NCBI GenBank assembly: GCA_027482185.1
Contig: JAIXWF010000003.1
Coordinates: 186,001 to 250,000, forward strand
Reading direction: 5' to 3'
Origin: Opitutaceae bacterium
GTDB lineage: Bacteria > Verrucomicrobiota > Verrucomicrobiia > Opitutales > Opitutaceae
Length of the DNA: 64,000 nucleotides
The translations under genes and the position numbers were made by a program. Shown here piece by piece: positions 1 through 64,000 of this stretch; position 1 is the first letter of the stretch; every line of letters begins with the position of its first letter. The notes below the pieces were generated by a model. It was not told where the DNA came from. It did not search any database and saw only the letters and a list, made by a program, of their open reading frames with translations.

Positions 1-1002
1 CCATGGCTCAACAACCGAGTCTTCGTCAGCCTGGGATCGGGCGAAGCCGGGGTGCTCTGGGAGCGCTTTCTCGGCGGCACCAACCTCACTTACATCTACC
101 GCGAAGGCTTTCAGCTAGTGATGCCGTGGAACCGATTGTACAGGTATAATATGCGATTGCAGCAGACGCCTCATCGCATCGTAGCGCTTTGCAAAAACGG
201 GTTGCCGGTTGAGCTGGAAGTATCCATCCGCCATCGGCCGCGCGACGGCAAACTGCCTTTGCTCCACTCGGTGGTCGGTCCCAACTATATCGAAGTGGTC
301 GTAAAGCCCGAGATCGAGGCTCACGTCCGGGCCGTGGTCTCCCAATTCGAGCCCACCGAATTGTATGCATCCGAAGGGTACATTCTCAACCTGATCGTGC
401 AGGGCGCGATGCGCGAGATTTCCGAACGCTACATTTCTCTGGACGACCTGTTGATCAAGCGGATCGTGCTGCCGACCAAAGTGGCGGACTCCATCGAAAC
501 CAAGCTCATTGAGGAACAACGCGTTTTCGAGTACGATTTCCGCGTGGCCCAAGCCAAAAAGGAGGCCGAACGGAAGGAGTTCGAAGGCCGGGGCATCCAG
601 AAATTCCAGGAGCTGATTGCCGCCAACGGATCGTTCAAAGACTACCTGAGGTACGCCGGCATCCAAGCCACGCTCGAACTGGCGAAATCCGACAATGCCA
701 AGGTCGTGGTCATTGGCGGCGCTGACGGCGGGCTGCCGCTGATCCTCAATATGCCGGGCGAAGAGTCGCTGCGATCCCGCGCGGCTGCGCCACCTTCGAC
801 CATGCTCGCCCCGGCAATCAGGTCTCTGCCCGTCGAAACGCCACCCGCCCCGACCGGCGCCGCCAAAAGCGCGGATCAATCCGGGCCCCCGGCTCAGTCG
901 GGGACCGCCACCCCGGCGGAAGCGAAAACAAGCGCTTCCCCGGCGCCCCCGGCGCGGACGAGCGAAGCGGCCACGACGCCTCGTGCGTCGGAGAAGACAT
1001 GA
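1..1002 (+). CDS. SPFH/band-7 (prohibitin-like) protein, 5' truncated by window edge
   Basis: The open frame runs unbroken from base 1 (P-W-L-N-N-R-V-F...), so the GTG at 52 is internal and the true start lies upstream of the window. The visible part has the prohibitin/stomatin pattern: 'REGFQLVMPWNRLYRYNMR', a beta-rich band-7 core, then a charged alpha-helical stretch (about residues 150-215) and a Pro/Ala-rich, probably disordered tail from about residue 250. SPFH proteins form membrane-associated oligomers that scaffold or protect membrane complexes; that role is family knowledge, not seen here. The stop overlaps the next ATG by 4 nt (ATGA), so it is translationally coupled to the PotD-like lipoprotein gene. 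The N-terminal membrane anchor, if any, is outside the window. Confidence 0.85.
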   Translation, partial: PWLNNRVFVSLGSGEAGVLWERFLGGTNLTYIYREGFQLVMPWNRLYRYNMRLQQTPHRIVALCKNGLPVELEVSIRHRPRDGKLPLLHSVVGPNYIEVVVKPEIEAHVRAVVSQFEPTELYASEGYILNLIVQGAMREISERYISLDDLLIKRIVLPTKVADSIETKLIEEQRVFEYDFRVAQAKKEAERKEFEGRGIQKFQELIAANGSFKDYLRYAGIQATLELAKSDNAKVVVIGGADGGLPLILNMPGEESLRSRAAAPPSTMLAPAIRSLPVETPPAPTGAAKSADQSGPPAQSGTATPAEAKTSASPAPPARTSEAATTPRASEKT

Positions 1003-2249
1003 CGTACCCCGCAGCCAGCCCGGGTCGGACCCTTCGAGCTTTCCTTCGCCCCATGCGCTTGGCGGCGGCTGCCGGCTGCGTCCTGCTCACAGCAAGCTCG
1101 TGCAACTACAAGGAAGCGGCCGGCGACCGCCTCGTTTCCCCGCACTGGCAGCACCGCACAGAGTGGCCCGAGCCGACCCAACCGCTGGCACCGGTGTTGC
1201 GGCTGCTTATCTGGCGCGACTACCTCGATCCGCAAATACTCGATTTCTTCGAGCGTCGCTACCGCGCGAAACTTGAAATCACATACTTTGAAAACAACGC
1301 GGAATTGAAGGAGGTATTCCGGCAACGGCCGAGCGATTTCGATCTCCTGATGCCCAGCGATTTTGTGATCGACGGCTATCTGAAGAACGTCAACCGCGGG
1401 CTGCTGGCGCCGATCCGCAAAGAGAACATCCCCAATCTCGGACACGTTAAGCAGATATTGTTCCGCTCCCCCTACGACCCTGAACTCGTCTACTCGGTGC
1501 CGATGTTCCACAGCAGCCTGGGGATCAGTTTCAACCGCAAATACGTGCAGCATATTCCGCGCAATTCCACGCTCAAAGCCAGCCGGGACGACGAAAACTT
1601 CCAGCTCCACGGCTATCGCGCGCTCCTCGACGAACCCCGCGTTTCACTTTCCGCCGCTCTGGTAGACGACGGGATCGACCCGAACGCGCCCACGGCGGCC
1701 GCCTTGGCCGCCACCGCCGACAGGTTGATCAAAGACACCGCCAATCTGGGCATCCGGTTTTTGGCCAGCACGCTGCCCGACCGATTGATCGCCAACGACA
1801 TTATGATCGCGGTGAACTGGAGCGGCGCGGCGGCCGCCGCGGCCCACAAAAATATAAACATCCGGTTCGTGCTTCCACAGGGACCGAAGTTCGTCCAGGT
1901 CGACAGTTTCGTCATCCCCGCAACCTCGATCAACCGCTATACCGCGGAGTTCTTCCTGAACTTCCTGCTCATCCCAGAAGTATCCGGCGCACTGACTAAC
2001 TACAGCTTTTACGCCAACTCCAACAACGATTCCACGCCGTTCATCTCGCGCGACATTCTGCTCGGGCCGGCCTATATGGATCCCCCGCACGGCGCCCGTA
2101 TCTTCCTCGCGGATCTCGGCAATCTGGAAGCGGATTTTGAACGTGAGTGGGCGCGGGTAAAGGCAACCAACCCCGCAACGAACGCAAAGGTCCCGTCGCT
2201 TCTCAAGACCAAAGAGGCCGAACGGGAGAAAGCCGACCTGTCCCGCTAG
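999..2249 (+). CDS. PotD-like periplasmic substrate-binding lipoprotein (spermidine/putrescine type)
   Basis: 416 aa. A hydrophobic N-terminus ends in a lipobox L-T-A-S-S-C (Cys35), predicting a lipoprotein; an alternative ATG at 1053 (Met19) would give a more ordinary signal length. The mature part opens with 'LLIWRDYLDPQILDFFERRY' and 'ENNAELKEVF', the pattern of PotD/PotF-type ABC binding proteins, and continues with the two-lobe layout of that family. Such proteins normally deliver polyamines to PotBC permeases, but no permease or PotA gene is visible in the operon, so the ligand and partner are open. The ATGA overlap with the SPFH gene and the 23-nt gap to the DUF481-like gene place it in a four-gene operon. 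Confidence 0.85.
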   Translation: MTYPAASPGRTLRAFLRPMRLAAAAGCVLLTASSCNYKEAAGDRLVSPHWQHRTEWPEPTQPLAPVLRLLIWRDYLDPQILDFFERRYRAKLEITYFENNAELKEVFRQRPSDFDLLMPSDFVIDGYLKNVNRGLLAPIRKENIPNLGHVKQILFRSPYDPELVYSVPMFHSSLGISFNRKYVQHIPRNSTLKASRDDENFQLHGYRALLDEPRVSLSAALVDDGIDPNAPTAAALAATADRLIKDTANLGIRFLASTLPDRLIANDIMIAVNWSGAAAAAAHKNINIRFVLPQGPKFVQVDSFVIPATSINRYTAEFFLNFLLIPEVSGALTNYSFYANSNNDSTPFISRDILLGPAYMDPPHGARIFLADLGNLEADFEREWARVKATNPATNAKVPSLLKTKEAEREKADLSR

Positions 2250-2272
2250 CATTAATTCCGAAGCTAAAATCG

Positions 2273-3319
2273 ATGCCCAAACCCAAATCATACATGCGCC
2301 TCATTTGCCTAGTACTGCCGGCCCTCGCTTGCATATCGACCTTGGCCGCGGCCGATACCCTGAAGATGCCGAATGGCGAACTCCTGCAGGGAACTATCGT
2401 CCGGGAAACCGCGGATGCTGTCGTCATCCGCTCGGATTCATTTGGCGAGCTCCGGGTGACCCGCACTCCGGGGCTCGAAGTCCACCGAACGACCGCCGCG
2501 CCCGCCCCCCAATCGGCAGCTCCCGCTGTCGCGCCATCGGCCGGCGCCACGGCCCAGCCGCAGGTCAACCGCAGCTGGATCAAAACCCTCTTGGGACTCT
2601 CAGACCGGTGGAGCGCAGAACTGGAGGCCAACCTGCTTTTCGTGAGCGATACCTACCGCATGTCGGCGCGGGGAGCGGAAATGACCATCGGCTACAAGGT
2701 ACCGAACCCCGCCAAACCCAACCAACCGGTCCACGACTACGGTCTTTTCGGCGCGTATAATTTTCAAAAGGTGGACGACTTCGTCATCGGCGACAATGCC
2801 GAGTTGGCTCTGCGTTACTTTTACCAGCCTGCGTCTTCGTGGCTTTTGGCCGCACAAGCCGACTGGACACGAGATCAAATCAACGGGATCGAGTCCAGAA
2901 CCCGGGCTTTGGCCGTTCCGGCCTATCGCTTCATCGACACCGCCTCGACGCGATTTATCGCCGGTGCTGGCCCCGCATTCCTTTCTGAATCGCTGGCGAT
3001 CGCCGGCTCGCCCTCGAGCTCGGATTCGCTGCGGGACCATGGGTTCCGCGCGGCTCTTTACGAGCTGTTCCAACACCAGATTCGGCCTGGACTCACCTTC
3101 CGCCAAACACTCGTGGTCCTCGCCCGCCCTTCCAATCCGGCCGAGACCTTCAACCTCAGGTTCGGCGTCTCGCTGCGGCGCCGCCTGACCCCGAACCTCT
3201 CGTTGAGTCTTTCCCACGACTACGTCCGGACCGAGTCCGACCAGGTTGTGCCGCCCGGGGCCAAAGGCAGCGCGGAATCCATCGGCACCACAAAGCTGAT
3301 GTTGGGATATAACCTCTAG
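2273..3319 (+). CDS. DUF481-like outer-membrane beta-barrel protein
   Basis: About 348 aa from the ATG at 2273; the next in-frame ATG (2294) begins directly before the hydrophobic signal 'LICLVLPALACISTLAAA' and may be the real start. The mature N-terminus has the short repeat 'LKMPNGELLQGTIVRETADAVVIRSD' typical of the small beta module that precedes DUF481 domains. A Pro/Ala linker follows, then about 230 residues of alternating aromatic beta strands ending in 'LMLGYNL', as in outer-membrane barrels. DUF481 proteins are thought to be salt- or stress-induced outer-membrane proteins of unknown substrate. It lies between the PotD-like and ABC exporter genes (8-nt gap to the latter), suggesting a joint envelope function. 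Confidence 0.7.
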   Translation: MPKPKSYMRLICLVLPALACISTLAAADTLKMPNGELLQGTIVRETADAVVIRSDSFGELRVTRTPGLEVHRTTAAPAPQSAAPAVAPSAGATAQPQVNRSWIKTLLGLSDRWSAELEANLLFVSDTYRMSARGAEMTIGYKVPNPAKPNQPVHDYGLFGAYNFQKVDDFVIGDNAELALRYFYQPASSWLLAAQADWTRDQINGIESRTRALAVPAYRFIDTASTRFIAGAGPAFLSESLAIAGSPSSSDSLRDHGFRAALYELFQHQIRPGLTFRQTLVVLARPSNPAETFNLRFGVSLRRRLTPNLSLSLSHDYVRTESDQVVPPGAKGSAESIGTTKLMLGYNL

Positions 3320-3327
3320 ACCCGGCC

Positions 3328-5004
3328 ATGTTTCCGGCGGTCCAGAAATTCGCGCGCTTTATCCGCGCCGAATCGTCCGAGTTTCGCACCAGAATCGTCG
3401 TGGTGGCGATTCTGGCCGGGGTCATCAATGGCTTTGCGGTCAGCCTGGCCATATCGGCCGCAAAGCGCCTGGAACCCGGACAGATGCAAATCCGCGAATT
3501 CCTGCTTTTTGCCCTGGCGTTGGTGGCCTTCTGGATTTCGAAGGAATATGTGCTAAACCGCACGACAAGCATCGTCGAAGGCATTATTCGGGATGTGCGC
3601 ATGCGCATCATGCGTTCCCTCCGGGATACCGATCTGTTGGTTTTCGAAGGTATGAACCGGGGCCGTATCTACACCGTTCTCTCGACCGAAACCATGACGC
3701 TTTCGATGTCGTCCGGCGCAATCATTAACGCCGGATCGTCCGCCTGCATGCTGGCGTTTGTGGTCATTAATATCGGATTCCTTTCCGGCTATGCGCTCGC
3801 GATAACTTTGCTGTTCATCACCACCGCGGTCCTGATCTACATCCGGAAGAGCCAAACCGTAAACGCCGAACTCGCCGCCGCCAGTCGGCTCGAAAACGAA
3901 TTCTTTGAGAACTTGAACGGTCTTTTGCATGGCTACAAGGAGCTCAAGCTGAGCCGCACGAAGAGTTCCGACTTTTTCAGCGCGGATCTTTGGAATTCGA
4001 TCACGGCGACCGCCGAGCTCCGCACCAAGACCGGCAAGACCATGAATCAATCCGTGCTGATCGGCCAGAGCTTCCTCCTCTTCACCGTGGCCGGAGTCCT
4101 TTTTCTTCTTCCCAATCTTCAACCGGGCGCGGTTGCCGTCGTTGTTCCGGTGGTTGCCATCGTGCTGTTCGCCGCGGGTCCCATCGGCGATGTCGTGGTT
4201 GCGATTCCTGCTTTGGCTCGGGCCGGCGCCGCCATCGACAATCTGTACTCGCTGGAGACGGAATTGAAACGGAATCGCAACGAAGCCGAGGTTTTCGCCG
4301 AGCGCCAGCCAATCCTTCAAGATCCTTTCGAATCGCTTTGCCTGAAAAACGTTTCTTTCGCCTACCCGCCGGCAGCCGGCGGCGGCGACTCGAAAGGGTT
4401 CGCTTTGACGACGCTGGATTTCAGTCTCAAGGCGCGGGAAATTGTCTTTATAGTTGGCGGGAACGGAAGCGGCAAGTCGACCTTTCTGAAACTTCTCACC
4501 GCATTGTATTCCCCCGCATCCGGTCAAATCGAATGGAACGGCCACCCCGTGACGGCAGAGCGGATCGCGTCGTACCGGAATCTCTTCACCCCGGTCTTCA
4601 CCGATTTCCATTTATTCCGGCGCATCCTCGGCGTCCGCGACCTGGACGAGAAACGTGTGCGCTCGCTGATTGAACGCATGGGACTGGCGGGCAAGACGGA
4701 CGTACAGGGCGCTCGCCTCACGCAAACCGATCTTTCCACCGGACAAAAGAAACGGCTCGCCCTGATCTTGGCGAAGCTAGACGACCGCCCAATATACATT
4801 TTTGACGAATGGGCGGCCGATCAGGACCCCGCTTTCAGGCGCTTTTTCTACAATACACTGCTGCCCGAAATCAAGGCAAGTGGTCGTACGGTGATAGCGG
4901 TCACTCACGATGACAGCTATTTTGCCTGCGCTGATCGTGTTCTAAAGATGGAATATGGCAATTTTGTTCCGGGCGAGCACCACGCCAAAGCGTTTTCCGA
5001 ATAA
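3328..5004 (+). CDS. Cyclic-peptide-type ABC exporter (PvdE/SyrD family), fused TM and ATPase domains
   Basis: 558 aa. Six hydrophobic segments occupy about residues 20-300. The nucleotide-binding domain follows: Walker A 'GGNGSGKST' (about 384-392), signature 'LSTGQKKRLALI', Walker B 'PIYIFDEWAADQDP' and switch His in 'VTHDD'. The DEWAADQDP-x-FRR-x-FY signature is characteristic of the PvdE/SyrD group that exports siderophore precursors, lipopeptides or cyclic peptides. No NRPS or ripp gene is visible, so the cargo is unknown; precursor genes could lie upstream of the window. It is the last gene of the operon; the mobile-element nest begins directly after it, so the operon may have been truncated there. 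Confidence 0.88.
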   Translation: MFPAVQKFARFIRAESSEFRTRIVVVAILAGVINGFAVSLAISAAKRLEPGQMQIREFLLFALALVAFWISKEYVLNRTTSIVEGIIRDVRMRIMRSLRDTDLLVFEGMNRGRIYTVLSTETMTLSMSSGAIINAGSSACMLAFVVINIGFLSGYALAITLLFITTAVLIYIRKSQTVNAELAAASRLENEFFENLNGLLHGYKELKLSRTKSSDFFSADLWNSITATAELRTKTGKTMNQSVLIGQSFLLFTVAGVLFLLPNLQPGAVAVVVPVVAIVLFAAGPIGDVVVAIPALARAGAAIDNLYSLETELKRNRNEAEVFAERQPILQDPFESLCLKNVSFAYPPAAGGGDSKGFALTTLDFSLKAREIVFIVGGNGSGKSTFLKLLTALYSPASGQIEWNGHPVTAERIASYRNLFTPVFTDFHLFRRILGVRDLDEKRVRSLIERMGLAGKTDVQGARLTQTDLSTGQKKRLALILAKLDDRPIYIFDEWAADQDPAFRRFFYNTLLPEIKASGRTVIAVTHDDSYFACADRVLKMEYGNFVPGEHHAKAFSE

Positions 5005-5039
5005 CCTCGGTCCTGGACGTCAAACCCGGCACAATCACT

Positions 5040-5262
5040 ACGAGGTAGTGTGCGTTCGTGCGGTTGGTTCCTACGACCGCTTGGCACATGTTCTCATAGA
5101 GGATGCGTCCAACCGCCGAAGAACGCGAACGCTTCTTGATGCCACCGAATCAGCGCCGTCAGCGCCCTGGAGCGGGTGAATTCAATCTAGATATGCGCGA
5201 GTAGCACAGGATCATCACGAAGGCGTAGACCTTATCACCGTGCCATCGGGTTGAGTATACCC
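5040..5262 (-). pseudogene. Decayed istA (IS21-family transposase) fragment
   Basis: Read on the minus strand, three frames join to an IstA-like core: 'GDKVYAFVMILCYSR', then 'EFTRSRALTALIRWHQEAFAFFGGWT', then 'ILYENMCQAVVG'. This is the rve-domain stretch of IS21-family IstA around the second and third catalytic acids. At least two frameshifts separate the blocks, and both ends are missing. Its upstream end abuts a serine-recombinase remnant, so the locus has been rearranged. The orientation is opposite to the istB fragments further right, so it may derive from a different IS21 copy. Confidence 0.7.
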
Positions 5263-5600
5263 AGCGCAACGCGTAACCGGAGGAACCGCCCTGCTTCAAT
5301 CCTAGTTGGTTCAGGCGGCAGGCGCCCTGAAAAACCTCAGTGGAGAGTTCGCGGCTGTATTCGCCCCCATCGAGCGCTCGACGCTCGTGAGGATTTTCGA
5401 GGTCTGGCTGCCGTCGTTCTCGAACTGCTCGGCGCAATCGTGGACCGCGAGGCCGGCACGTTTGCAGATGTACTCATAGAAGCCGCTTTCGTCGGCGTCC
5501 TGGAAGCGGCCCCAGCAGCTGGCATTGTAGTCCAGGATGCACTTGAAGTCGGCCTGGCCCCCTGGTCCGCGACTTATTGGCCGACGAAGCTATCCAACAG
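5263..5600 (-). pseudogene. Decayed large serine recombinase fragment
   Basis: Minus-strand translation gives 'YNASCWGRFQDADESGFYEYICKRAG' and 'VHDCAEQFENDGS', then after a 1-nt deletion in a G run near 5390 'GGEYSRELSTEVFQGACRLNQLG' and 'KQGGSSGYALR'. This is the pattern of the resolvase domain end and the start of the recombinase domain in site-specific serine recombinases (WGRF-x-D, GEYSREL, GGxxGYGLR). The N-terminal catalytic serine and the C-terminal half are missing. It sits between the istA fragment and the left end of the IS30 element. Confidence 0.72.
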
Positions 5601-5681
5601 CGCGACCGCGTCCGCCAGCGTTATATCACAATTTAGTTTCAGATTTGAAGTGCAACATTAGTATATAGGATGATACGCGAT

Positions 5682-5881
5682 TTAAAGGCAGCTGGACGGC
5701 CGCTTCCGAGGACAGGAGCCGAAGAGCTTGCCGGAGGAAGCGGCCGGCCGGCGGGCGTGGTAGACTTCATGCGGGGTGCGGAAGCCGAGGCGTTTGCGGG
5801 GGCGGTGGTTGAGTTGGTCGGCGATGGCATCGCAGGCTTCCTGGGTGAGGTGATCGAGGCGGGTGCGCTTGGGGAGGTACT
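5682..5881 (-). pseudogene. IS30-family transposase, C-terminal fragment
   Basis: This encodes 'YLPKRTRLDHLTQEACDAIADQLNHRPRKRLGFRTPHEVY', the invariant C-terminal block of IS30 transposases, followed by a short unconserved tail. It lacks a start of its own. It continues in frame from the N-terminal fragment (…RQYL | PKRT…) once the IS66 element and one 8-bp duplication are removed. It is not expected to be translated alone. Confidence 0.88.
5874..5881. repeat. 8-bp target-site duplication of the IS66 element (left copy)
   Basis: GAGGTACT, identical to 8263-8270 on the other side of the IS66 element. Both copies are intact, which fixes the element boundaries and shows a simple insertion with no later deletion at either end. 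Confidence 0.93.
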
Positions 5882-5973
5882 GTATGTGTCCGGCGGAGTG
5901 CCTCACAGCGCGTCGTTGATCAGCACGCACTGCGTCACCGACAGTGACGCACATGGTCACAGGCGGTGACGTA

Positions 5974-7500
5974 TCAGGCCCCGAGCGGCTGCCACACTCC
6001 TGGGAGCAGTGTGGTAAGGTCGTCCTTTGTGGTCATGGCCGGCAGCCGGGTGAGGAGGTCGCGGATATAGTCGAGCGGGGCGACGCCGCGGCGCTGGCAG
6101 GAGACGACGATGGAGTAGATGATCGCGGAGCGATCGCCGGCGTCGGGGTGACCGATAAACAGGAAGTTCTTTTTGCCGATGGCGGAGGGCCGGATCGCGT
6201 TTTCGAGCAGGTTTGTGTCGATCCGCGTGTCGCCGTGATCGCAGTGCGCGACCAATGCCTCCCACTGGCCGAGCAGATAGCGGCAGGCCTTGCCCAAGCC
6301 CGACTGCGGCAGGCACCGGCGAGCCAGCAACAGCGCAGCCTTCTTCAACAGACGCAGCGTCAGCTCAAAGTCCCTGGCCCTCAACCGGGCGCGCTCGCCT
6401 CCGGCGATCTTCCGCTCATCCCAGTCCCGCTCCATGCGATACAGATGGCCGATGAGCCGCAGCATGAAGCCGGCTTGGATCGGTGCCTGCTCAAGGGCGT
6501 CATTAAACTTCCGCCGGGCGTGGGCGAAGCAGGCGACCCGGATCACCCCCGGATTCTTCTCCGCATAGCGAGCATATCCCTCATAGCCGTCCGACTGGAG
6601 CACGCCCTTGAACCCGTCCAAGAGCGTCGTGATCTCGCCGTGCTGCCGCGTCAGCCGCCAGTCGAAGACGACGTCATCGCCCGGACGACTGATCGCCCAG
6701 AGGTAGCCCTGGAAGGTTTTGCCGGTCGGTTCATCCGGATCCTGGCATCTTATCGGGGTTTCGTCCGCCTGCAGATAGCGGCCGCCCAGCAGTCGTTCCT
6801 TCATGCGGAGGTAAACCGGCCGCAGCCACTCTGCGGTCACCGCCACCCAGTCCGCCATGCTCTTCCGGGACAACCTCGCACCCCAACGCTCCGACATCTT
6901 TTCCTGCCGGAAGAGCGGGACGTGATGCACGTATTTCGAGACAACGACGGCGGCCAGGAGCCCGGCCGACGCGTAACCGCCCATCACCGCCCGGCTCGGC
7001 GCCGGCGCCACGAGCGGCGGCCGGCTCCGGTCCAGCCGATGCCGATACTTCGGGCGCACGATCTCGCGCTTCACCAGTTTAGGCGGGATCAGGTCCACCT
7101 CGAAGGTCCGCTCCTCGCCGATCCGTTCGTAAACCTCCGGGTCCCGTTTCACCTCCGCCGGCACGATCTCCACTGTCTCATGCACCGGCAGATGCCGGAA
7201 CGTCTCCTCCGGCGGGCGTCTTTTCGCCGGCGTCCGCTCGTAGGTCACCGTCTGCGGCTTCGCGGCCGCGATCCGCGCCTCGATCTGCCCCAACGCCAGG
7301 AGCAACTGCGAGCGGTCCAACGACTCGCCCTTGCCCCCGCCGAAGAGCTGTTTCTTCAGCCACGCGACCTGCGTCTCCAGCCCGACTACCTGCTCCTCGA
7401 GCGAGGCCACCTTGCCCTGCAGGGCAAGATTTTCGGCGAAGAGTTGCTCGGCGGGCGGCATGCTGTATCTTAGTATAGGATACAGCGGGTCCCGTGCCAC
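5974..7500 (-). CDS. tnpC: IS66-family transposase TnpC
   Basis: 508 aa from the GTG at 7500 that abuts the tnpB stop, or 495 aa from the ATG at 7461. Domains in order: N-terminal coiled-coil leucine repeat (QLFAENLALQGKVASLEEQV), zinc-finger-like/linker region, then the DDE catalytic core with 'GGRYLQADETP', 'LQSDGYEGYA' and 'NLLENAIRP'. The C-terminal IS66 signature 'LFIGHPDAG...IYSIV' and 'RDLLTRLPAM' follows. It is full length with all catalytic acids present. A hairpin directly upstream of the ATG at 7461 suggests that translation begins at the coupled GTG or is modulated there. Confidence 0.93.
   Translation of the reverse strand: MARDPLYPILRYSMPPAEQLFAENLALQGKVASLEEQVVGLETQVAWLKKQLFGGGKGESLDRSQLLLALGQIEARIAAAKPQTVTYERTPAKRRPPEETFRHLPVHETVEIVPAEVKRDPEVYERIGEERTFEVDLIPPKLVKREIVRPKYRHRLDRSRPPLVAPAPSRAVMGGYASAGLLAAVVVSKYVHHVPLFRQEKMSERWGARLSRKSMADWVAVTAEWLRPVYLRMKERLLGGRYLQADETPIRCQDPDEPTGKTFQGYLWAISRPGDDVVFDWRLTRQHGEITTLLDGFKGVLQSDGYEGYARYAEKNPGVIRVACFAHARRKFNDALEQAPIQAGFMLRLIGHLYRMERDWDERKIAGGERARLRARDFELTLRLLKKAALLLARRCLPQSGLGKACRYLLGQWEALVAHCDHGDTRIDTNLLENAIRPSAIGKKNFLFIGHPDAGDRSAIIYSIVVSCQRRGVAPLDYIRDLLTRLPAMTTKDDLTTLLPGVWQPLGA
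7462..7486 (-). promoter_or_regulatory. Perfect 8-bp hairpin between the two tnpC start candidates
   Basis: GCTGTATC at 7462-7469 and GATACAGC at 7479-7486 form a perfect inverted repeat whose end touches the ATG at 7461-7459. In the transcript it would occlude that start codon. This favours the GTG at 7500 as the tnpC start, or implies translational control through passage of tnpB-translating ribosomes. Function is inferred. Confidence 0.5.
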
Positions 7501-7844
7501 TCACCGCTCGTACCACGCTTTGCGGCGGCCGTCCTTCAGGTCGATCCCTCCGACCAGCATCGTCAGCGCCTCCGTCGTCAGCGAGAGCTTCCTGCGGTCG
7601 CTGCCCACCGGCCAGGTGAACCGCCCCTTCTCCAACCGCTTCGCCAGCACCCACCCCCCGTCCCGTCCCAATACAGGAGCTTCAGCCGATTCCGGACCTT
7701 GTTCGAGAAGACGAACAACGCTCCCTGCCGCGGGTCCTCGCCCAGCCGCTGGTCCACCTCGGCCCACAGGCCGTCGAAGTGCTTGCGCATGTCGACCGGC
7801 TCCACCGCGAGATAGACCCGCCACGAACTCGGGAACGCCAGCAT
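7501..7844 (-). pseudogene. tnpB: IS66-family tnpB, frameshifted in a G run
   Basis: The first frame from the ATG at 7844 reads '[26 protein letters not shown]' and '[10 protein letters not shown]'. The conserved second half, '[17 protein letters not shown]' to '[11 protein letters not shown]', continues only in the other frame. One extra G in the run at about 7656-7663 (minus-strand GGGGGG) would restore the standard '[18 protein letters not shown]' of IS66 Orf2. It is therefore a 1-nt deletion, unless ribosomes slip by -1 on the G run. TnpB is essential in several studied IS66 elements (family knowledge). The stop TGA is followed directly by the GTG of tnpC. Confidence 0.82.
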
Positions 7845-8203
7845 CAGCGCAGCCCCTTCACGCACGCCACCGCATCCTCGATCCGACACGCGCGCACGAT
7901 CAACCCGTCCGGCAGCACGATCTCCACCGCCATCCCCGCCCGCGGCAGCTTGACCTCCACAAACGCCGGCACCTTGGCCGCCGCCGACGCCATGGCACGT
8001 GCCGCCTCCTGTCGGCGCCGGCGCAGCCACCCCGCCGGGGTGAAGCAATTGATTCCTTCCCGCGCCGCGAACGCCCGCTGCGTCAGTCCGCTCGCGTCCA
8101 AAGCCTCCAGCAACCGCTTGCGCTCCCGCTCGTCCCCCAAGCGCCGCCCTCCGCCGTCTGCCTTCGCCAGTTCCAATGTCGCCAACGCCACCGCGGATTT
8201 CAT
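7844..8203 (-). CDS. tnpA: IS66-family TnpA accessory protein
   Basis: 119 aa. It has an N-terminal helix-turn-helix ('[26 protein letters not shown]') and the C-terminal '[19 protein letters not shown]' beta motif typical of IS66 OrfA/TnpA. The stop TGA (7846-7844) overlaps the ATG of tnpB (7844-7842) as TGATG, the usual translational coupling in this family. TnpA is thought to bind DNA and assist the TnpC transposase. The frame is intact. Confidence 0.88.
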
Positions 8204-8256
8204 CCAGACACACTATCACGCCGCCGCCCTCCACGGAACGAGGCACTCCACCGGAC

Positions 8257-9087
8257 TCATACGAGGTACTGGCGGATGAGGCCATTGGTGTTCTCGTTGG
8301 TGCCGCGTTCCCAGGGATGGTGCGGGCTGGCGAAGTAGACCTTGGCGCCGAGTCCGCGTTCGAGCGCGCGGTAGCCATGGAACTCGGTGCCGTTGTCCGT
8401 GGTGAGGGTGCGCACCCGGTGCGGTTCATGGGCCAAGAGAGCGAGCAGGCGCTCGTTGGTGTGCTCGACCGTGGCCCGGGGCACCGGTCCGATGCGCACC
8501 AGCCCGCTCTTGCGTTCCACGGCGGTAAGGATGCCGGCTTTGCCCCGGCCCCGGACGCCGTCCGCCTCCCAGTCGCCGAGGCGGCCGCGCCGGGCGACGA
8601 TGTCGGGTCGGGCCTCGATCGGGCGCTTGCCGGCCAGGCGACCCCGGTTGTCCCGGTGGCCGTAGCGTTTGCGCCGGCGTTTGCCCGCCCCGCGCAGCCA
8701 AGTCCACAGCGTGCCGCGGGCCTGCCGATCCCGCCGGATCCACTCGTAGATCGTCTGGTGGCTCATCACCGGCCGCCCCTGCCGCCGCCGCCACCCCACG
8801 ATCTGCTCCGGACTCCACCGCAGTTCCAGCAGCGCCGCCACCGGCGCGTAGTGCACCGGCCAGTACCGCCGGTTCCGCCGCGACCGCCGCCGCCGCCCAT
8901 TGGCCATCTCCTGCGCCGTGCCCGGCCGATACGCCCCGTCGTACGGCGTCGCGTTGCGCTTCACCTCCCGCCCGATCGTGCTGCGGTGCCGCCCCAGCAC
9001 CTTCGCGATCGCCGCGCGGCTGAGCCCCTGCCCCCGCAGCACCGCGATTTGATGTCTTTCCTCGGAGGTCAGTTGTGCATACACCAT
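8257..9087 (-). pseudogene. IS30-family transposase, N-terminal part (split by IS66)
   Basis: The ATG at 9087 (MVYAQLTSEERHQI...) is preferred over the upstream start. The HTH region 'LSRAAIAKVLGRHRSTIGREVKRN' is followed by the DDE core: 'LGDWEADGV', 'TLTTDNGTEFHG' and 'WERGTNENTNGLIRQYL'. The frame then runs into the IS66 terminus and stops. All three catalytic acids lie in this fragment, but the conserved tail after the final Glu is displaced 2.4 kb to 5682-5881. Rejoining at base 8263 to base 5873 restores a continuous frame of about 338 aa, so the split is recent and otherwise undecayed. Confidence 0.88.
8263..8270. repeat. 8-bp target-site duplication of the IS66 element (right copy)
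   Basis: GAGGTACT, identical to 5874-5881. Read on the minus strand it encodes the end of '...RQYL' in the IS30 transposase. Confidence 0.93.
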
Positions 9088-9117
9088 TCCCGGACCGTGT
9101 TGCACTTACCTCCTGAA

Positions 9118-9220
9118 TCCAAGCAACCGATCAGGTCATCCTCGATGACATGGGTCTTCGCGACCTACCAAAACACAACCGCGAGTATCTACTGCAGGTC
9201 ATCATACGCCCCTGCTATGA
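9118..9220 (+). pseudogene. istB (IS21-family ATPase) middle fragment
   Basis: Plus-strand frame 'DQVILDDMGLRDLPKHNREYLLQVIIRPCYE' is the Walker B region and following helix of IstB-type AAA+ helper proteins (compare LILDD-x-G). The 5' part, with Walker A, is missing; the IS30 end at 9117 replaces it. The frame continues exactly at 10705 ('IRSTIMTSNRP') when the IS110-type element is removed, which identifies that element's insertion point. Confidence 0.8.
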
Positions 9221-9224
9221 TGCC

Positions 9225-9569
9225 GAGGTAGGCAAGCGGGAAGAAGGCTCGGTTGGAGGTTAGTGGTTCAAGGAGTGGTTTTTTCTCGCTGAAGGATTGT
9301 GGCTGGGGGCGAACGGTGGGCCGGCGAGGGGCCCGGATCGGAAGTGTCTCTGGTCCCTATCCCTGGACGTTTGGTCGTCCAAGTTAACCTGCTATCCGTG
9401 CGCGGAGGGCGTCCGGCACATCGTGCTGGATGCAATCTGGTCGAGCAAAAGAGGGACGGAGTGAAGTGGCACCATCTACAGAGCGGTCAACCGGTGACCA
9501 AGGGGCGCTACGTGCGCAGCAACACTCCGAAGTTCGCTTCCCACGGGAGGAAAAATAAGGGGGCCGGGT
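9225..9569 (-). ncRNA. Candidate bridge RNA / seekRNA locus of the IS110-type element
   Basis: This 345-bp stretch between the transposase stop and the element end has no credible gene. It contains several short hairpins (GGACG…CGTCC 9364-9379, TCCG-TGCG-CGGA about 9395-9406, GGTCA…TGACC 9485-9499). Two matches stand out. CCTGCTAT at 9388-9395 repeats the 8 bases of target immediately left of the GA core (9211-9218). CATCTAC at 9473-9479 repeats the 7 element bases immediately before the GA core at the other end (10696-10702). That is what target and donor guides would look like. Transcript, strand and exact ends are not known. Confidence 0.5.
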
Positions 9570-10649
9570 TTAGCTGGGGACGGCCGCCGGCACGATCAGA
9601 TGCAGCTTTTCCGGCGTCGTTTGCCCGGTCGCCAGCCGCCACAGGTCGACCGCCAGCCTTCGCGCGGCGGCGACCGCCCACTTGCGCCGGGCGGCGCCGC
9701 GGGCCACGCCCGCGACCAGGGCCCGGACCGGTGGATAGTCGGGCTGCCACCGGGCCAGGCGCCAGACCAGTTCGATCAGCAGCGCCCGCACCCGCGGGTT
9801 GCCGTAGCGGTTGATCGAACCGTCGCGGCGGCGGCCGCCGCTTTGCTGCACTCCGGGACACAGCCCGGTGTAGCTGGAGACCTGACGGCGGTTCTTGAAC
9901 CGACCCCAGTCGCAGATCTCCCGCAGCAAGGTGACCCAGGTCAGGGCCCCGATCGCCTTCGGCAGCTGCGGCGGCGCCTTGGCCTCCAGTTTTTTCCGGC
10001 GCGCTTGCTCCTGCTCGTCCAACTGCACGATGGTCGCCCGCATCAGCGTCAACTCCCCGAGCAGCCACGGCGAGACCCCCGCCTGCAGATCCTGCCAGCG
10101 CTGGCCGCGCCACCACTGGCCGGCCGCGTGCTGGCCGTAAAACAAGAGCAAGCTGCGGCCCCGGGCCTCCCATTGCTGGCGGCTTTGTTTCAACTGGTCC
10201 CGCAACCGGCACTCGCTGCGCCGCCGCTGCTCCTCCTCGCTCGGCACCCGCACCGGCGTCATCGCCTTGGGATTGCCGCGCAGATACCGGTCGAGTTTGT
10301 CGCACAGCGCCGCCGCATCCAGTTTGTCGGTCTTTTGCCGGCGGCCATCCGCGAGCGCTTCCGCCACCAGCACGTGACTCTGCGCTCCGGCCGCCTGCAA
10401 CTGGTAGTGCAACCCGTAACCGCACGGGCCGGTCTCGTAGCCCACATACACCTTGCGGCCCGCCGCCACGAGGCCCCGCACCACGGCGAGCAATTGCACC
10501 CGCCCCATCGTCTGCGGCCGCAACGGCCGCGCGTCGTCCACCTGGATCGCCACCGCCAGATCGCGCGCGTGCACGTCCGTGCCCATTTTGATCGTTTCCG
10601 ACTTGGTCTCGAGCAACCGCCCGAGCAATTTTGCAACGTTGGTATTCAT
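9570..10649 (-). CDS. IS110-family DEDD transposase/recombinase
   Basis: 359 aa from the ATG at 10649, but the ATG at 10586 (MGTDVHARDLAVAI…) gives the usual family N-terminus, and the upstream ATG sits 2-3 nt from a large hairpin. RuvC-like DEDD residues: Asp in 'MGTDVHARDLA', Glu in 'VGYETGPCGYGL', and the Asp pair in 'TDKLDAAALCD'. The C-terminal Transposase_20 domain has 'LTWVTLLREICDWGRFKNRRQVSSYTGL' and the catalytic Ser region 'GGRRRDGSINRYGNPRVRALLIE'. The frame is intact, so the element may still be active. IS110 proteins act with a structured RNA from the element's own non-coding end. Confidence 0.92.
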   Translation of the reverse strand: MNTNVAKLLGRLLETKSETIKMGTDVHARDLAVAIQVDDARPLRPQTMGRVQLLAVVRGLVAAGRKVYVGYETGPCGYGLHYQLQAAGAQSHVLVAEALADGRRQKTDKLDAAALCDKLDRYLRGNPKAMTPVRVPSEEEQRRRSECRLRDQLKQSRQQWEARGRSLLLFYGQHAAGQWWRGQRWQDLQAGVSPWLLGELTLMRATIVQLDEQEQARRKKLEAKAPPQLPKAIGALTWVTLLREICDWGRFKNRRQVSSYTGLCPGVQQSGGRRRDGSINRYGNPRVRALLIELVWRLARWQPDYPPVRALVAGVARGAARRKWAVAAARRLAVDLWRLATGQTTPEKLHLIVPAAVPS

Positions 10650-10651
10650 TC

Positions 10652-10689
10652 GGCCGACAAGTTGGAGCCTCTTGCTCCGCTTGTCGGCC
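10652..10689. promoter_or_regulatory. Strong hairpin at the upstream end of the IS110-type element
   Basis: A 10-bp perfect stem GGCCGACAAG (10652-10661) / CTTGTCGGCC (10680-10689) encloses a second 5-bp stem GGAGC…GCTCC. One strand forms part of the subterminal inverted repeat shared with the left end. It lies 3 bp from the ATG at 10649, so it would interfere with initiation there. It could serve as a recombinase or RNA recognition structure in the circular junction. Confidence 0.6.
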
Positions 10690-10704
10690 TCATGGCATCT
10701 ACGA

Positions 10705-11107
10705 AATCCGCTCCACGATCATGACCAGCAACCGGCCACGCGAGCACTGGGGTAAACTCTCCCAGGACGTGCCGACTGCCGATGCCGTCCTGAACCATTT
10801 CCACCACCACGCCACCGTCATCGCCATCACCGGCGAAAGCTACCGCCACAAGGACACAGCCATTGCCAAAACCAAGTATCCCGCCACCACCAAGGCCTCG
10901 CAACACCGGTCTCGCGCTCCGCGACTCGCCGGCATCGGCCTCGTCCTTCCCCCGCACCTCCTTGCTTGCTTGGAAAAAACCATTCCGGCCTCCCGCTCGG
11001 CCTCAATTCGACCTTGTCCTTCCGCTCCCATCTTTCATGACCAAACCTCTCTAAAGGTGGCTGGTTTTAACCCGGCCCGTCGTGGCTGGTTTTTACTTGG
11101 CCGGTGA
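10705..11107 (+). pseudogene. istB (IS21-family ATPase) C-terminal fragment
   Basis: 'EIRSTIMTSNRPREHWGKLSQD' and 'LNHFHHHATVIAITGESYRHKD' form the C-terminal block of IstB (sensor 'TSNRP', 'LDRxxHH', 'GxSYR'). The recognisable similarity ends near 10865; the frame stays open to 11107, possibly as a tail running into the IS end. It is separated from the upstream istB fragment by the IS110-type element. Confidence 0.82.
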
Positions 11108-11109
11108 CA
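11057..11109 (+). repeat. Right terminus of an IS21-type element with two internal direct repeats
   Basis: GTGGCTGGTTTTAACCCGGCC (11057-11077) recurs with changes at 11082-11102, a 25-bp period, followed by a terminal …GGTGACA ending at 11109. Repeated transposase-binding sites next to a TG…CA terminus are typical of IS21-family ends. The left end of this element was not found in the window. Confidence 0.65.
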
Positions 11110-11690
11110 GCCGTCGGCAGAACTTCTGGCGCCCGGCCGCGCGCGGCTCAGGCAAAAACGGCGCGTCGCACGCGGCGCACCCCGGAGTTACGGGAATTTT
11201 TTCGGATGCGGCTTCACGGGGAGCGAAGCTACCCGACGGCGGATGGCCGTCTCAAGATCAGGTTTATGGCGACGGCGTGGCCTGTTTCACCACGGCCGCA
11301 ACCATTGCGTCGGTTCCCGACCCGCGGGGTGTCGGTCCGGCAATCGCCACCAAGCTTCCCGCGGTGCTGAGGTCGCTTGCACCTAGCGGCATGCCGACTG
11401 CACCGGATTCCGGTCAGGCCGCGCAATCGTCCGGGACTCCGGCCGACCGAAACTACGCTCACTGTCAGCGCGCCGTGGTGCTTTTTTCCTTTCATGCCGG
11501 CAACCGCCATCTAAGTTTGAACGGCACCGAGCGATCCCCGATTTTTCGTATCCCGAATTCCAATACAGGTTGCCAAAAGGTTGCCGCAAATTGCACTTTT
11601 GGCTTCACTTCCTCTGATTTTTTTGCGTCTATCTACCCGTTCTAAAACATTAACCATCAACTAAGTCCGCGTTTACTCGCGATTTGGCTT
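11110..11690. other. 580-bp stretch without a recognisable gene
   Basis: A plus-strand frame is open to 11645, but its translation is Ser/Pro/Gly-rich with no family pattern, and competing frames are equally open. GC drops towards 11550-11660. It lies between the IS21 end and the hairpin array and is probably degraded mobile DNA. Confidence 0.4.
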
Positions 11691-11692
11691 CA

Positions 11693-11730
11693 GCGGCCAA
11701 AAATTGGTTCGAGTCCCGTTGGCCGCCCCA
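11693..11730 (+). other. tRNA minihelix-like sequence (acceptor stem, T arm and CCA only)
   Basis: GCGGCCA (11693-11699) and TGGCCGC (11720-11726) form a perfect 7-bp acceptor-like stem around a T arm with loop TTCGAGT (11708-11714). A discriminator C and CCA follow (11727-11730). D and anticodon arms are absent, so it is not a tRNA gene. It looks like a tRNA 3' end, as left by integration or by a tRNA-derived element, and its last 16 bases are the core repeated seven times in the array that follows. Confidence 0.55.
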
Positions 11731-12522
11731 TTTTTGGTAAACGGGACGAGAACCCTTGGGTTCGACGAAGCACCGCAGGTGCGGAGAAGGGCTGTCCAGC
11801 AGGACAGGTGCAAGGCACTTGGCTCCAAGGGCCAACCAATCCCGTTGGCCGCCCCATTCTCAACGGGACGAGAACGAAGTTCGACGGAGCGCGCAGCGCG
11901 GAGACGGGCGGTGCCGCAGCACCGGCGCAAGGCGCTTGGGCGCAGCCCAACCAATCCCGTTGGCCGCCCCATTTTTGAAGAAACGGGACGAGTACCGAGG
12001 CCAAAGGCCGACATCGGACACCCTTGGGTTCGACGTAGCGAGCAGAGCGAGCGAAGAAGGGTCGCGCAGCAGCGCGAGTGCAAGGCACTTGGCCCCCGGG
12101 GCCAACCAATCCCGTTGGCCGCCCCATTCTCAACGGGACGAGAACGAAGTTCGACGGAGCGCGTAGCGCGGAGACGGGCGGTGCCGCAGCACCGGCGCAA
12201 GGCGCTTGGGCGCAGCCCAACCAATCCCGTTGGCCGCCCCATTTTAGAAAAAACGGGACGAGTACCGAGGCCAAAGGCCGACATCGGACACCCTTGGGTT
12301 CGACGAAGCACCACAGGTGCGGAGAAGGGCTGTCCAGCAGGACAGGTGCAAGGCACTTGGCCCCCGGGGCCAACCAATCCAGTTGGCCGCCCCATTCTCA
12401 ACGGGACGAGAACGAAGTTCGACGGAGCGCGTAGCGCGGAGATGGGCGGTGCCGCAGCACCGGCGTAAGACGCTTGGGCGAAGCCCAACCAATCCCGTTG
12501 GCCGCCCCATTTTAAGCGGGTC
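11715..12522. repeat. Tandem array of hairpin modules separated by seven copies of an 18-bp core
   Basis: The core CCCGTTGGCCGCCCCATT occurs at 11715, 11841, 11956, 12111, 12226, 12379 (variant CCAGTT) and 12494. Spacings alternate: 126, 115, 155, 115, 153, 115. Each intervening unit is a string of small hairpins with GCA or AGCA loops: slot 1 CACC-GCA-GGTG or CGCG-CA-GCGCG, slot 2 CTGTCC-AGCA-GGACAG, GGTGC-CGCA-GCACC or TCGCGC-AGCA-GCGCGA, slot 3 TTGGGC-GCA-GCCCAA or TTGGCCCC-CGGGGCCAA. Stem sequences differ between units but stay paired. Open frames across it are by-products. No CRISPR-like constant repeat/unique spacer pattern is present. Confidence 0.8.
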
Positions 12523-12612
12523 AAGATCGGGCGGATTCGGAGCAGCGGTTTATGCCCGCGGGCAAAGGTTGCACCGCCGGACGCGCCCATGGGCCCCTCC
12601 CCGCTTGATGAC

Positions 12613-12635
12613 GTAGCCCGGAGCTTCAGCCCGGG
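12613..12635. repeat. REP-like element GTAGCCCGGAGCTTCAGC
   Basis: A 23-bp sequence beginning GTAGCCCGGAGCTTCAGC, the same as the left arm of the large inverted repeat at 20196-20218. It lies between the hairpin array and the first 175-bp repeat. Such short dispersed GC-rich palindromes behave like REP sequences; function unknown. Confidence 0.6.
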
Positions 12636-12733
12636 GCTTCATTGCCTACGACCCGGTATCGGATCCCGAACCGACCCCATTCCCCAACGCCTTCCCCCAG
12701 GCGGTGCCTCCATCCCAGCCCCTGTCAGGGACA

Positions 12734-12907
12734 GGCACAAGGGGTCAGTTCGCTGAACGCTGATCGGATCGCGACAATCGACCGCGAATTGCCTCCGGGG
12801 CATCTTGAGGATGGCGACCATCCAGCTGTAGATTCCAGCAGCTGACCCATTCTATCCCGCCACCACTTTGGGATTCCGGATTCCGGACCTGACCCTATGG
12901 CTGCGCC
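12734..12907. repeat. REP-like 175-bp repeat, copy 1
   Basis: It starts with CACAAGGGGTCAG and a TCAG-TTCG-CTGA hairpin, continues through GATCGCGACAATCGACCGCG and ends with GGGATTCCGGATTCCGGACC and TGGCTGCGCC. It is about 90% identical by eye to 13121-13295, and its ends are shared with sequences at 19110-19140 and 19297-19338. GGGGTCAG ends are known from REP-type families mobilised by RAYT transposases; none is present here. Confidence 0.7.
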
Positions 12908-13120
12908 TCGGGTGTCCGCCCGGGACTTGCCGCGGATTTGCCGGCCCTGGGTGACCGCGGCCCGTTTTCGCAGCCTCCGACGGCATCTACACGGCCGCTC
13001 CCACTCCCGGACCATCCACCCGCAAGCCCCGTCATTCCGACCTTTCCTTTGCCGGTTCCGGGGTGGTTCGACGGAGCACCGCAGGTGAGCAGAAGGGCTG
13101 TCCCGCAGGACCAAATGGCA

Positions 13121-13295
13121 GGCGCAAGGGGTCAGTTCGCTGAACGCTGATTGGATCGCGACAATCGACCGCGAATTGCATCCCAAGGCATCTTGAGGAT
13201 GGCGGCAATTCAGCTGTAGGTTCCAGCAGCCGACCCACTCTATTACACCATCACTTTGGGATTCCGGACTTCTGACATGACACCATGGCTGCGCC
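13121..13295. repeat. REP-like 175-bp repeat, copy 2
   Basis: Second full copy of the family at 12734-12907. It is preceded at 13066-13116 by slot 1 and slot 2 hairpins of the array type (CACC-GCA-GGTG and GTCC-CGCA-GGAC), so the tandem array and the dispersed repeat are parts of one larger family. The metallophosphoesterase gene starts 94 bp further on. Confidence 0.7.
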
Positions 13296-13388
13296 ACTCC
13301 CCTCGCAGCGAACCTCCGACGACACTGCGGTTAAATGAATTGCAGCCACTGAGGACTGCGCTTCTTTAAGAAAGCGATCCGACCGGCG

Positions 13389-14693
13389 ATGATAGAGCGG
13401 TCGATCTCATCCCGCTGTCTTAATCCCGCTGTGATCAAAATCCGACTACTCCAAATTGGTGACATTCATCGCGGGATGCCGAGAGATTCGGTGACCGATA
13501 TCAAAGACCGGCTATTTCCGGCAGCAATCGCATCTCAGACAACAAGAGATCCAATCACCAGCGCTGTACGCTTCGCTGTGAACTTGCTGCGTGACCGACC
13601 GGTGGACGCGATCTTGCTTGCCGGTGATCTCACTCACCAGGGTGATCTGGCAAACTACGAACAGTGCGTGGATCACCTCGCAGATGCGTTGCTCGGAGAA
13701 TGGTGCAAAGCCAACTCACCCGCGTTTTGCGTGCCGGGCAACCACGACATTGACAGAACAAAAGTATTGCCAGCGACGCCGGCAGTGAAGGTGTGGGACA
13801 AGTTCGAACCTCTGGAAGAGGTTTGGAAGAAGCGGAATTTACCGATTATCGCGACAAATGACGTGAAAACCTTCACGATCAAAAAAGGGAATGCGGTAGC
13901 AGAAATCATGGCTTTGAATTCCTGCCTAGGATGCGGCGAATATCGTGGTCTCCCGGACGATCTCAAGAAGGCAGCACACGAAATGGTCGCAAGCGCAGCA
14001 AACAACGACCTCAAATGGACAGCTATTGAGCAAATGGATTCGCCGGCATTTTCCGGCGATCACATCGACGTAGTGCAACAGAAAATCGATGGCGAACGAA
14101 AGGTGAACGTAGTCTTGGCTCACCACAACCTACTCCCGCAAGCAACCCCGCGCGCTGCACTCTATGCCGAGGTTTTTAATGGCGGGCAGTTTCGCACGAT
14201 ACTGGCCCGGAATCGGACGCCGACGCTTTATTGTCACGGACATATCCACGATGACCTCATTGAAGTGGTAACGAATCCTGGATGCCCAGCCTGTATGGCC
14301 GCGATCTCAGCGCCGCTTCTCGATATGGGATTCAACGTGATCGAAATCTGCTACACCATCGATGGCGTGCCTCTGGGTGCGACGGTTCAGAAATACAAGG
14401 TTGGCAAATCGTACACCTTTTTTCAGCAACCCGAGGAAAGCCGGATTCCTTTTTGTTCAGCCGGGGACTATTTCCGCATTTTCGACCACCCGCCCCGGGC
14501 ACAAATGATCTCGGCCATCGGTTCAGGAGTGCGATTTCCCGCACTTTTAGATAAACTCAATAAAGACCATTCGGCACTGACAGAGATGGAGCTAGCATCA
14601 ATGGTCAGTGAAGCAGAGTGGCATGGCATCCTAGGGATTCTAAATCGTGAAAGAACTCCACAATTTTGGCAGATACTGCGGCTGACACCATGA
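13389..14693 (+). CDS. Calcineurin-like metallophosphoesterase, first gene of a coupled three-gene cassette
   Basis: 434 aa from the ATG at 13389; a GTG at 13431 directly before the first beta strand is an alternative start. Metal-binding motifs of the calcineurin superfamily are all visible: GDIH (24-27), GDLTH (79-83), GNHD (117-120), 'LAHHN' and 'CHGHIHD'. The core ends near residue 300; about 130 further residues have no recognised family. No signal peptide, so it is cytoplasmic. Substrates in this superfamily range from nucleic acids to cyclic nucleotides and phosphoproteins. Its stop overlaps the ATPase start (ATGA, 14690-14693). Base composition is lower in GC than genes outside the island. 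Confidence 0.85.
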   Translation: MIERSISSRCLNPAVIKIRLLQIGDIHRGMPRDSVTDIKDRLFPAAIASQTTRDPITSAVRFAVNLLRDRPVDAILLAGDLTHQGDLANYEQCVDHLADALLGEWCKANSPAFCVPGNHDIDRTKVLPATPAVKVWDKFEPLEEVWKKRNLPIIATNDVKTFTIKKGNAVAEIMALNSCLGCGEYRGLPDDLKKAAHEMVASAANNDLKWTAIEQMDSPAFSGDHIDVVQQKIDGERKVNVVLAHHNLLPQATPRAALYAEVFNGGQFRTILARNRTPTLYCHGHIHDDLIEVVTNPGCPACMAAISAPLLDMGFNVIEICYTIDGVPLGATVQKYKVGKSYTFFQQPEESRIPFCSAGDYFRIFDHPPRAQMISAIGSGVRFPALLDKLNKDHSALTEMELASMVSEAEWHGILGILNRERTPQFWQILRLTP

Positions 14694-16657
14694 ACTCTCC
14701 GTTCTCCCTCGGCCGGTTCGAACACGACAGCCGCTACAAGCATGCGTATTTTCTGCCAACGAAGCTGGTTGAGAAACTAGCCTCCGGCGTTCCCACCTAT
14801 CTCATTGGCGGCCGAGGAACCGGCAAGACCACCCTGCTGAAAGCTTTTGAATGGCGAGAACGGCTGCACAACCAATTTTTGCGCCAAGCCCTGAAGAACG
14901 CTCCATTCTCCGACGGCATCATCGGCATTTACGCAAAAGTTTCGGAGCACAATCTGAAAACCTTCCAGAGTTGGTTTAGCGGGATGGCTGCAGATCAGAG
15001 CGCGACTATCTTCGGCCTCTATTTGGATCTGATGTGGCTTGAGGACTTCTTTATCGCGGTCAGTGAGCTGGGGATAAGCGGCGACCTGACTTGGGACGTC
15101 CGTTCGGAACGATCGTTCATGGCCGCCCTTAGCAATACCCACATTGGTGAGCGATTGGGAGCCAAAGCAAATATCTCATTCTTGGATTTCAGCAGAAACC
15201 TCCAAGACATGCGGTTTTCGATTAGGCAGGCGGCGCTAGTCCGGCAACCCTCAGAGGAGTTCTTCAGGCAGTTCCTAACTGCGAATCCGGGTGAAGCGGG
15301 ACAGACAGTTGCTACCTTGTTCGCGGAGCACGTCGGTAGTGCCGGATTAGGTGGAATCGCACCTCGCATTCGAGTGCTATTGGACGAGGCGGATGCCTTA
15401 ACCGAGCCGCAACACCAGATCGTCAATACCGTAATCCGTCTGGCGAAATCGCCGCTTTCCTACATTTTTTCGTCCATCAAGCGATTCCGGGACGTGACTA
15501 CCACGACTATCCCGAATATGTCCGTGCAAAGAGATGACTGCCAAGTGGTGCCGCTCGAGGTCTCCCGGCAACGGGCTGAGTTCAAGAAGCTCGCGGAGGG
15601 CGTTGCAGCGGTACGACTTCAAAAAGCCGGCTACACTCTGAGCGGCCCTGTCGATCTCGACCGTTGGTTTGGAACGAGCACCATAAATAAGATCCTCCAC
15701 GAACAATTGAACGAGTCTCTTTCAAGTGATGCCAAACGCTTGCTAAGCGCCGCCCAGCAGACAGGCCGTCTGCCCTATTTCGGTGCAGGAAATACAATAC
15801 CGCTGAAGGATTCTGACGATGAAGAGGAATTCGCAGATGAAACCGCCACCGAGCCCGCATGGGACAGCACTTGGCCGATATACCAAACCCACTTGATCAG
15901 ACGCCTCAACCTTGAGGTACCACCCGCAGATGCCCCACATCACGTTCGGAGGCAAAAGTATGCTGAGGTCCGCAAGCGAATGGTTGCAGCATATCTCGAC
16001 ATCTGCGCGAGTCTCAACCTTAGGCCTCGCTACGCCGGGGCTGGGATGGTGATAGCGCTTGCCGACAGCTCCGTACGCGACTTTCTGCTGCAATTGAACG
16101 AACTATATATAGAAGCCGGAGGAAATCTTGACTGCCTTACTTCTGGCAAATTAACGATTCGCGAGCAGGACGCTGCTCTGCACAGGGCTAGCGGCCAAAA
16201 AATAAGCTCATTACCCCAAGGAGTTCGGCTGCCCCACGAGAAGGTTGTAAAATACGTCGACGCGTTTGGATTTCTCACTCGAGAGCTTCAGTCGGGAAGC
16301 GCGGATTCCTCGCATTTGCTCTCCAATGAGCGAGGCAATTTCCAACTCCCAAAGGCGGCGGCGGGCGATGGCCTTGATGAGGCACGTGAGGTAATACAGG
16401 AATGTGTAGCGACTGGTTATTTCAGCGCGGCGGAATCAACGGATGGCCTAAACACATTTCGGGTGAACAAGATCCTCGCACCCTACTACGGATTTTCCTA
16501 TAGAGGCGCATACTCTTCGGTCCCTTTAAAATCCGAGCACCTTAGGCTGATTTCGAAGGCTGATACGGGTTCTTCGGACGACCGGCGGAAGCTGGCAAGA
16601 GAACTAGCCAACGCGATTGAGAATCAGGACGATGTCAACCAACTCACTTTCCTCTGA
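14690..16657 (+). CDS. ORC/Cdc6-like P-loop ATPase of the coupled cassette
   Basis: 655 aa from the ATG at 14690, chosen because it overlaps the upstream stop by 4 nt. Walker A GGRGTGKTT (about 41-49) and Walker B VLLDEAD (about 229-235) are clear, and 'YIFSSIK' after it fits a sensor 1 strand. The Walker A to B spacing is long (about 190 residues, with an insertion). The N-terminal 'YFLPTKLVEKLASGVPTYLIGGRGTGKTTLLK' resembles the entry of ORC/Cdc6-type and STAND-like ATPases used in conflict systems. The C-terminal 400 residues include an acidic patch (DSDDEEEFADE) and have no assigned family. It probably serves as sensor or switch for the flanking proteins (inference). Confidence 0.75.
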   Translation: MNSPFSLGRFEHDSRYKHAYFLPTKLVEKLASGVPTYLIGGRGTGKTTLLKAFEWRERLHNQFLRQALKNAPFSDGIIGIYAKVSEHNLKTFQSWFSGMAADQSATIFGLYLDLMWLEDFFIAVSELGISGDLTWDVRSERSFMAALSNTHIGERLGAKANISFLDFSRNLQDMRFSIRQAALVRQPSEEFFRQFLTANPGEAGQTVATLFAEHVGSAGLGGIAPRIRVLLDEADALTEPQHQIVNTVIRLAKSPLSYIFSSIKRFRDVTTTTIPNMSVQRDDCQVVPLEVSRQRAEFKKLAEGVAAVRLQKAGYTLSGPVDLDRWFGTSTINKILHEQLNESLSSDAKRLLSAAQQTGRLPYFGAGNTIPLKDSDDEEEFADETATEPAWDSTWPIYQTHLIRRLNLEVPPADAPHHVRRQKYAEVRKRMVAAYLDICASLNLRPRYAGAGMVIALADSSVRDFLLQLNELYIEAGGNLDCLTSGKLTIREQDAALHRASGQKISSLPQGVRLPHEKVVKYVDAFGFLTRELQSGSADSSHLLSNERGNFQLPKAAAGDGLDEAREVIQECVATGYFSAAESTDGLNTFRVNKILAPYYGFSYRGAYSSVPLKSEHLRLISKADTGSSDDRRKLARELANAIENQDDVNQLTFL

Positions 16658-17690
16658 CCTAGAGCCGGTTAGCGTATTTCGCGAGGACTATATATCGGCC
16701 AAGTCCTTCAAATCCTCCGACCGGAACGCTGTGCTATCTGGGCGTTACGAACTCGCGGTATTTGCGGTGAGTTGGGATCGACGTTGCATGAGCCTGTCAA
16801 AGGGAACCGCGTGGAAAGCAAAACGAGCCGTGCTCATTCGGCCTCCGAATATCGACAAGGAAGGATACTGCAGAAAGCACGAAATGGAGCTAGTAGCGAT
16901 GCTGAAAGAGCGTTGCCAAACGATCGAAATAATCGACGGAGTGGAACTGGGATTTGATGGCATCTGGGAACGGCTCTACCTAATCGGAGCGGAGGAAGCG
17001 ATGAAGGCACCGTCACCCGGCGCCTTCCTATTGGATCTTTCAGCGATGTCCCGCTTCTACTCAGCCGGCTTGGTGGCCATGATCATTCGCCTCGGTATCG
17101 CGGCTAGAACGGATTGTTTCTATGCGGAAGGCCGCTACGACGCGACGATAGACGTAAAGGAGGTGCTCTTCTCACACGGAAAATGGGAGCGAAAGGTGGT
17201 GCCATTCCTCGATGGTAAGAGCAATCCATCCCTCGGATGGTATTATCTAGTGTCGGCCGGCTTCGATAGCGAGTGGATCACAAAAATACTCTTTCAAGAG
17301 GAACCCGACCGCGTCGGCCTGCTGATGCCAATCCCTGGGGTTTTTCCAAACTACGAGCACAAATTCTTAAATGGCATCAAGTCTATCACAAGCGAGTTCA
17401 TGATTCCGGAGGAATATCATCAGAAAGCTCACGCCGCCGACGCTGTTGCGGCGTGGAAAACATTGTCAACTTCCGGCCAGGAACGTTGGGAAGAAGAACA
17501 GGTAGCATATCTTTGCTGTGGAACGAAACCGCACGCCGTCGCCATGGCACTACGCGCGCTGGTTCATCGCTTTCCTGCGGTGCTCTATTTTCTACCAGAG
17601 CGATACAAGGTAATCCCAGTTGAGGAGGCCGGTATATTCTGGCGATACACAATCATCGATCATTCGTCGTTTGCCCTCCGGAAATCCTGA
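16632..17690 (+). CDS. Unrecognised alpha/beta protein, third gene of the coupled cassette
   Basis: 352 aa from the ATG at 16632, preceded by AGGA at 5 nt; it overlaps the ATPase gene by 26 nt, so expression is coupled. I do not recognise the family. Visible pattern: 'YELAVFAVSWDRRCMS', then 'GAFLLDLSAMSR', 'TDCFYAEGRYD', a second strand set 'DRVGLLMPIPG', and a C-terminal 'YLCCGTKPHAVAMALRAL' followed by 'AVLYFLPERY'. The alternating strand/helix order and the GTKP turn suggest a Rossmann-like fold, perhaps a ligand sensor or effector. No membrane segments or signal peptide. The conserved-looking WDRRC and GTKPHA motifs would be the first residues to test. Confidence 0.7.
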   Translation: MSTNSLSSDLEPVSVFREDYISAKSFKSSDRNAVLSGRYELAVFAVSWDRRCMSLSKGTAWKAKRAVLIRPPNIDKEGYCRKHEMELVAMLKERCQTIEIIDGVELGFDGIWERLYLIGAEEAMKAPSPGAFLLDLSAMSRFYSAGLVAMIIRLGIAARTDCFYAEGRYDATIDVKEVLFSHGKWERKVVPFLDGKSNPSLGWYYLVSAGFDSEWITKILFQEEPDRVGLLMPIPGVFPNYEHKFLNGIKSITSEFMIPEEYHQKAHAADAVAAWKTLSTSGQERWEEEQVAYLCCGTKPHAVAMALRALVHRFPAVLYFLPERYKVIPVEEAGIFWRYTIIDHSSFALRKS

Positions 17691-17793
17691 CGCCCCTTCC
17701 TCGCGGATCCGGGGGAGCCTGGAAATGGATATCCTGTGTCCTCCTAAGTGGTCATCCCAAATCGAAGAATCCGCCCTCCTGAGAATCTCCGAT

Positions 17794-18954
17794 TCAACGA
17801 GGAGTGAGTGTTAATATAAGTTCGTGAGTCTTCAGGCGTGCTCGGCGTCCATAGCCGTTACCGTTTTCATCCTGGGTGCCGCCCAGAGTGCTGAATCGGC
17901 TGCGCTTGAATGTAGATTTTACACGAAAATACTTTTCAGAAATCGCACATACATCTGGTCCGGAAAGACCGTTGGAACAAGCCCGCTGAGGAAAAGTAAG
18001 GATAGCCTTCGCCTCTCTCTCAGCGATGCTCTTCAATAGACATTCAATCGCGGAAGCGGCTTCCGAGGCGACACTGTAGGACGACCGGGGACGCTCAGTG
18101 GGAGGGGGATAACGACCAGTGCCGTCCACCGGCCCACAGACGCCTCGCGCAATCGTTTCCAACACATGATAGAACCTGCTATAGTGGACACTTGAGTATG
18201 GTGGGTCGAGAAATACAAGGTCACCTTTTTCGAGGTCTGTAGTGTAATTATTCGCATCTTGGCACAAGGCCGCACCTTTCTTCACTGCATGACGGGCCGC
18301 CAACATCGCCATCGTCTGCTTAGTCTGAGTTACCGGATCTCGGCACCAGGCGCTATAGAGAAATTCTTTCGCTCCGCGCGAGGGGCGAAACGGCTGAGCA
18401 GTGTGACCCGGTGACGCTGAACAGCTGCTTGCCGCAGCAATCAAAGCTGCAAGGGCGACGGACTGATGTGCGGCATTACTAGGTAGCGTAGCGCGAAGCG
18501 CATCGATCCAGAGAGCCTGGCTTCGGCTGAAATAGTAACCACCGTAAGCGTTTGTGATTGGTTGTTTGTCATCTGCGCAACGTTGTCGCTCTTGATTCAC
18601 GAATTCGCGGGTAAAGCCGTCACGGAGTCCGGGAAGAGATGCACTCGCTGCCGTGAATTTTCGGACATCAGCGAGATATCGACAGGCGCGTTCGTGCCAC
18701 GACGTCCAAATCAGGTCAGGATCAAAAACTCTGGTTCGCGTGATAACTGCTTCTGCCAAAACCACCGCGAATTTTTGGATGTCGCAGGCGATGACAGGCA
18801 CTGCTTCCGGACTGGTAGCCGCAAAATGAGCTACTGATGCCGACCCGCTGAACAAGTCCACAAATCGTGTCGCGGTCTTCAGTTCATTCCGAATTAGATG
18901 GCCGAGCCCGTTCCCGAGCATCCAGCGCTTGGAGCCCATGTATTTCATACGCAC
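17794..18954 (-). CDS. D12-class N6-adenine DNA methyltransferase
   Basis: 386 aa, convergent with the cassette (103-bp gap). N-terminal 'KYMGSKR' and 'DLFSGSASVAHFA' form the AdoMet-binding motif (FxG), and 'LVFLDPPYS' is the catalytic DPPY motif of the D12/Dam-type class. Target recognition is probably in the region between them (about 80-230). No restriction endonuclease gene is adjacent; the enzyme may be a solitary methylase or supply self-marking for the neighbouring cassette. GC is lower than the surrounding chromosome, as for the cassette. It ends at the island's right repeat zone. Confidence 0.87.
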   Translation of the reverse strand: MRMKYMGSKRWMLGNGLGHLIRNELKTATRFVDLFSGSASVAHFAATSPEAVPVIACDIQKFAVVLAEAVITRTRVFDPDLIWTSWHERACRYLADVRKFTAASASLPGLRDGFTREFVNQERQRCADDKQPITNAYGGYYFSRSQALWIDALRATLPSNAAHQSVALAALIAAASSCSASPGHTAQPFRPSRGAKEFLYSAWCRDPVTQTKQTMAMLAARHAVKKGAALCQDANNYTTDLEKGDLVFLDPPYSSVHYSRFYHVLETIARGVCGPVDGTGRYPPPTERPRSSYSVASEAASAIECLLKSIAEREAKAILTFPQRACSNGLSGPDVCAISEKYFRVKSTFKRSRFSTLGGTQDENGNGYGRRARLKTHELILTLTPR

Positions 18955-19432
18955 GTTTCCCAGAAACCTGCGCGCTCAAGCGAGGTTATCCCGATAGTCC
19001 AACCTCTGATGGACTTTGATAGCTGGAGTTTTCATCGGGGGCCGAAGGAGCATGACACCACGACAGGAATTTTGAACAGATCTGTCGAGGCTGCTTTCAG
19101 AGGCCAGCTGTAAAGGCTCAGTACGCTGAGCGCCGATTGGGACTCAAGAGGAGGCCAGGAATTGCGCCTGGGGAACCCACTTGGGGCGCAGCCAAGGGGT
19201 CACGTCCGGAATCCGGATCTTCGCGCCCGAAAGCAAGTGAGCAACGAAGCGACGCTATCGGCCGCACTCATGGGCAACCGTTCTCCACGCCGTACCTTTG
19301 GGGATTCTGGAATCCGGACATGACCCCATGGCTGCGCCGGTTCTCGCCGATCCCGGACTTGCCGAGACGCCACCGTCGCCGCCCCCGTCCCTTTGCTTGC
19401 CGCCGCCCTCCGCCGTGGCGTAACTCCGCTCC
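18955..19432. repeat. Intergenic zone with further members of the REP-like family
   Basis: 478 bp without a gene. CTCAG-TACG-CTGAG at 19117-19130 followed by CGCCGATTGG corresponds to TCAG-TTCG-CTGA and ACGCTGATCGG of the 175-bp repeats, with compensating stem changes. CACTTGGGGCGCAGCCAAGG at 19180-19200 matches slot 3 of the tandem array. At 19297-19338 the repeat end (GGGATTCTGGAATCCGGACA, TGGCTGCGCC) reappears. The island is therefore bracketed by one repeat family. Confidence 0.65.
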
Positions 19433-20077
19433 ATGCGCTCCCCGTCGCTCCCCCGTTCGCTCGCCCCGCTCCGCCGCCTGCTCGCGCTCCTGGCTCTCGC
19501 CGTCGTCGGCCTCGCCCAGGACGCCCGCGCCGCCGTCGCTCCCGGCCAGCATGCCCCCGACTTCACCGTCACCGACATCACGGGAAAAACCCACGCCCTG
19601 TCCGCCTACCGCGGCAAGATCGTCGTCCTCGAATGGCTCGCGCCCGGCTGCCCGTATGTGCTCCGGCACTACCGCAGCGGCAATCTGCCCGCCACCCAAA
19701 GCGCCGCCCTCGCCGACGGCGCCGTCTGGATCCAGATCAATTCCAGCGCCATGGGCGACCTCGACCTCGCCAAGACCGAAGAGTGGCGGAAAAAGAACGG
19801 CGTCGCTCCCGCCGTCGCCTACATTCGCGACGAAGCCGGCAAGCTCGGCCGCGCCTTCGGCGCCGAAACCACGCCGCACCTCTTCGTCATCTCGGCCGAC
19901 GGCAAGCTCGCCTACCAAGGCGCCATCGACGACCAGCCCGGCGCCAGCCAGGCCAACACCGTCCACGCCCACAACTACGTGAAGGCCGCCATCGCCGCCC
20001 TCAAGGCCGGCCGCCCCGTGGAAATCGCCACCTCCAAGCCCTACGGCTGCGGCGTGAAATACGGCGCCACGCCCTGA
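19433..20077 (+). CDS. Periplasmic thioredoxin-fold (redoxin/AhpC-TSA) protein
   Basis: 214 aa with a signal peptide (cleavage near 'DARA|AVAPGQ'). The redoxin entry 'PDFTVTDITGKTHALSAYRGKIVVLEWLAPGCPYV' is followed by 'TTPHLFVISADGKLAYQGAIDD', the cis-Pro region and final strands of the fold. Only one cysteine stands at the active-site turn (GCPYV) rather than CxxC, so a peroxiredoxin-like or disulfide-scavenging role is more likely than a classical thioredoxin. A second Cys is near the C-terminus (PYGCGVKYG). It is the first high-GC chromosomal gene after the accessory island. Confidence 0.82.
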   Translation: MRSPSLPRSLAPLRRLLALLALAVVGLAQDARAAVAPGQHAPDFTVTDITGKTHALSAYRGKIVVLEWLAPGCPYVLRHYRSGNLPATQSAALADGAVWIQINSSAMGDLDLAKTEEWRKKNGVAPAVAYIRDEAGKLGRAFGAETTPHLFVISADGKLAYQGAIDDQPGASQANTVHAHNYVKAAIAALKAGRPVEIATSKPYGCGVKYGATP

Positions 20078-20195
20078 GGCCCGCGACCAGCGCGAAACGC
20101 GCGGGGCCGCGACGCCCGGGACCCCGGACCGGGTCGGGCTTTGTGGTTTGGGCCGCGACGCACAGGGTCAAATCGCGAAACGCGAAACCGCGGCC

Positions 20196-20267
20196 GTAGC
20201 CCGGAGCTTCAGCCCGGGTTATATATTTCCGCCCTCCCCAATCCCCCGGGCTGAAGGCCCGGGCTAC
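20196..20267. repeat. Large inverted repeat of the GTAGCCCGGAGC family
   Basis: Arms at 20196-20218 (GTAGCCCGGAGCTTCAGC…) and 20245-20267 (…GCTGAAGGCCCGGGCTAC) pair nearly perfectly around a 26-bp AT-rich loop. The left arm matches 12613-12635. Located between the redoxin gene and the convergent lyase gene, it could act as a bidirectional terminator, although no T tract follows. Confidence 0.65.
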
Positions 20268-20397
20268 TTCGCGCCTCAATCCTCGAGCGAGTGCAAGGGG
20301 CGCGCAAAGAGTCAGTCAGCGTCCCTGTTTTACCCGCCACGTCGAACTTCGACCGCCAGGCTCAGCGATCAGGGGACTGGCCGCCTCCGCCGCTCTC

Positions 20398-21693
20398 CTA
20401 CTTCACTTCAAACGCCCCCAGGTCCGGGGCGCGGCCTTTGAAGGGCAGCTCGACGGAGATGCCGGCGTCGATCAGGCGGCTCGTGGGTTTGGGGCGCATG
20501 AAGTCGAGCTCGGGCAGGCTGCCGTCGGGACGCCGCGGGCCGTCGACGCCCTTGGGGTCGGTGCTCACGAAGTCGTCGGCGCTCACGGTGACGTTTTCCA
20601 GATTCCACGCGTTGAACTGGTCGTCGGGCGGGTTGCGTTCGTGGCCGGACAGCGGGGCCGCGGTCCCGAGCGCGACGTTGTTGCGCAGCACGTGCGTCAC
20701 CGGCTTGGTGTGCCGCGGCGCCACTTTCAGGTCGAACTGGCGCGCGTTGTTGTACGCGGTGTTGTTGTAGAACCGCAGCATGCCGGGATGGTAGTTGGCG
20801 TTGAAGCCTTCGGCGCGGTTGTTGAAGGCGAGGCTGTGCGCGACGACGTGCACCGCGATGTGGCCGGGGAAACGCCGCGGATCGAGCAGCCAGCCGCCCA
20901 TCTTGAAGCCGCCGCCGTTGCCGGCGCGCTGGTCCGTGTCGGGCACGTAGCCGTTGCTCCAGGCCCAGCAGTGCTCGATGCGGTGCGCGCCGCGCGCGTG
21001 GATCAGATCGTAGCCGTCGTCGCTGTTGGCCCAGGCGCGGCAGCCGCGGAACACGTTGCCCTCCTGGCGGGCGTGGCCGCCGAAACCGTCCGCGTTTTCC
21101 CCGCGCTTGTCGGGGTCGTAGTTGTGGTGCGAATCGCAGTTGAGCACGAGGTTGTCACCGCCGTCGGCGATGAAGAAGCCCGGGCCCTCGTTGTGGTGCA
21201 GATTGAGCCGCTCGAAGATATTGTGGCTGCCGCCCTCGACGCGGATGCCCCACGACTCGTTCGTGTTCGTCAGAATCTGCTGCACCCCGCGCACCTCGAG
21301 GCCGCGCAAATGCAGCCACGACGCGCGCACGCTGAAGCCGCGGATACGCACCGGCGTCGCGAGGCGGTGGAAATCGAAGACCGGCGTTTCGTCCCGATAG
21401 GCCCAGTAGTTGATGCGCTGCCCGGGCGCGCCGCTCTTGGTCAGCAGGACGCCGATCTCGACCGTGGTGCCGCTGAACGCGTACACGCCGCCGCGGATCC
21501 ACACGGTGTCGCCCGGCGCGGCCGCCTCCTGCGCGCGCGTGACCGACGCGAACGGCTGCGCGAGCGTGCCCGGGTGGGCGTCGTTGCCCTCGGGGTGCAC
21601 GTAGAATTCTGCGGCGGCGGCGGAGCGGACGACGGCCAAAACCAGCGCAATCGCCATGGTCAGGCGGCGGGGAAAACGGATGCGGGGAATCAT
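20398..21693 (-). CDS. Secreted right-handed beta-helix lyase, PL9-like
   Basis: 431 aa from the ATG at 21693 (MIPRIRFPRRL…), chosen because a signal peptide follows (LVLAVVRSAAAA). 'EFYVHPEGNDAHPGTLAQPFASVTRAQEAA' is the usual entry of PL9/DUF1565-type parallel beta-helix proteins; regular coils with Asn/His turns follow (NIFERLNLHHNEGPGFFIADGGDN). The C-terminal 'SRLIDAGISVELPFKGRAPDLGAFE' closes the family domain. PL9 enzymes cleave pectate or rhamnogalacturonan-type uronates in the periplasm or outside. It is next to the TIM-barrel protein and sulfatase, so it is probably part of acidic glycan breakdown. Confidence 0.82.
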   Translation of the reverse strand: MIPRIRFPRRLTMAIALVLAVVRSAAAAEFYVHPEGNDAHPGTLAQPFASVTRAQEAAAPGDTVWIRGGVYAFSGTTVEIGVLLTKSGAPGQRINYWAYRDETPVFDFHRLATPVRIRGFSVRASWLHLRGLEVRGVQQILTNTNESWGIRVEGGSHNIFERLNLHHNEGPGFFIADGGDNLVLNCDSHHNYDPDKRGENADGFGGHARQEGNVFRGCRAWANSDDGYDLIHARGAHRIEHCWAWSNGYVPDTDQRAGNGGGFKMGGWLLDPRRFPGHIAVHVVAHSLAFNNRAEGFNANYHPGMLRFYNNTAYNNARQFDLKVAPRHTKPVTHVLRNNVALGTAAPLSGHERNPPDDQFNAWNLENVTVSADDFVSTDPKGVDGPRRPDGSLPELDFMRPKPTSRLIDAGISVELPFKGRAPDLGAFEVK

Positions 21694-22062
21694 CGGGGCG
21701 ACAGTGTGGGCGCACCGCGCGCCGACGACAACCGCCGCGACGGACGGTCCAACCAGCAGCTTGCCGGACGCGAAGGGCGATCCTGCCGCTGCGATCGCCG
21801 TTTTCGAATGGCCGCCAAAAGGCGCAAACGGCGCAGAACGTTCGGCGCGCTTATGTTGCCCTGCATCCGATCCGGTCGCGCCCCGGCAGCGAAGGTGGCG
21901 GCATCGCTGAGCCGACCCATGCACGGCTTGCCTGCGCCTTTTGCGCGCTTTGCGGCCATGTCCGTTCGGGCTACCATCGCAAGGCTCGCGTGACTTTTTC
22001 GGCCGGAGGGGCCACGGTCGGAGCCGGAGCCGATTTACCCCAACCGCCCTGTCCCCTGCCCC
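21694..22062. other. Divergent intergenic region, lyase and TIM-barrel genes
   Basis: 369 bp between divergent genes. It should hold both promoters, but no convincing -35/-10 pair, operator palindrome or small gene is visible. A frame on the minus strand stays open but is Arg-rich and without family pattern. Confidence 0.4.
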
Positions 22063-23034
22063 ATGCTCTCCCGTCGCGCCTTCCTTGCCTCCGGTTCGAT
22101 CGCCGCCACCTCGCTCGCTTTGCAGCCCGCGGCCGCGGCCAATGCCGCACCCACCGCGTCGACCCCGACCGCCGCGGCCAAACCCTCCGTGCGGCTCGCC
22201 GTCGCGTCGTACTCCTACTGGCACTTTCGCACCGCCAAGGTTCCGATCACCGACGTCATCGACCGCGCCGCCGAGCTCGGCATCGCCGGCGTCGATGTGC
22301 TGCACCGGCAGATGGATTTGCCGGAACGCGGCCCGCTCGATGCCGCGGCCTTGGCCCATTTGCGCCAGCTCAAGCGCCACGCCTTCCGCCGTGGTGTCGC
22401 GTTGTGCTGCGTCTCGACCCACCAGAGTTTCGTCAAAGCCGATCCCGCCGAACTCGAGGCCGAGGTCGCGCACACGCGCAAATGCATCGCGCTCGCCGCC
22501 GAGCTCGGCTGCCCGAGCCTCCGCATCAACACCGGCCGCTGGGGCACGACGCGCAGTTTCGACGAGCTGATGAAGAACCGCGGCATCGAGCCCATCCTCC
22601 CCGGCCGCACCGAGGAAGAGGGCTTCAAGTGGTGCATCGACGGCATCGCGCGTTGCCTCGCCGACGCCGAGCGCCACGGCGTCGTCCTCGCGCTGGAAAA
22701 CCATTGGGGCCTCGCGCGCACCGCCGACGGCCTCCTGCGCATTCTCAACGCGATCAAGTCCCCGTGGCTCGGCGCGCTGATGGACACCGGCAATTTCCTC
22801 GACGACACCTACGCCCAGCTCGCCGCCATCGCCCCGCACACGGTCTACGTGCAGGCCAAGACCTACCCGGGCGGCGGCGAATGGTACACGCTCGACCTCG
22901 ACTACGGGCGCATCGCCGAGATCCTCGGCCGCGCCGGCTACCGGGGTTGGGTCGCGCTCGAAATGGAAGGCAAGGCCGACCCCGCGGTCGCCGTGCCGCA
23001 AAGCCTGGCCACCCTGCGCGCCGCGTTTGCCTGA
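22063..23034 (+). CDS. Tat-exported xylose isomerase-like TIM-barrel protein (sugar isomerase/epimerase)
   Basis: 323 aa. 'MLSRRAFLASGSIAATSLAL' is a twin-arginine signal. The AP endonuclease 2-type TIM barrel follows: 'RLAVASYSYWHF', 'AAELGIAGVDVLHRQMD', 'LGCPSLRINTGRWG', 'ALENHWGL' and 'GALMDTGNF', with the metal-binding Glu and His/Asp in their usual strand ends. These proteins isomerise or epimerise (keto)sugars, or act in inositol- and glucoside-type pathways. The neighbours (lyase, sulfatase, LacI) point to processing of released glycan units in the periplasm. Confidence 0.85.
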   Translation: MLSRRAFLASGSIAATSLALQPAAAANAAPTASTPTAAAKPSVRLAVASYSYWHFRTAKVPITDVIDRAAELGIAGVDVLHRQMDLPERGPLDAAALAHLRQLKRHAFRRGVALCCVSTHQSFVKADPAELEAEVAHTRKCIALAAELGCPSLRINTGRWGTTRSFDELMKNRGIEPILPGRTEEEGFKWCIDGIARCLADAERHGVVLALENHWGLARTADGLLRILNAIKSPWLGALMDTGNFLDDTYAQLAAIAPHTVYVQAKTYPGGGEWYTLDLDYGRIAEILGRAGYRGWVALEMEGKADPAVAVPQSLATLRAAFA

Positions 23035-23180
23035 CAGCCGCGCCGATCCGTAGCCGCGAGCGCCGGCGAGTGGGGGTTGGTTAATGGGATAGCCCGCTTC
23101 CGGGCACCCCTCGCGGGCGCGCGCAGCCACCAGGCAGACGGTTTCCTCAACTGAACCTGCGCAACGGCAATGTCCGGCCC

Positions 23181-24731
23181 TCAGCGGATCTTCGCGTCCG
23201 GCAACTCGCTCTTCACGCCGGCATCGAGCGGCATCTTGTCTTGGTCCGGCGTAAGGCCGGCCGCGGCCAGCAACGACGCGAGTTGGCCTTCGAGGTCGCG
23301 GCGCGTGGCGGCAAACTTCGGATCGACGGCGAGGTTCTTCAATTCGAGCGGGTCGTTCTGCAGATCGTAGAGCTCGGGCACATGCCGGTCCGGCGAGCCG
23401 TCGCCGTGCGGATAGCGGATGAACTTCCAGAGGTCGGTGCGCACGCCGCGGATGTTGGGCGTGTAGGGAAACTGTTTCTCGTAGTTGTATTCGTAAAACC
23501 AAGCCGTGCGCCACGCGGGATCGCCGCCGGCGGCCAGCGCTTTCCACGAGCGGCCCTGGATGCCGGCGAGCGCCGGCGCGGCGCACAGGTCGAGCACGCT
23601 CGGGGCGATATCCATCGCGAGCACCTGGCCCGCGACGACACGGTTCGCCGGCAGGCCGGGACCGCGGGCGATGATCGGGATGCGGATGCTCGGCTCGTGC
23701 ATCGTGCGCTTGTCGACCATGCCGTGCTCGCCCTCGAGCAGGCCGTTGTCGCCCATGAACACGATCACGGTGTTGTCGTACTGGCCCGTGGCCTTGAGGT
23801 GGGCGACGAGCCGGCCCACGCTGTCATCGACGCTCAACACCGTGCCCCAATAGGCGCGCACCATCGCCTCGAAGTCCTTCACCGCCTCGGGCCGGGCGTC
23901 GGGAAACTGTTTCCGCCATTCGAAGAGCGGACCGTAGATGCCGTGCCACGTGGACAGCCGCTGGCGAATCCAGTCGGGCTTGCCCTCGAGCGCAAACGCG
24001 CTGGCCGGATACGGCACGCGCACGTGGTCGAAGGCGTTTTTGTACTTCTCCTCCGGGAAATAGAACGAGTGCGGCGCCTTCTGCCCGATGAGCAACGCCC
24101 ACGGTTGGCCGGGTGCCGCGGCCGCGCGCTGCTTGAGCCAGTCTACGGCGTAGTCCGTGACGACGTGCGTGTAGTAGCCCTTGGGCGTCTCGCGGCGCAC
24201 GCCGTTCACATTCCACTCCGTGTCGAAATACTTCCCCTGGCCCTTGTGCGTGACGAACCAGTCGAAGCCGGGCCGCGGCGCGTCGTTGTTTTCGCCCATG
24301 TGCCACTTGCCGACGTAGCCGGTGGCGTAGCCGTGCGCGCGCAGCCGGCCCGGCCAATGCGGCAGATCGGCGGGCAGCTCGGTGAAATTGTCGCGCACGC
24401 CGTGCCGGTGGGCGTAGAGCCCGGTGAGGATGCTGGCGCGGCTGGGCGAGCAGAGCGACGTGGTGCAGAACGCGTTCGCGAAACGCACGCCGTCCTTGGC
24501 CAGCGCGTCGATGTGCGGCGTCTTCACGTGCTTCGAACCGTAGACGCCGAGGGCGTCGGGCCGCAGGTCGTCGCACAAAATGAAGAGGACGTTCGGCGGC
24601 GCGGACGGCGTCGCCGCCGCGGCGAGGCAAGGCGCCGCCGTGGCCAACAAGGCGGCGATCGGCACGAGCGCGCAACGGCCGCAGCGGGCCAAACGGAAAA
24701 CGAGGCGGCGAAGTTCAGGAAGCAGCGGCAT
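23181..24731 (-). CDS. Formylglycine-type sulfatase
   Basis: 516 aa from the ATG at 24731, followed by a signal peptide ([16 protein letters not shown]). The metal site '[16 protein letters not shown]' and the maturation signature CSPSR (Cys94-Arg98, then ASILTG) are intact, so Cys94 should become formylglycine. 'GKWHMGE', '[28 protein letters not shown]' and the C-terminal '[16 protein letters not shown]' are typical of the iduronate-sulfatase-like branch. It would remove sulfate esters from a polysaccharide in the periplasm. The FGE-like gene at 61447-63174 lacks catalytic Cys and cannot be assumed to activate it. Confidence 0.92.
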
Positions 24732-24820
24732 GGGGTGAAAGCGGGTTGCCGCGCAGCTTGCCCGCACCGGCTCGGCGGGCCAGCGGGAAGTTCGCCGCGG
24801 GCCAATCCGCGGACGTCCGC

Positions 24821-25855
24821 CTACGCCGGCTCGCACCAACGCCCGGTTAGCAGCGTCGCCGTGGGCAACTTCGGCAACCCCCGCGCGCGCCGCTCGATGA
24901 GGCTCGCCAGCAGGTCCACCGCGCTTGCCCCGATCTCCCGCGGCATCTCGTCGATGCCCGCGATCGCCGGCCGGCCGCCCGGGCCCGGGCGCACGTTCGT
25001 GCTCGCGAAGCCGAGTTTCCCCGCGAGCGGTACCCCGAGCGCGGCCGCGCAGGACCGCACGCGCTCCTCCGACGTCGTCAGCACCAAATCCGGCTTTTCG
25101 CGCCGGAACCACGGCCGGATTGCCGCCGCGAGATCGCCGGCCCACACCAGCGGCGGCACGTGCTCGACCGCTTCGTTCCAACCGAACGACAGCGCCGCCG
25201 CGGAGAAGCCCCGGTTGGTCCGGCGGTCCTGCTCCACGTCCACCACGAGGCCGATCCGCCGGTAGCCCCGCGCCGCCAGTTCCCGGAAGAGCCGCAGCGT
25301 GTTCGCAAAATGGTCCGGCGCCACGCGGTTCAGCTCCGGCCCGAGCACCGACAGGCTCGCCGCCACCACGCTGAATTCGCCCCACTCCAGCAACCCTCCG
25401 AGGTCCACCGGCGGACTCATCGGCAGAAACAGCACGCCCTGCACGCCGCGGCTGCGCAGTTTGCGCCGCAGCGCTTCCGGGTTCGCCGCCGCCCCCGCCG
25501 GGATCGGCTCGCGGCTGAAAAGGTACCCGCGCTCCCGCGCCCGCTCGCGCGCTCCGGCCGCGAGATCCGTGAGGTAGTTCGGCTCGAGCCCCGCCTGCCA
25601 GTTCGTCATCGCGCAGATCACGCTGCGCAACGCGTCCCGTTTCCCCCGCCGCACATAGTGCATCAGCTTCACGATCTCCGGATCGGGCCGGTAGCCGAGG
25701 GCGTCCGCGACCTTCGCGATCCGTCGGCGCGTCTTCTCCGCCACCCGCGGCTGGTCCCGCAGCGCCCGCGACACCGTCATCTGGCTCACGCCGCAGCGCC
25801 GCGCGATCTCGCGCAGCGTCGGCACCGGCCCGCCGTTTTCGCCCGTGGTTTTCAT
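24821..25855 (-). CDS. LacI-family transcriptional regulator
   Basis: 344 aa from the ATG at 25855, not the upstream frame start at 25900. The HTH '[35 protein letters not shown]' with the hinge 'DALGYRPDP' is classic LacI. The ligand domain follows, with '[13 protein letters not shown]', '[10 protein letters not shown]' and the final '[23 protein letters not shown]'. It is divergent from the TonB receptor gene (95-bp gap) and lies after the sulfatase gene on the same strand. It probably represses the receptor-heparinase operon until a released sugar binds. Confidence 0.92.
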
Positions 25856-25879
25856 ACTGGGGAGTGTTACTCTAACGCA

Positions 25880-25897
25880 CGGATTCGAATCGAATCC
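25880..25897. promoter_or_regulatory. Possible LacI-family operator between regulator and TonB receptor
   Basis: GATTCGAATC at 25882-25891 is a perfect palindrome, followed by a second GAATC half (25892-25896), in the 95-bp divergent intergenic region. Palindromes with a central CG are typical LacI-family operators. No experimental or comparative support from one sequence. Confidence 0.45.
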
Positions 25898-25950
25898 CAA
25901 TTTCGCCGCCCCAAAGTCCGCCCCGCCCCTTCACCCCACCCCGCCCCGCC

Positions 25951-28900
25951 GTGCTTTCCCTTCCCTTGCCTGCCCGTTTCCTCGCGCGCCTCCGCCTCGC
26001 CCTCGCCGCCGCGGCCGCCCTCGGCTCCGCCGCCGCCCAGACCGCCCCCGCCGCAGCCTCCCTGCGGCCGGCCGCGAATGCCGGCGACGCCCCCGTCGCC
26101 CTCTCGCCGTTCACCGTCAGCACCGACCGCGATGTCGGCTTCGTCGCCGCCAGTTCGCTCGCCGGCGGCCGCCTCGCCGCCGACCTGAAGGACACCCCCG
26201 TCGCCTACTCCGTCCTCACCCGCGAATTCATCGACGCCCTCGGCATCGACGACCTCAACCAGGCCGCCGAATGGACCGTCGGCGCCCACCAGAATGTCGA
26301 CGCCGGCGCCAACGCCATCTTCGCCTCCGTCGGTTCCTTCTCCGTTCGCGGCGTTTCCGGCCTCTCCCGCCAGCGCAACTTTTTCCCCTTCGGCGTCACC
26401 TTCGACAGCTACAACCTCGACCGCTTCGACTTCGCCCGCGGCCCCAACTCCATCCTCTTCGGCACCGGCTCCATCGGCGGCGCCGCCAACTCCGTCACCA
26501 AACAGGCGACCTTCGGCAAACCCATCCGCCAACTCGAGGCCCGCATCGGCTCCTGGGAAAACTACCGCGTCACCACCGACCTCAACGTCTCCAACGACAA
26601 ACTCGCCGTCCGCGCCAACACGCTCTGGCAGGATTCCGCCGGCTGGCGCAACGGCGACTACCTGAAGAAACAGAGCGCGTTCCTCACTTCCACGCTCCGC
26701 CTCACGCGCCGCACCCAGCTCCGCCTCGAGGGCGAATACGGCCGCCTCGAGCAACGCAGCGCCTTCACCAACCTCAACGACCGCATCTCCGGTTGGGACG
26801 GTACCACCGTCTACGCCACCGTGCCCACCGCCACCATTCCCGCCGCCACGCGCAACGCCGCCGGCGTCAGCCAATACGGCGCCGACAATTGGGTCTACAG
26901 CCAGGCCTTCGGCACCAACGACATCATCCATTTCCAGAATTCGCCCACCACCGTCGGCGCCGCCGCCGCCGGCACCTTCGTCGGCGGCCGCCCCATCGTC
27001 GGCACCGGCATCAACACCGCGGGCCAATCCATCCTCTACCAGCTCAACCTCCCCGCGGACCGTTTCAACCGCGCCATCGCCGGTTCCCAGTTCCGTCTGC
27101 CGGGCCGCGAGTTCACCCACTACTATTCCAACCGCCCGACGCTGAAGCAGAACTACCGCGACGTCGCCCTCTACCTGAACCACCAATTCGGCCGTTCGTT
27201 CTTCGTCGAGCTCGCCGGCGACTACAACAAGGAGTCCCGCTTCGGCGACACCACCTACAACCGCAACGTCTCCGATGTCCTGATCGACATCGCCCGCGCG
27301 CTCCCCACCGGCGCGCCCAACCCGAATTTCCTCAAGCCGTACTTCGAAGCCGCCCAGCGCTACGACAACATCCGCAGCTCCGAAAACCTCAACGCCCGCC
27401 TCGCCGCCGCCTACCTCCTCGATACCCGCTTCGGCGCCTTCAAATTCAACCTGCTCGGCGGCATCAACCGCTCCGAAGCCAATCTCCGTGCCTGGCAACT
27501 GACGCTGCCCTTCGAAGCCGACAGCCGCCTCTGGGTCGGCCGCCACTCGATCCGCTTCCGCCAATACTGGGACCAGGCCGACCGCTCCCTCCCCGAGTTC
27601 CCCCGCGAGGTCCGCGCCGTCGATCCCATCGCCGGCACCGTGCGCAGCCTCGTGCCCGTCATGGTCCTCGACACCACCCGCCCAGACTCGATTTCCCGGC
27701 GCAACAACAACTTCGCCTACGGCAACCTCGCCGCCCAGGCCAAGCTCCTCGGCGGCCGCCTCAACCTCGTCGCCGCGTATCGCCGCGACCAGTACAACAA
27801 CTCCGGCAAAGTCACCCGCGCCGCCGGCGACTACCCGCAGGGCTGGAATGCCTTCGACGTCCTCTGGCGCCCCGCCGCTCCCGGCGACTACTACACGCTC
27901 CCCGCCGTCACGGCCCGCGACGCCGCCGGCCGCCCCGTTGGCGGCACCGTTTCGCCCGATGTCCGCCCCCGCGACACCAACGGCGTCCGCCTCGCCCAAT
28001 ACGCCAACGACCGCTTCCGCGACGATTTCAACCCGCCCGACATCGACGGCGGCGTCGGCACCTACTCCGTCGGCGGCGTCTACAATCTGACCTCCTGGCT
28101 CGGGCTCTCCGCCAACTACGCCGAAACCTTCAACCCGCCCGGCGGCAACGTCGGCTACGACGGTTCCCTCCTCCCTCCCTCCGTTTCCAAGGGCGTCGAT
28201 CTCGGCCTGCGCTTCAACCTCCTCGGCGGCCGCCTCTCCGCCAGCCTCAACTACTACACGTCGCAGGAAAACAACGCCGTCATCGGCACCCCCGCCGGCT
28301 CGCAGGGCAATTTCAACACCATCTTCCAGGCCAATCCCATCGGCGACCAGAGCGCCAACGGCCGCAACATCCGCGGCTTCGCCGACCTGCCCATCGTCCT
28401 CCGCGACACCATCCGCCGCAAATCCTCCGGCTACGAACTCGACGCCACCGCCAACCTCACGCGCCAGTGGCGCCTCCTCACGAACGTCTCGGTCGCCGAG
28501 CCGCTCCAGGACAACGCCTACCCGCTCTCCATCGCCTACTGGAAAGCCCGCGAACCCGATTTCCGCCAGATCCTCGCCGACGCCGGCGTGATCATCGACG
28601 CCAACAACGTCGCCCGCGCCGACCTCACCATCCCGGCCAACGTCGCTTCCCCCAACGCCAACGGCGCCGCCAATGCGTGGAACGACATCCAGTCCACCTT
28701 CCTCGCCAACCTCGTCACGCGGCCCCAGCTCATCCGCGGCTCCGCCCGCATCACCGCGAATCTCTTCACCGACTACACCTTCCGCACCGGCTGGCTCAAC
28801 GGCGTCCGCCTCGGCGTCGGCGTCAACTACCGCGCCAAGCAGGTCATCGGCTACCGCGGCGGCGACACTATCGTCAGCCCGACCAATCCCGCCGCCGCCA

Positions 28901-29205
28901 TCGACGATCCGTCCGTCGACGCCTACACGCCCGTCTACAACGACTCCTACTACGTCGGCACCGCCACCGCCGCCTACACCCTGCGCCTCAAACGCGACCG
29001 CCGCGTTTCCTTCAATCTCCGCGTCGACAATCTTTTCGACGACGACGGCGTCCGCTACTTCCAGAACGGCGGCAGCGCCACCGGCGGCACGATCCAACGT
29101 CCGCCCAACGGCGACGTTTCCTCCCCGGCCCGCGTCGCGACGCCCTCCCTGTTCTCCTACCCGGTGCCGATCAACTACACGCTCTCCGCCCGCTACGAAT
29201 GGTGA
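25951..29205 (+). CDS. TonB-dependent receptor (glycan uptake type)
   Basis: 1084 aa. A signal peptide (LALAAAAALGSAAAQ) is followed by the TonB-box-like 'VALSPFTVSTDRDVGFVAASSLAGGRL', a plug domain (FSVRGVSGLSRQRNFFP, DRFDFARGPNSILFGTGSIGGAAN) and a beta barrel ending 'YTLSARYEW' with the terminal aromatic. The plug N-terminus has the form common in Opitutaceae. It is first in a plus-strand unit with the heparinase-like and pyruvyl-transferase-like genes and divergent from LacI, so it probably imports an oligosaccharide made by the lyase/sulfatase set. Confidence 0.93.
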   Translation: MLSLPLPARFLARLRLALAAAAALGSAAAQTAPAAASLRPAANAGDAPVALSPFTVSTDRDVGFVAASSLAGGRLAADLKDTPVAYSVLTREFIDALGIDDLNQAAEWTVGAHQNVDAGANAIFASVGSFSVRGVSGLSRQRNFFPFGVTFDSYNLDRFDFARGPNSILFGTGSIGGAANSVTKQATFGKPIRQLEARIGSWENYRVTTDLNVSNDKLAVRANTLWQDSAGWRNGDYLKKQSAFLTSTLRLTRRTQLRLEGEYGRLEQRSAFTNLNDRISGWDGTTVYATVPTATIPAATRNAAGVSQYGADNWVYSQAFGTNDIIHFQNSPTTVGAAAAGTFVGGRPIVGTGINTAGQSILYQLNLPADRFNRAIAGSQFRLPGREFTHYYSNRPTLKQNYRDVALYLNHQFGRSFFVELAGDYNKESRFGDTTYNRNVSDVLIDIARALPTGAPNPNFLKPYFEAAQRYDNIRSSENLNARLAAAYLLDTRFGAFKFNLLGGINRSEANLRAWQLTLPFEADSRLWVGRHSIRFRQYWDQADRSLPEFPREVRAVDPIAGTVRSLVPVMVLDTTRPDSISRRNNNFAYGNLAAQAKLLGGRLNLVAAYRRDQYNNSGKVTRAAGDYPQGWNAFDVLWRPAAPGDYYTLPAVTARDAAGRPVGGTVSPDVRPRDTNGVRLAQYANDRFRDDFNPPDIDGGVGTYSVGGVYNLTSWLGLSANYAETFNPPGGNVGYDGSLLPPSVSKGVDLGLRFNLLGGRLSASLNYYTSQENNAVIGTPAGSQGNFNTIFQANPIGDQSANGRNIRGFADLPIVLRDTIRRKSSGYELDATANLTRQWRLLTNVSVAEPLQDNAYPLSIAYWKAREPDFRQILADAGVIIDANNVARADLTIPANVASPNANGAANAWNDIQSTFLANLVTRPQLIRGSARITANLFTDYTFRTGWLNGVRLGVGVNYRAKQVIGYRGGDTIVSPTNPAAAIDDPSVDAYTPVYNDSYYVGTATAAYTLRLKRDRRVSFNLRVDNLFDDDGVRYFQNGGSATGGTIQRPPNGDVSSPARVATPSLFSYPVPINYTLSARYEW

Positions 29206-29359
29206 GCCGCCCTTGGACCCGCGCCGGCGCGGCGCACCTCGTATCCGCTTCGCCGGTACCGGCGGCAAACTTAACCGCACCCCGCGCCCACCTTCTATCG
29301 CCGTCGCACCGCGGGCCTCGGTTGTCGCCGACCGCCCGCACCGCTTCGCTCCCTGTCTC

Positions 29360-31312
29360 GTGAACGCGCCGCCCCGCCTCCGCCTGCCGCTCCTGCTTCT
29401 GGCCGTGGGATTCGCCGCCGCGCTTTTTGGCGCTCCGGCCCGTGCTGTCGCCGCAACCGCCGCCCCGCTCTGGTGGGACGCGCCGCAGCCGCCCGCCGCG
29501 GAAATCGCGCTCACCCTCGCCGCCGGGCCGAGCGCCTTCGGCGCCCCGCTCGCCGACCGCGCGGCGTGGACTGCGTTCGCCGCCACCCCGGCCGGCCGCT
29601 CCGCCCTCGCCCGCGCTCCGCGCCTCCTCGCGGAGCCGGTGCCTGTCGTCACCGACGCCGTCTACCTCGCCCTGCAAAAGGACTACACCCCCGAGACCCG
29701 CGCCGCCTGGGACAGCCTCTACCGCGCCCGGCTCGACCGCCTCGGCACCCTCGTGCTCGCGGAAGCCTGCGAAAACCGCGGCCGCTTCCTCGCCGCCATC
29801 GCCGACACGATCCGCGCCGTGTGCGCCGAACGCGCCTGGGTTTTCCCCGGCTACGACCGCCAACTCGCCGACTACGAAGGAAAACTCGTCACCATCGATC
29901 TCTTCTCGTCCGCTGTCGGCTGGCAACTCGCCACGACCGACCACCTGCTCGGCGCCGCGTTGCCCGCCGAGATCCGCACCTTGGTCCGCGCCGAATTGCA
30001 GCGCCGCCTCTTCGTGCCGTTCCGCCGCATGCTCGCCGGCGACCAGCCGCCCCATTGGCTCCGCTACGGCAACAACTGGGTCTCCGTCTGTCTCGCCGGT
30101 GTCGTCGGCTCCGCCCTTGCCGTGCTCGAAACCCCGGAGGAACGCGCCTTCTTCGTCGCCGCCGCGATCGAGCACTCCCGTAAACTCCTCGAAGGTTACG
30201 GATCCGACGGCTACTGCACCGAGGGCGTCGGCTATTGGAACTACGGCTTCGGCCGCTACGTGCTCCTCGCCGGTCTCATCCACCAGGCGAGCGCCGGCCG
30301 CATCGATCTGCTCGCCCGCCCCGCCGTGTATCCGGCCTCCGCCTACGGCTTCACGATCGAGATCGTTCCCGGCACGAGTCCCGCCTTCGCCGACACCGAT
30401 ACCACCGCGCGCCCCGATCCCGCCCTGCTCGCTTTCCTCGACCGTCGCTTCGGTTTCGGCCGTCCGCCCGTTGCCGCGGGCCAAGCTCCCGCCGCGTCGC
30501 GGCCGAGCTTCGTCGACGATCTGTTCCACGGTTTCCAGGCGGCGATGCATCCGGCCAACCCCGAGTCCCGCCCCGCGCTCCCGCCCGCCGTCCGCGCCTG
30601 GTTCCCGTCCGGCGGCGTCTACGTCGGCCGGCCCGACGGCGACGCCTCCACCCCGCGTCTCGCCGTCGCCTGGAAGGGCGGCCACAACGCCGAGCAGCAC
30701 AACCACAACGACCTCGGTTCCTTCGTCGTCCTCGTCGGCCGCCGGCCCGTGATCGTCGATCCCGGCCAAGAGGTCCGCTCCGGTCGCACCTTCAGCGCCC
30801 GGCGCTACGAAAGCCCGCTGACCAATTCCTTCGGCCATCCCGTCCCGCGCCTCGCCGGCACGCTGCAGGCCACCGGCGCCGAAGCCCGGGCCGAAATCCT
30901 GCGCACGGAGTTCACCGCCGCGCGCGACATGGTCGCCTATGACCTCCGCTCCGCCTATCCCGTGCCCGCGCTGCGCGGCCTGACCCGCACGTTCGCCTAC
31001 TCGCGCGCCGGCACCGGCGCGCTCGAAGTCACCGACGCCGCCGAGTTCGCCACACCCGAGACCTTCGAATCCGCCCTCATCACCCTCGGCAGCTGGGAAC
31101 AAACCGGCCCCCGCTCCCTGCGCGTCCGCGACGGCGACGCCGCCGTCGACGTCGCGATCGACGCCGGTCCGCACGCATTCGCGTTTGCCGCGGAGGAAAT
31201 CTACCCCGCGCGCCGCACCGCCGCACCCACCACCCGCATCGCGATCCGCCTCGCCGCGCCCGTGACGCAGGCCACCGTCCGCCTCACAATCCGCCCCGTC
31301 CCCGCGCCCTGA
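29360..31312 (+). CDS. Heparinase II/III-like polysaccharide lyase
   Basis: 650 aa from the GTG at 29360, chosen because a signal peptide follows at once (RLPLLLLAVGFAAALFGAPARA) and no ATG is near. The alpha/alpha toroid is in the N-terminal half (NNWVSVCLAGVVGSALAVLE, GSDGYCTEGVGYWNYGFGRYVLL), and a heparinase II/III beta-sandwich domain with 'GGHNAEQHNHNDLGSFVVL' and 'PVIVDPGQEV' is in the C-terminal half. The Tyr and His of these motifs match the catalytic set of PL-type II/III lyases. It would cleave uronic-acid-containing glycans. It is 154 bp after the TonB receptor and 1 bp before the next gene. Confidence 0.88.
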   Translation: MNAPPRLRLPLLLLAVGFAAALFGAPARAVAATAAPLWWDAPQPPAAEIALTLAAGPSAFGAPLADRAAWTAFAATPAGRSALARAPRLLAEPVPVVTDAVYLALQKDYTPETRAAWDSLYRARLDRLGTLVLAEACENRGRFLAAIADTIRAVCAERAWVFPGYDRQLADYEGKLVTIDLFSSAVGWQLATTDHLLGAALPAEIRTLVRAELQRRLFVPFRRMLAGDQPPHWLRYGNNWVSVCLAGVVGSALAVLETPEERAFFVAAAIEHSRKLLEGYGSDGYCTEGVGYWNYGFGRYVLLAGLIHQASAGRIDLLARPAVYPASAYGFTIEIVPGTSPAFADTDTTARPDPALLAFLDRRFGFGRPPVAAGQAPAASRPSFVDDLFHGFQAAMHPANPESRPALPPAVRAWFPSGGVYVGRPDGDASTPRLAVAWKGGHNAEQHNHNDLGSFVVLVGRRPVIVDPGQEVRSGRTFSARRYESPLTNSFGHPVPRLAGTLQATGAEARAEILRTEFTAARDMVAYDLRSAYPVPALRGLTRTFAYSRAGTGALEVTDAAEFATPETFESALITLGSWEQTGPRSLRVRDGDAAVDVAIDAGPHAFAFAAEEIYPARRTAAPTTRIAIRLAAPVTQATVRLTIRPVPAP

Positions 31313-31313
31313 C

Positions 31314-32588
31314 ATGCCGCTTCCCCGCCGCACCTTCCTTCGCCAAAGCATGGCCGCCGCGCTCGGCGCCGCCGTCTTGGCCCCGCGCCTCCGGGCCGCG
31401 CCCGCGCGTCGGCCGCGCATTTTGGTCCGCTCCGGTTGGCAGACCGTGAACATCGGCGACATCGCGCACACGCCGGGCCTGCTCCGCCTGCTCGAGGAAG
31501 AATTTCCCGCCGCCGAGATCCGTTTCTGGCCCGCCAACATCAAGGGTCCCGCCGAAGCCATGCTGCGCCGCCGTTTCCCGCGCATCGCCTTTGTGCAATC
31601 CGAGGCCGAGGTCCGCGCCGCGTTCGCCGAGTGCGATTTCCTGCTCCACGGCTCCGGCCCCGGTTTGGTCGCCGAGGCCCAGCTCGAGCGTTGGCAACGC
31701 GAGACCCGCAAGCCCTACGGCGTCTTCGGCATCACCCTCTCGCGCCCGCTGCCCAACGGCGGTTTCGTCTACGGCGTGCCGACCGAGCGCACGATCGCCG
31801 TGCTCGGCGGCGCGGCCTTCGCGTTTTTCCGCGACAGCCCCTCGCTCGAACTCGCCCGCGAACGCGGCTGCGCCTGCCCGCACCTCGCCTTCGGGCCCGA
31901 CGCCGCCTTCGCCTGCGACGTCCGCGACGATGCCTCGGCCGACGCGTTCCTCCGCCGCCACGACCTCGCCGACGGCCGTTTCCTCTGCTGTTTCTCCAAG
32001 CTCCGCTACACGCCCGACTGGCTGATGCACCCCGGCCGCACGCGCAACGAAGACAAGCACCGACGCAACGAGGAACTCAAGGAACGCGACCACGAGCCGC
32101 TGCGCGCCGCCATCACCGCCGTCGTCCGCGAAACGGACCACCGGATTCTTCTTTGTCCCGAGGACACGAGCGAGATGGAGATCGGCCGCACGCTGTTGCT
32201 TGAAAGGCTCCCTGACGACGTCCGGCGCCGCGTCGTCTGGCGGCCCGATTTCTGGCTCACCGACGAAGCCCTGAGTACGTTCGTGCGCAGCGCCGGCCTT
32301 TTCGGCCACGAACAGCATTCGCCGATCATGGCAATCGGCCACGGCATTCCGGCGCTCGTCGGCCGTTGGATGGAGCAGACGCCCAAGGGCATCATGTGGC
32401 GCGACGTCGGCCTCGGCGATTGGCTCTTCGACTTCGACCAACCCGAGACGCTCGACCGCCTCACGCCGACGGTCCTCTCCTTGATCCGCGACCCGGCCGC
32501 CGCGAAAGCCAAGGCCGCCGCCGCCCGCGACCGCGTGCGCGCCCTCCACCGCGGCATGGTCGACACCCTGCGCGCCCAGTTCGCGTGA
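31314..32588 (+). CDS. Tat-exported polysaccharide pyruvyl transferase-like protein
   Basis: 424 aa; the ATG is 1 nt after the upstream TGA, so it is coupled. 'MPLPRRTFLRQSMAAALGAAVLAPRLRA' is a twin-arginine signal. The mature part has the PS_pyruv_trans pattern: 'TVNIGDIAHTPGLLRLLEEEFP', 'FLLHGSGPGLV', 'YGVFGITLS' and 'GHEQHSPIMAIGHGIPAL'. Members normally add pyruvate ketals to exopolysaccharides in the cytoplasm; a Tat-exported copy inside a degradation operon is unusual and may act on imported glycans instead. Confidence 0.8.
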   Translation: MPLPRRTFLRQSMAAALGAAVLAPRLRAAPARRPRILVRSGWQTVNIGDIAHTPGLLRLLEEEFPAAEIRFWPANIKGPAEAMLRRRFPRIAFVQSEAEVRAAFAECDFLLHGSGPGLVAEAQLERWQRETRKPYGVFGITLSRPLPNGGFVYGVPTERTIAVLGGAAFAFFRDSPSLELARERGCACPHLAFGPDAAFACDVRDDASADAFLRRHDLADGRFLCCFSKLRYTPDWLMHPGRTRNEDKHRRNEELKERDHEPLRAAITAVVRETDHRILLCPEDTSEMEIGRTLLLERLPDDVRRRVVWRPDFWLTDEALSTFVRSAGLFGHEQHSPIMAIGHGIPALVGRWMEQTPKGIMWRDVGLGDWLFDFDQPETLDRLTPTVLSLIRDPAAAKAKAAAARDRVRALHRGMVDTLRAQFA

Positions 32589-32621
32589 GCCGTCGGCTGC
32601 TCGAAGTAGCAGCGACGGCTC

Positions 32622-32981
32622 TCACTTCCCGGCCGCCGACGCGCAGGTCTTCGTCAGCGCGGCGAGTTCCTTGAAGAGAACGTCATCGACCTTCGCGAAG
32701 TTGAAGCAGGTCTTGCCCTGTTTCCGTTTCGCCAAGTCCGCGGAGATGCCCGCGCCCAACTCGGGCTGCGTGTAGAGCGGCATCAGGTGGTAGGCCACGT
32801 ACGTCTTCTTGATCGTCACGGTGCCGAACCAACCGGGCTGCTTCGTCTTCGGGTCCAGCGTCGGCGTGCGCACTTCCAACGCGCCGGCTTGGTCTTTCGC
32901 AATCGTCAGGCCGCGCGCCGCGGCGAGCATGATCGTGCGCAGACGGGCATAGACAGGTTCGAAGGCGTCGGTGGCGGGCAT
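32622..32981 (-). CDS. Conserved small protein of unknown function
   Basis: 119 aa from the ATG at 32981. The C-terminal two thirds read 'KKTYVAYHLMPLYTQPELG', 'AKRKQGKTCFNFAKVDDVLFKELAALT', a pattern I associate with small conserved proteins often labelled DUF1801-like; I cannot confirm the family. No signal peptide or membrane segment. It is the last gene of a minus-strand group after the DUF4199-like and AraC genes. Confidence 0.65.
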   Translation of the reverse strand: MPATDAFEPVYARLRTIMLAAARGLTIAKDQAGALEVRTPTLDPKTKQPGWFGTVTIKKTYVAYHLMPLYTQPELGAGISADLAKRKQGKTCFNFAKVDDVLFKELAALTKTCASAAGK

Positions 32982-32989
32982 GGCGGTGG

Positions 32990-33030
32990 ATGAGTTAAGA
33001 GTTGAGAGCTGAGAGTTGAGAGATCGGGCC
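32990..33030. repeat. Short heptamer-type repeat tract (GAGTTGAGAGCTGA)
   Basis: GAGTTAAGAGTTGAGAGCTGAGAGTTGAGAG-type tract built of 7-bp GAGTTGA/GAGCTGA units. The complementary-strand form (CTCTCAACTCTCAGCTCTC…) recurs at 52067-52100 after the DUF1501 gene. It is a short intergenic simple repeat of unknown role. Confidence 0.6.
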
Positions 33031-33060
33031 GGCGGAGCCAAAGGCGGAGTTCCAGTTCGT

Positions 33061-33480
33061 TCAAGGAAGCGGGGAAGTCGGCTTTCGGCGGGACCAGGCA
33101 TAGGCGGCCAGCGTGAGGATCGTCCCGAGCACCAGCGCGCCGATGAAACCCGCGGCGGCTTGCGGGCCCGCGGCCACCGGACGGCCGCCGACGCCGAAGC
33201 CCGGGTTCACCACGGCGAAATAGAGCCAGATCGCCGCGCCGCCCACCGCGCCGCCGACGCCGCCGAAGACCAGGCCCTGCCGCAACGCCTCCGCCCACGA
33301 GCACAGACCGGAGCGGGCGCCGAGCCGCCACGCGCCCAGCGCCGGAAACACCAGCGAGAGGAATCCCGTCCAACGGCCGGCGCCGTCGGGCGAATCGTGC
33401 AGACCGAGCACGTATTCGGCGAACATCCACGCGCCGGTCGCGAGACCGACGCCAAGGCCGAGGACAAGCGAGGGTTTCAT
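33061..33480 (-). CDS. DUF4199-like integral membrane protein
   Basis: 139 aa with four hydrophobic segments (about 4-26, 41-52, 69-92, 110-129). The layout 'FLSLVFPALGAWRLGARSGLCSWAEALRQGLVFGGVGG…WLYFAVVNPGF' matches the DUF4199 family of small inner-membrane proteins of unknown function. Its start is directly adjacent to the stop of the AraC-type regulator (33481), so the two are co-transcribed and it may be the regulator's target or partner. Confidence 0.72.
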   Translation of the reverse strand: MKPSLVLGLGVGLATGAWMFAEYVLGLHDSPDGAGRWTGFLSLVFPALGAWRLGARSGLCSWAEALRQGLVFGGVGGAVGGAAIWLYFAVVNPGFGVGGRPVAAGPQAAAGFIGALVLGTILTLAAYAWSRRKPTSPLP

Positions 33481-34413
33481 TCAGTTTTCCACGGGGACGG
33501 CCAACGTGACATCGAAGCGCTCCCAACCGATTTCCTCGGGGAGCCGGTGATAGATTTCCTCCGCGGGAGCCTCGCGCAGGTTCAGGCCCGAGGCCGGGAG
33601 CCAGCGTTTGAAGAGCAGGTTCCAGCCGCGGTCCACCGCCGCGAGATCGCCGGCGACGCGGAGCAGGGCCCAGCGCCCGGCCTCCCGGCGCGCGGCCAGG
33701 AGACCCTGCGGCACCGCGGTCCCCGGCGGAACCTCGAGCGCGAAATCGTAGCGGCAGCGCGCGAGCGGCACGAACTCGGGATCGTCCGGCGAAGCCCCGG
33801 CGAGCCGGTCCGGGAGCGGGACGCCGAGGTCGCGCGCGGCGGCGGCGATGCGTTCGTAGGCAGACACGAGTTTCCCGGGCTCAAGGTAGCCGCCGACGAC
33901 CCGGCAGACCACCAAGCCCGCCGCGGGGCGGGAGTCGACGTGGACCGGAAAGTCCGCCGGCAAGGGCGGCGCGGGCCGTAGGTAGTAACCGGATACCTGC
34001 AGCGCGGCGGCGCGGTCGGGACGCTCGCGCCACCATTGCTCCAGATCGAATTGCGACGGCGTGCAACCGAAGTGGCGCTTGAAGGCCCGGGCAAACACGT
34101 CCGGCGAACGGTACCCCACCGCGACGGCGACGGCCTTCCACTGCGGGCGCTGCCCGCGTTGCGTCAGGGCCAAGGCCCGCTGCATCCGCATCCGGGTCGT
34201 CAGCGCCAAGACGCTCTCGCCGGTGAGCGCCGAGAAGATGCGATGAAAATGGAAACGCGAGATGCCGGCTTCGTCGGCCAACCGCTGCAGGGACAGGTCC
34301 TGCCCGAGGCAGCGGTCGATCAGGGCGATCGCGCGGTTGATGCGGACGTCGTAGGTTTCCGTGGCCACGCCGGGGAGTTGAAAGGAGCGACCGCGGGCGT
34401 CGACCCAAAGCAT
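33481..34413 (-). CDS. AraC-type regulator with C-terminal GyrI-like effector domain
   Basis: 310 aa. Two N-terminal AraC HTH motifs: 'LSLQRLADEAGISRFHFHRIFSALTGES' and 'AVAVGYRSPDVFARAFKRHFGCTPSQF'. The C-terminal 150 residues (VHVDSRPAAGLVVCRVVGGYLEPGKLVSAYERI … EEIGWERFDVTLAVPVE) have the GyrI-like/effector-binding layout known from SoxS-Rob- and BmrR-type sensors. Such proteins bind small hydrophobic or cationic compounds and activate export or detoxification genes. It is in tandem with the membrane protein downstream; its own promoter region is short (36 bp to the TonB receptor stop at 34450). Confidence 0.87.
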   Translation of the reverse strand: MLWVDARGRSFQLPGVATETYDVRINRAIALIDRCLGQDLSLQRLADEAGISRFHFHRIFSALTGESVLALTTRMRMQRALALTQRGQRPQWKAVAVAVGYRSPDVFARAFKRHFGCTPSQFDLEQWWRERPDRAAALQVSGYYLRPAPPLPADFPVHVDSRPAAGLVVCRVVGGYLEPGKLVSAYERIAAAARDLGVPLPDRLAGASPDDPEFVPLARCRYDFALEVPPGTAVPQGLLAARREAGRWALLRVAGDLAAVDRGWNLLFKRWLPASGLNLREAPAEEIYHRLPEEIGWERFDVTLAVPVEN

Positions 34414-34449
34414 CCGACGTTTCTTGCGGAATGAGGCCCTTCCCCGGGC

Positions 34450-37400
34450 TCAGAACTCGAACGTGTTCGTCAGGAGGAAGACGCGGGGCTCGGGATATTG
34501 GAAGACGACGGGGGTGCCGGCGGAGGAGAGGCCGGCCTGCGGGATCAGTTTGTCGTCGTCGAGCAGGTTGCGGATGTTCAGCGCGATGCTCCAACGGATC
34601 CGGCGCGACGCCAACGTCGTCGTGTAGCCGAGCACGGCGTCGGTGGTCCACGTTGCGCCGCCTTTGATCGGCTTGGCGACGTCGGCGACGGTGATGCTCG
34701 CGCCGGCCGGAAAGAGTCCGGGCGTAGCGAGGATCGGATCTTTGATCTCGGACGCCGCCAGCGTTTTGTCGCGGTAGCCGAGGATGCGTTCGCCGCGGTA
34801 GCGAGCGCTGCCGCCGACGCGGAGCCCCTTCAGCAAGCCGGTCTGGAACCGGTACGACGACGTGAGGTTGCCGCGCCACTCGACTTCCTGCGCGACGGCC
34901 TGGCCTTCGCTCTCGCGGAGGAAGAACCAGCCGAGGGCGGCGCTGCGCATATAGGCAAGCAGCGGTTCGTTGAGGTTGGTGCCGGTGTTGAAGTGCAGCT
35001 GCGTGGGACCGAGGCCCCCGCCCCGCTGCGCGACCGACACGTCGTTGGCGGCAACGAGCCAGTCCTTCATGCGGTAGGCGAGCACGTCGAACCAATCGCC
35101 CGCAATGCGATCGCTGCGCGTGTTGTTCTTCGCGAGGCTGGCGCTGACGGCCCAGCCGCGGGTGACGTTGGCGACGAGGCGATATTCCACGCCCTTGGCG
35201 ACGCGGTCGGAGCCGATGTTGTACTTGAGGCTGTACGCGGTGGCGGCGGCACCTTCGCTCTGCCAGCCGAGGACATCGTCCTGCAGGTAACGGAACGGAC
35301 TGGCGGCGGCGATGCCGTTGGCGGTGCCGCCGATCACCGGGGAGCCGATGGCGGAGGTCTCGTAGCGGCCGCCGGATTTCAGCAGGTGGTAATTCTGCAC
35401 CGATTTCTCGATGTGGATCGCGGTCCAGCGGATGTCGGTGCGTTCCTGGCCGGAGTTGCCGCCGACCGCGGCGGGCGCGGGCACGGTCACGCCGCCGCCG
35501 GAAACACCGAGGTAGATGGACTCGTACCAGTTGATGCGGAAGACGAGCCGATCCTCGAGGAAACGGAGCGACACGCCGTATTCCTTGGTGGTGCCGTCGT
35601 CGAGCTGCGCTTCGCTGCCGGTGGGCGACTTGCGGGTGAAGTCGGCGACGAAGGCGGAGGAGGATTCGTTGTAGTAAATGCTCGGAATGCCGTTGCGGCC
35701 GAGGGGATGGAGCACGGCGGCCTTCATCCGCGACGTCACGCGGTAGCGGATCGCGGCCTCGAGGGAATCGTACTTGCCGCCGCGGTCGAGCATGGTGTGC
35801 CACGGTTCGAAGCCGGCGTTGCCGACGGCCTGGCCGGTGCTGCCGAAGACGAGCGCGGTGCCGCGGCGCACGGGCTCTTCGTAGGCGCCGGTCGCGGCGT
35901 TGTAGCGGCGCGGCGGGCGCGTGTCGGCGCCGCCCTGGCCGACCCAGGGGGCGAAGCCGGCGTTGGTGAAGCGTTCGCCGAGGGTAAGGTTGAGACGGCC
36001 TTGGAGGAAACCGCTTTGCAGACCGTACTGGAGCGCGTTCTCGGTCTTGCGGCCGTTCGAGGTGGCGACTTGGGCGCCGTAGGGACTGCTCTGGCCGGTG
36101 TTGACGACGACATCGCGGCCGGCGGCGTCGCGCCCGAGGACGACGGTTTCGTTGTCCCAAAGATTGAACGGCGCCTGGACCGTGTAACGGTTTCGGCCGC
36201 TGTTGTTGTTCGGCGTGTCGAGGTAGAAGCGGGCGCGGAGCCGGCGGGAGGCGCGGGTGGTGTCGTTGGCGGCGTTGGTGCCGTCGGGATACGCGAGTCC
36301 CTCGAAGGTGTTGTTGGAAATGATCCGCGGCGCGTTGTTGTTCTGCTGCACCCGCATGTTCTCGGCGCCGTTGTACATGATCGCGCCCTGATGCGAGCCG
36401 AGCCACCGCCGCCAGCCGCGCTCCTTTTCGAAATTGTGGGCGTAGGCGACCTGGAGACGGTGCTCGGTGCGGTGGTTGCGCCACTGCGTGCCGGTGATGT
36501 CGTCCTCGACGTAGAAGCGGCCGAAGTTGGGATTGGGCGTGACACCGTCGGGCAGGAAGCGGTTCGGGTCGACGCGGAGGTCGGTGTTGTTGCCGGAAAG
36601 GAAACTGAGGGAGCGGGTGTCGAACTGCTCGCGGTTGAAGCCGCCCTCGATGAAGAGATCGCGCCAGGGATTGGCCTCGAAAAGGAAGCCGCGGATGGAG
36701 GAGCGCCAACGGCGCTGCATGGCGTTGCCGACGATGTTTTCGTCGGGCGGCAGGATCGACGGATCGACGATGCTGGGATCCTGGGTGCCGTCGAGGGGAC
36801 GGCGGGAGGTGACGGTGTTGGTCCAGCTGCGGATGGCCGTGGGCTGGGCAAGATCGGTCCCGAAGGTAACGACAGGGGCGGCGGTGTTGAGGCGCTCGGC
36901 GGCGGACGCGAGGGCGGCGCCCTGGGCGTTGAAGGCGGTGTTGAACGCGGCGACGGCCGACGCGGCGTTGAGCCCGGCGTTGTTGAACTGCGGGCGGCCG
37001 GCGGCGAGCCACGGGCTGACGCGGTCGGCCACGAGGGTGTTGGCGGCGTTGCGCTGCTTCGAATCGTAGTGCTCGTACCAGGCGCGGAAGGATAGGCCGC
37101 GCACCGGCTGGAGCAGACCCGACATATAGAGGCGCTCGGTGCGGGAGCCGATGCCCTCGCGGTAATCCTTTTCGTCGGCGCGGAGACCGGCGAGGCGGAA
37201 CCCGAGGATGTTCCGGATGAGGGGCTGGTTCAGGTTGAGGGAAGAGCGGAAGCTGCCGTTGGAATCGGCGCGGACGGTGGCGGTGCCGGAAAACTTGCGC
37301 GGATCGGGCCGGTCGAAGGCGACGTCGTTGGTGCCGCCGGCGAAACCGGCGCCGAAGAGGATGGCGTTGGAACCGGAGACGAGAGTGAAACGTTTGCCGG

Positions 37401-37851
37401 TGTTGTAGGTATCGATCGGGACGTTGGTCTCGAAGAAATCGTGGGTGTTGTTGGAACGGCTGAGCCCGCGGGTGCGGCTGCCGTAGGCGGAGGAGAAAAC
37501 GCCGCTGGCGTTGGGGTCGGTGCCGGGCGAGAAGTTCTCGTCGTTGGTCTCGATGTTCATCGAGTAGCGCAGGGCCTCGTCGAGGGTGAGAGCGCCGATG
37601 TCGTCGAGAAACTCGGCCGTCATGACGTCGATCTGCGAGGCGACATCGCGCAGTTCGCTCTTGAGCCGCGTGCCGCCGAGCGTGCTGGTGGCGGCGTAGC
37701 CGACATCGGTGGAGGCATCGACCGTGAACGGATTGAGGACGACGGCGGCCTCCTGGCCGGTCGGCGGGCGGGGCGGCGGGACGGCTTGGCCGGAAACGAA
37801 CGGTACCACCAAGGCAACGGCCAGGACGGCAAGCAGGGAACGGGATTTCAT
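34450..37851 (-). CDS. TonB-dependent receptor
   Basis: 1133 aa from the ATG at 37851 (MKSRSLLAVLAVALVVPFVSGQA signal). 'VVLNPFTVDASTDVGYAATSTLGGTRLKSELRDVASQIDVMTAEFLDDIGA' is the Opitutaceae-style plug entry; 'GSRTRGLSRSNNTHDFF' and 'LVSGSNAILFGAGFAGGTND' continue the plug, and the barrel ends 'PRVFLLTNTFEF' with terminal Phe. Its substrate is not evident. The next receptor gene lies 179 bp upstream in the same orientation, so the pair may be co-transcribed. No SusD-like gene is adjacent, as usual for Verrucomicrobiota. Confidence 0.92.
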   Translation of the reverse strand: MKSRSLLAVLAVALVVPFVSGQAVPPPRPPTGQEAAVVLNPFTVDASTDVGYAATSTLGGTRLKSELRDVASQIDVMTAEFLDDIGALTLDEALRYSMNIETNDENFSPGTDPNASGVFSSAYGSRTRGLSRSNNTHDFFETNVPIDTYNTGKRFTLVSGSNAILFGAGFAGGTNDVAFDRPDPRKFSGTATVRADSNGSFRSSLNLNQPLIRNILGFRLAGLRADEKDYREGIGSRTERLYMSGLLQPVRGLSFRAWYEHYDSKQRNAANTLVADRVSPWLAAGRPQFNNAGLNAASAVAAFNTAFNAQGAALASAAERLNTAAPVVTFGTDLAQPTAIRSWTNTVTSRRPLDGTQDPSIVDPSILPPDENIVGNAMQRRWRSSIRGFLFEANPWRDLFIEGGFNREQFDTRSLSFLSGNNTDLRVDPNRFLPDGVTPNPNFGRFYVEDDITGTQWRNHRTEHRLQVAYAHNFEKERGWRRWLGSHQGAIMYNGAENMRVQQNNNAPRIISNNTFEGLAYPDGTNAANDTTRASRRLRARFYLDTPNNNSGRNRYTVQAPFNLWDNETVVLGRDAAGRDVVVNTGQSSPYGAQVATSNGRKTENALQYGLQSGFLQGRLNLTLGERFTNAGFAPWVGQGGADTRPPRRYNAATGAYEEPVRRGTALVFGSTGQAVGNAGFEPWHTMLDRGGKYDSLEAAIRYRVTSRMKAAVLHPLGRNGIPSIYYNESSSAFVADFTRKSPTGSEAQLDDGTTKEYGVSLRFLEDRLVFRINWYESIYLGVSGGGVTVPAPAAVGGNSGQERTDIRWTAIHIEKSVQNYHLLKSGGRYETSAIGSPVIGGTANGIAAASPFRYLQDDVLGWQSEGAAATAYSLKYNIGSDRVAKGVEYRLVANVTRGWAVSASLAKNNTRSDRIAGDWFDVLAYRMKDWLVAANDVSVAQRGGGLGPTQLHFNTGTNLNEPLLAYMRSAALGWFFLRESEGQAVAQEVEWRGNLTSSYRFQTGLLKGLRVGGSARYRGERILGYRDKTLAASEIKDPILATPGLFPAGASITVADVAKPIKGGATWTTDAVLGYTTTLASRRIRWSIALNIRNLLDDDKLIPQAGLSSAGTPVVFQYPEPRVFLLTNTFEF

Positions 37852-38030
37852 CGGGGCAAGGGCAGCGGGCCGCCGCCGCTCCGCCGGGCCGCGGCACGCG
37901 CGGGACCGACGGGGCGACGGAGAACAGCGGGGTTGGGGGTAACGGGGCGGGACGAAAGCGGGAGCCAAGGGCAACCGACCCAAGCGAAACCGGGCGCGCC
38001 CGCGCGTCCCGGTGCCGCGGCGGACCGGGG

Positions 38031-40784
38031 TTACAGCCGCGTCGTGACGCTGAAGGTCCAGGTCGTCGGCTCGGCGTAGCGGTAGATGAAGTTCGGGCGG
38101 TTCTGCGCGGTGTTGTACGAGGTCGCGCCGGTGATGCGGTAGCGGCTGTTGCCGTTCATGATGTCGTACACGTTGTTCAGCCCGAGCCGGAAGGTCGTCT
38201 GGTAACGCTGCAGGATCCGGCGGTCGTACATCAGGTAGCCGTGGAGCGGGAACGAGGCGCCGGCCCGGTAGGGTTGGCCCTCGCGGATATAGACATTGTA
38301 GTCGGGCGTGAAGATGCCGTTGAGGCCGACGCGGAAACCGCGGACGCGCGGCACCTGGTAGTCGAGGACGAAGCTGCCCGTGTAGGGCACGCTGCGGCGG
38401 CCGGCGACCTCGTCGGTGAGCGTGTTCGAGGTGAGCACGTTGCGGGCGTTGGTGAGCACGGCGGGCAGCTCGGCCATGGTGCGGTCGCCGCCGGGCGCAT
38501 TGGCGGCGGCGGTCCGTTCCTCGGCGGCGGTCAGGTAGGCGCGGAACTGGGAGAAGTCGGCCTGGGCACGGACGCGGTTGGCGGAGAACGACAGGCGCGA
38601 TTGCAGGCCGAGCCAGCGCTGGCTCTGCAGCGTCATCTCGATGCCGCGGGATTGCTCGTTGGAATTGACGGTGCGGCGCTCGTTGTTGAGGCCGTTCACG
38701 ACCTCGAGGTAGCGCGAATCGCTCGGGAGAAGATTGTTCGGGTTGATGAGGTCCTCGAGCTGCGTGAGACTGAGCACGTCGGGATTCCACGCGTAGGCGG
38801 CGTTGATGCGCTTGGTGTCGTAATAGGAAATGGAATACGTGAGTTTGCGGAAGAGCTCGAAGCGGAGGCCGACCTCCTTGGTCTTGCCGCGGACGGGCCC
38901 GATGTCGGGGCCGAAGAAGACCTGGCGCGACTGCCAGTTGAACGATTCGGACTGGGAGCCGATCGCGACGACGCGGGCCCAGTCGCCGCGCCAGAGCTCG
39001 ACGGTGAGGCCGGCCATCTTGCTTTGGGCGGAGAGATCGAAACGCGGATCGTATTCGTACGCGGCGGGATTCTCGTCGGGCATGCCCGGGTGGACAAAGA
39101 TGCCGCGCGCATCGGTGGCGTAGGCCGACTCCTTCGGGATCTTGCGGGTGAGCGCGTTCCAACTGACGCCGACGAGCGTGTTGACGCGGCCCTTGAAGTA
39201 TTCGCCGGAGAGGGACGCCGTCTGCGTCCGCGCGTAGCGGATGTCGACGAACGGTCCGGTGACGGTGGTGCTGTGGTAGAACGCGGGCTTGAAGGTCGGG
39301 GTGACGGGGAGGTTGGGCACGAGGAACTGGTCGAAGAATTTCTCGGTGCCGAAGGCCGGATCGTCGAGGTAGGCGCGGAGCCGGATGCCGTTGTTGGCGG
39401 CGAGGCCGGGGGCGGCCGAATTGTAGAGGCCGAAACGCTCGGAGAGTTTCATGTCCTTCTGGTGGAGCGCGGTGACGACGAGCAGCTGTTTGCCGAAGCG
39501 GCCGAAGTCGAAGGGATACACGGCGGCGACGCGGCCGGCTTTCACGACATTGCCGAAGACCTTGAAGGCGGCCCCGCCGAAGGCGGCGTCGATGTAGGGG
39601 CGGCCGGCGCCGTCGACGCTGAGCACGGGGGGCGTCTGGCTGGTGCCGAAGGAATTGTCGTTCCGGTCCTCGTGCTGGAACTGCTGGTTGTAGGCGAACT
39701 CGAGGGAGAGCTTGCCGATGCGCTGCTCGACGGTGGCGTTGGCGACGTTGAAGATGCGGTTGTTGTAGTCCACCGCGCCGAGCATGTTGGTGTACTGGTC
39801 GAAGCCGCTGAAGGTCTTGAACGTCCCGTTGGCGAGGCGCACGGCCTGGGTCTGGCCCTGGAGCAGCGACACCTGGTTGCCCGAGGTGCCGCTGCGGTCG
39901 ATCGCGAGCGGCGGGTTGGTGGCGGTGCGCTGGATGATCTCGCCGTCGGAGGTGACGTACCACTGGTTGTTGGTGCTGAAGCCGCGGCCGGCCGCGGCGC
40001 CGTCGTTGATGGCGAGGGCGCTGTCCGCGCGCATGCGGTAGGTGGCGCCGCGTTCGCCCTCGATGCGGATGGTCGTGGTCTTGAAGGGCTCGTAGGTGAA
40101 CGCGATGTGCCCGGCGCGGAACACGTCGTTGGTGCCCTTCACGTAGGTGCGGTTGCGGCGGTTCACCAGGTTCACCCGCAGGAAGATCTTGTCGGTCACC
40201 TTGCGGTTCGCGTCGACCTGGAAGCGGAACGCCTCGTAGGAGCCGTAGCTGGCGAACAGTTCCGTGGCGTTCCGCGCCCGCGCGCGCTTGGTGTAGATCG
40301 TGGCCGCGCCGCCGGGCGAGGAATCGCCGAACATCAGGGAATTGGAGCCCTTGGCGAAGTCGTAGCGCTCGACGTTGTAGGCGTCGGACGGCACGAACCA
40401 CGTGAAGAAATTGCGCGACATGCCGCCGGTGCTGAGACCGCGGTAGTTGATGCGTTCGTCGTTGCGGGACTCGAGCCGGGGCGTGACGTCGACGCCCGCG
40501 ACGAAGCGGGCGGCGTCGTCGAGGCTGAACGCGCCGAGGTCGCGCATGAACTCGGACGTGATGACGTCGACGTTCACCGGAACCTTGAGAAGTTCCTGGT
40601 TGGTGCGGCTGCCGATCAGCGTCGTCGTGGCCTGCCACGATTTGTCGTCGGTGTCGGAAACGGTGAACGGCGAGAGCGCGATGACTTCGTCGGCGGTGGG
40701 GACCTTCGCCGGCTCGGCGGCACGGAGGGAAGCGCCGGCGACGGACGCGGCGGCGCACAGAATCAGAACGCGGGGTACTTTCAT
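38031..40784 (-). CDS. TonB-dependent receptor
   Basis: 917 aa from the ATG at 40784 (MKVPRVLILCAAASVAGASLRAA signal). The TonB box/plug entry 'VIALSPFTVSDTDDKSWQATTTLIGSRTNQELLKVPVNVDVITSEFMRDLGA' is followed by 'INYRGLSTGGMSRNFFTWFVPSDAYNVERYDFAKGSNSLMFGDSSPGGAAT'. The barrel ends 'PTTWTFSVTTRL' without a terminal aromatic. It belongs to the smaller receptor type common in this lineage (often linked to iron chelates or unknown glycans). It is divergent from the J-like/HELGH membrane protein gene (168-bp gap). Confidence 0.92.
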   Translation of the reverse strand: MKVPRVLILCAAASVAGASLRAAEPAKVPTADEVIALSPFTVSDTDDKSWQATTTLIGSRTNQELLKVPVNVDVITSEFMRDLGAFSLDDAARFVAGVDVTPRLESRNDERINYRGLSTGGMSRNFFTWFVPSDAYNVERYDFAKGSNSLMFGDSSPGGAATIYTKRARARNATELFASYGSYEAFRFQVDANRKVTDKIFLRVNLVNRRNRTYVKGTNDVFRAGHIAFTYEPFKTTTIRIEGERGATYRMRADSALAINDGAAAGRGFSTNNQWYVTSDGEIIQRTATNPPLAIDRSGTSGNQVSLLQGQTQAVRLANGTFKTFSGFDQYTNMLGAVDYNNRIFNVANATVEQRIGKLSLEFAYNQQFQHEDRNDNSFGTSQTPPVLSVDGAGRPYIDAAFGGAAFKVFGNVVKAGRVAAVYPFDFGRFGKQLLVVTALHQKDMKLSERFGLYNSAAPGLAANNGIRLRAYLDDPAFGTEKFFDQFLVPNLPVTPTFKPAFYHSTTVTGPFVDIRYARTQTASLSGEYFKGRVNTLVGVSWNALTRKIPKESAYATDARGIFVHPGMPDENPAAYEYDPRFDLSAQSKMAGLTVELWRGDWARVVAIGSQSESFNWQSRQVFFGPDIGPVRGKTKEVGLRFELFRKLTYSISYYDTKRINAAYAWNPDVLSLTQLEDLINPNNLLPSDSRYLEVVNGLNNERRTVNSNEQSRGIEMTLQSQRWLGLQSRLSFSANRVRAQADFSQFRAYLTAAEERTAAANAPGGDRTMAELPAVLTNARNVLTSNTLTDEVAGRRSVPYTGSFVLDYQVPRVRGFRVGLNGIFTPDYNVYIREGQPYRAGASFPLHGYLMYDRRILQRYQTTFRLGLNNVYDIMNGNSRYRITGATSYNTAQNRPNFIYRYAEPTTWTFSVTTRL

Positions 40785-40952
40785 AGGGAACAACGGGGGT
40801 ACGGACAACGGGGCGTGGGGGTACTGACCGCGGGAGAGAATCCCGGCTTCGCGCCAATCGACAAGCCGCGAAATCGAGGAAGCGGAGATTTGCGGCCGCG
40901 GGACTGTGCCGCGCATAGACAGGACGCGCCGATTCCTCCACGGTCGCCGGCC

Positions 40953-42053
40953 ATGAACGACGCCGAACGCGCCGCCGCCCTCGCCCTGCTCGGCGCCGCG
41001 CCCGGGGCCGACCGCGCCGAGCTCGAGCGCGCGTTCCTGCGGCGCAACCTCGCGCTGATCCGCGCGCGCAACAGCGCCGACGACGCGCAGCGGCCGGCCC
41101 TCGAGGCCGAACTTGCGCACCTGCAGGCCGCGCGCGCGGCCTTGCTGGATGAAATCGGCGCGCAGGAAAAGGCCGCAGCCAAGGCCCGCCTCGCCGCGGC
41201 GGCGTCCCCGGCGCCGGCGGACCAAGCGGGCCAAGCGGCAACCGCGCCCGCACCGGAGGGATTTTTTCTGCTCCGCTTCGGCGATTGGCGGGTGAACACC
41301 TTCGTGCCGCCGCTGCTGTTGGCGACGGTGTGGCTGCTGCACCAGACGCCGCTCAAGTTTTTCCTGACGGGCTTCCACGTCTGGGTGCACGAGCTTGGGC
41401 ATGCGGTGCCGGCGTGGTTGTGCGGCCGCTGGGCGGTGCCGATCCCGTTCGGCTGGACCGCCATCGTGCCGGAATACTCGCCGGTGGTGCACTGGGGATT
41501 GCTGGCGGCGTTCGGCGCGCTCTTCGTCGCGGGCTGGCGTGAGCGCAAGGTGTGGCCGATGGTCGCGGCGGTCGCGTTGGCGGGGTTGCAATTCGTCATG
41601 ACGTGGCGGCTGCCGGAGCAAACGCAGGAATTTTGGTACGGCGGGTTCGGCGGCGTGGGCGGCGAGTTCGCCATCGCCACGCTCTTCATGATGGCGTTCT
41701 TCGTGCAGTTGCCGGAGGGCTTCCGCTGGGGGGCCTGCCGCTACGTGGTTTTCTTCATCGGCGCGTCGGCGTTCCTCAACATCTGGTTCCGCTGGGTGGA
41801 CGTTTACCGCGGGATCGAAGAGATCCCGTTCGGCAGTCTGATCGCCGGCGAAGACGACACGGGCGGCGACATGAACCAACTCATGCTGACGCACGGGTGG
41901 ACGAAGTTCCGGATCCGCCGCACCTACTATCTGCTGGGCCAAGGCTGCTGGCTGGCCCTCGGCCTGACCTGGGCGGTCTTCGTGTGCCGGCTCAATTTGC
42001 TGGCCGACGTCGTCGCGGACTGGTGGCAGGCGCGGCGGGAGCCGGCGGAGTAA
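40953..42053 (+). CDS. Membrane protein with J-like N-terminus and HELGH metalloprotease motif
   Basis: 366 aa. Residues 1-75 resemble a J-like helical hairpin (ERAAALALLGAAPGADRAELERAFLRRNLALI), without a clear HPD tripeptide. An Ala-rich linker precedes six or seven hydrophobic segments. The second contains HELGH ('VWVHELGHAVPAWLCG'), the zinc-binding HExxH of M50-type intramembrane proteases. A matching distal Asp (LDG-type) is not obvious, although 'DMNQLMLTHGW' lies near the C-terminus. It may be an M50-related peptidase or a non-catalytic relative. No family name is claimed. Confidence 0.7.
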   Translation: MNDAERAAALALLGAAPGADRAELERAFLRRNLALIRARNSADDAQRPALEAELAHLQAARAALLDEIGAQEKAAAKARLAAAASPAPADQAGQAATAPAPEGFFLLRFGDWRVNTFVPPLLLATVWLLHQTPLKFFLTGFHVWVHELGHAVPAWLCGRWAVPIPFGWTAIVPEYSPVVHWGLLAAFGALFVAGWRERKVWPMVAAVALAGLQFVMTWRLPEQTQEFWYGGFGGVGGEFAIATLFMMAFFVQLPEGFRWGACRYVVFFIGASAFLNIWFRWVDVYRGIEEIPFGSLIAGEDDTGGDMNQLMLTHGWTKFRIRRTYYLLGQGCWLALGLTWAVFVCRLNLLADVVADWWQARREPAE

Positions 42054-42212
42054 CGGCGGGCGCCGATCCCGTTTCCCGAACGCGGCCGCTCGCGGACCGC
42101 GCTCCGACCGCATCGCTGCGCCGACGGCTTCCCCTCCCTACGCATGCTTGCGTATGGTGCGTTCGTACCGGTTGCGCTAGGGTGACGTACCGCCCCGCCG
42201 CGGCGCACCTGC

Positions 42213-42947
42213 ATGAAACTCAAACTCGCCCTGCTCGGTTCCATTCTCGCCCTCACACCTTCGCTGCGTGCCGGCTTCGTCGGCATCTACGACTACATGA
42301 GCTCGCTCGGCGGGATTTATGCCCCGCAAACCGGCAACGAACGCTGGACGTTTCACAACGGCGACCAGAACGGCGGCCTGATGGGCGTCTACGCCGGCGT
42401 CGGCTACGGCAACCTCGGCGCCTACGCGCAGTTCAGCCTGCCCGCGGCCGCCGGCCTGAGCCCCGGGGGCACCGCCGGAACCAACGAAGCGGCTGGCATC
42501 TTCACCCATACGGCCTCCTCCGGCCTCACGTCCGCCGTCTTTCACGCCGGCTCCACGTTCACGGCGTCCGCACTCCGTTTCACGTACGAGCTGGTCGGCA
42601 ACGGCAACCTCGGCAACGGCATCGACTTCAGCCTGCGCACCGTCGTCGGCGGCAACACCGTCGACCACGGGAGCATCACCATCGGCAGCATCGCGAGCGC
42701 GCAGTCCGCGTTCGTCTTCGGCGGCCCGGGGCTCACCTTCAATGCCGGCGACGAAATCGTCGTCCTGTTCTCCGCCCGCGGCAGCTTTCTTTACGACCAC
42801 GGCTGGTGGGACGTCGCCCTTACGGAAGTTCCCGCCGGTCCGGGCGGCGGCTCCGGCAATCCCGTGCCGGAAACCGCGGGCACGGTCGGCTTGCTCGCGT
42901 TCGGTCTCGTCGGCCTTGCCGCCGCGACGAACCGCCGGCGGCGCTAA
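42213..42947 (+). CDS. PEP-CTERM-like exported protein
   Basis: 244 aa. Signal peptide (LALLGSILALTPSLRA), then a Gly/Asn/Thr-rich beta domain with no assigned family, and a C-terminal sorting signal: VPETAGTVG, a hydrophobic helix (LLAFGLVGLAAA) and NRRRR. That is the PEP-CTERM/exosortase layout with an E-T variant of the VPEP motif. The protein is probably anchored transiently, cleaved by an exosortase and released to an extracellular matrix. The exosortase gene is not in the window. Confidence 0.8.
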   Translation: MKLKLALLGSILALTPSLRAGFVGIYDYMSSLGGIYAPQTGNERWTFHNGDQNGGLMGVYAGVGYGNLGAYAQFSLPAAAGLSPGGTAGTNEAAGIFTHTASSGLTSAVFHAGSTFTASALRFTYELVGNGNLGNGIDFSLRTVVGGNTVDHGSITIGSIASAQSAFVFGGPGLTFNAGDEIVVLFSARGSFLYDHGWWDVALTEVPAGPGGGSGNPVPETAGTVGLLAFGLVGLAAATNRRRR

Positions 42948-43024
42948 GGCTTAGGCCGGCGGTTTTCGGCGTTCGGCGAGCGGCGGCAAACGCCACCTCC
43001 GGCCCGGACCCCGGCGCATCGCGG

Positions 43025-45190
<2,166 letters not shown>

Positions 45191-45232
45191 TCATTGTCCA
45201 AAAACGCCGCCGTGCGACCTTGGGACAGCGAC

Positions 45233-45778
45233 ATGGACACCCCGCCCGAAGTCGACGATGCCGGCGAGACGTTCCTCCGCACCCTCGCGGAGCACGAACG
45301 CTGGCTGGCGTCTTACGTCCATTCCCTCGTTACCCGCGCGGCCGACGCCGACGACATTTTGCAGGAGTGCAAAGTCGTTCTCTGGAAGAAGTTTTCGTCC
45401 TTCGCGCCCGGCACGAATTTCCGCGCCTGGGCCCGCACGATCGCGCTGCACCAAATTCTGAATTACCGCCGTGCCGAGCAGCGCCGCCCGTGGTCGACGC
45501 TGGAACGCGAGTTCATCGAGGCCGTCGCCGCCGAAATCGACCGGCGCTCCGACCAGCTCGACCGCCGCGCCGAAGGCCTGCGCACGTGCCTGCGGAAATT
45601 GCCGGAAGCGCATCGCGCCATCGTCGTGTGGCGCTACTACGAGGACTGCGACATCCCCGCCATCGCCGCCCGCAGCGGCCGAACCGAGGAAGCCGTTTAC
45701 CGGCTGCTCAGCCGCATCCGCGTCGCCCTCAACGATTGCATCAACCGCCAGCTCGGCGCGGCCGCCCCCTCCGCATGA
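45233..45778 (+). CDS. ECF-type RNA polymerase sigma factor
   Basis: 181 aa from the ATG at 45233. Region 2 'ASYVHSLVTRAADADDILQECKVVLWKKFSSFAPGTNFRAWARTIALHQILNYRR' and region 4 'LRKLPEAHRAIVVWRYYEDCDIPAIAARSGRTEEAVYRLLSRIRVAL' are complete. The 'LQECKVVLWKKF' form is typical of the planctomycete/verrucomicrobial ECF groups paired with FecR-like proteins. The stop overlaps the FecR gene start (ATGA). It probably drives the downstream PSCyt1/DUF1501 genes on an envelope signal. Confidence 0.9.
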   Translation: MDTPPEVDDAGETFLRTLAEHERWLASYVHSLVTRAADADDILQECKVVLWKKFSSFAPGTNFRAWARTIALHQILNYRRAEQRRPWSTLEREFIEAVAAEIDRRSDQLDRRAEGLRTCLRKLPEAHRAIVVWRYYEDCDIPAIAARSGRTEEAVYRLLSRIRVALNDCINRQLGAAAPSA

Positions 45779-47178
45779 AGCCGCCCGCCGTCTCCGCCGC
45801 GGACACCGACCGCATCGAGCGCGCGCTCGAAGGCCTGCTCCCGGCCGCCGAACTCGCCGCCCTCCAAGCCGACGTGATCCGCGACCCGGCCCTGCGCGCC
45901 GCCTACGCGGAACGCGCTTCGCTCCACGCGGCCCTGCGCGCCGAACGCGACGTCCTCCCTTCCCTCTTGGGCCCCTCCGCCAGCACGGCCGCCCGCGACG
46001 CCACGCCGCCCGCGCGCTGGCCCTTCCGCACCGCCGTCTTCGCCGCGGTGGCCGCAGCCGGCATCGCCCTGCTCCTCGCCCTCCGGCCGGCCCCGCCGCC
46101 CGCCGCACCGGTCGCCCCGCCGATCGCCACGCTGGTCAGCTCGGATCACACCAAGTGGGCGCCCTCGACGTTGCCGACCGCGGCCCACTCCGTCCTCGGC
46201 CCCGGCACACTCTCTTTGCTCGAAGGCATCGCCACCGTAACCTTCGCCTCCGGCGCCTCCGTGACGATCGAAGCACCGACGAAGGTCGAACTCGTCGGTC
46301 CGCTGCTCATGCGGCTCATCGAAGGTTCGCTCACGGCCGAGGTGCCGCCGGGCGCCCACGGCTTCACGGTCGAGACCGCCGACCTCCGCGTCGTCGACCT
46401 CGGCACACGTTTCGGCGTCACCGCCAGCTCCACCGGCAACTCCCACGTCATCGTTTTCGAAGGGCTGGTGCAGTTGGACGACGCCAAAGGCGCTTCACGC
46501 ACCCTCGCCGCCGGCAAGTCCTACCACGTCCGCTCCGGCGCCGTGAACGCCGGCAATCTCGAGCCCGCGCAGACGCAGAAACTCGACCGCATCGATGGCT
46601 GGACCTCGATCCCGACCGCGTTCGGCCGCGGCAAGGACGCCTTTGCCCGCCGCGGCTACACCGTGCCCGAACCGCAGCCGTTGCTGATGGTGAAACATTC
46701 CGATCTCCCCGCCAGCTACCAGAACGAACGCCGCATCTTTCTCACCTTCGATCTCTCGGACGTGAAAACCGCCGCGGTGACCGAGGCCGAACTCCTCCTC
46801 GACCCGGAACCGAGCGGCATGGGCTTCACCGCCATGGTGCCCGACTCGCGTTTCGCCGTGTACGGCGTCGTCGACGAGTCCGCCGACTTCTGGAGCGAAA
46901 CCGGCCTTGCCTGGGAAACGGCTCCCGGCGCCGGCGACGAACTCGATCCCGCGCGCTTCCGCCGCCTCGCGGAGTTCACCCTCGTCCGCGGCGCCTCCGG
47001 CGCGCCGTTCGCGGTCGGCGGCAAAGCGTTGCACGAATTCCTCAAAACCGACACCAACGGCCTCGCGACTTTCGTCCTCGTCCGGGAAACCGGCGAAACC
47101 GAAGCCGCCGGCTTGGTCCACGCCTTCGCCTCGAAAGAACATCCCACCGCGCGCCCGCCCACCCTGCGGGTCCGCTGA
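45775..47178 (+). CDS. FecR-domain transmembrane protein with C-terminal DNRLRE/CBM96-like domain
   Basis: 467 aa. A cytoplasmic N-terminus (about 1-85), one transmembrane helix (FRTAVFAAVAAAGIALLLALRPA), a FecR domain (SSDHTKWAPSTLPTAAHSVLGPGTLSLLEGIATVTFASGASVTIEAPTKVELVG, VVDLGTRFGV) and a C-terminal beta domain 'RRIFLTFDLSDVKTAAVTEAELLLDPEP' resembling DNRLRE/CBM96 modules. It is probably the anti-sigma regulator of the overlapping ECF gene. The carbohydrate-binding-like domain suggests sensing or binding of a glycan outside the membrane. Confidence 0.83.
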   Translation: MKPPAVSAADTDRIERALEGLLPAAELAALQADVIRDPALRAAYAERASLHAALRAERDVLPSLLGPSASTAARDATPPARWPFRTAVFAAVAAAGIALLLALRPAPPPAAPVAPPIATLVSSDHTKWAPSTLPTAAHSVLGPGTLSLLEGIATVTFASGASVTIEAPTKVELVGPLLMRLIEGSLTAEVPPGAHGFTVETADLRVVDLGTRFGVTASSTGNSHVIVFEGLVQLDDAKGASRTLAAGKSYHVRSGAVNAGNLEPAQTQKLDRIDGWTSIPTAFGRGKDAFARRGYTVPEPQPLLMVKHSDLPASYQNERRIFLTFDLSDVKTAAVTEAELLLDPEPSGMGFTAMVPDSRFAVYGVVDESADFWSETGLAWETAPGAGDELDPARFRRLAEFTLVRGASGAPFAVGGKALHEFLKTDTNGLATFVLVRETGETEAAGLVHAFASKEHPTARPPTLRVR

Positions 47179-47196
47179 CACCCCGTTCCCCGCCCC

Positions 47197-50100
47197 ATGA
47201 TTCTCCCCCGCTCCCAGCGGCGCCGCACCGGCGCGGCGCTCGGTTTCGTCGCCTCGGTCCTCGCCGCGGCCGCCGCCGTCCCGCCGCCCCCGCCGCTCTC
47301 CGACACCGAACGGGCCCAGCTCCAGTTCTTCGAAAAGGAAGTCCGCCCGATTCTGGCCAACCGCTGCTACGAGTGCCACGGCGACAAGAAGCACAAGGGC
47401 GACCTGCGCCTCGACCACATCTCCCATATCTTGAAGGGTGGCGAAGGCGGCCCCGCCCTCGTGCGCGGCAAACCCGACGACTCGCTCCTTGTCACCGCGA
47501 TCAGGTACGAAACCGACGACTTGCAGATGCCGCCGGACGAGAAATTGCCGGAAACAGAAATCGCCGTCCTCGAAAAATGGATCGCGCTCGGCGCCCCGTG
47601 GCCCGCCGCCGATGCCGCCGCCGGCAAGACCGCGGAGCCGAAGGACGAATTCGGCTTCACCGCCTCCGACCGCGCCTACTGGGCTTTCCAGCCGCTCGCC
47701 CGCCCCGCCCCGCCCGCGCCGCCGACCACGGCCGCCGCGGCCTGGGTCGCGAACGACATCGACCGCTTCGTCGCCGCCAAGCACGCCGCGCACGGCCTCG
47801 TCCCCGCCCCCGCCGCCGGCAAAGCCGAGCTCGCCCGCCGGGTCTACTTCGATCTGCACGGCCTCCCGCCCACGCGCGCGCAGCTCGAAGCCTTCGTCAA
47901 CGACCCCGCCCCCGACGCCTACGCGCGGCTCGTCGATTCGCTCCTCGCCAGCCCCCGCTACGGCGAACGCTGGGCCCAGCACTGGCTCGACCTGGTGCGT
48001 TTCGCCGAGAGCGACGGCTACCGCGCCGACGGCTTCCGCCCCGGCGCCTGGCCCTACCGCGACTACGTCATCGCCAGTTTCAACGCCGACAAACCCTACG
48101 ACCGCTTCGTGCGCGAGCAGCTCGCCGGCGACGAACTCGCCCCGCACGACCCGTCCGTCCTCGTCGCCACCTCGTATCTCCGCAATCCCATCTACGAGTG
48201 GAACCAGCGCGACGTCCGCGGCCAGGCCGAGCTCATCGTCACCGACCTGACCGACAACGCCGGCGAGGTCTTCCTCGGTCTCAGCCTCGGCTGCGCCCGT
48301 TGCCACGACCACAAGTTCGACCCGATTCTGCAGAAGGACTACTACCGCTTCCGCGCGTTTTTCGAACCCGTCCTCTGGCCCAGCGACCTCAAGCTCGCCA
48401 CCGCCGAGGAACGCACCCGCCACGCCGCGCAGACCGCCGAATGGGAAAAGGCCACCGCCGCGATCCGCGCGGAAATGGACGCGATGGTCGGCGCAGAGCG
48501 GAAGCGCGCCGTGCAGAAGGCCCACGACCGCTTCACCGCCGACATCCAGGCGATGCTCGGCAAACCCGCCGCCGAACGCACCGCCGAGGAACACATCCTC
48601 GCCACCATCGCCGACAAGCAGCTGCTCTACGAGGTCGAGCGCTTCGACCCGATCAAGGCGCTCAAGAAACCCGAGGACAAAGCGAAGTACCGGGCCCTCG
48701 AGACCGAGCTGAAGAAATTCGACGCCCTCAAGCCCAAGGACCTCCTCGAAGGCTTCATCGCCGTCGACGCCGGACCCGTCGCGCCGCCGACCAAGTTCAA
48801 GACGCGCAAAGGCGAACAGACCGTGCAGCCCGGCTTCCTTTCGATTCTCGACCCGGGCGAAGCCGCGGTCGCGCCGCTGCCGAGTTCCACCGGCCGCCGG
48901 TCCGCGCTCGCCGCGTGGATCACGCGCCCCGACAACCCGCTCGCCCTCCGCACGATCGTCAACCGCGTCTGGCAGTACCATTTCGGCCGCGGCCTCGCCG
49001 GCACGCCCAACGATCTCGGCCATCTCGGCGAACGCCCGACGCATCCCGAGTTGATCGACTATCTCGCGCAGCGCTTCGTCGCCGGCGGCTGGAAGTTCAA
49101 GGCCCTCCACCGCGAGATTCTGCTCTCCGCCACTTACCGCCAGACCGCGCGCATCGCCGTGCCCGAACGCGCCGCCCTCGTCGATCCCGACAACAAATTC
49201 CTCTGGCGCTTCAGCCCGCGCCGGCTCGACGCCGAACAGGCGCGCGACGCCATCCTCGCCGCCAGCGGCGAACTCGACCTCACCGCCGGCGGCCCCTCGG
49301 CGGAAGCCAACACCGCGCCCCGCCGCTCGATCTACACCGCCAAGCGACGCAACAACCAGAACGAGTTCCTCCGCAGCCTCGACGCCCCGCCCGGCTTCAC
49401 CGGCATCGCCGAACGCCAGCGCACGTCCACGCCGCTCCAGGCCCTCATGTTCATGAACGGCGACTGGATCATCGCCCGCGCCCGCAAGCTGGGCGCCGCC
49501 GCCGGCACCGTCGACAATCTCTGGCAGGCCACCCTCGGCCGTCTGCCCTTGCCCAAAGAGCGGGAAATGGCCGACGCCTTCCTCGCCCAACGCATCGCCG
49601 TTGCCCAGGCGCCGACCGACGCCCCCGCCGGCCCCGTGGCGCTCGGAGCCGCGGCCACCTTCCGCGAGAACACGCCGCAGGAACGTCTCGTTTCAAAGAA
49701 TGCCCCGCGCGAGGGCGACGACTTCACCGTCGAAGCCGTCTTCACCCTCGACAGCATCGATGCCGGCGCCGCCGTGCGCACCGTCGCCTCGCGTTGGAAC
49801 GGCGAGAAAACGTCCCTCGACGCCCACGGCTGGAGCCTCGGCGTCACCGGCGCCAAGTCCGGCTACAAACCGCGCCACCTCCTGCTCCAACTCGTCGGCG
49901 AAGACGAAAACATGAACACCGCCTACGAGGCCGTGCCCTCCGGCATCTTCCTCGAACTTGGCAAAACGTACCACGTCGCCGTCCGCGTTTCCTGCTCCGA
50001 CCACCAGGCGACGTTCTCCGTCCGCCCGCTCGTCGCCGGCGACGGCGCCGCCGCCGTTCGCACCGCCACGGTAAAGCACGCCGTCATCGGCAAACTCGGC

Positions 50101-50403
50101 GTCGGCCAAGCCTCGCCCGTCATCGGCGGTCTCTACCGCCGTTCCGCCAGCCAATTCGACGGCCAGATCTCCGCCGCGCGCATCGTCGCGGGACTCCTGC
50201 CCGACGCCGCGCTCAATCCCGATCCCGCGCAATGGACGCCCGACACGCGCGGCCTCGCGTGGCTCGCCGCCGAACCCGCGAACCCGGTCTTCACCCGCGC
50301 CGGCGGCACGTCGAACGCCGAAAGCGCCGACCCCAAAGTCCGCGCCCTCACCGACCTCGCCCACGTGCTCCTCAACGCCAACGAGTTCATCTACCTCCAC
50401 TGA
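47197..50403 (+). CDS. PSCyt1-DUF1549-DUF1553 protein with a LamG-like insert
   Basis: 1068 aa. After a signal peptide, the PSCyt1 haem motif 'ILANRCYECHGDKKHKGDLRLD' is seen with 'MPPDEKLPETEIAVLEKWI'. DUF1549 follows ('IDRFVAAKHAAHGLVPAPAAGKAELARRVYFDLHGLPPT', 'RYGERWAQHWLDLVRFAESDGY', second motif 'CARCHDHKFDPI'), then DUF1553 ('RSALAAWITRPDNPLALRTIVNRVWQYHFGRGL', 'ERQRTSTPLQALMFMNG'). A concanavalin-like insert of about 170 residues lies before the C-terminal 'DLAHVLLNANEFIYLH'. The family is always paired with DUF1501 and linked to sulfated glycan use in Planctomycetes and Verrucomicrobiota; the reaction is not established. Confidence 0.9.
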   Translation: MILPRSQRRRTGAALGFVASVLAAAAAVPPPPPLSDTERAQLQFFEKEVRPILANRCYECHGDKKHKGDLRLDHISHILKGGEGGPALVRGKPDDSLLVTAIRYETDDLQMPPDEKLPETEIAVLEKWIALGAPWPAADAAAGKTAEPKDEFGFTASDRAYWAFQPLARPAPPAPPTTAAAAWVANDIDRFVAAKHAAHGLVPAPAAGKAELARRVYFDLHGLPPTRAQLEAFVNDPAPDAYARLVDSLLASPRYGERWAQHWLDLVRFAESDGYRADGFRPGAWPYRDYVIASFNADKPYDRFVREQLAGDELAPHDPSVLVATSYLRNPIYEWNQRDVRGQAELIVTDLTDNAGEVFLGLSLGCARCHDHKFDPILQKDYYRFRAFFEPVLWPSDLKLATAEERTRHAAQTAEWEKATAAIRAEMDAMVGAERKRAVQKAHDRFTADIQAMLGKPAAERTAEEHILATIADKQLLYEVERFDPIKALKKPEDKAKYRALETELKKFDALKPKDLLEGFIAVDAGPVAPPTKFKTRKGEQTVQPGFLSILDPGEAAVAPLPSSTGRRSALAAWITRPDNPLALRTIVNRVWQYHFGRGLAGTPNDLGHLGERPTHPELIDYLAQRFVAGGWKFKALHREILLSATYRQTARIAVPERAALVDPDNKFLWRFSPRRLDAEQARDAILAASGELDLTAGGPSAEANTAPRRSIYTAKRRNNQNEFLRSLDAPPGFTGIAERQRTSTPLQALMFMNGDWIIARARKLGAAAGTVDNLWQATLGRLPLPKEREMADAFLAQRIAVAQAPTDAPAGPVALGAAATFRENTPQERLVSKNAPREGDDFTVEAVFTLDSIDAGAAVRTVASRWNGEKTSLDAHGWSLGVTGAKSGYKPRHLLLQLVGEDENMNTAYEAVPSGIFLELGKTYHVAVRVSCSDHQATFSVRPLVAGDGAAAVRTATVKHAVIGKLGVGQASPVIGGLYRRSASQFDGQISAARIVAGLLPDAALNPDPAQWTPDTRGLAWLAAEPANPVFTRAGGTSNAESADPKVRALTDLAHVLLNANEFIYLH

Positions 50404-50536
50404 CCCGTTTCCCGTCCCGGCAATTTCCCGTTTTTCCAATTCCCCCTTCCCCAGTTTTCCGCCGCCCGTTTTCCAATTTTCCAATTTCCCAGTTTTCCAA
50501 TTTTCCGCTTTCCCGCTTTCCCAATTTTTCTGCCCG
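50404..50536. repeat. Pyrimidine-rich simple repeat (TTTTCCAATTTTCC type)
   Basis: Between the two cytochrome-type genes a 130-bp tract consists of irregular TTTTCC, CAATTTCC, CCCGTTTTCC and CTTTCCCG units, strongly strand-biased (almost no G). It has no coding pattern and no terminator hairpin. Likely slippage-prone DNA; a translational spacer between the two co-transcribed genes. Confidence 0.6.
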
Positions 50537-51961
50537 ATGCCCTGCCACCACTACGATCCGGTCCATTCGCGCCGCGACTTTCTCCGCACCGCCGGCTGCG
50601 GCTTCGGCGCCGTCGCCCTCTCCGCGCTGCTGGGCCAGCCGGTGCTCGGCCGGACCGCCGGTTTGCCGGCCAATGCCGCCCCCTTGGCCAAGCGCGCCGG
50701 CAAAGCGAAGAACGTCATCTTCCTCTTCATGGAGGGCGGTCCCAGCCATCTTGATACGTTCGATTACAAGCCGCTGCTCAACCAGCTGGACGGCCAGAAA
50801 CTCCCCCCGAGTTTCAAGGAGCCGATCTTGGCGATGGGCGAATCCGGCAACCCCATCCTCGGTTCCAAGCGCCAGTGGTGCCAGCACGGCCAGAGCGGGC
50901 TCTGGGTTTCCGATTGGTTCCCGCACGTCGCCCAGCACGCCGACGACCTCGCGGTGATCAAGTCCTGCGTCTCCGACGGCATCAACCACGCCGGCGGCGT
51001 CTGCCAGATGAACACCGGCTCCGTCTTCGGCGGCCGCCCCTCCCTCGGCGCCTGGGTCTCCTACGGCATCGGCACGGAAAACAAGAATCTCCCCGGCTTC
51101 GTCGTCCTCAAGGACAGCGAAAAGGAAGTCATCAACGGCGCGCGCAACTGGGGCACGGGCTTCATGCCCGCCGTGCACCAGGGCGTGGAGTTCAGCCCCG
51201 ACGGCTCCCCGATCCGTTATCTGGATACGCCGAAAGGCCACACCGCCGAGCGCCAGCGCGACAAGCTCGACCTGCTCGGCGCGCTCAACCGGATGCACGC
51301 CGCCGACCGCACCGACAACACCGAGCTCGAGGCCCGCATCCGCAGCTACGAACTCGCCTACCGCATGCAGGCCGAGGCCCCGGGCGTCGTCGACCTGCGC
51401 CAGGAAACCGCCGCGACCAAGGCGCTCTACGGCCTCGACGAAAAGGAAACCGCCGTCTTCGGCCGCAACTGCCTCCTCGCCCGCCGCCTCGTCGAGCACG
51501 GCGTGCGTTTCGTCCAGCTCTACAGCGGCGCGGGCAGCGGCTGGGACAGCCACACCGCCCTCGAGCCCAACCACTCGCGCCTCTGCCGTTCCGTCGACAA
51601 GCCGATCGCCGGCTTGCTCGCGGATCTGAAGTCCCGCGGCCTGCTCGACGAGACGCTCGTGATCTGGGGCGGCGAATTCGGCCGCACGCCGATGAGCGAG
51701 CAAAACGGCGGCCGCGACCACAACCCCACCGGCTTCACCATGTGGATGGCCGGCGGCGGCGTGCGCGGCGGCCAAGTCATCGGCGCGACCGACGACCTCG
51801 GCCTCTACGCCGTGAAAGACAAACTCCACGTGCACGACCTGCACGCCACGATCCTCTTCCTCCTCGGCATGGACCACACCAAGGTCGTCTACCGCCACCA
51901 GGGCCGCCCCGAACGCATCGACCAGAACGAGGGCCGCGCGTACACGAAGATTGTCGGATAG
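50537..51961 (+). CDS. Tat-exported DUF1501 family protein
   Basis: 474 aa. The twin-arginine signal 'SRRDFLRTAGCGFGAVALSALLG' is followed by the alkaline-phosphatase-like DUF1501 core: 'VIFLFMEGGPSHLDTFDYKP', 'GINHAGGVCQMNTGSVFGGRPSLGAWVSYG', 'YSGAGSGWDSHT', 'VIWGGEFGRTPMSEQNGGRDHNPTGFTMWMAGGGV'. The Asp/His set of the phosphatase/sulfatase fold is present. DUF1501 proteins occur next to PSCyt1/DUF1553 proteins; enzymatic activity is not established, though a desulfation or phosphatase-like role is suspected. Confidence 0.9.
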   Translation: MPCHHYDPVHSRRDFLRTAGCGFGAVALSALLGQPVLGRTAGLPANAAPLAKRAGKAKNVIFLFMEGGPSHLDTFDYKPLLNQLDGQKLPPSFKEPILAMGESGNPILGSKRQWCQHGQSGLWVSDWFPHVAQHADDLAVIKSCVSDGINHAGGVCQMNTGSVFGGRPSLGAWVSYGIGTENKNLPGFVVLKDSEKEVINGARNWGTGFMPAVHQGVEFSPDGSPIRYLDTPKGHTAERQRDKLDLLGALNRMHAADRTDNTELEARIRSYELAYRMQAEAPGVVDLRQETAATKALYGLDEKETAVFGRNCLLARRLVEHGVRFVQLYSGAGSGWDSHTALEPNHSRLCRSVDKPIAGLLADLKSRGLLDETLVIWGGEFGRTPMSEQNGGRDHNPTGFTMWMAGGGVRGGQVIGATDDLGLYAVKDKLHVHDLHATILFLLGMDHTKVVYRHQGRPERIDQNEGRAYTKIVG

Positions 51962-52002
51962 AGCGCGGATTGCGTATCGCGAAATGCGGATTCCCGCCGA
52001 AC

Positions 52003-52100
52003 GAAGGCGGCTTTCAGCTTTCAGCTATCAGCTTAAAGCCTCCCAGCCAGAGCTGCGCCGTTTCCGGCTCTCAACTCTCAGCTCTCAACCCTCAACTCTG
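52003..52100. repeat. Heptamer simple-repeat tract (CTTTCAG / CTCTCAA)
   Basis: Two adjoining parts: CTTTCAGCTTTCAGCTATCAGC from about 52012 and CTCTCAACTCTCAGCTCTCAAC from about 52067. The second is the complement type of the tract at 32990-33030. Located between DUF1501 and the convergent ThuA-like gene. Confidence 0.6.
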
Positions 52101-52952
52101 CTATTTCCCGTAGCCCGCGACGGGCTTGCCGTCGGCGCCGAGTTTGCCCGCCGCCCACAGCAGGCCGCGGGTCACGAGATCAAGGTAAAGAGGATCGCCG
52201 ACGGTCGCGTTGTTGTGGCCCAGCGTCGTCGCGAAGACGCGCGCTTTCTTGGGGCCGAACTCGTTCGTCCAAACGACGACCGCCTCGCCCTCGCGTTTCG
52301 TGCCGTCCTTCGCCGTCGTCGTCTGCCGGCCCGTCGCCAGCGAACGGTGCGCGGGAAACGCGGACGGCGGCTGCACGTTGTTGTAGAGCTCTTCCTTCAT
52401 CGTCGTCCACGTCGTCATCCCGGCCGTGATCGGGCTCGCGCCCGCGGCAAACGTCACGGTGATCGGCTCCTGCGGGCCGTGCCCGGAGGATTGCAGGCCG
52501 AGGAAATCGAACCACAGCGCCCCGGCCGAGCCCGGCGCCTGCGGCCGACGGAAATCCGGCGTCACGCGGTACGAATGCATCGCGCAGTGCAGCGCGACCG
52601 CGGGCACGCCGGCAAGGTGCGGCGCCAGCACATTTTTCACCATCGCCGGATCGTCGATGCCCGCGGCGCACTCGTCGTGGATCACGAGGTCGTAGCCGGC
52701 GGCGTAGTTCGGATCGGTGAGGCAGGCCAACGGCGGCTTCACGCTCTTGTCCGGCGTGTGCATGTGCTCGACGATCACGTTGGCGCGCTGCTCGAGGCCG
52801 GCCTTGAGGATGTCCTTTTGCGCAACGTAGTCGTGGCAGCAGCCGCCCGTGACGAGCAGGACCTTCAGCGGTTTCGGGGCCGTCGCCGCCGCGGCCAGCG
52901 ACCCAACGGCCAGACTTAGGGAAACAAGAAACGTACGGAACGGGGTAATCAT
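52101..52952 (-). CDS. Secreted ThuA-like (class I glutamine amidotransferase-like) protein
   Basis: 283 aa. Signal peptide (FLVSLSLAVGSLAAAA), then the ThuA pattern: 'LKVLLVTGGCCHDY', 'MHTPDKSV', 'AAGYDLVIHDECAAGI', 'VALHCAMHSYR', 'WTNEFGPKKARVFATTLGHNNATV' and 'LVTRGLLWAAGKL'. ThuA proteins are linked to trehalose/disaccharide and trophic sugar metabolism, frequently beside PSCyt1/DUF1501 genes in this phylum. The frame is intact and the start ATG is directly before the signal peptide. Convergent with the DUF1501 gene. Confidence 0.85.
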   Translation of the reverse strand: MITPFRTFLVSLSLAVGSLAAAATAPKPLKVLLVTGGCCHDYVAQKDILKAGLEQRANVIVEHMHTPDKSVKPPLACLTDPNYAAGYDLVIHDECAAGIDDPAMVKNVLAPHLAGVPAVALHCAMHSYRVTPDFRRPQAPGSAGALWFDFLGLQSSGHGPQEPITVTFAAGASPITAGMTTWTTMKEELYNNVQPPSAFPAHRSLATGRQTTTAKDGTKREGEAVVVWTNEFGPKKARVFATTLGHNNATVGDPLYLDLVTRGLLWAAGKLGADGKPVAGYGK

Positions 52953-53124
52953 AAGGGGAGAAGTCGGGGTGGACTCCCCGCAGAACGCACCGCCGCGGGA
53001 AACAGTGCAAGCCTGCGCCGCAAAGGCCCCCGGGGGACTTCGCGCAACTACGAGCGCGAGCGAGTGGCTCCCGCGATCGGTCTCTCGACGCTCAACCTTC
53101 TCCTCTCAAAGAAAGGTTCGAGTC

Positions 53125-54372
53125 TCAGGCTTTCAGCGTGCCTTGGAACAGCACCTTGCGCTCGAGGTTCTCCACCGCGAAACGCAGCTCCCGCGCATCC
53201 GCATCGAGGCGGATCGTCGTCGCCTGCGCCGGCAACGGGCCGCCGCCGATGAGCTGGCCAAAGCTTCGGCCCGCCGCCGGCGGGAACCACGCCGGGGTGT
53301 GCGTGTGCCCGCTGACCAGCAATCGCACGCCCGCCTGTTCCAGCAGATCCTGCCATTGCTCGCGGCCGTCCTCGCAGACCCAGCCCTTGAAGCCGCCCCA
53401 GACCTTGAGCCAATTCTCCGGCACCGGATTGTCCCAGACCAGCGGGATGTGCAGGCACGCGATGCGGAACGGCGCCGAGGCGAAGACGGGGTCTTTGATC
53501 GCGCGCGCGAGCCAAGCCCGCTGCTCGCGCCGCAACGCGGCGAAGTCGTTGAGCCCGGCGTACGAGGGCGTGGCGTCGGGCTTGTCCTCGCCCGTATCCA
53601 GAACCAAGCACGCCAGCGGCCCCTGCCGGAAGACATGGAAATACCGCCCGCCCGGCCCCGGCACGATCTCCGCCAGTCGCCGCGCCGCGCGCCCGCGCAC
53701 GTCGTGGTTCCCGCGGCCGAGGAAGTACGGGACCGTCGCGGCGAAGGCCTCGCCGCCCGGGTTCAGGTATTCGTCGCGCAGCATCGCGTCGCTCACGATG
53801 TCGTTCGTCACGTCGCCGTTCCACAGCAGCACGTCGCCGGGCAGCTCCCGGTGGCGGGCCGCGAGGGCGCGCACCGTTTCCTTGTTTTCGTGCGTGTCGT
53901 TCCAGATCGTGAGCCGCGCCGTCGCCGCCGCCGGATCGAGGGTGCGAAAGGACCGCACCGGCGTCGCTTCGGCCGCCCCGCGCTGGGCGCGCCGGCCCGC
54001 GGGGTTGAACTCCACCGCGACGCCGTGCACGCGGTAAAAATACGTCGCGCCCGGCCGCAGCCCCTCGAGGCGGAAGGCCAGGACCTGCTCGTCGTAGGCG
54101 AGGAAACCGTTCGCGCGGGCGTCGCAGCGCTGCCCGAGCGCCGCCGTCTCGCCGTACTCGACCCAGCCGGTGGCGGGCTTGCGCAGCGCGCAGACAACAC
54201 TGACGCCGTCGGGCGCCGGATTCAGCAGCACCGGCGCGGAGCCCCAAAGCGAACCCGCGCCCGCCGCCGCAGGCACCGCCGCGGACTCGGCCGCGCGAAG
54301 CGGCGTGTGGGCCAGGAGAGCACCGCCGGCCGCGATCCGGCCGGCGGTCTGGAAAAAGGAGCGGCGTTCCAT
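53125..54372 (-). CDS. Exported metallophosphoesterase with purple-acid-phosphatase-like N-terminal domain
   Basis: 415 aa from the ATG at 54372 (MERRSFFQTAGRIAAGGALLAHTPLRA). The double Arg at residues 3-4 and hydrophobic stretch suggest Tat export. A Fn3-like domain (ALRKPATGWVEYGETAALG … LRPGATYFYRVHG) precedes the phosphoesterase core: 'IWNDTHEN', 'LLWNGDVTND', 'GRGNHDVRG' and 'LLVSGHTHTP'. The layout matches purple-acid-phosphatase-like phosphodiesterases acting in the periplasm. It is downstream of no clear operon partner; the ThuA-like gene follows after a 172-bp gap. Confidence 0.88.
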   Translation of the reverse strand: MERRSFFQTAGRIAAGGALLAHTPLRAAESAAVPAAAGAGSLWGSAPVLLNPAPDGVSVVCALRKPATGWVEYGETAALGQRCDARANGFLAYDEQVLAFRLEGLRPGATYFYRVHGVAVEFNPAGRRAQRGAAEATPVRSFRTLDPAAATARLTIWNDTHENKETVRALAARHRELPGDVLLWNGDVTNDIVSDAMLRDEYLNPGGEAFAATVPYFLGRGNHDVRGRAARRLAEIVPGPGGRYFHVFRQGPLACLVLDTGEDKPDATPSYAGLNDFAALRREQRAWLARAIKDPVFASAPFRIACLHIPLVWDNPVPENWLKVWGGFKGWVCEDGREQWQDLLEQAGVRLLVSGHTHTPAWFPPAAGRSFGQLIGGGPLPAQATTIRLDADARELRFAVENLERKVLFQGTLKA

Positions 54373-54541
54373 GGGCAAAAGGGTGCCGCGGTTGTTCGGA
54401 CCTGTTCCTATGGAGTCAAGCCGCGGCCCCGGATGGTCACCAAACCGAATACCTCGATTCGTCGCCGCCACCGATGCCGGCCAACGTGGCACAGGAGGCG
54501 CAACTTCAACGCGAACCAAAGTGGCGCGAATAGCGCGCGGA

Positions 54542-54784
54542 TCACCAAAGTCGTTTGCCAGCGAAAGCGTGACCGGAGCCCGATTTCAGGTAGTTCTCGA
54601 ATGCGAGTGCTTGGGGCTTGGACGAAAAGGCAAGATAGGTGCGCAACTGCCACGGCCGAAACGGTGCCGTGCTGACATTTTTCCCCGTGTTGTGGTCGGC
54701 TAGGCGCTGCCGCAGGTCTCCAGTGGAGCCGACATAGCGCTTGCCCGGAGACGATTTGCTTTCGATCAGGTAAACGTAGTGCAT
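54542..54784 (-). CDS. GIY-YIG domain protein
   Basis: 80 aa, the typical length of single-domain UPF0213/GIY-YIG proteins. 'MHYVYLIESKSSPGKRYVGSTGDLRQRLADHNTGKNVST' holds the GIY-YIG equivalents (VYLIES, RYVGST), the catalytic Arg (LRQRLADH), and 'FENYLKSGSGHAFAGKR' carries the family Glu and the C-terminal 'G-x-A-x-x-KR'. It probably acts on DNA or RNA as a nicking or repair endonuclease; targets are unknown. It sits beside a tRNA gene. Confidence 0.85.
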   Translation of the reverse strand: MHYVYLIESKSSPGKRYVGSTGDLRQRLADHNTGKNVSTAPFRPWQLRTYLAFSSKPQALAFENYLKSGSGHAFAGKRLW

Positions 54785-54928
54785 ACAAAATACGTGCCCT
54801 GAGGTTTTCCCTGCCCTGCTTCGCCCAAGCTACGCAGGGCATCCTTCGCCACCGACGCCCGGTGCGCGAGCGGAAATCGGCCGTATCGAAAAAATGGCCG
54901 CGCCATCCGAAGCTCCCAGAGCGAAGGA

Positions 54929-55018
<90 letters not shown>

Positions 55019-55097
55019 GGCGCAGGACGCGAAAACGTAGGTCCCGAATCCCAAAACGGAAGCCGAAAATCGCCGCGCCGCGGTTTGCCGTCCTCCC

Positions 55098-55523
55098 TCA
55101 GACGTTGTCGTCCTCGCCCGCGTGGCCCGTGCCGCCGTTGGCCGGCAGATGGTGCGGCAGGAAAACGTAGTAGTTCATCAGCCACCAGCTGCGCGACGAA
55201 CGGTACAGCAGCGCCGGCACCACGATCGAACCGATGCCCGCGATCACGATCGCCGGCGTGACGCCGATGACCTTCTGCCACGCCAGCAGCATCACCGGCA
55301 CGAGAAACGTCACGATCGTCACGCCGTAGTTGAGCGACATCGAGCCGAGGAAGAAGCCTTCGTCGTTCTTGCGCTCGAACTTCAGGCCGCAGTCGCGGCA
55401 TTCCGCGTTGAGGCGGAACAGCGAACCTTCCTTGAACAGGGTGCGCGCGCCGCAGTTGGGGCAGCAATTGCTCAGCCCCCGGGCAACGATCTGGCCGCGG
55501 GTCACGGTAAACGGGGAGGACAC
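55098..55523 (-). CDS. DUF983 family membrane protein
   Basis: About 141 aa from the GTG at 55523; the frame extends to 55604, but that stretch overlaps the tsf terminator and has a basic non-conserved translation. A GTG at 55505 (VTRGQIVARGL) is an alternative. The zinc-ribbon CCPNCGARTLFKEG … ECRDCGLKFERKNDEGFFLG is followed by two transmembrane segments, exactly the DUF983 layout. Function unknown; the family is widespread in Alphaproteobacteria, Bacteroidetes and Verrucomicrobiota and often near cytochrome oxidase genes. Confidence 0.82.
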   Translation of the reverse strand: MSSPFTVTRGQIVARGLSNCCPNCGARTLFKEGSLFRLNAECRDCGLKFERKNDEGFFLGSMSLNYGVTIVTFLVPVMLLAWQKVIGVTPAIVIAGIGSIVVPALLYRSSRSWWLMNYYVFLPHHLPANGGTGHAGEDDNV

Positions 55524-55596
55524 GGATGAAGGAATGACGGCCGACGCGGAAACGCGAGGACGACGCGGCCGAGGCAAACGGAAACCCGCGCCGGGC

Positions 55597-55632
55597 GAAA
55601 ACAAAAAGGCGCGCCGCGGAAACGGCGCGCCT
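55597..55632 (-). terminator. Rho-independent terminator of the rpsB-tsf operon
   Basis: On the minus strand a 9-bp stem AGGCGCGCC/GGCGCGCCT (55632-55607, loop GTTTCCGC) is followed by TTTTTGTTTT. It lies 25 bp downstream of the tsf stop and is the clearest terminator in the window. Confidence 0.88.
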
Positions 55633-55656
55633 CGAAAGTTCGGCTGCGAACGCGGC

Positions 55657-56250
55657 TCAGGAGCCGAGCTGATAGCGGATGAAGCGGCGGACCTGGATGT
55701 TCTCGCCGGTCTTCGCGATACGCTCGGTGAGAATTTCCTTCACGGTCTTCTCGGGGAGCTTCACGAAGGGCTGGTCGATGAGGCACACCGTGGAGTAGTA
55801 CTTCTCGAGTTTGCCCTCGACGATCTTCTGCACGGCCGCCGGCGGCTTGCCGGTGACCTGGGCGGCGGCGATGTCGCGCTCCTTCTGCAGATCGGCTTCC
55901 GGAACTTCCTCGCGGGTCACGTACAGCGGGCTCGCGGCCGCGATCTGGAGGCAGAGGTCCTTCACGAAGGCGCGGAAGTCGTCGTTGCGGGCGACGAAGT
56001 CGGTCTCGCAATTGACCTCGATCAGGACGCCGACTTTGCCGCCGACGTGGATGTAGCTCTCGATCAAGCCTTCCTTGGTGGCGCGCTCCGCCTTCTTGGC
56101 GGCCGAAGCGGCGCCCTTCTTGCGGAGAATCGTGATGGCTTCCTCGACGTTGCCGTTGGCCTCGGTGAGGGCCTTCTTGCAGTCGAGCAGGCCGGCGCCG
56201 GTCTTCTCGCGAAGATCGGCCACCGCTTGCGCGGAAATGGGAGTGCTCAT
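55657..56250 (-). CDS. tsf: Elongation factor Ts
   Basis: 197 aa. The N-terminal UBA-like domain 'AQAVADLREKTGAGLLDCKKALTEANGNVEEAITILRKKG' is followed by the core 'VGVLIEVNCETDFVARNDDFRAFVKDLCLQIAAA'. It is of the short EF-Ts type (one core domain, as in Thermus) rather than the 280-aa enterobacterial form. EF-Ts recycles EF-Tu by nucleotide exchange. It lies 36 bp downstream of rpsB, in the standard order. Confidence 0.97.
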   Translation of the reverse strand: MSTPISAQAVADLREKTGAGLLDCKKALTEANGNVEEAITILRKKGAASAAKKAERATKEGLIESYIHVGGKVGVLIEVNCETDFVARNDDFRAFVKDLCLQIAAASPLYVTREEVPEADLQKERDIAAAQVTGKPPAAVQKIVEGKLEKYYSTVCLIDQPFVKLPEKTVKEILTERIAKTGENIQVRRFIRYQLGS

Positions 56251-56286
56251 GGTTGGATAAAGACGCAGGGTTGGTTCGCGGCCGGA

Positions 56287-57201
56287 TTACTCGGCCTTGA
56301 CGGCCGGGCGCTTGGCGCGGACCGGCTTCTTCTTGGCGGCCGCGGCGGCGGCGCCTTCGACATCGCCCTCGACGACGGCGGCGACATCGGCGGGCAGCTC
56401 GACCTTGGCGAGGACGTCCTCGTCGGGCGCGGCGACCACGGAGGAGGCCGGAATCTCGACGCCGGCCGTCGTGCCGCGGAGATCGGCGGAGCCGCGCTGG
56501 GCCCGGCGGGTATCGCGCAGGGCGAGGCCGTTCTGGATCGCGGCCGTGACGGCCTCGACGATGATGCGGATCGACTTCACGGCGTCGTCGTTGCCCGGGA
56601 TCGGGTGCGAGACGGTGGTCGGGTCGGAATTCGTGTCGACGATGCCGACGCAGGGAATGCCGGCGCGGGCCGCCTCGGCGACGGCGATCTTGTGGTGGTT
56701 CACGTCGACGACGAACATCGCGGAGGGCAGGCCGCCCATGTCCGAGATGCCGGCGAAATTCTTCTGCATGCGGGTCATCTCGCGCTTGATCGCGGACTCT
56801 TCCTTGCGGGGCAGCTTCGAGAGCTCGCCGCTCGTCTCCATCGCCTGGTACTTCTTGAACTTGGCGACGGACTTCTTGACGGTCTCGTAATTGGTGAGGG
56901 TGCCGCCGAGCCAACGGTCGATGCACATCGGCATGTTGACCGAGGTGGCCGCCTCGCGGACGATTTCCTTCGCCTGGCGCTTGGTGCCGACGAAGAGCAC
57001 GTTGCCGCCGTTGGCGACGGTGTCCTCGAGGAAGGCGCAGGCCTTGACGAGGGCCTCGTGCGTCTTGCCGAGATCGATGATCGTCACGCCCTGGCGGTGA
57101 TCGAAGATGAACGGCTTGGAACGCGGGTTCCAGCGCTTGGTCTGGTGGCCGAAGTGGACGCCGGCGTCGAGGAGGTCTTTGGGAGTTACGCTGATGCTCA
57201 T
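56287..57201 (-). CDS. rpsB: 30S ribosomal protein uS2
   Basis: 304 aa from the ATG at 57201 (MSISVTPKDLLDAGVHFGHQTKRWNPRSKPFIF); an upstream TTG/ATG in the same frame adds only eight unconserved residues. Signature motifs 'VGTKRQAKEIVREAA', 'DRWLGGTLTNYETV', 'PSAMFVVDVNHHKIAVAEA', 'IVDTNSDPTTVSHPIPGNDDA' are complete. An Ala/Lys-rich C-terminal tail (about 60 residues beyond the core) is longer than in E. coli, as common in this phylum. Operon with tsf. Confidence 0.97.
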   Translation of the reverse strand: MSISVTPKDLLDAGVHFGHQTKRWNPRSKPFIFDHRQGVTIIDLGKTHEALVKACAFLEDTVANGGNVLFVGTKRQAKEIVREAATSVNMPMCIDRWLGGTLTNYETVKKSVAKFKKYQAMETSGELSKLPRKEESAIKREMTRMQKNFAGISDMGGLPSAMFVVDVNHHKIAVAEAARAGIPCVGIVDTNSDPTTVSHPIPGNDDAVKSIRIIVEAVTAAIQNGLALRDTRRAQRGSADLRGTTAGVEIPASSVVAAPDEDVLAKVELPADVAAVVEGDVEGAAAAAAKKKPVRAKRPAVKAE

Positions 57202-57440
57202 GTGATCTGATGTATCTGGCGACACACAGGTCGGCCGATGGGCCGCCTTGCGATCGATGGATGACGGTTGGTGGTTTTTGTTTTTGGTTATCTGACGAAA
57301 GAGTTGTCCAACACACCGGCCGCGCGCGGCGCTGGCAAGAGCGAATTCCGCGCGGAAAAACGAATTCGGCGGAAGTTTGCCAAAACCACACTTGACTTGC
57401 CCACCTCGGTTTTTACGGTCCGCTCTCTTTCCCGTCTCAC

Positions 57441-57517
57441 GGGGTGGTAGCTCAGCTGGTTAGAGCGTCTGCCTGTCACGCAGAAGGTCGCGGGTTCGAG
57501 TCCCGTCCATCCCGCCA
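57441..57517 (+). tRNA. tRNA-Asp (GTC)
   Basis: Acceptor GGGGTGG/CCATCCC with one G-T wobble, discriminator G, encoded CCA. The anticodon arm 'CTGCCTGTCACGCAG' gives GTC. T loop TTCGAGT. 77 nt. A terminator follows 5 nt later. Confidence 0.96.
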
Positions 57518-57522
57518 ATTTA

Positions 57523-57558
57523 GGCCCGTAACTCCCTGAGTTGCGGGCCTTTGTTTTT
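57523..57558 (+). terminator. Rho-independent terminator after tRNA-Asp
   Basis: GGCCCGTAACTC (57523-57534) pairs with GAGTTGCGGGCC (57538-57549), one G-U pair, followed by TTTGTTTTT (57550-57558). The last base coincides with the stop codon region of the convergent gene, so it may serve as a barrier for both. Confidence 0.87.
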
Positions 57559-58106
57559 CAAACGCGGGGCGTCAACCCGGCGAGCACCCGCTGCCACCCC
57601 TCGCACTCGCCGACGTGTCCGTGCTCGCGCAAGCCGGCGGAAATCGTCCCTAGGTTCGGCTCGACCACCCGGTGCTTCGGATCGCCGGGCAAGTCAGGGC
57701 GCACCGCTCGGGCCAACGCCCAGCAAGCCCACGCGCGCCAGCGGCGCTGGTCGCGGCGCGGTTCGTTCATGCGGTCGGCGTAGTGCTGGAAATGCACGCG
57801 CGGGTTGCCGAGGAAAACGTCCGGCGGCGTCGCGCCGATCAACCACGCCATCGCGGCGTAGGGCAGCGGGTGCTCGGCCAAGATCGGTTCTTCCCCCGTC
57901 AGATCGGCGCCGAAAGCGCGGTCCAGGCACAGCAGCGCCCGCGCGGCGAAACCCTGCCGCCACAACGCGTGGCCGTACTCGAGACAGGAAAAATAGAACT
58001 CGGGCCCGCGCGCCGCGCCGCGGTGCGCATGCAAGGTACGCCAATCGAGACCGGGCCGCGGCTCCGGCAAAAAGGGACAGGGCGGCAACGTCAGGGAGGC
58101 CGGCAT
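57558..58106 (-). CDS. Conserved protein of unknown function
   Basis: 182 aa from the ATG at 58106; the frame extends to 58358, but that part overlaps the divergent acyltransferase gene and is Arg-rich. I do not recognise a family. Visible: 'DWRTLHAHRGAARGPEFYFSCLEYGHALWRQGFAARALLCLDRAFGADL' and 'PYAAMAWLIGATPPDVFLGNPRVHFQHYADRMN', rich in Trp/His/Arg with alternating helices, suggesting a helical repeat-like soluble protein. No signal peptide. Confidence 0.65.
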   Translation of the reverse strand: MPASLTLPPCPFLPEPRPGLDWRTLHAHRGAARGPEFYFSCLEYGHALWRQGFAARALLCLDRAFGADLTGEEPILAEHPLPYAAMAWLIGATPPDVFLGNPRVHFQHYADRMNEPRRDQRRWRAWACWALARAVRPDLPGDPKHRVVEPNLGTISAGLREHGHVGECEGWQRVLAGLTPRV

Positions 58107-58116
58107 CGGGAACGGT

Positions 58117-58935
58117 GTGCTGCCCCGCCGGCGCCGGCGCGTCAACCGCCGTCGCCGGAGGTTTCGCTTGGCGCGCGGGCCGGTTTCGGCGAGAAGACCC
58201 GGCCTGAATCCGGAAAACGCGCCAACTCCCTCCCCGGCCCCGGCAGCCGCCGCCCCGACGGCGACGGTGCATGAAATCGCCGGCTGGCGCCGCGTGCTGC
58301 TTTGGCCCTTCGGTCTGCTCGTGCGCCTGTGGGGCCTGAGCCTGCGCTTCGATCTCACGCCGGCGGATTGGGCCGCCTACCGGAAGTGCGATGTGCCCGT
58401 GGCGATGGTCCTGTGGCACAACCGCCTTTTTCTCGCCGCGGAGATCGTGCGGCGTTTCCGCGCGGGCCGGATTCCCTACGCGTTGGTGAGCGCCAGCCAG
58501 GATGGCGCGTGGCTCAGCGCGTTTTTTTCCCTCGCCGGCCTGAAGACGGTCCGCGGCTCGAGCAGCCGCCTCGGACGCGAGGCCGCGACGGCGCTCGTGG
58601 ACACGCTCCGGGCCGGGCACGACATCGGCATCACGCCGGACGGACCGCGCGGTCCCCGCTACGAAGTGAAACCGGGCAGCGTGATTGTCGCCCGGCGGAC
58701 GCGCGCCCCGCTGCTGCTGATCGGCGGCGAATTCGAAGCCGCGTGGCAACTGCGCAGCTGGGACCGTTTCTGCGTGCCGCAGCCGTTTTCGCGCGTGCGC
58801 ATGCGCTGCGAGGTCGTGCTGCCGGACCAACTCGCGGACCGGGATGCGGCCGTTGCGCTGCTGCAGGCCCGGCTCGCCGCGCTGAATCCGGACCGCCCCG
58901 GGACCGACGGAACGGCTCCGGGACGGGTGATTTGA
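58117..58935 (+). CDS. DUF374 lysophospholipid acyltransferase family protein
   Basis: 272 aa from the GTG at 58117; residues 1-48 are Arg/Pro/Ala-rich and unconserved, so the GTG at 58267 (VHEIAGWRR…) is a likely better start. Family motifs: 'VAMVLWHNRLFLA', 'ALVSASQDGAWLSAFFSLAGLKTVRGSSSRLG', 'GITPDGPRGPRYEVKPGSV'. DUF374 proteins are acyltransferases related to LpxL-type or glycerolipid enzymes at the inner membrane; the exact acceptor is not established. It overlaps nothing and is divergent from the 57558-58106 gene. Confidence 0.83.
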   Translation: MLPRRRRRVNRRRRRFRLARGPVSARRPGLNPENAPTPSPAPAAAAPTATVHEIAGWRRVLLWPFGLLVRLWGLSLRFDLTPADWAAYRKCDVPVAMVLWHNRLFLAAEIVRRFRAGRIPYALVSASQDGAWLSAFFSLAGLKTVRGSSSRLGREAATALVDTLRAGHDIGITPDGPRGPRYEVKPGSVIVARRTRAPLLLIGGEFEAAWQLRSWDRFCVPQPFSRVRMRCEVVLPDQLADRDAAVALLQARLAALNPDRPGTDGTAPGRVI

Positions 58936-58941
58936 CGGCGC

Positions 58942-59418
58942 TCAGAATTCCGGGACCAGCGTGACGCTGGCGCCGGAAGCGACGGTGTAATCCGGGCCGG
59001 TGTTCCAGCTCAGATCGTTGACGAGAAACTTGAAGATCACCGGCTGCGCGGATTCGCCGAGCGACACCTGCCACAGGTCTTTCTCGACGTTGGCCATGAG
59101 CTGACCCTGGTCCCAGCTGAGACCGGCGCCTTCGCCGCGGATGTAAAGAGAGTTGCCGAAACCGATATCGATCCGGGCGGAAATGGTTGTGACGACCGGC
59201 TTGGGCGCGACCGGCTTCACAGCCGGAACCGCGGGAGCCGGGGCGGCGACCGGAGCCGCAGCCTTTGTTTTCACGGCCGGCGCGGCTTTGGGCGCGGGCG
59301 CGGCCTTCTTGGCCTTCGGTGCGGGCGCCGGCGTGGGTTTCGCGGCGGCCTTGACGGTCTTGGTCGCAGGGGCGGGCGACTTGGCGGACTTGGCGGAGGA
59401 CTTCTTGGATGCAGTCAT
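58942..59418 (-). CDS. Lys/Ala/Pro-rich protein with C-terminal CBM20/48-like beta domain
   Basis: 158 aa. Residues 1-77 are low-complexity Lys/Ala/Pro (TKTVKAAAKPTPAPAPKAKKAAPAPK), like bacterial histone H1-type tails. Residues 78-158 (ISARIDIGFGNSLYIRGEGAGLSWDQGQLMANVEKDLWQVSLGESAQPVIFKFLVNDLSWNTGPDYTVASG) have the starch-binding-like fold pattern 'SLYIRG-GAGLSWDQG…F KFL-ND-W'. Function unknown; I would look for nucleic acid or glycan binding. The combination is common in Opitutae as a hypothetical protein. Confidence 0.72.
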   Translation of the reverse strand: MTASKKSSAKSAKSPAPATKTVKAAAKPTPAPAPKAKKAAPAPKAAPAVKTKAAAPVAAPAPAVPAVKPVAPKPVVTTISARIDIGFGNSLYIRGEGAGLSWDQGQLMANVEKDLWQVSLGESAQPVIFKFLVNDLSWNTGPDYTVASGASVTLVPEF

Positions 59419-59631
59419 GATGGTTTGGAAGGAGTGTACGAACCCCGTTGATCGCCTCCGGTTCTAGCAAAAGGGGGGCCAACGCACCAGAGGGTACTTC
59501 GACTTTTTTCCCGTTCGTCACGCGCCGGCCAGGGCCGCGGGACCGTTTTTTCCCGACGTGGCCTTGGGCCAACGGGTTTCAAAGCGCTGCGGCCCCGAAA
59601 CCACCCGCGCCGAAGTTCGGATCACGGAAGT

Positions 59632-59707
59632 TGGTGGACCGGATCGGGATCAAACCGACGACCTCGTCGTTGCGAACGACGCGCTCTATCAACTGAGCTA
59701 CCGGCCC
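59632..59707 (-). tRNA. tRNA-Ala (CGC)
   Basis: Acceptor GGGCCGG/CCGGTCC, discriminator A, encoded CCA (59634-59632). The anticodon arm 'CGTCGTTCGCAACGACG' has loop TTCGCAA, so anticodon CGC (reads GCG, Ala). T loop TTTGATC. 76 nt. Confidence 0.92.
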
Positions 59708-59814
59708 GTGAGGGAGGTGAGGTTTTGGGAAAACGCGGTGCGCAAGTAAACACCTATTTTCGGGCCGCCGAATTCGGAGCCGAATCGGTCCCGTCGCGCG
59801 CCGCCGCCGGCCGC

Positions 59815-60825
59815 TCAGGACCCGTTTTCGCCGACGTGCCGGGCGAAGATCATCTTTCCGCCCGCGGTCGGCAGGACGCTGATGATCTCGGCCTGCACGC
59901 GGCGACCGATGAAGGGGCGGGCGCCGTTGACGACGACCATGGAGCCGTCCTCGAGATAGCCGACGGCCTGGCCTTCCTCTTTGCCGGGTTTCATGAGCTC
60001 AACCTCGAGGTGCTCGCCGAGCATGAGCTCGGGCCGGAGGGATTTCGCGAGGGAGTTGAGGTTGAGCCACGGCACGCCGTGGAATTCCGCCATCTTCGCA
60101 AGGTTGTAGTCCGTGGTGAGCAGCTTGGCGCGCATCGACTGGGCCAAGAAGACGAGCTTCGCGTCGACGTCCTCGCGCTTCAGCACCTCGCTCTCGGTGA
60201 TGCGGATGTCGAGGTTCTTGATCTTGCGCAATTCGTTCAGCACCTCGAGGCCGCGGCGGCCGCGCGCCTGCTTGTGCGGGTCGGGCGAGTCGGCGACGTT
60301 GCGGAGTTCGTTCAGCACGAAACGCGGGATCACGAGCGCGGCGGTGAGGAATCCCGTCTCGCACACGCGGGCCACGCGTCCGTCGATCAGGACGCTGGTG
60401 TCGACGACGACAAGCGGCACATCGACCTCGTGCGGTACGAACCGCACGTACGGAATGATCAGGTTGAACTCGTCCTTGCCGCGCAGCGCGATGACGGTCG
60501 CGAGATAGGGGCACAGGATGAAGAGGCCGACGCGGACCAGATAGATCGTGGCTTCCTCGCCGCGTTCGAGCAGCGGCGAAGAGCCGACCATGTAGGCGAT
60601 GAGCGAACCGACGCCGATGCCGAACGTCACGGCGGACAGCCCGCGCAGCGAGAAACCCTTCAGCATCATGTCGACCAGCACAACCAGCACGCCGATCGAG
60701 AGGCCGATGAAAAGCGCCCAGCCGCGGTTCTGTTCGCCCGCCAGGATCGTGTAGGAGACGAGCCAGCCGGCCGCCGCGCACAGCGCGACGAAGACCAGCC
60801 GGATCGGCAGAAGGGTTTTGTCCAT
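59815..60825 (-). CDS. PIN-TRAM domain integral membrane protein (YacL-like)
   Basis: 336 aa. Four N-terminal transmembrane helices (about 8-130) are followed by a PIN domain: 'VVVDTSVLIDGRVARVCETGFL', 'FVLNELRNVADS', 'RGRRGLEVLNEL', 'DVDAKLVFLAQSMRAKLLTTDYNLAKMAEF' (four acidic ligands present). A C-terminal TRAM domain follows (KEEGQAVGYLEDGSMVVVNGARPFIGRRVQAEI). The same layout defines YacL/PIN-TRAM proteins; it is probably a membrane-anchored RNase. A 41-aa TM protein gene lies just upstream on the same strand. Confidence 0.9.
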   Translation of the reverse strand: MDKTLLPIRLVFVALCAAAGWLVSYTILAGEQNRGWALFIGLSIGVLVVLVDMMLKGFSLRGLSAVTFGIGVGSLIAYMVGSSPLLERGEEATIYLVRVGLFILCPYLATVIALRGKDEFNLIIPYVRFVPHEVDVPLVVVDTSVLIDGRVARVCETGFLTAALVIPRFVLNELRNVADSPDPHKQARGRRGLEVLNELRKIKNLDIRITESEVLKREDVDAKLVFLAQSMRAKLLTTDYNLAKMAEFHGVPWLNLNSLAKSLRPELMLGEHLEVELMKPGKEEGQAVGYLEDGSMVVVNGARPFIGRRVQAEIISVLPTAGGKMIFARHVGENGS

Positions 60826-60843
60826 GGGGAGGGGAAAGGACGC

Positions 60844-60969
60844 TCAGCGCGCGCCGAACGTCTGCACCACAAGAATCACCGCGGGGATCCCGACCATCAG
60901 CCCGGTCAGCAAGTAAAGCAGCTGCTGCACGCGGCGGGCTTTTAGCTTTTCAGCATCAGTCGGTTCCAT
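60844..60969 (-). CDS. Small single-span membrane protein (41 aa)
   Basis: From the ATG at 60969: 'MEPTDAEKLKARRVQQLLYLLTGLMVGIPAVILVVQTFGAR'-type layout, a charged N-terminus then one transmembrane helix. It lies 18 bp upstream of the YacL-like gene in the same direction, probably co-transcribed. No family is recognised; the coding call rests on composition, the hydrophobic helix and the tight spacing. Confidence 0.6.
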   Translation of the reverse strand: MEPTDAEKLKARRVQQLLYLLTGLMVGIPAVILVVQTFGAR

Positions 60970-60999
60970 TCTGGTGCAGCGCACCAAAGGCCCCGGACC

Positions 61000-61416
61000 A
61001 TGACAACGCAATACTGGCTCGTGAAATCGGAACCGGAGGCCTACGCCTATTCGGACCTGCTGCGCGACGGCCGCACCGCCTGGACCGGGGTGAGAAACTA
61101 CGCCGCGCGCCTGCACCTGCGCGCCATGCGCCCGAAGGACCGCGTGCTCTTCTACGAGAGCGTCACGACCAAAGCCGTGGTCGGCGTCGCCGAGGTGACG
61201 AAGGGCGAATTTCCCGACGCGACCGCACCCGCCGACGAAGGCTGGATCGCGGTCGAACTGAAGGCCGTCGCTCCCCTGCCCCGGCCCGTGGCACTCGCCG
61301 CGATCAAGGCCGAGCCCGCGCTGCAAAAGATCGCGCTCCTGCGCCAAAGCCGGCTCTCGGTGATGCCGCTGGCCAAGGCGGAATTCGACCGGCTGGTGAA
61401 GCTCGGCGGCGGTTGA
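61000..61416 (+). CDS. EVE domain protein
   Basis: 138 aa. 'YWLVKSEPEAYAYSDLLRDGRTAWTGVRNYAARLHLRAMRPKDRVLFYES' and 'VVGVAEVTKGEFPDATAP' are the family core. EVE domains fold like PUA/YTH and are thought to bind modified bases in DNA or RNA. The protein is the single-domain form related to thymocyte nuclear protein 1. Divergent from the small membrane protein gene (30-bp gap). Confidence 0.93.
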   Translation: MTTQYWLVKSEPEAYAYSDLLRDGRTAWTGVRNYAARLHLRAMRPKDRVLFYESVTTKAVVGVAEVTKGEFPDATAPADEGWIAVELKAVAPLPRPVALAAIKAEPALQKIALLRQSRLSVMPLAKAEFDRLVKLGGG

Positions 61417-61446
61417 AGCGCGCCGCCGACCGCGCCCGGCCCGCGA

Positions 61447-63174
61447 TCAGGGTCCCGGCAATTCGACGACGAAACGGAAGCCGATGTGGCGGGCGCGCTC
61501 GCGCCGGTTCACCGTGACGACCGGCAGCTCCCGCACTTTCGCCTCGGGTTCGAGGAAACTTCCGCCGCCGAGCGGCGCGCTGACCTGAGGGGCGTCCGGC
61601 GCCGGCTCGAGCCACTCCGCGAGATTGCCGTGCAGATCGTGGAAGCCGGCCGCGTTGGCCGGCGCCGCGCCCGCCTCCTGGCTGCGGTTGTCGGCGTTGG
61701 CCTGCGTCCACACGGAAGCCGGCGCGACTGCGGCGGCCGCCTTGAACTCGAGCTCGCGCGGCAGCCGCACCTTCGTGCCGAGGGCCCAGCCGAGCCGCTC
61801 GCAGAATTCCTGCGCCTCGGCCCAGCCGACCGAGTCCACGGGCAGGCGGCGGCCTTCGTGCCGGCTCGGATTGCTGTTCATCACCCGGAGGAAAAATTCC
61901 TGGGGCACCTCGGTTTTCAGCATCAGCCGCTGCGGAAACCCGGGAATCGGCGCGACGCGCGCGTAGACGAAGCCCTGCAGGGCGGCGAGATCGCCGCGGC
62001 GGACCGCCAGGAACTCGAGGCGCTTTTGCAGCCGCGGATCCGCGAGCGTGCTGCGGGGATACGCGCCGGCCGTTTTGCGCAGCAACTCCATCGCCTCGGC
62101 GATGCGTTCCGCGGCGGGCGCGGGCTGCCGGAGCTGCAACCGGAGCGCGATTTCGCGCTCGAGGGCCGCGAGGGCCGTCCAGCCGGCGGCGGACAGCGCG
62201 GTCTCCCGTTTGACCAGCAGAAGCTCGATGCGGTCCGGTGTCGCGTATCGGCTGCGCGGGTACGCGGAGTTGAGTTTGCGCTGCAGTTCCATCGCCTGGG
62301 TGTACGCGGCGGCGGCCGGCTCGGCCCGGCCGGCGGCGGCGTCCGCATCCGCGGCCGCCTCCTTCGCCTTCATTTCCTGCACGAGGTCGGCGGCCCGCAG
62401 GGTCTCGAGCTCGCCGTCGATCCGCTCCAGCAGCGCCGTGTCGGCGGACCGCCCGCCGGAGTGTTTCTGGTTTATCTCGGCCTGCAGCATCCGCGCCTTG
62501 CGGAAGGCCAGGGTCGCCTCGCCCTGGCGGCCGGCGGCCGCGGCCGCGGCGCCGTCGGCCATCGCCGCGGCGACCGCCGCGCGCAACGGCTCCGCGGAGG
62601 TCAGCGCGACCGCCGCCGCGAGCCGGATTTCCCGGTTCATGTTCTTGAGGTCGGACGTCGGGGCCTGGGAATTCGCCTCGCGCTGCCACTGCAGCGCGTC
62701 GCGCAGCTTGGCCGCCGCGGCCGCCGATTCGCCGCGCGCCTCCGCCGCCTTGGCCTCCGCCTCGAGGTCGGCGCTTTTCTTGGCCGCGGCCCGCGAACGC
62801 AGCGCCGACCGCGCCGCTTCCCACTGGCCGAGCCGCACCGCCTCGCCGGCGCCGAGCCGCGGTTCGAGGCGCAGCAGCTCCTGCTGGGCGGCGATCAGCT
62901 TGCCGAGCAGCGGCTCGACCCGATCCTCGCCGGCCTGCGCCGCCAGCGCCTGCCGGTATTCGTCCTCGAGCCGGGCGACTTCGCCGGCTTTGGCCTGCGC
63001 AGCCGGGCCGATCTGCCGCGCCGAGCCGGCCGTGACCGGTCCGGGGCCGCTGCGCCCATACTGCCACCAGAGCGCCCACCCGGCGGTGAGCAGAACGATC
63101 GCCGCGGCGATCGCGGGGCCCCGGTAACGCTTCGCATCTTCGAGGCGTTCGCGCCAAGTGGGCCGGTATGACAT
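61447..63174 (-). CDS. Membrane-anchored coiled-coil protein with FGE-fold C-terminal domain lacking catalytic Cys
   Basis: 575 aa from the ATG at 63174 (MSYRPTWRERLEDAKRYRG); one transmembrane helix at about 21-38. Residues 60-370 are Ala/Glu/Arg-rich predicted coiled coil. The C-terminal about 200 residues form an FGE-sulfatase/SUMF1 fold ('LPVDSVGWAEAQEFCERLGWALGTKVRLPRELEFKAA', 'NAAGFHDLHGNLAEWL', 'HIGFRFVVEL'). The motif that normally carries the active Cys pair is 'VVTVNRRERARHIGFR', without Cys, so it is a structural or binding variant and not an activator of the sulfatase at 23181-24731. Confidence 0.83.
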   Translation of the reverse strand: MSYRPTWRERLEDAKRYRGPAIAAAIVLLTAGWALWWQYGRSGPGPVTAGSARQIGPAAQAKAGEVARLEDEYRQALAAQAGEDRVEPLLGKLIAAQQELLRLEPRLGAGEAVRLGQWEAARSALRSRAAAKKSADLEAEAKAAEARGESAAAAAKLRDALQWQREANSQAPTSDLKNMNREIRLAAAVALTSAEPLRAAVAAAMADGAAAAAAGRQGEATLAFRKARMLQAEINQKHSGGRSADTALLERIDGELETLRAADLVQEMKAKEAAADADAAAGRAEPAAAAYTQAMELQRKLNSAYPRSRYATPDRIELLLVKRETALSAAGWTALAALEREIALRLQLRQPAPAAERIAEAMELLRKTAGAYPRSTLADPRLQKRLEFLAVRRGDLAALQGFVYARVAPIPGFPQRLMLKTEVPQEFFLRVMNSNPSRHEGRRLPVDSVGWAEAQEFCERLGWALGTKVRLPRELEFKAAAAVAPASVWTQANADNRSQEAGAAPANAAGFHDLHGNLAEWLEPAPDAPQVSAPLGGGSFLEPEAKVRELPVVTVNRRERARHIGFRFVVELPGP

Positions 63175-63263
63175 GGGTGCACCCAATCGGCTCCGGCCGG
63201 CCACGCAAGCGCGCAGCACCTCCCCGCTCGACAGTCCGCGCCGATTTTGCGTGGTAGCCCGGC

Positions 63264-64000
63264 GTGTCCTCGCCCGCCCAGCTCGCCATTCTCGCTCCCG
63301 GCCTCCTCGGCGGTTCCGTTGCGCGCGCGGCCCGGGCGAACGGCGCCGCCGGCCGGATCGTGATCTGGGCGCGGCGCCCCGAAACGCGGCTGCAGCTGCG
63401 CGACCAGCCGTGGTGCGACGCCGTCGCCGAGACGCCCGAGGCGGCGGCGCAGGGCTCCGACCTCGTCGTGATCGCGGCGCCGGTCGACCAGATCGTGCCG
63501 CTGGCCCGCCGGATCGCGCCCGCCCTGCCCGCCGGCGCCTGCGTGACCGACGTCGGCAGCGTGAAAGGCGAGATCGCGCGCCACGGCGCCGCCGCCCTCG
63601 GCGCGCGCGCCCACTTCGTCGGCGCCCACCCGATGGCCGGCTCCGAAAAAACGGGCTGGGAGCACGGCACCGCGGAACTCTTCCGCCATCGCACCTGTTT
63701 CGTCACCCCGCTGCCGGAGACGTTGCCCGCCGCCACCGCGACCGTCGCCGCCTTCTGGCACGCGCTCGGCGCGGAGGTCGTGACCGTCGGCGCCGATGCG
63801 CACGACGAAATCGTCGCGCACATCAGCCACTTGCCGCAGGCGATCGCGACCAGCCTCTGCGTCTTCCTCGCCGGCAAGGATCCGGCCTGGCGCAACTTCG
63901 CCGGCGGCGGCCTGCGGGACACCACGCGGATCGCCGGAAGCGACGCGCAAATCTGGCGCAGCATCTTCGAGCAGAACCGCGACGAAGTGCTGCGCGCCCT
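63264..64000 (+). CDS. tyrA: Prephenate dehydrogenase, 3' end beyond the window
   Basis: At least 245 aa from the GTG at 63264 (VSSPAQLAILAPGLLGGSVARAARANG). 'LAPGLLGGS' is the nucleotide-binding Gly-rich turn (here APGLLGGS in place of GLGLIGGS). 'VVIAAPVDQIVPL', 'TDVGSVKGEIARHGA', 'FVGAHPMAGSEKTGWEHG' and 'HISHLPQAIATSL' are the TyrA motifs with the catalytic His and substrate-binding residues. It makes 4-hydroxyphenylpyruvate for tyrosine. No mutase or ACT domain is visible so far. Divergent from the FGE-like gene (89 bp). Confidence 0.9.
   Translation, partial: MSSPAQLAILAPGLLGGSVARAARANGAAGRIVIWARRPETRLQLRDQPWCDAVAETPEAAAQGSDLVVIAAPVDQIVPLARRIAPALPAGACVTDVGSVKGEIARHGAAALGARAHFVGAHPMAGSEKTGWEHGTAELFRHRTCFVTPLPETLPAATATVAAFWHALGAEVVTVGADAHDEIVAHISHLPQAIATSLCVFLAGKDPAWRNFAGGGLRDTTRIAGSDAQIWRSIFEQNRDEVLRA

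Follow-up and report, generated by a model that had tools for sequence, protein, structure and literature searches.

The window, as the whole analysed stretch of 64,000 nucleotides from an Opitutaceae bacterium is called here (contig JAIXWF010000003.1, positions 186,001 to 250,000 of the forward strand), holds an insertion sequence of the IS110/IS1111 type which, judging from the sequence, is inserted into a decayed istB gene. The question raised by this locus is which bases in the non-coding end of the element would find the target and which would recognise the element's own ends. In an initial annotation, CCTGCTAT was taken as the target guide, CATCTAC as the donor guide and GCGGA as the right target guide of such an RNA. 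The kind of element and the presence of guides in its non-coding end were borne out, while the two guide assignments proved to be exchanged.

The three matches behind that annotation are present. CCTGCTAT is found at 9211-9218 and 9388-9395 (three copies in the window vs 0.43 expected), CATCTAC is found at 9473-9479 and 10696-10702 (11 copies vs 1.76 expected), and GCGGA (9402-9406) is reverse-complementary to 10707-10711. When the 350-bp non-coding side was shuffled by mononucleotides, CCTGCTAT arose in 0.2% of shuffles and CATCTAC in 0.5%. The features as now located are listed in Table 1.

Table 1. Location of the element, its gene and its predicted guide RNA in the window (+, forward strand; -, transposase strand).
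Feature	Position	Strand	Remarks
IS1111-type insertion sequence	9214-10700	-	1487 bp, with one AG core copy counted, at the element's left end; from empty-site comparison with 12 istB homologues; ends common to relatives
AG core dinucleotide, element right end / right target	9212-9213	-	CT on +
AG core dinucleotide, left target / element left end	10699-10700	-	
Subterminal inverted repeat, left end, ATGAGGCCGA	10684-10693	-	After 7 bp AGATGCC; 9/10 bases match the right copy
Subterminal inverted repeat, right end, ATGATGCCGA	9217-9226	+	3 bp (GCT; AGC on transposase strand) from the core
DEDD transposase/recombinase gene, 359 aa	9570-10649	-	PF01548 32.1 bits, PF02371 63.2 bits, both above cut-off
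Predicted bridge RNA / seekRNA gene	9353-9538	-	Stretch of the 29-RNA alignment with consensus helices; extent given is that of the aligned stretch
Helix 1, 5' arm, closing the target-binding loop	9512-9515	-	Pairs with 9469-9472
Helix 1, 3' arm	9469-9472	-	Pairs with 9512-9515
Right target guide (RTG), RNA CGCCCCU	9501-9507	-	Complementary to core and right target AG-GGGCG (9207-9213)
Left target guide (LTG), RNA GU-AG	9476-9479	-	Same as left target and core GT-AG (10699-10702)
Handshake-like bases AU after the LTG core	9474-9475	-	Same as first left-end donor bases (10697-10698)
Candidate right donor guide (RDG), RNA GCA	9424-9426	-	Complementary to left-end TGC (10695-10697)
Helix 3, 5' arm region, between RDG and LDG	9412-9420	-	
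Helix 3, 3' arm region	9397-9406	-	Includes GCGGA (9402-9406)
Left donor guide (LDG), RNA AUAGC-AG	9389-9395	-	Same as element right end and core (9212-9218)
Donor-loop handshake base G	9388	-	Same as first right-target base

Element ends and core at uninterrupted sites

To locate the ends, the istB gene was compared with 12 intact homologues from the same bacterial family as the host. Joining the flanks without 9214-10700 gave a gap-free istB against 12/12 homologues (PYE at the join) with a mean score of 118.0 bits, whereas the join without 9221-10704, described initially as an exact restoration of istB, kept the frame with one extra codon (PCYE), left a gap against 12/12 homologues and scored 113.4 bits. 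The ends given at first were off by 4-7 bp.

Uninterrupted sites in other genomes were consistent with this. In genome G280, the right side of the insertion copies L013 and L027 reads CATAGC-AG-GGGCA, and 35 of 42 contexts of the host repeat (the loci of 30 of 187 repeat places plus three element loci, with the rearranged locus L023 among the 35) read GGA-GGGGCA, ATAGCA being found only in the two insertion copies. In genome G309, all 20 uninterrupted repeats seen (from the loci of 20 of 47 places) have AAG-ACGTC, compared with CATAGC-AG-ACGTC in the inserted copies. The element at L003 adjoins a repeat, and the partner of this repeat within the same record has the sequence TGT-AG-GAGCGGC. The empty sites in istB, G280, G309 and L003 together indicate that the element begins with ATG(C/A)C and ends with CATAGC on the transposase strand, and that the core is AG (CT on the forward strand) rather than the GA proposed before. 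GCTATG (9214-9219), the bulk of what had been read as target, is the element's own end. A right half-target ATAGCAG common to all relatives was also considered and is ruled out by the empty sites in istB, G280 and G309.

The extensions outside the subterminal inverted repeats agree with 7 bp and 3 bp, and ATG opens both repeats, in 24/24 elements; the repeats themselves fall short of the usual length in several. At a number of right ends (e.g., L016, L014, L102 and L113), the motif GCTTGAC stands 20-25 bp ahead of the end; the window element has GCTTGCC. The motif may be the -35 half of a promoter that arises in the circle. The surroundings at 5974-11107 are a pile of old transposons including the broken istB around the element, with an IS66 transposase at 5974-7500 and an rve/HTH_38 transposase resembling IS30 at 8257-9105. 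A tandem repeat (270 bp unit, 2.8 copies, 91% matches) lies at 11752-12514.

Predicted guide RNA structure and target guides among relatives

Relatives of the transposase were found in 14/372 genomes of the order (E <= 1e-30), 32/252 genomes of the family (E <= 1e-45) and 5/387 genomes of the phylum, and at 7 loci among named genomes. Viral contigs yielded one short fragment only, and plasmid relatives, all below 60% identity, were left out of the tests. The nearest relative (L002, from an Opitutia assembly) is 99% identical over 2 kb with flanks. Among 56 sequences scanned, 40 combined CATAGCAG at the right end with an ATAGCAG-type site in the RNA region; of the 16 with one or both ATAGCAG sites missing, 6 were added after their ends had been read by eye, and the remaining 10, copies that were short, cut or rearranged (L007, L008, L023 and L101 included), were set aside. 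Removal of 6 elements representing the same insertion in another assembly and of 5 further copies from the same genome reduced the 40 to 29, which with the 6 additions gave 35 elements for the tests. The RNA alignment comprised 29 of these 35 (L027, L029, L031, L103, L112 and L120 were left out).

Copies resembling non-autonomous elements, with large transposase deletions and the RNA gene wholly or partly kept, were L007 and L008 in one Opitutaceae assembly; in genome G117, the copies L014, L025, L029, L030 and L032 likewise have large transposase deletions and keep the RNA gene or part of it.

The non-coding side of the window element (9214-9569) is 3' of the transposase gene. The RNA reads best on the transposase strand, where the guides follow in the order RTG-LTG-RDG-LDG, and a forward-strand RNA was rejected. 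In the consensus, one helix encloses the RTG, a small hairpin and the LTG, and another lies between the RDG and LDG. Over all helices, 93.5% of cells were paired, whereas shuffling gave 75.0% and sliding the partners no more than 57.6%, and 13/14 pairs had double changes; the structure was drawn from the same 29-RNA alignment, which favours it in this test. Helix 1 had 99.1% of cells paired with double changes in 4/4 pairs, and helix 3 had 90.7% paired with double changes in 7/8 pairs. A single-sequence fold of the window RNA was no more stable than shuffles (z -0.40), and an Rfam search of 9100-10800 gave one match, far below the gathering score and at another place.

The main target guide, AGGGGCG on the forward strand at 9501-9507, complementary to the right target, was absent from the initial annotation. 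Across the 35 elements, the summed match of the RTG to its own right target was 278 compared with 202.6 +/- 5.4 after permutation, and 0/20,000 trials reached the own score (maximum 226). The match was perfect over nine bases in 14/35 own pairs and 11/1190 swapped pairs, and reached at least 8/9 in 24/35 own pairs and 46/1190 swapped pairs; the search window, 85-135 nt before the LDG, was picked after the first examples and was the same for own and swapped pairs. Counting only the 31/35 elements scoring at least 7/9, agreement at right-target bases 1-7 was 31, 31, 31, 30, 31, 27 and 20 of 31, falling to 6/31 at base 8. A mismatch was observed in 4/35 elements (L005, L018, L031 and L109).

For the LTG, the left flank was known in 27 elements, with positions partly taken by eye and L019 and L031 not placed by script. 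Two bases before the core matched in 21/27, three in 14/27 and four in 7/27, and the sum was 47 compared with 19.9 +/- 3.6 on permutation (0/20,000); among swapped pairs, two bases matched in 16%. With the revised ends, CATCTAC (RNA GU-AG-AUG) reproduces the left target and the core, followed by the opening bases of the element at its left end. Across relatives its GT-AG part changes with the target and hence belongs to a left target guide, not to the donor guide proposed for it. GCGGA covers three paired columns of the conserved helix between the RDG and LDG, and the stretch does not follow the target, so that its role as right target guide is not upheld.

In the window element itself, the RTG matches at 7/9, with the heptamer arising by chance in 11% of shuffles when this element is taken alone, and only two bases before the core match in the LTG. 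The case for target guides rests on the relatives. That the matches merely reflect chance or the shared ancestry of related elements, with no guide function, would agree with the relatedness of the elements and the shortness of single matches in the window element, but permuting sites among these same elements removed the signal in 20,000/20,000 trials, and where copies in one genome differ by a single guide base, their targets differ by a single base too; the probability left to this explanation is negligible. Such a difference is seen in G280 between the near-identical copies L013, with guide CATGCCCCT at AGGGGCATG, and L027, with guide CGTGCCCCT at AGGGGCACG: one guide base differs, and the targets differ likewise. 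In another copy, interrupted by an insert (L127 and L129, treated as a single copy), the guide CATGCCCCT goes with GGGGCATGC at the right end.

The target of the relatives in G280 is the short palindromic repeat GGGGCAnGCnnnGTCnTGnCC, of which this genome has 187 copies (101 forward and 86 reverse; control 0 and 0). In the window element's own genome, the motif of left plus right target, TGTAGGGGCG, occurred 21 times and a control pattern 30 times, and no repeat target was found. Two tandem copies, L125 and L126 (G280:C11), were also observed, the right flank of L125 misfitting its guide and that of L126 fitting in part.

At L023 (G280:C7, plus-strand ~2644), the RNA gene breaks off precisely at the LTG core (TTGG-AG), where it abuts the host repeat GGGGCATG, and L128 was noted alongside it for an RNA gene cut at this core. 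It looks as if the LTG copy of the left junction had been used at L023 as a false left end in excision, in this one case, or a chance deletion had occurred. Since the left junction is duplicated in the LTG, the element's own system may be able to cut the RNA gene there, mistaking it for a left end.

Probable donor guides and handshake-like bases

CCTGCTAT (RNA AUAGC-AG-G) copies the right tip of the element and the core, plus a single target base. Relatives at unrelated sites kept the guide together with the matching tip (40/56 scanned, one of them, L005, with a one-base variant of the guide); the same CCTGCTAT in relatives with other targets is the finding that the initial annotation had itself named as speaking against a target guide. 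In the covariation comparison, the LDG (9389-9395) varied with the element tip. The LDG was identical to the right end in 39/40 elements, with L005 as the exception. As the pattern CATAGCAG served to find 34 right ends, the other six being read by eye, this identity is partly by construction, and the weight therefore falls on the six variants, each with a matching RTG alongside: ATAGG (L102, L103 and L120), ATATT (L112 and L113) and ATCAT (L117) are all accompanied by the same five bases in the RNA. The RTG matches beside the pattern-located right ends provide an independent check on those ends.

The RDG, whose position was taken by eye, is the weakest of the guides. Its bases (GCA, GTA or TCA) complement the left end in 27/33 elements with a known left end, the disagreement in 6/33 being made up of five copies of one genome and L119.

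The base following the LDG core was the same as the first right-target base in 27/35 elements, and in 32/35 when U.G wobble was allowed, compared with permuted means of 14.5 and 17.2, respectively (0/20,000 each). After the LTG core, the RNA base is A in elements whose left end begins with A and U in those whose left end begins with T; with two states only, this base may weakly track the left end.

The window element is very probably of the IS1111 group, with a guide RNA in which the RTG and LTG would recognise the target and the RDG and LDG the element's own ends. An alternative is that only the target guides act and that the transposase reads the ends through the subterminal inverted repeats, with the LDG and RDG kept for other reasons, e.g., folding or transposase binding. 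The subterminal repeats are indeed present, the donor right end is ATAGC in 34/40 elements, so that its constancy alone proves little, and according to the available text of PMC11187229, an 82-nt RNA with target guides suffices for ISEc11 movement. This reading is nevertheless rather unlikely: where the right end differs, in six elements, the RNA carries the matching change, and the base next to the LDG core varies with the target, a pattern for which folding gives no account.

The original scheme, with CCTGCTAT and GCGGA for the target and CATCTAC for the donor on a forward-strand RNA in IS621 order, draws on three matches that exist and on a forward-strand order that would fit IS621 (LTG, RTG, LDG). 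It is highly improbable given that the join it requires leaves the extra istB codon in 12/12 comparisons, that ATAGCAG is constant while the sites differ and is missing from uninterrupted host repeats, that the GCGGA stretch overlaps a helix arm and does not follow the left flanks, and that the RTG covariation has no role in it. The guides were exchanged because the element ends had been shifted by an in-frame join one codon too long, which shows that element ends need to be established at uninterrupted sites first and guides assigned afterwards.

Family placement, proposed mechanism and known systems

The window transposase has D25, E72, D108 and D111, presumably the published DEDD residues, and GLCPGVQQSG, which fits the IS1111 C-terminal motif GL-P----S(t)G. 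D25, E72 and D108 were invariant across 9 aligned proteins, and D111 is replaced by A in L012. A PDB sequence search with the transposase returned only IS621, at a marginal E of 0.05. The copy in the window is the single one in its own genome, with the catalytic residues present. A strong hairpin at 10651-10690, between the left end and the transposase start (75-nt fold of -31.4 kcal/mol; -16 to -35 kcal/mol at the same place in 24 relatives), could shield the transposase gene from outside transcription.

The RTG is 5' of the LTG, which means that the complement of the top strand comes before the match to the bottom strand, as in IS1111. With this guide order, the downstream RNA and the end extensions all as in IS1111, the element is placed as an apparently new member of the IS1111 group, and the same RNA position and guide order set it apart from the IS110 group.

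Ends, core, guides and helices, with their covariation, can be read in the sequences, and from them we infer transcription, an RNA-protein complex, a circular intermediate, strand exchange and activity of the window copy. A short RNA from the minus strand, downstream of the transposase gene, would fold into two internal loops. The donor loop would combine the RDG (3 nt, for the element's left end) with the LDG (for its right end and core), and the DEDD recombinase would use the RNA to join the target and the circle junction, exchanging strands at the AG core. The bases after the LTG and LDG cores, which match the partner arriving after the exchange, would provide an IS621-like handshake with the strands reversed. 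The logic is that of IS621 with the guide order reversed; the mechanism is known and the lineage, mainly Opitutales, is new.

The less expected part is that covariation appears to support donor and handshake guides in an RNA of the IS1111 type. A literature search joining 'handshake' with IS1111, with most subscription journals outside its coverage, found nothing beyond PMC11208158, in the text available there. The natural set of elements offers a compact test, in which the IS1111-type RNA appears to use a donor guide and handshake bases with the strands reversed. It is reasonably likely that IS1111-group RNAs are complete bridge RNAs, with donor guides for both ends and handshake bases in addition to the two target guides, and with guide order and strand-exchange order reversed relative to IS621, so that one RNA specifies both partners.

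Compared with the IS1111 elements ISEc11, ISPa11 and ISKpn4, as described in the available part of PMC11187229, the window element has in common a DEDD transposase with the GL-P----SG motif, a long non-coding region on the downstream side of the gene, 7-bp and 3-bp extensions beside the subterminal inverted repeats, a top-strand complement 5' of the bottom-strand match, and natural redirection among relatives; repeat (REP) targets are known there for ISPa11. It differs in its host lineage (Opitutales/Verrucomicrobia) and in its inverted repeats, which are usually 11-13 bp and here match at 9/10 bases. For the seekRNA, target guides are described in that part of the article, whereas in the present lineage the donor guide and a handshake base also covary.

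With the IS621 bridge RNA, in the accessible text of PMC11208160 and PMC11208158, the predicted RNA shares two internal loops and four core-containing guides, along with handshake bases that pair with non-cognate DNA and a DEDD recombinase with a serine. According to PMC11208158 (same text), the handshake bases of IS621 assist strand exchange and pair with the non-cognate strand as it comes in. Their position at the 3' end of each loop's second guide is also the same, the second guide here being the left one. In IS621, the RNA is upstream of the gene with the order LTG-RTG-LDG-RDG and a CT core (PMC11208160, PMC11208158, text as available), whereas in the window element it is downstream with the order RTG-LTG-RDG-LDG and an AG core on the transposase strand.

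ISPa11, ISCARN28 and ISAzs32 are IS1111 members. Bridge RNAs have been predicted for these and three others (Extended Data Fig. 10 of PMC11208160, in its available description), and, like the RNA described here, those of the three members lie in the right end and contain donor-binding nucleotides. Compared by description in that source, the donor nucleotides of ISPa11, ISCARN28 and ISAzs32 lie in a multi-loop, whereas in the window RNA the RDG and LDG flank one covarying helix.
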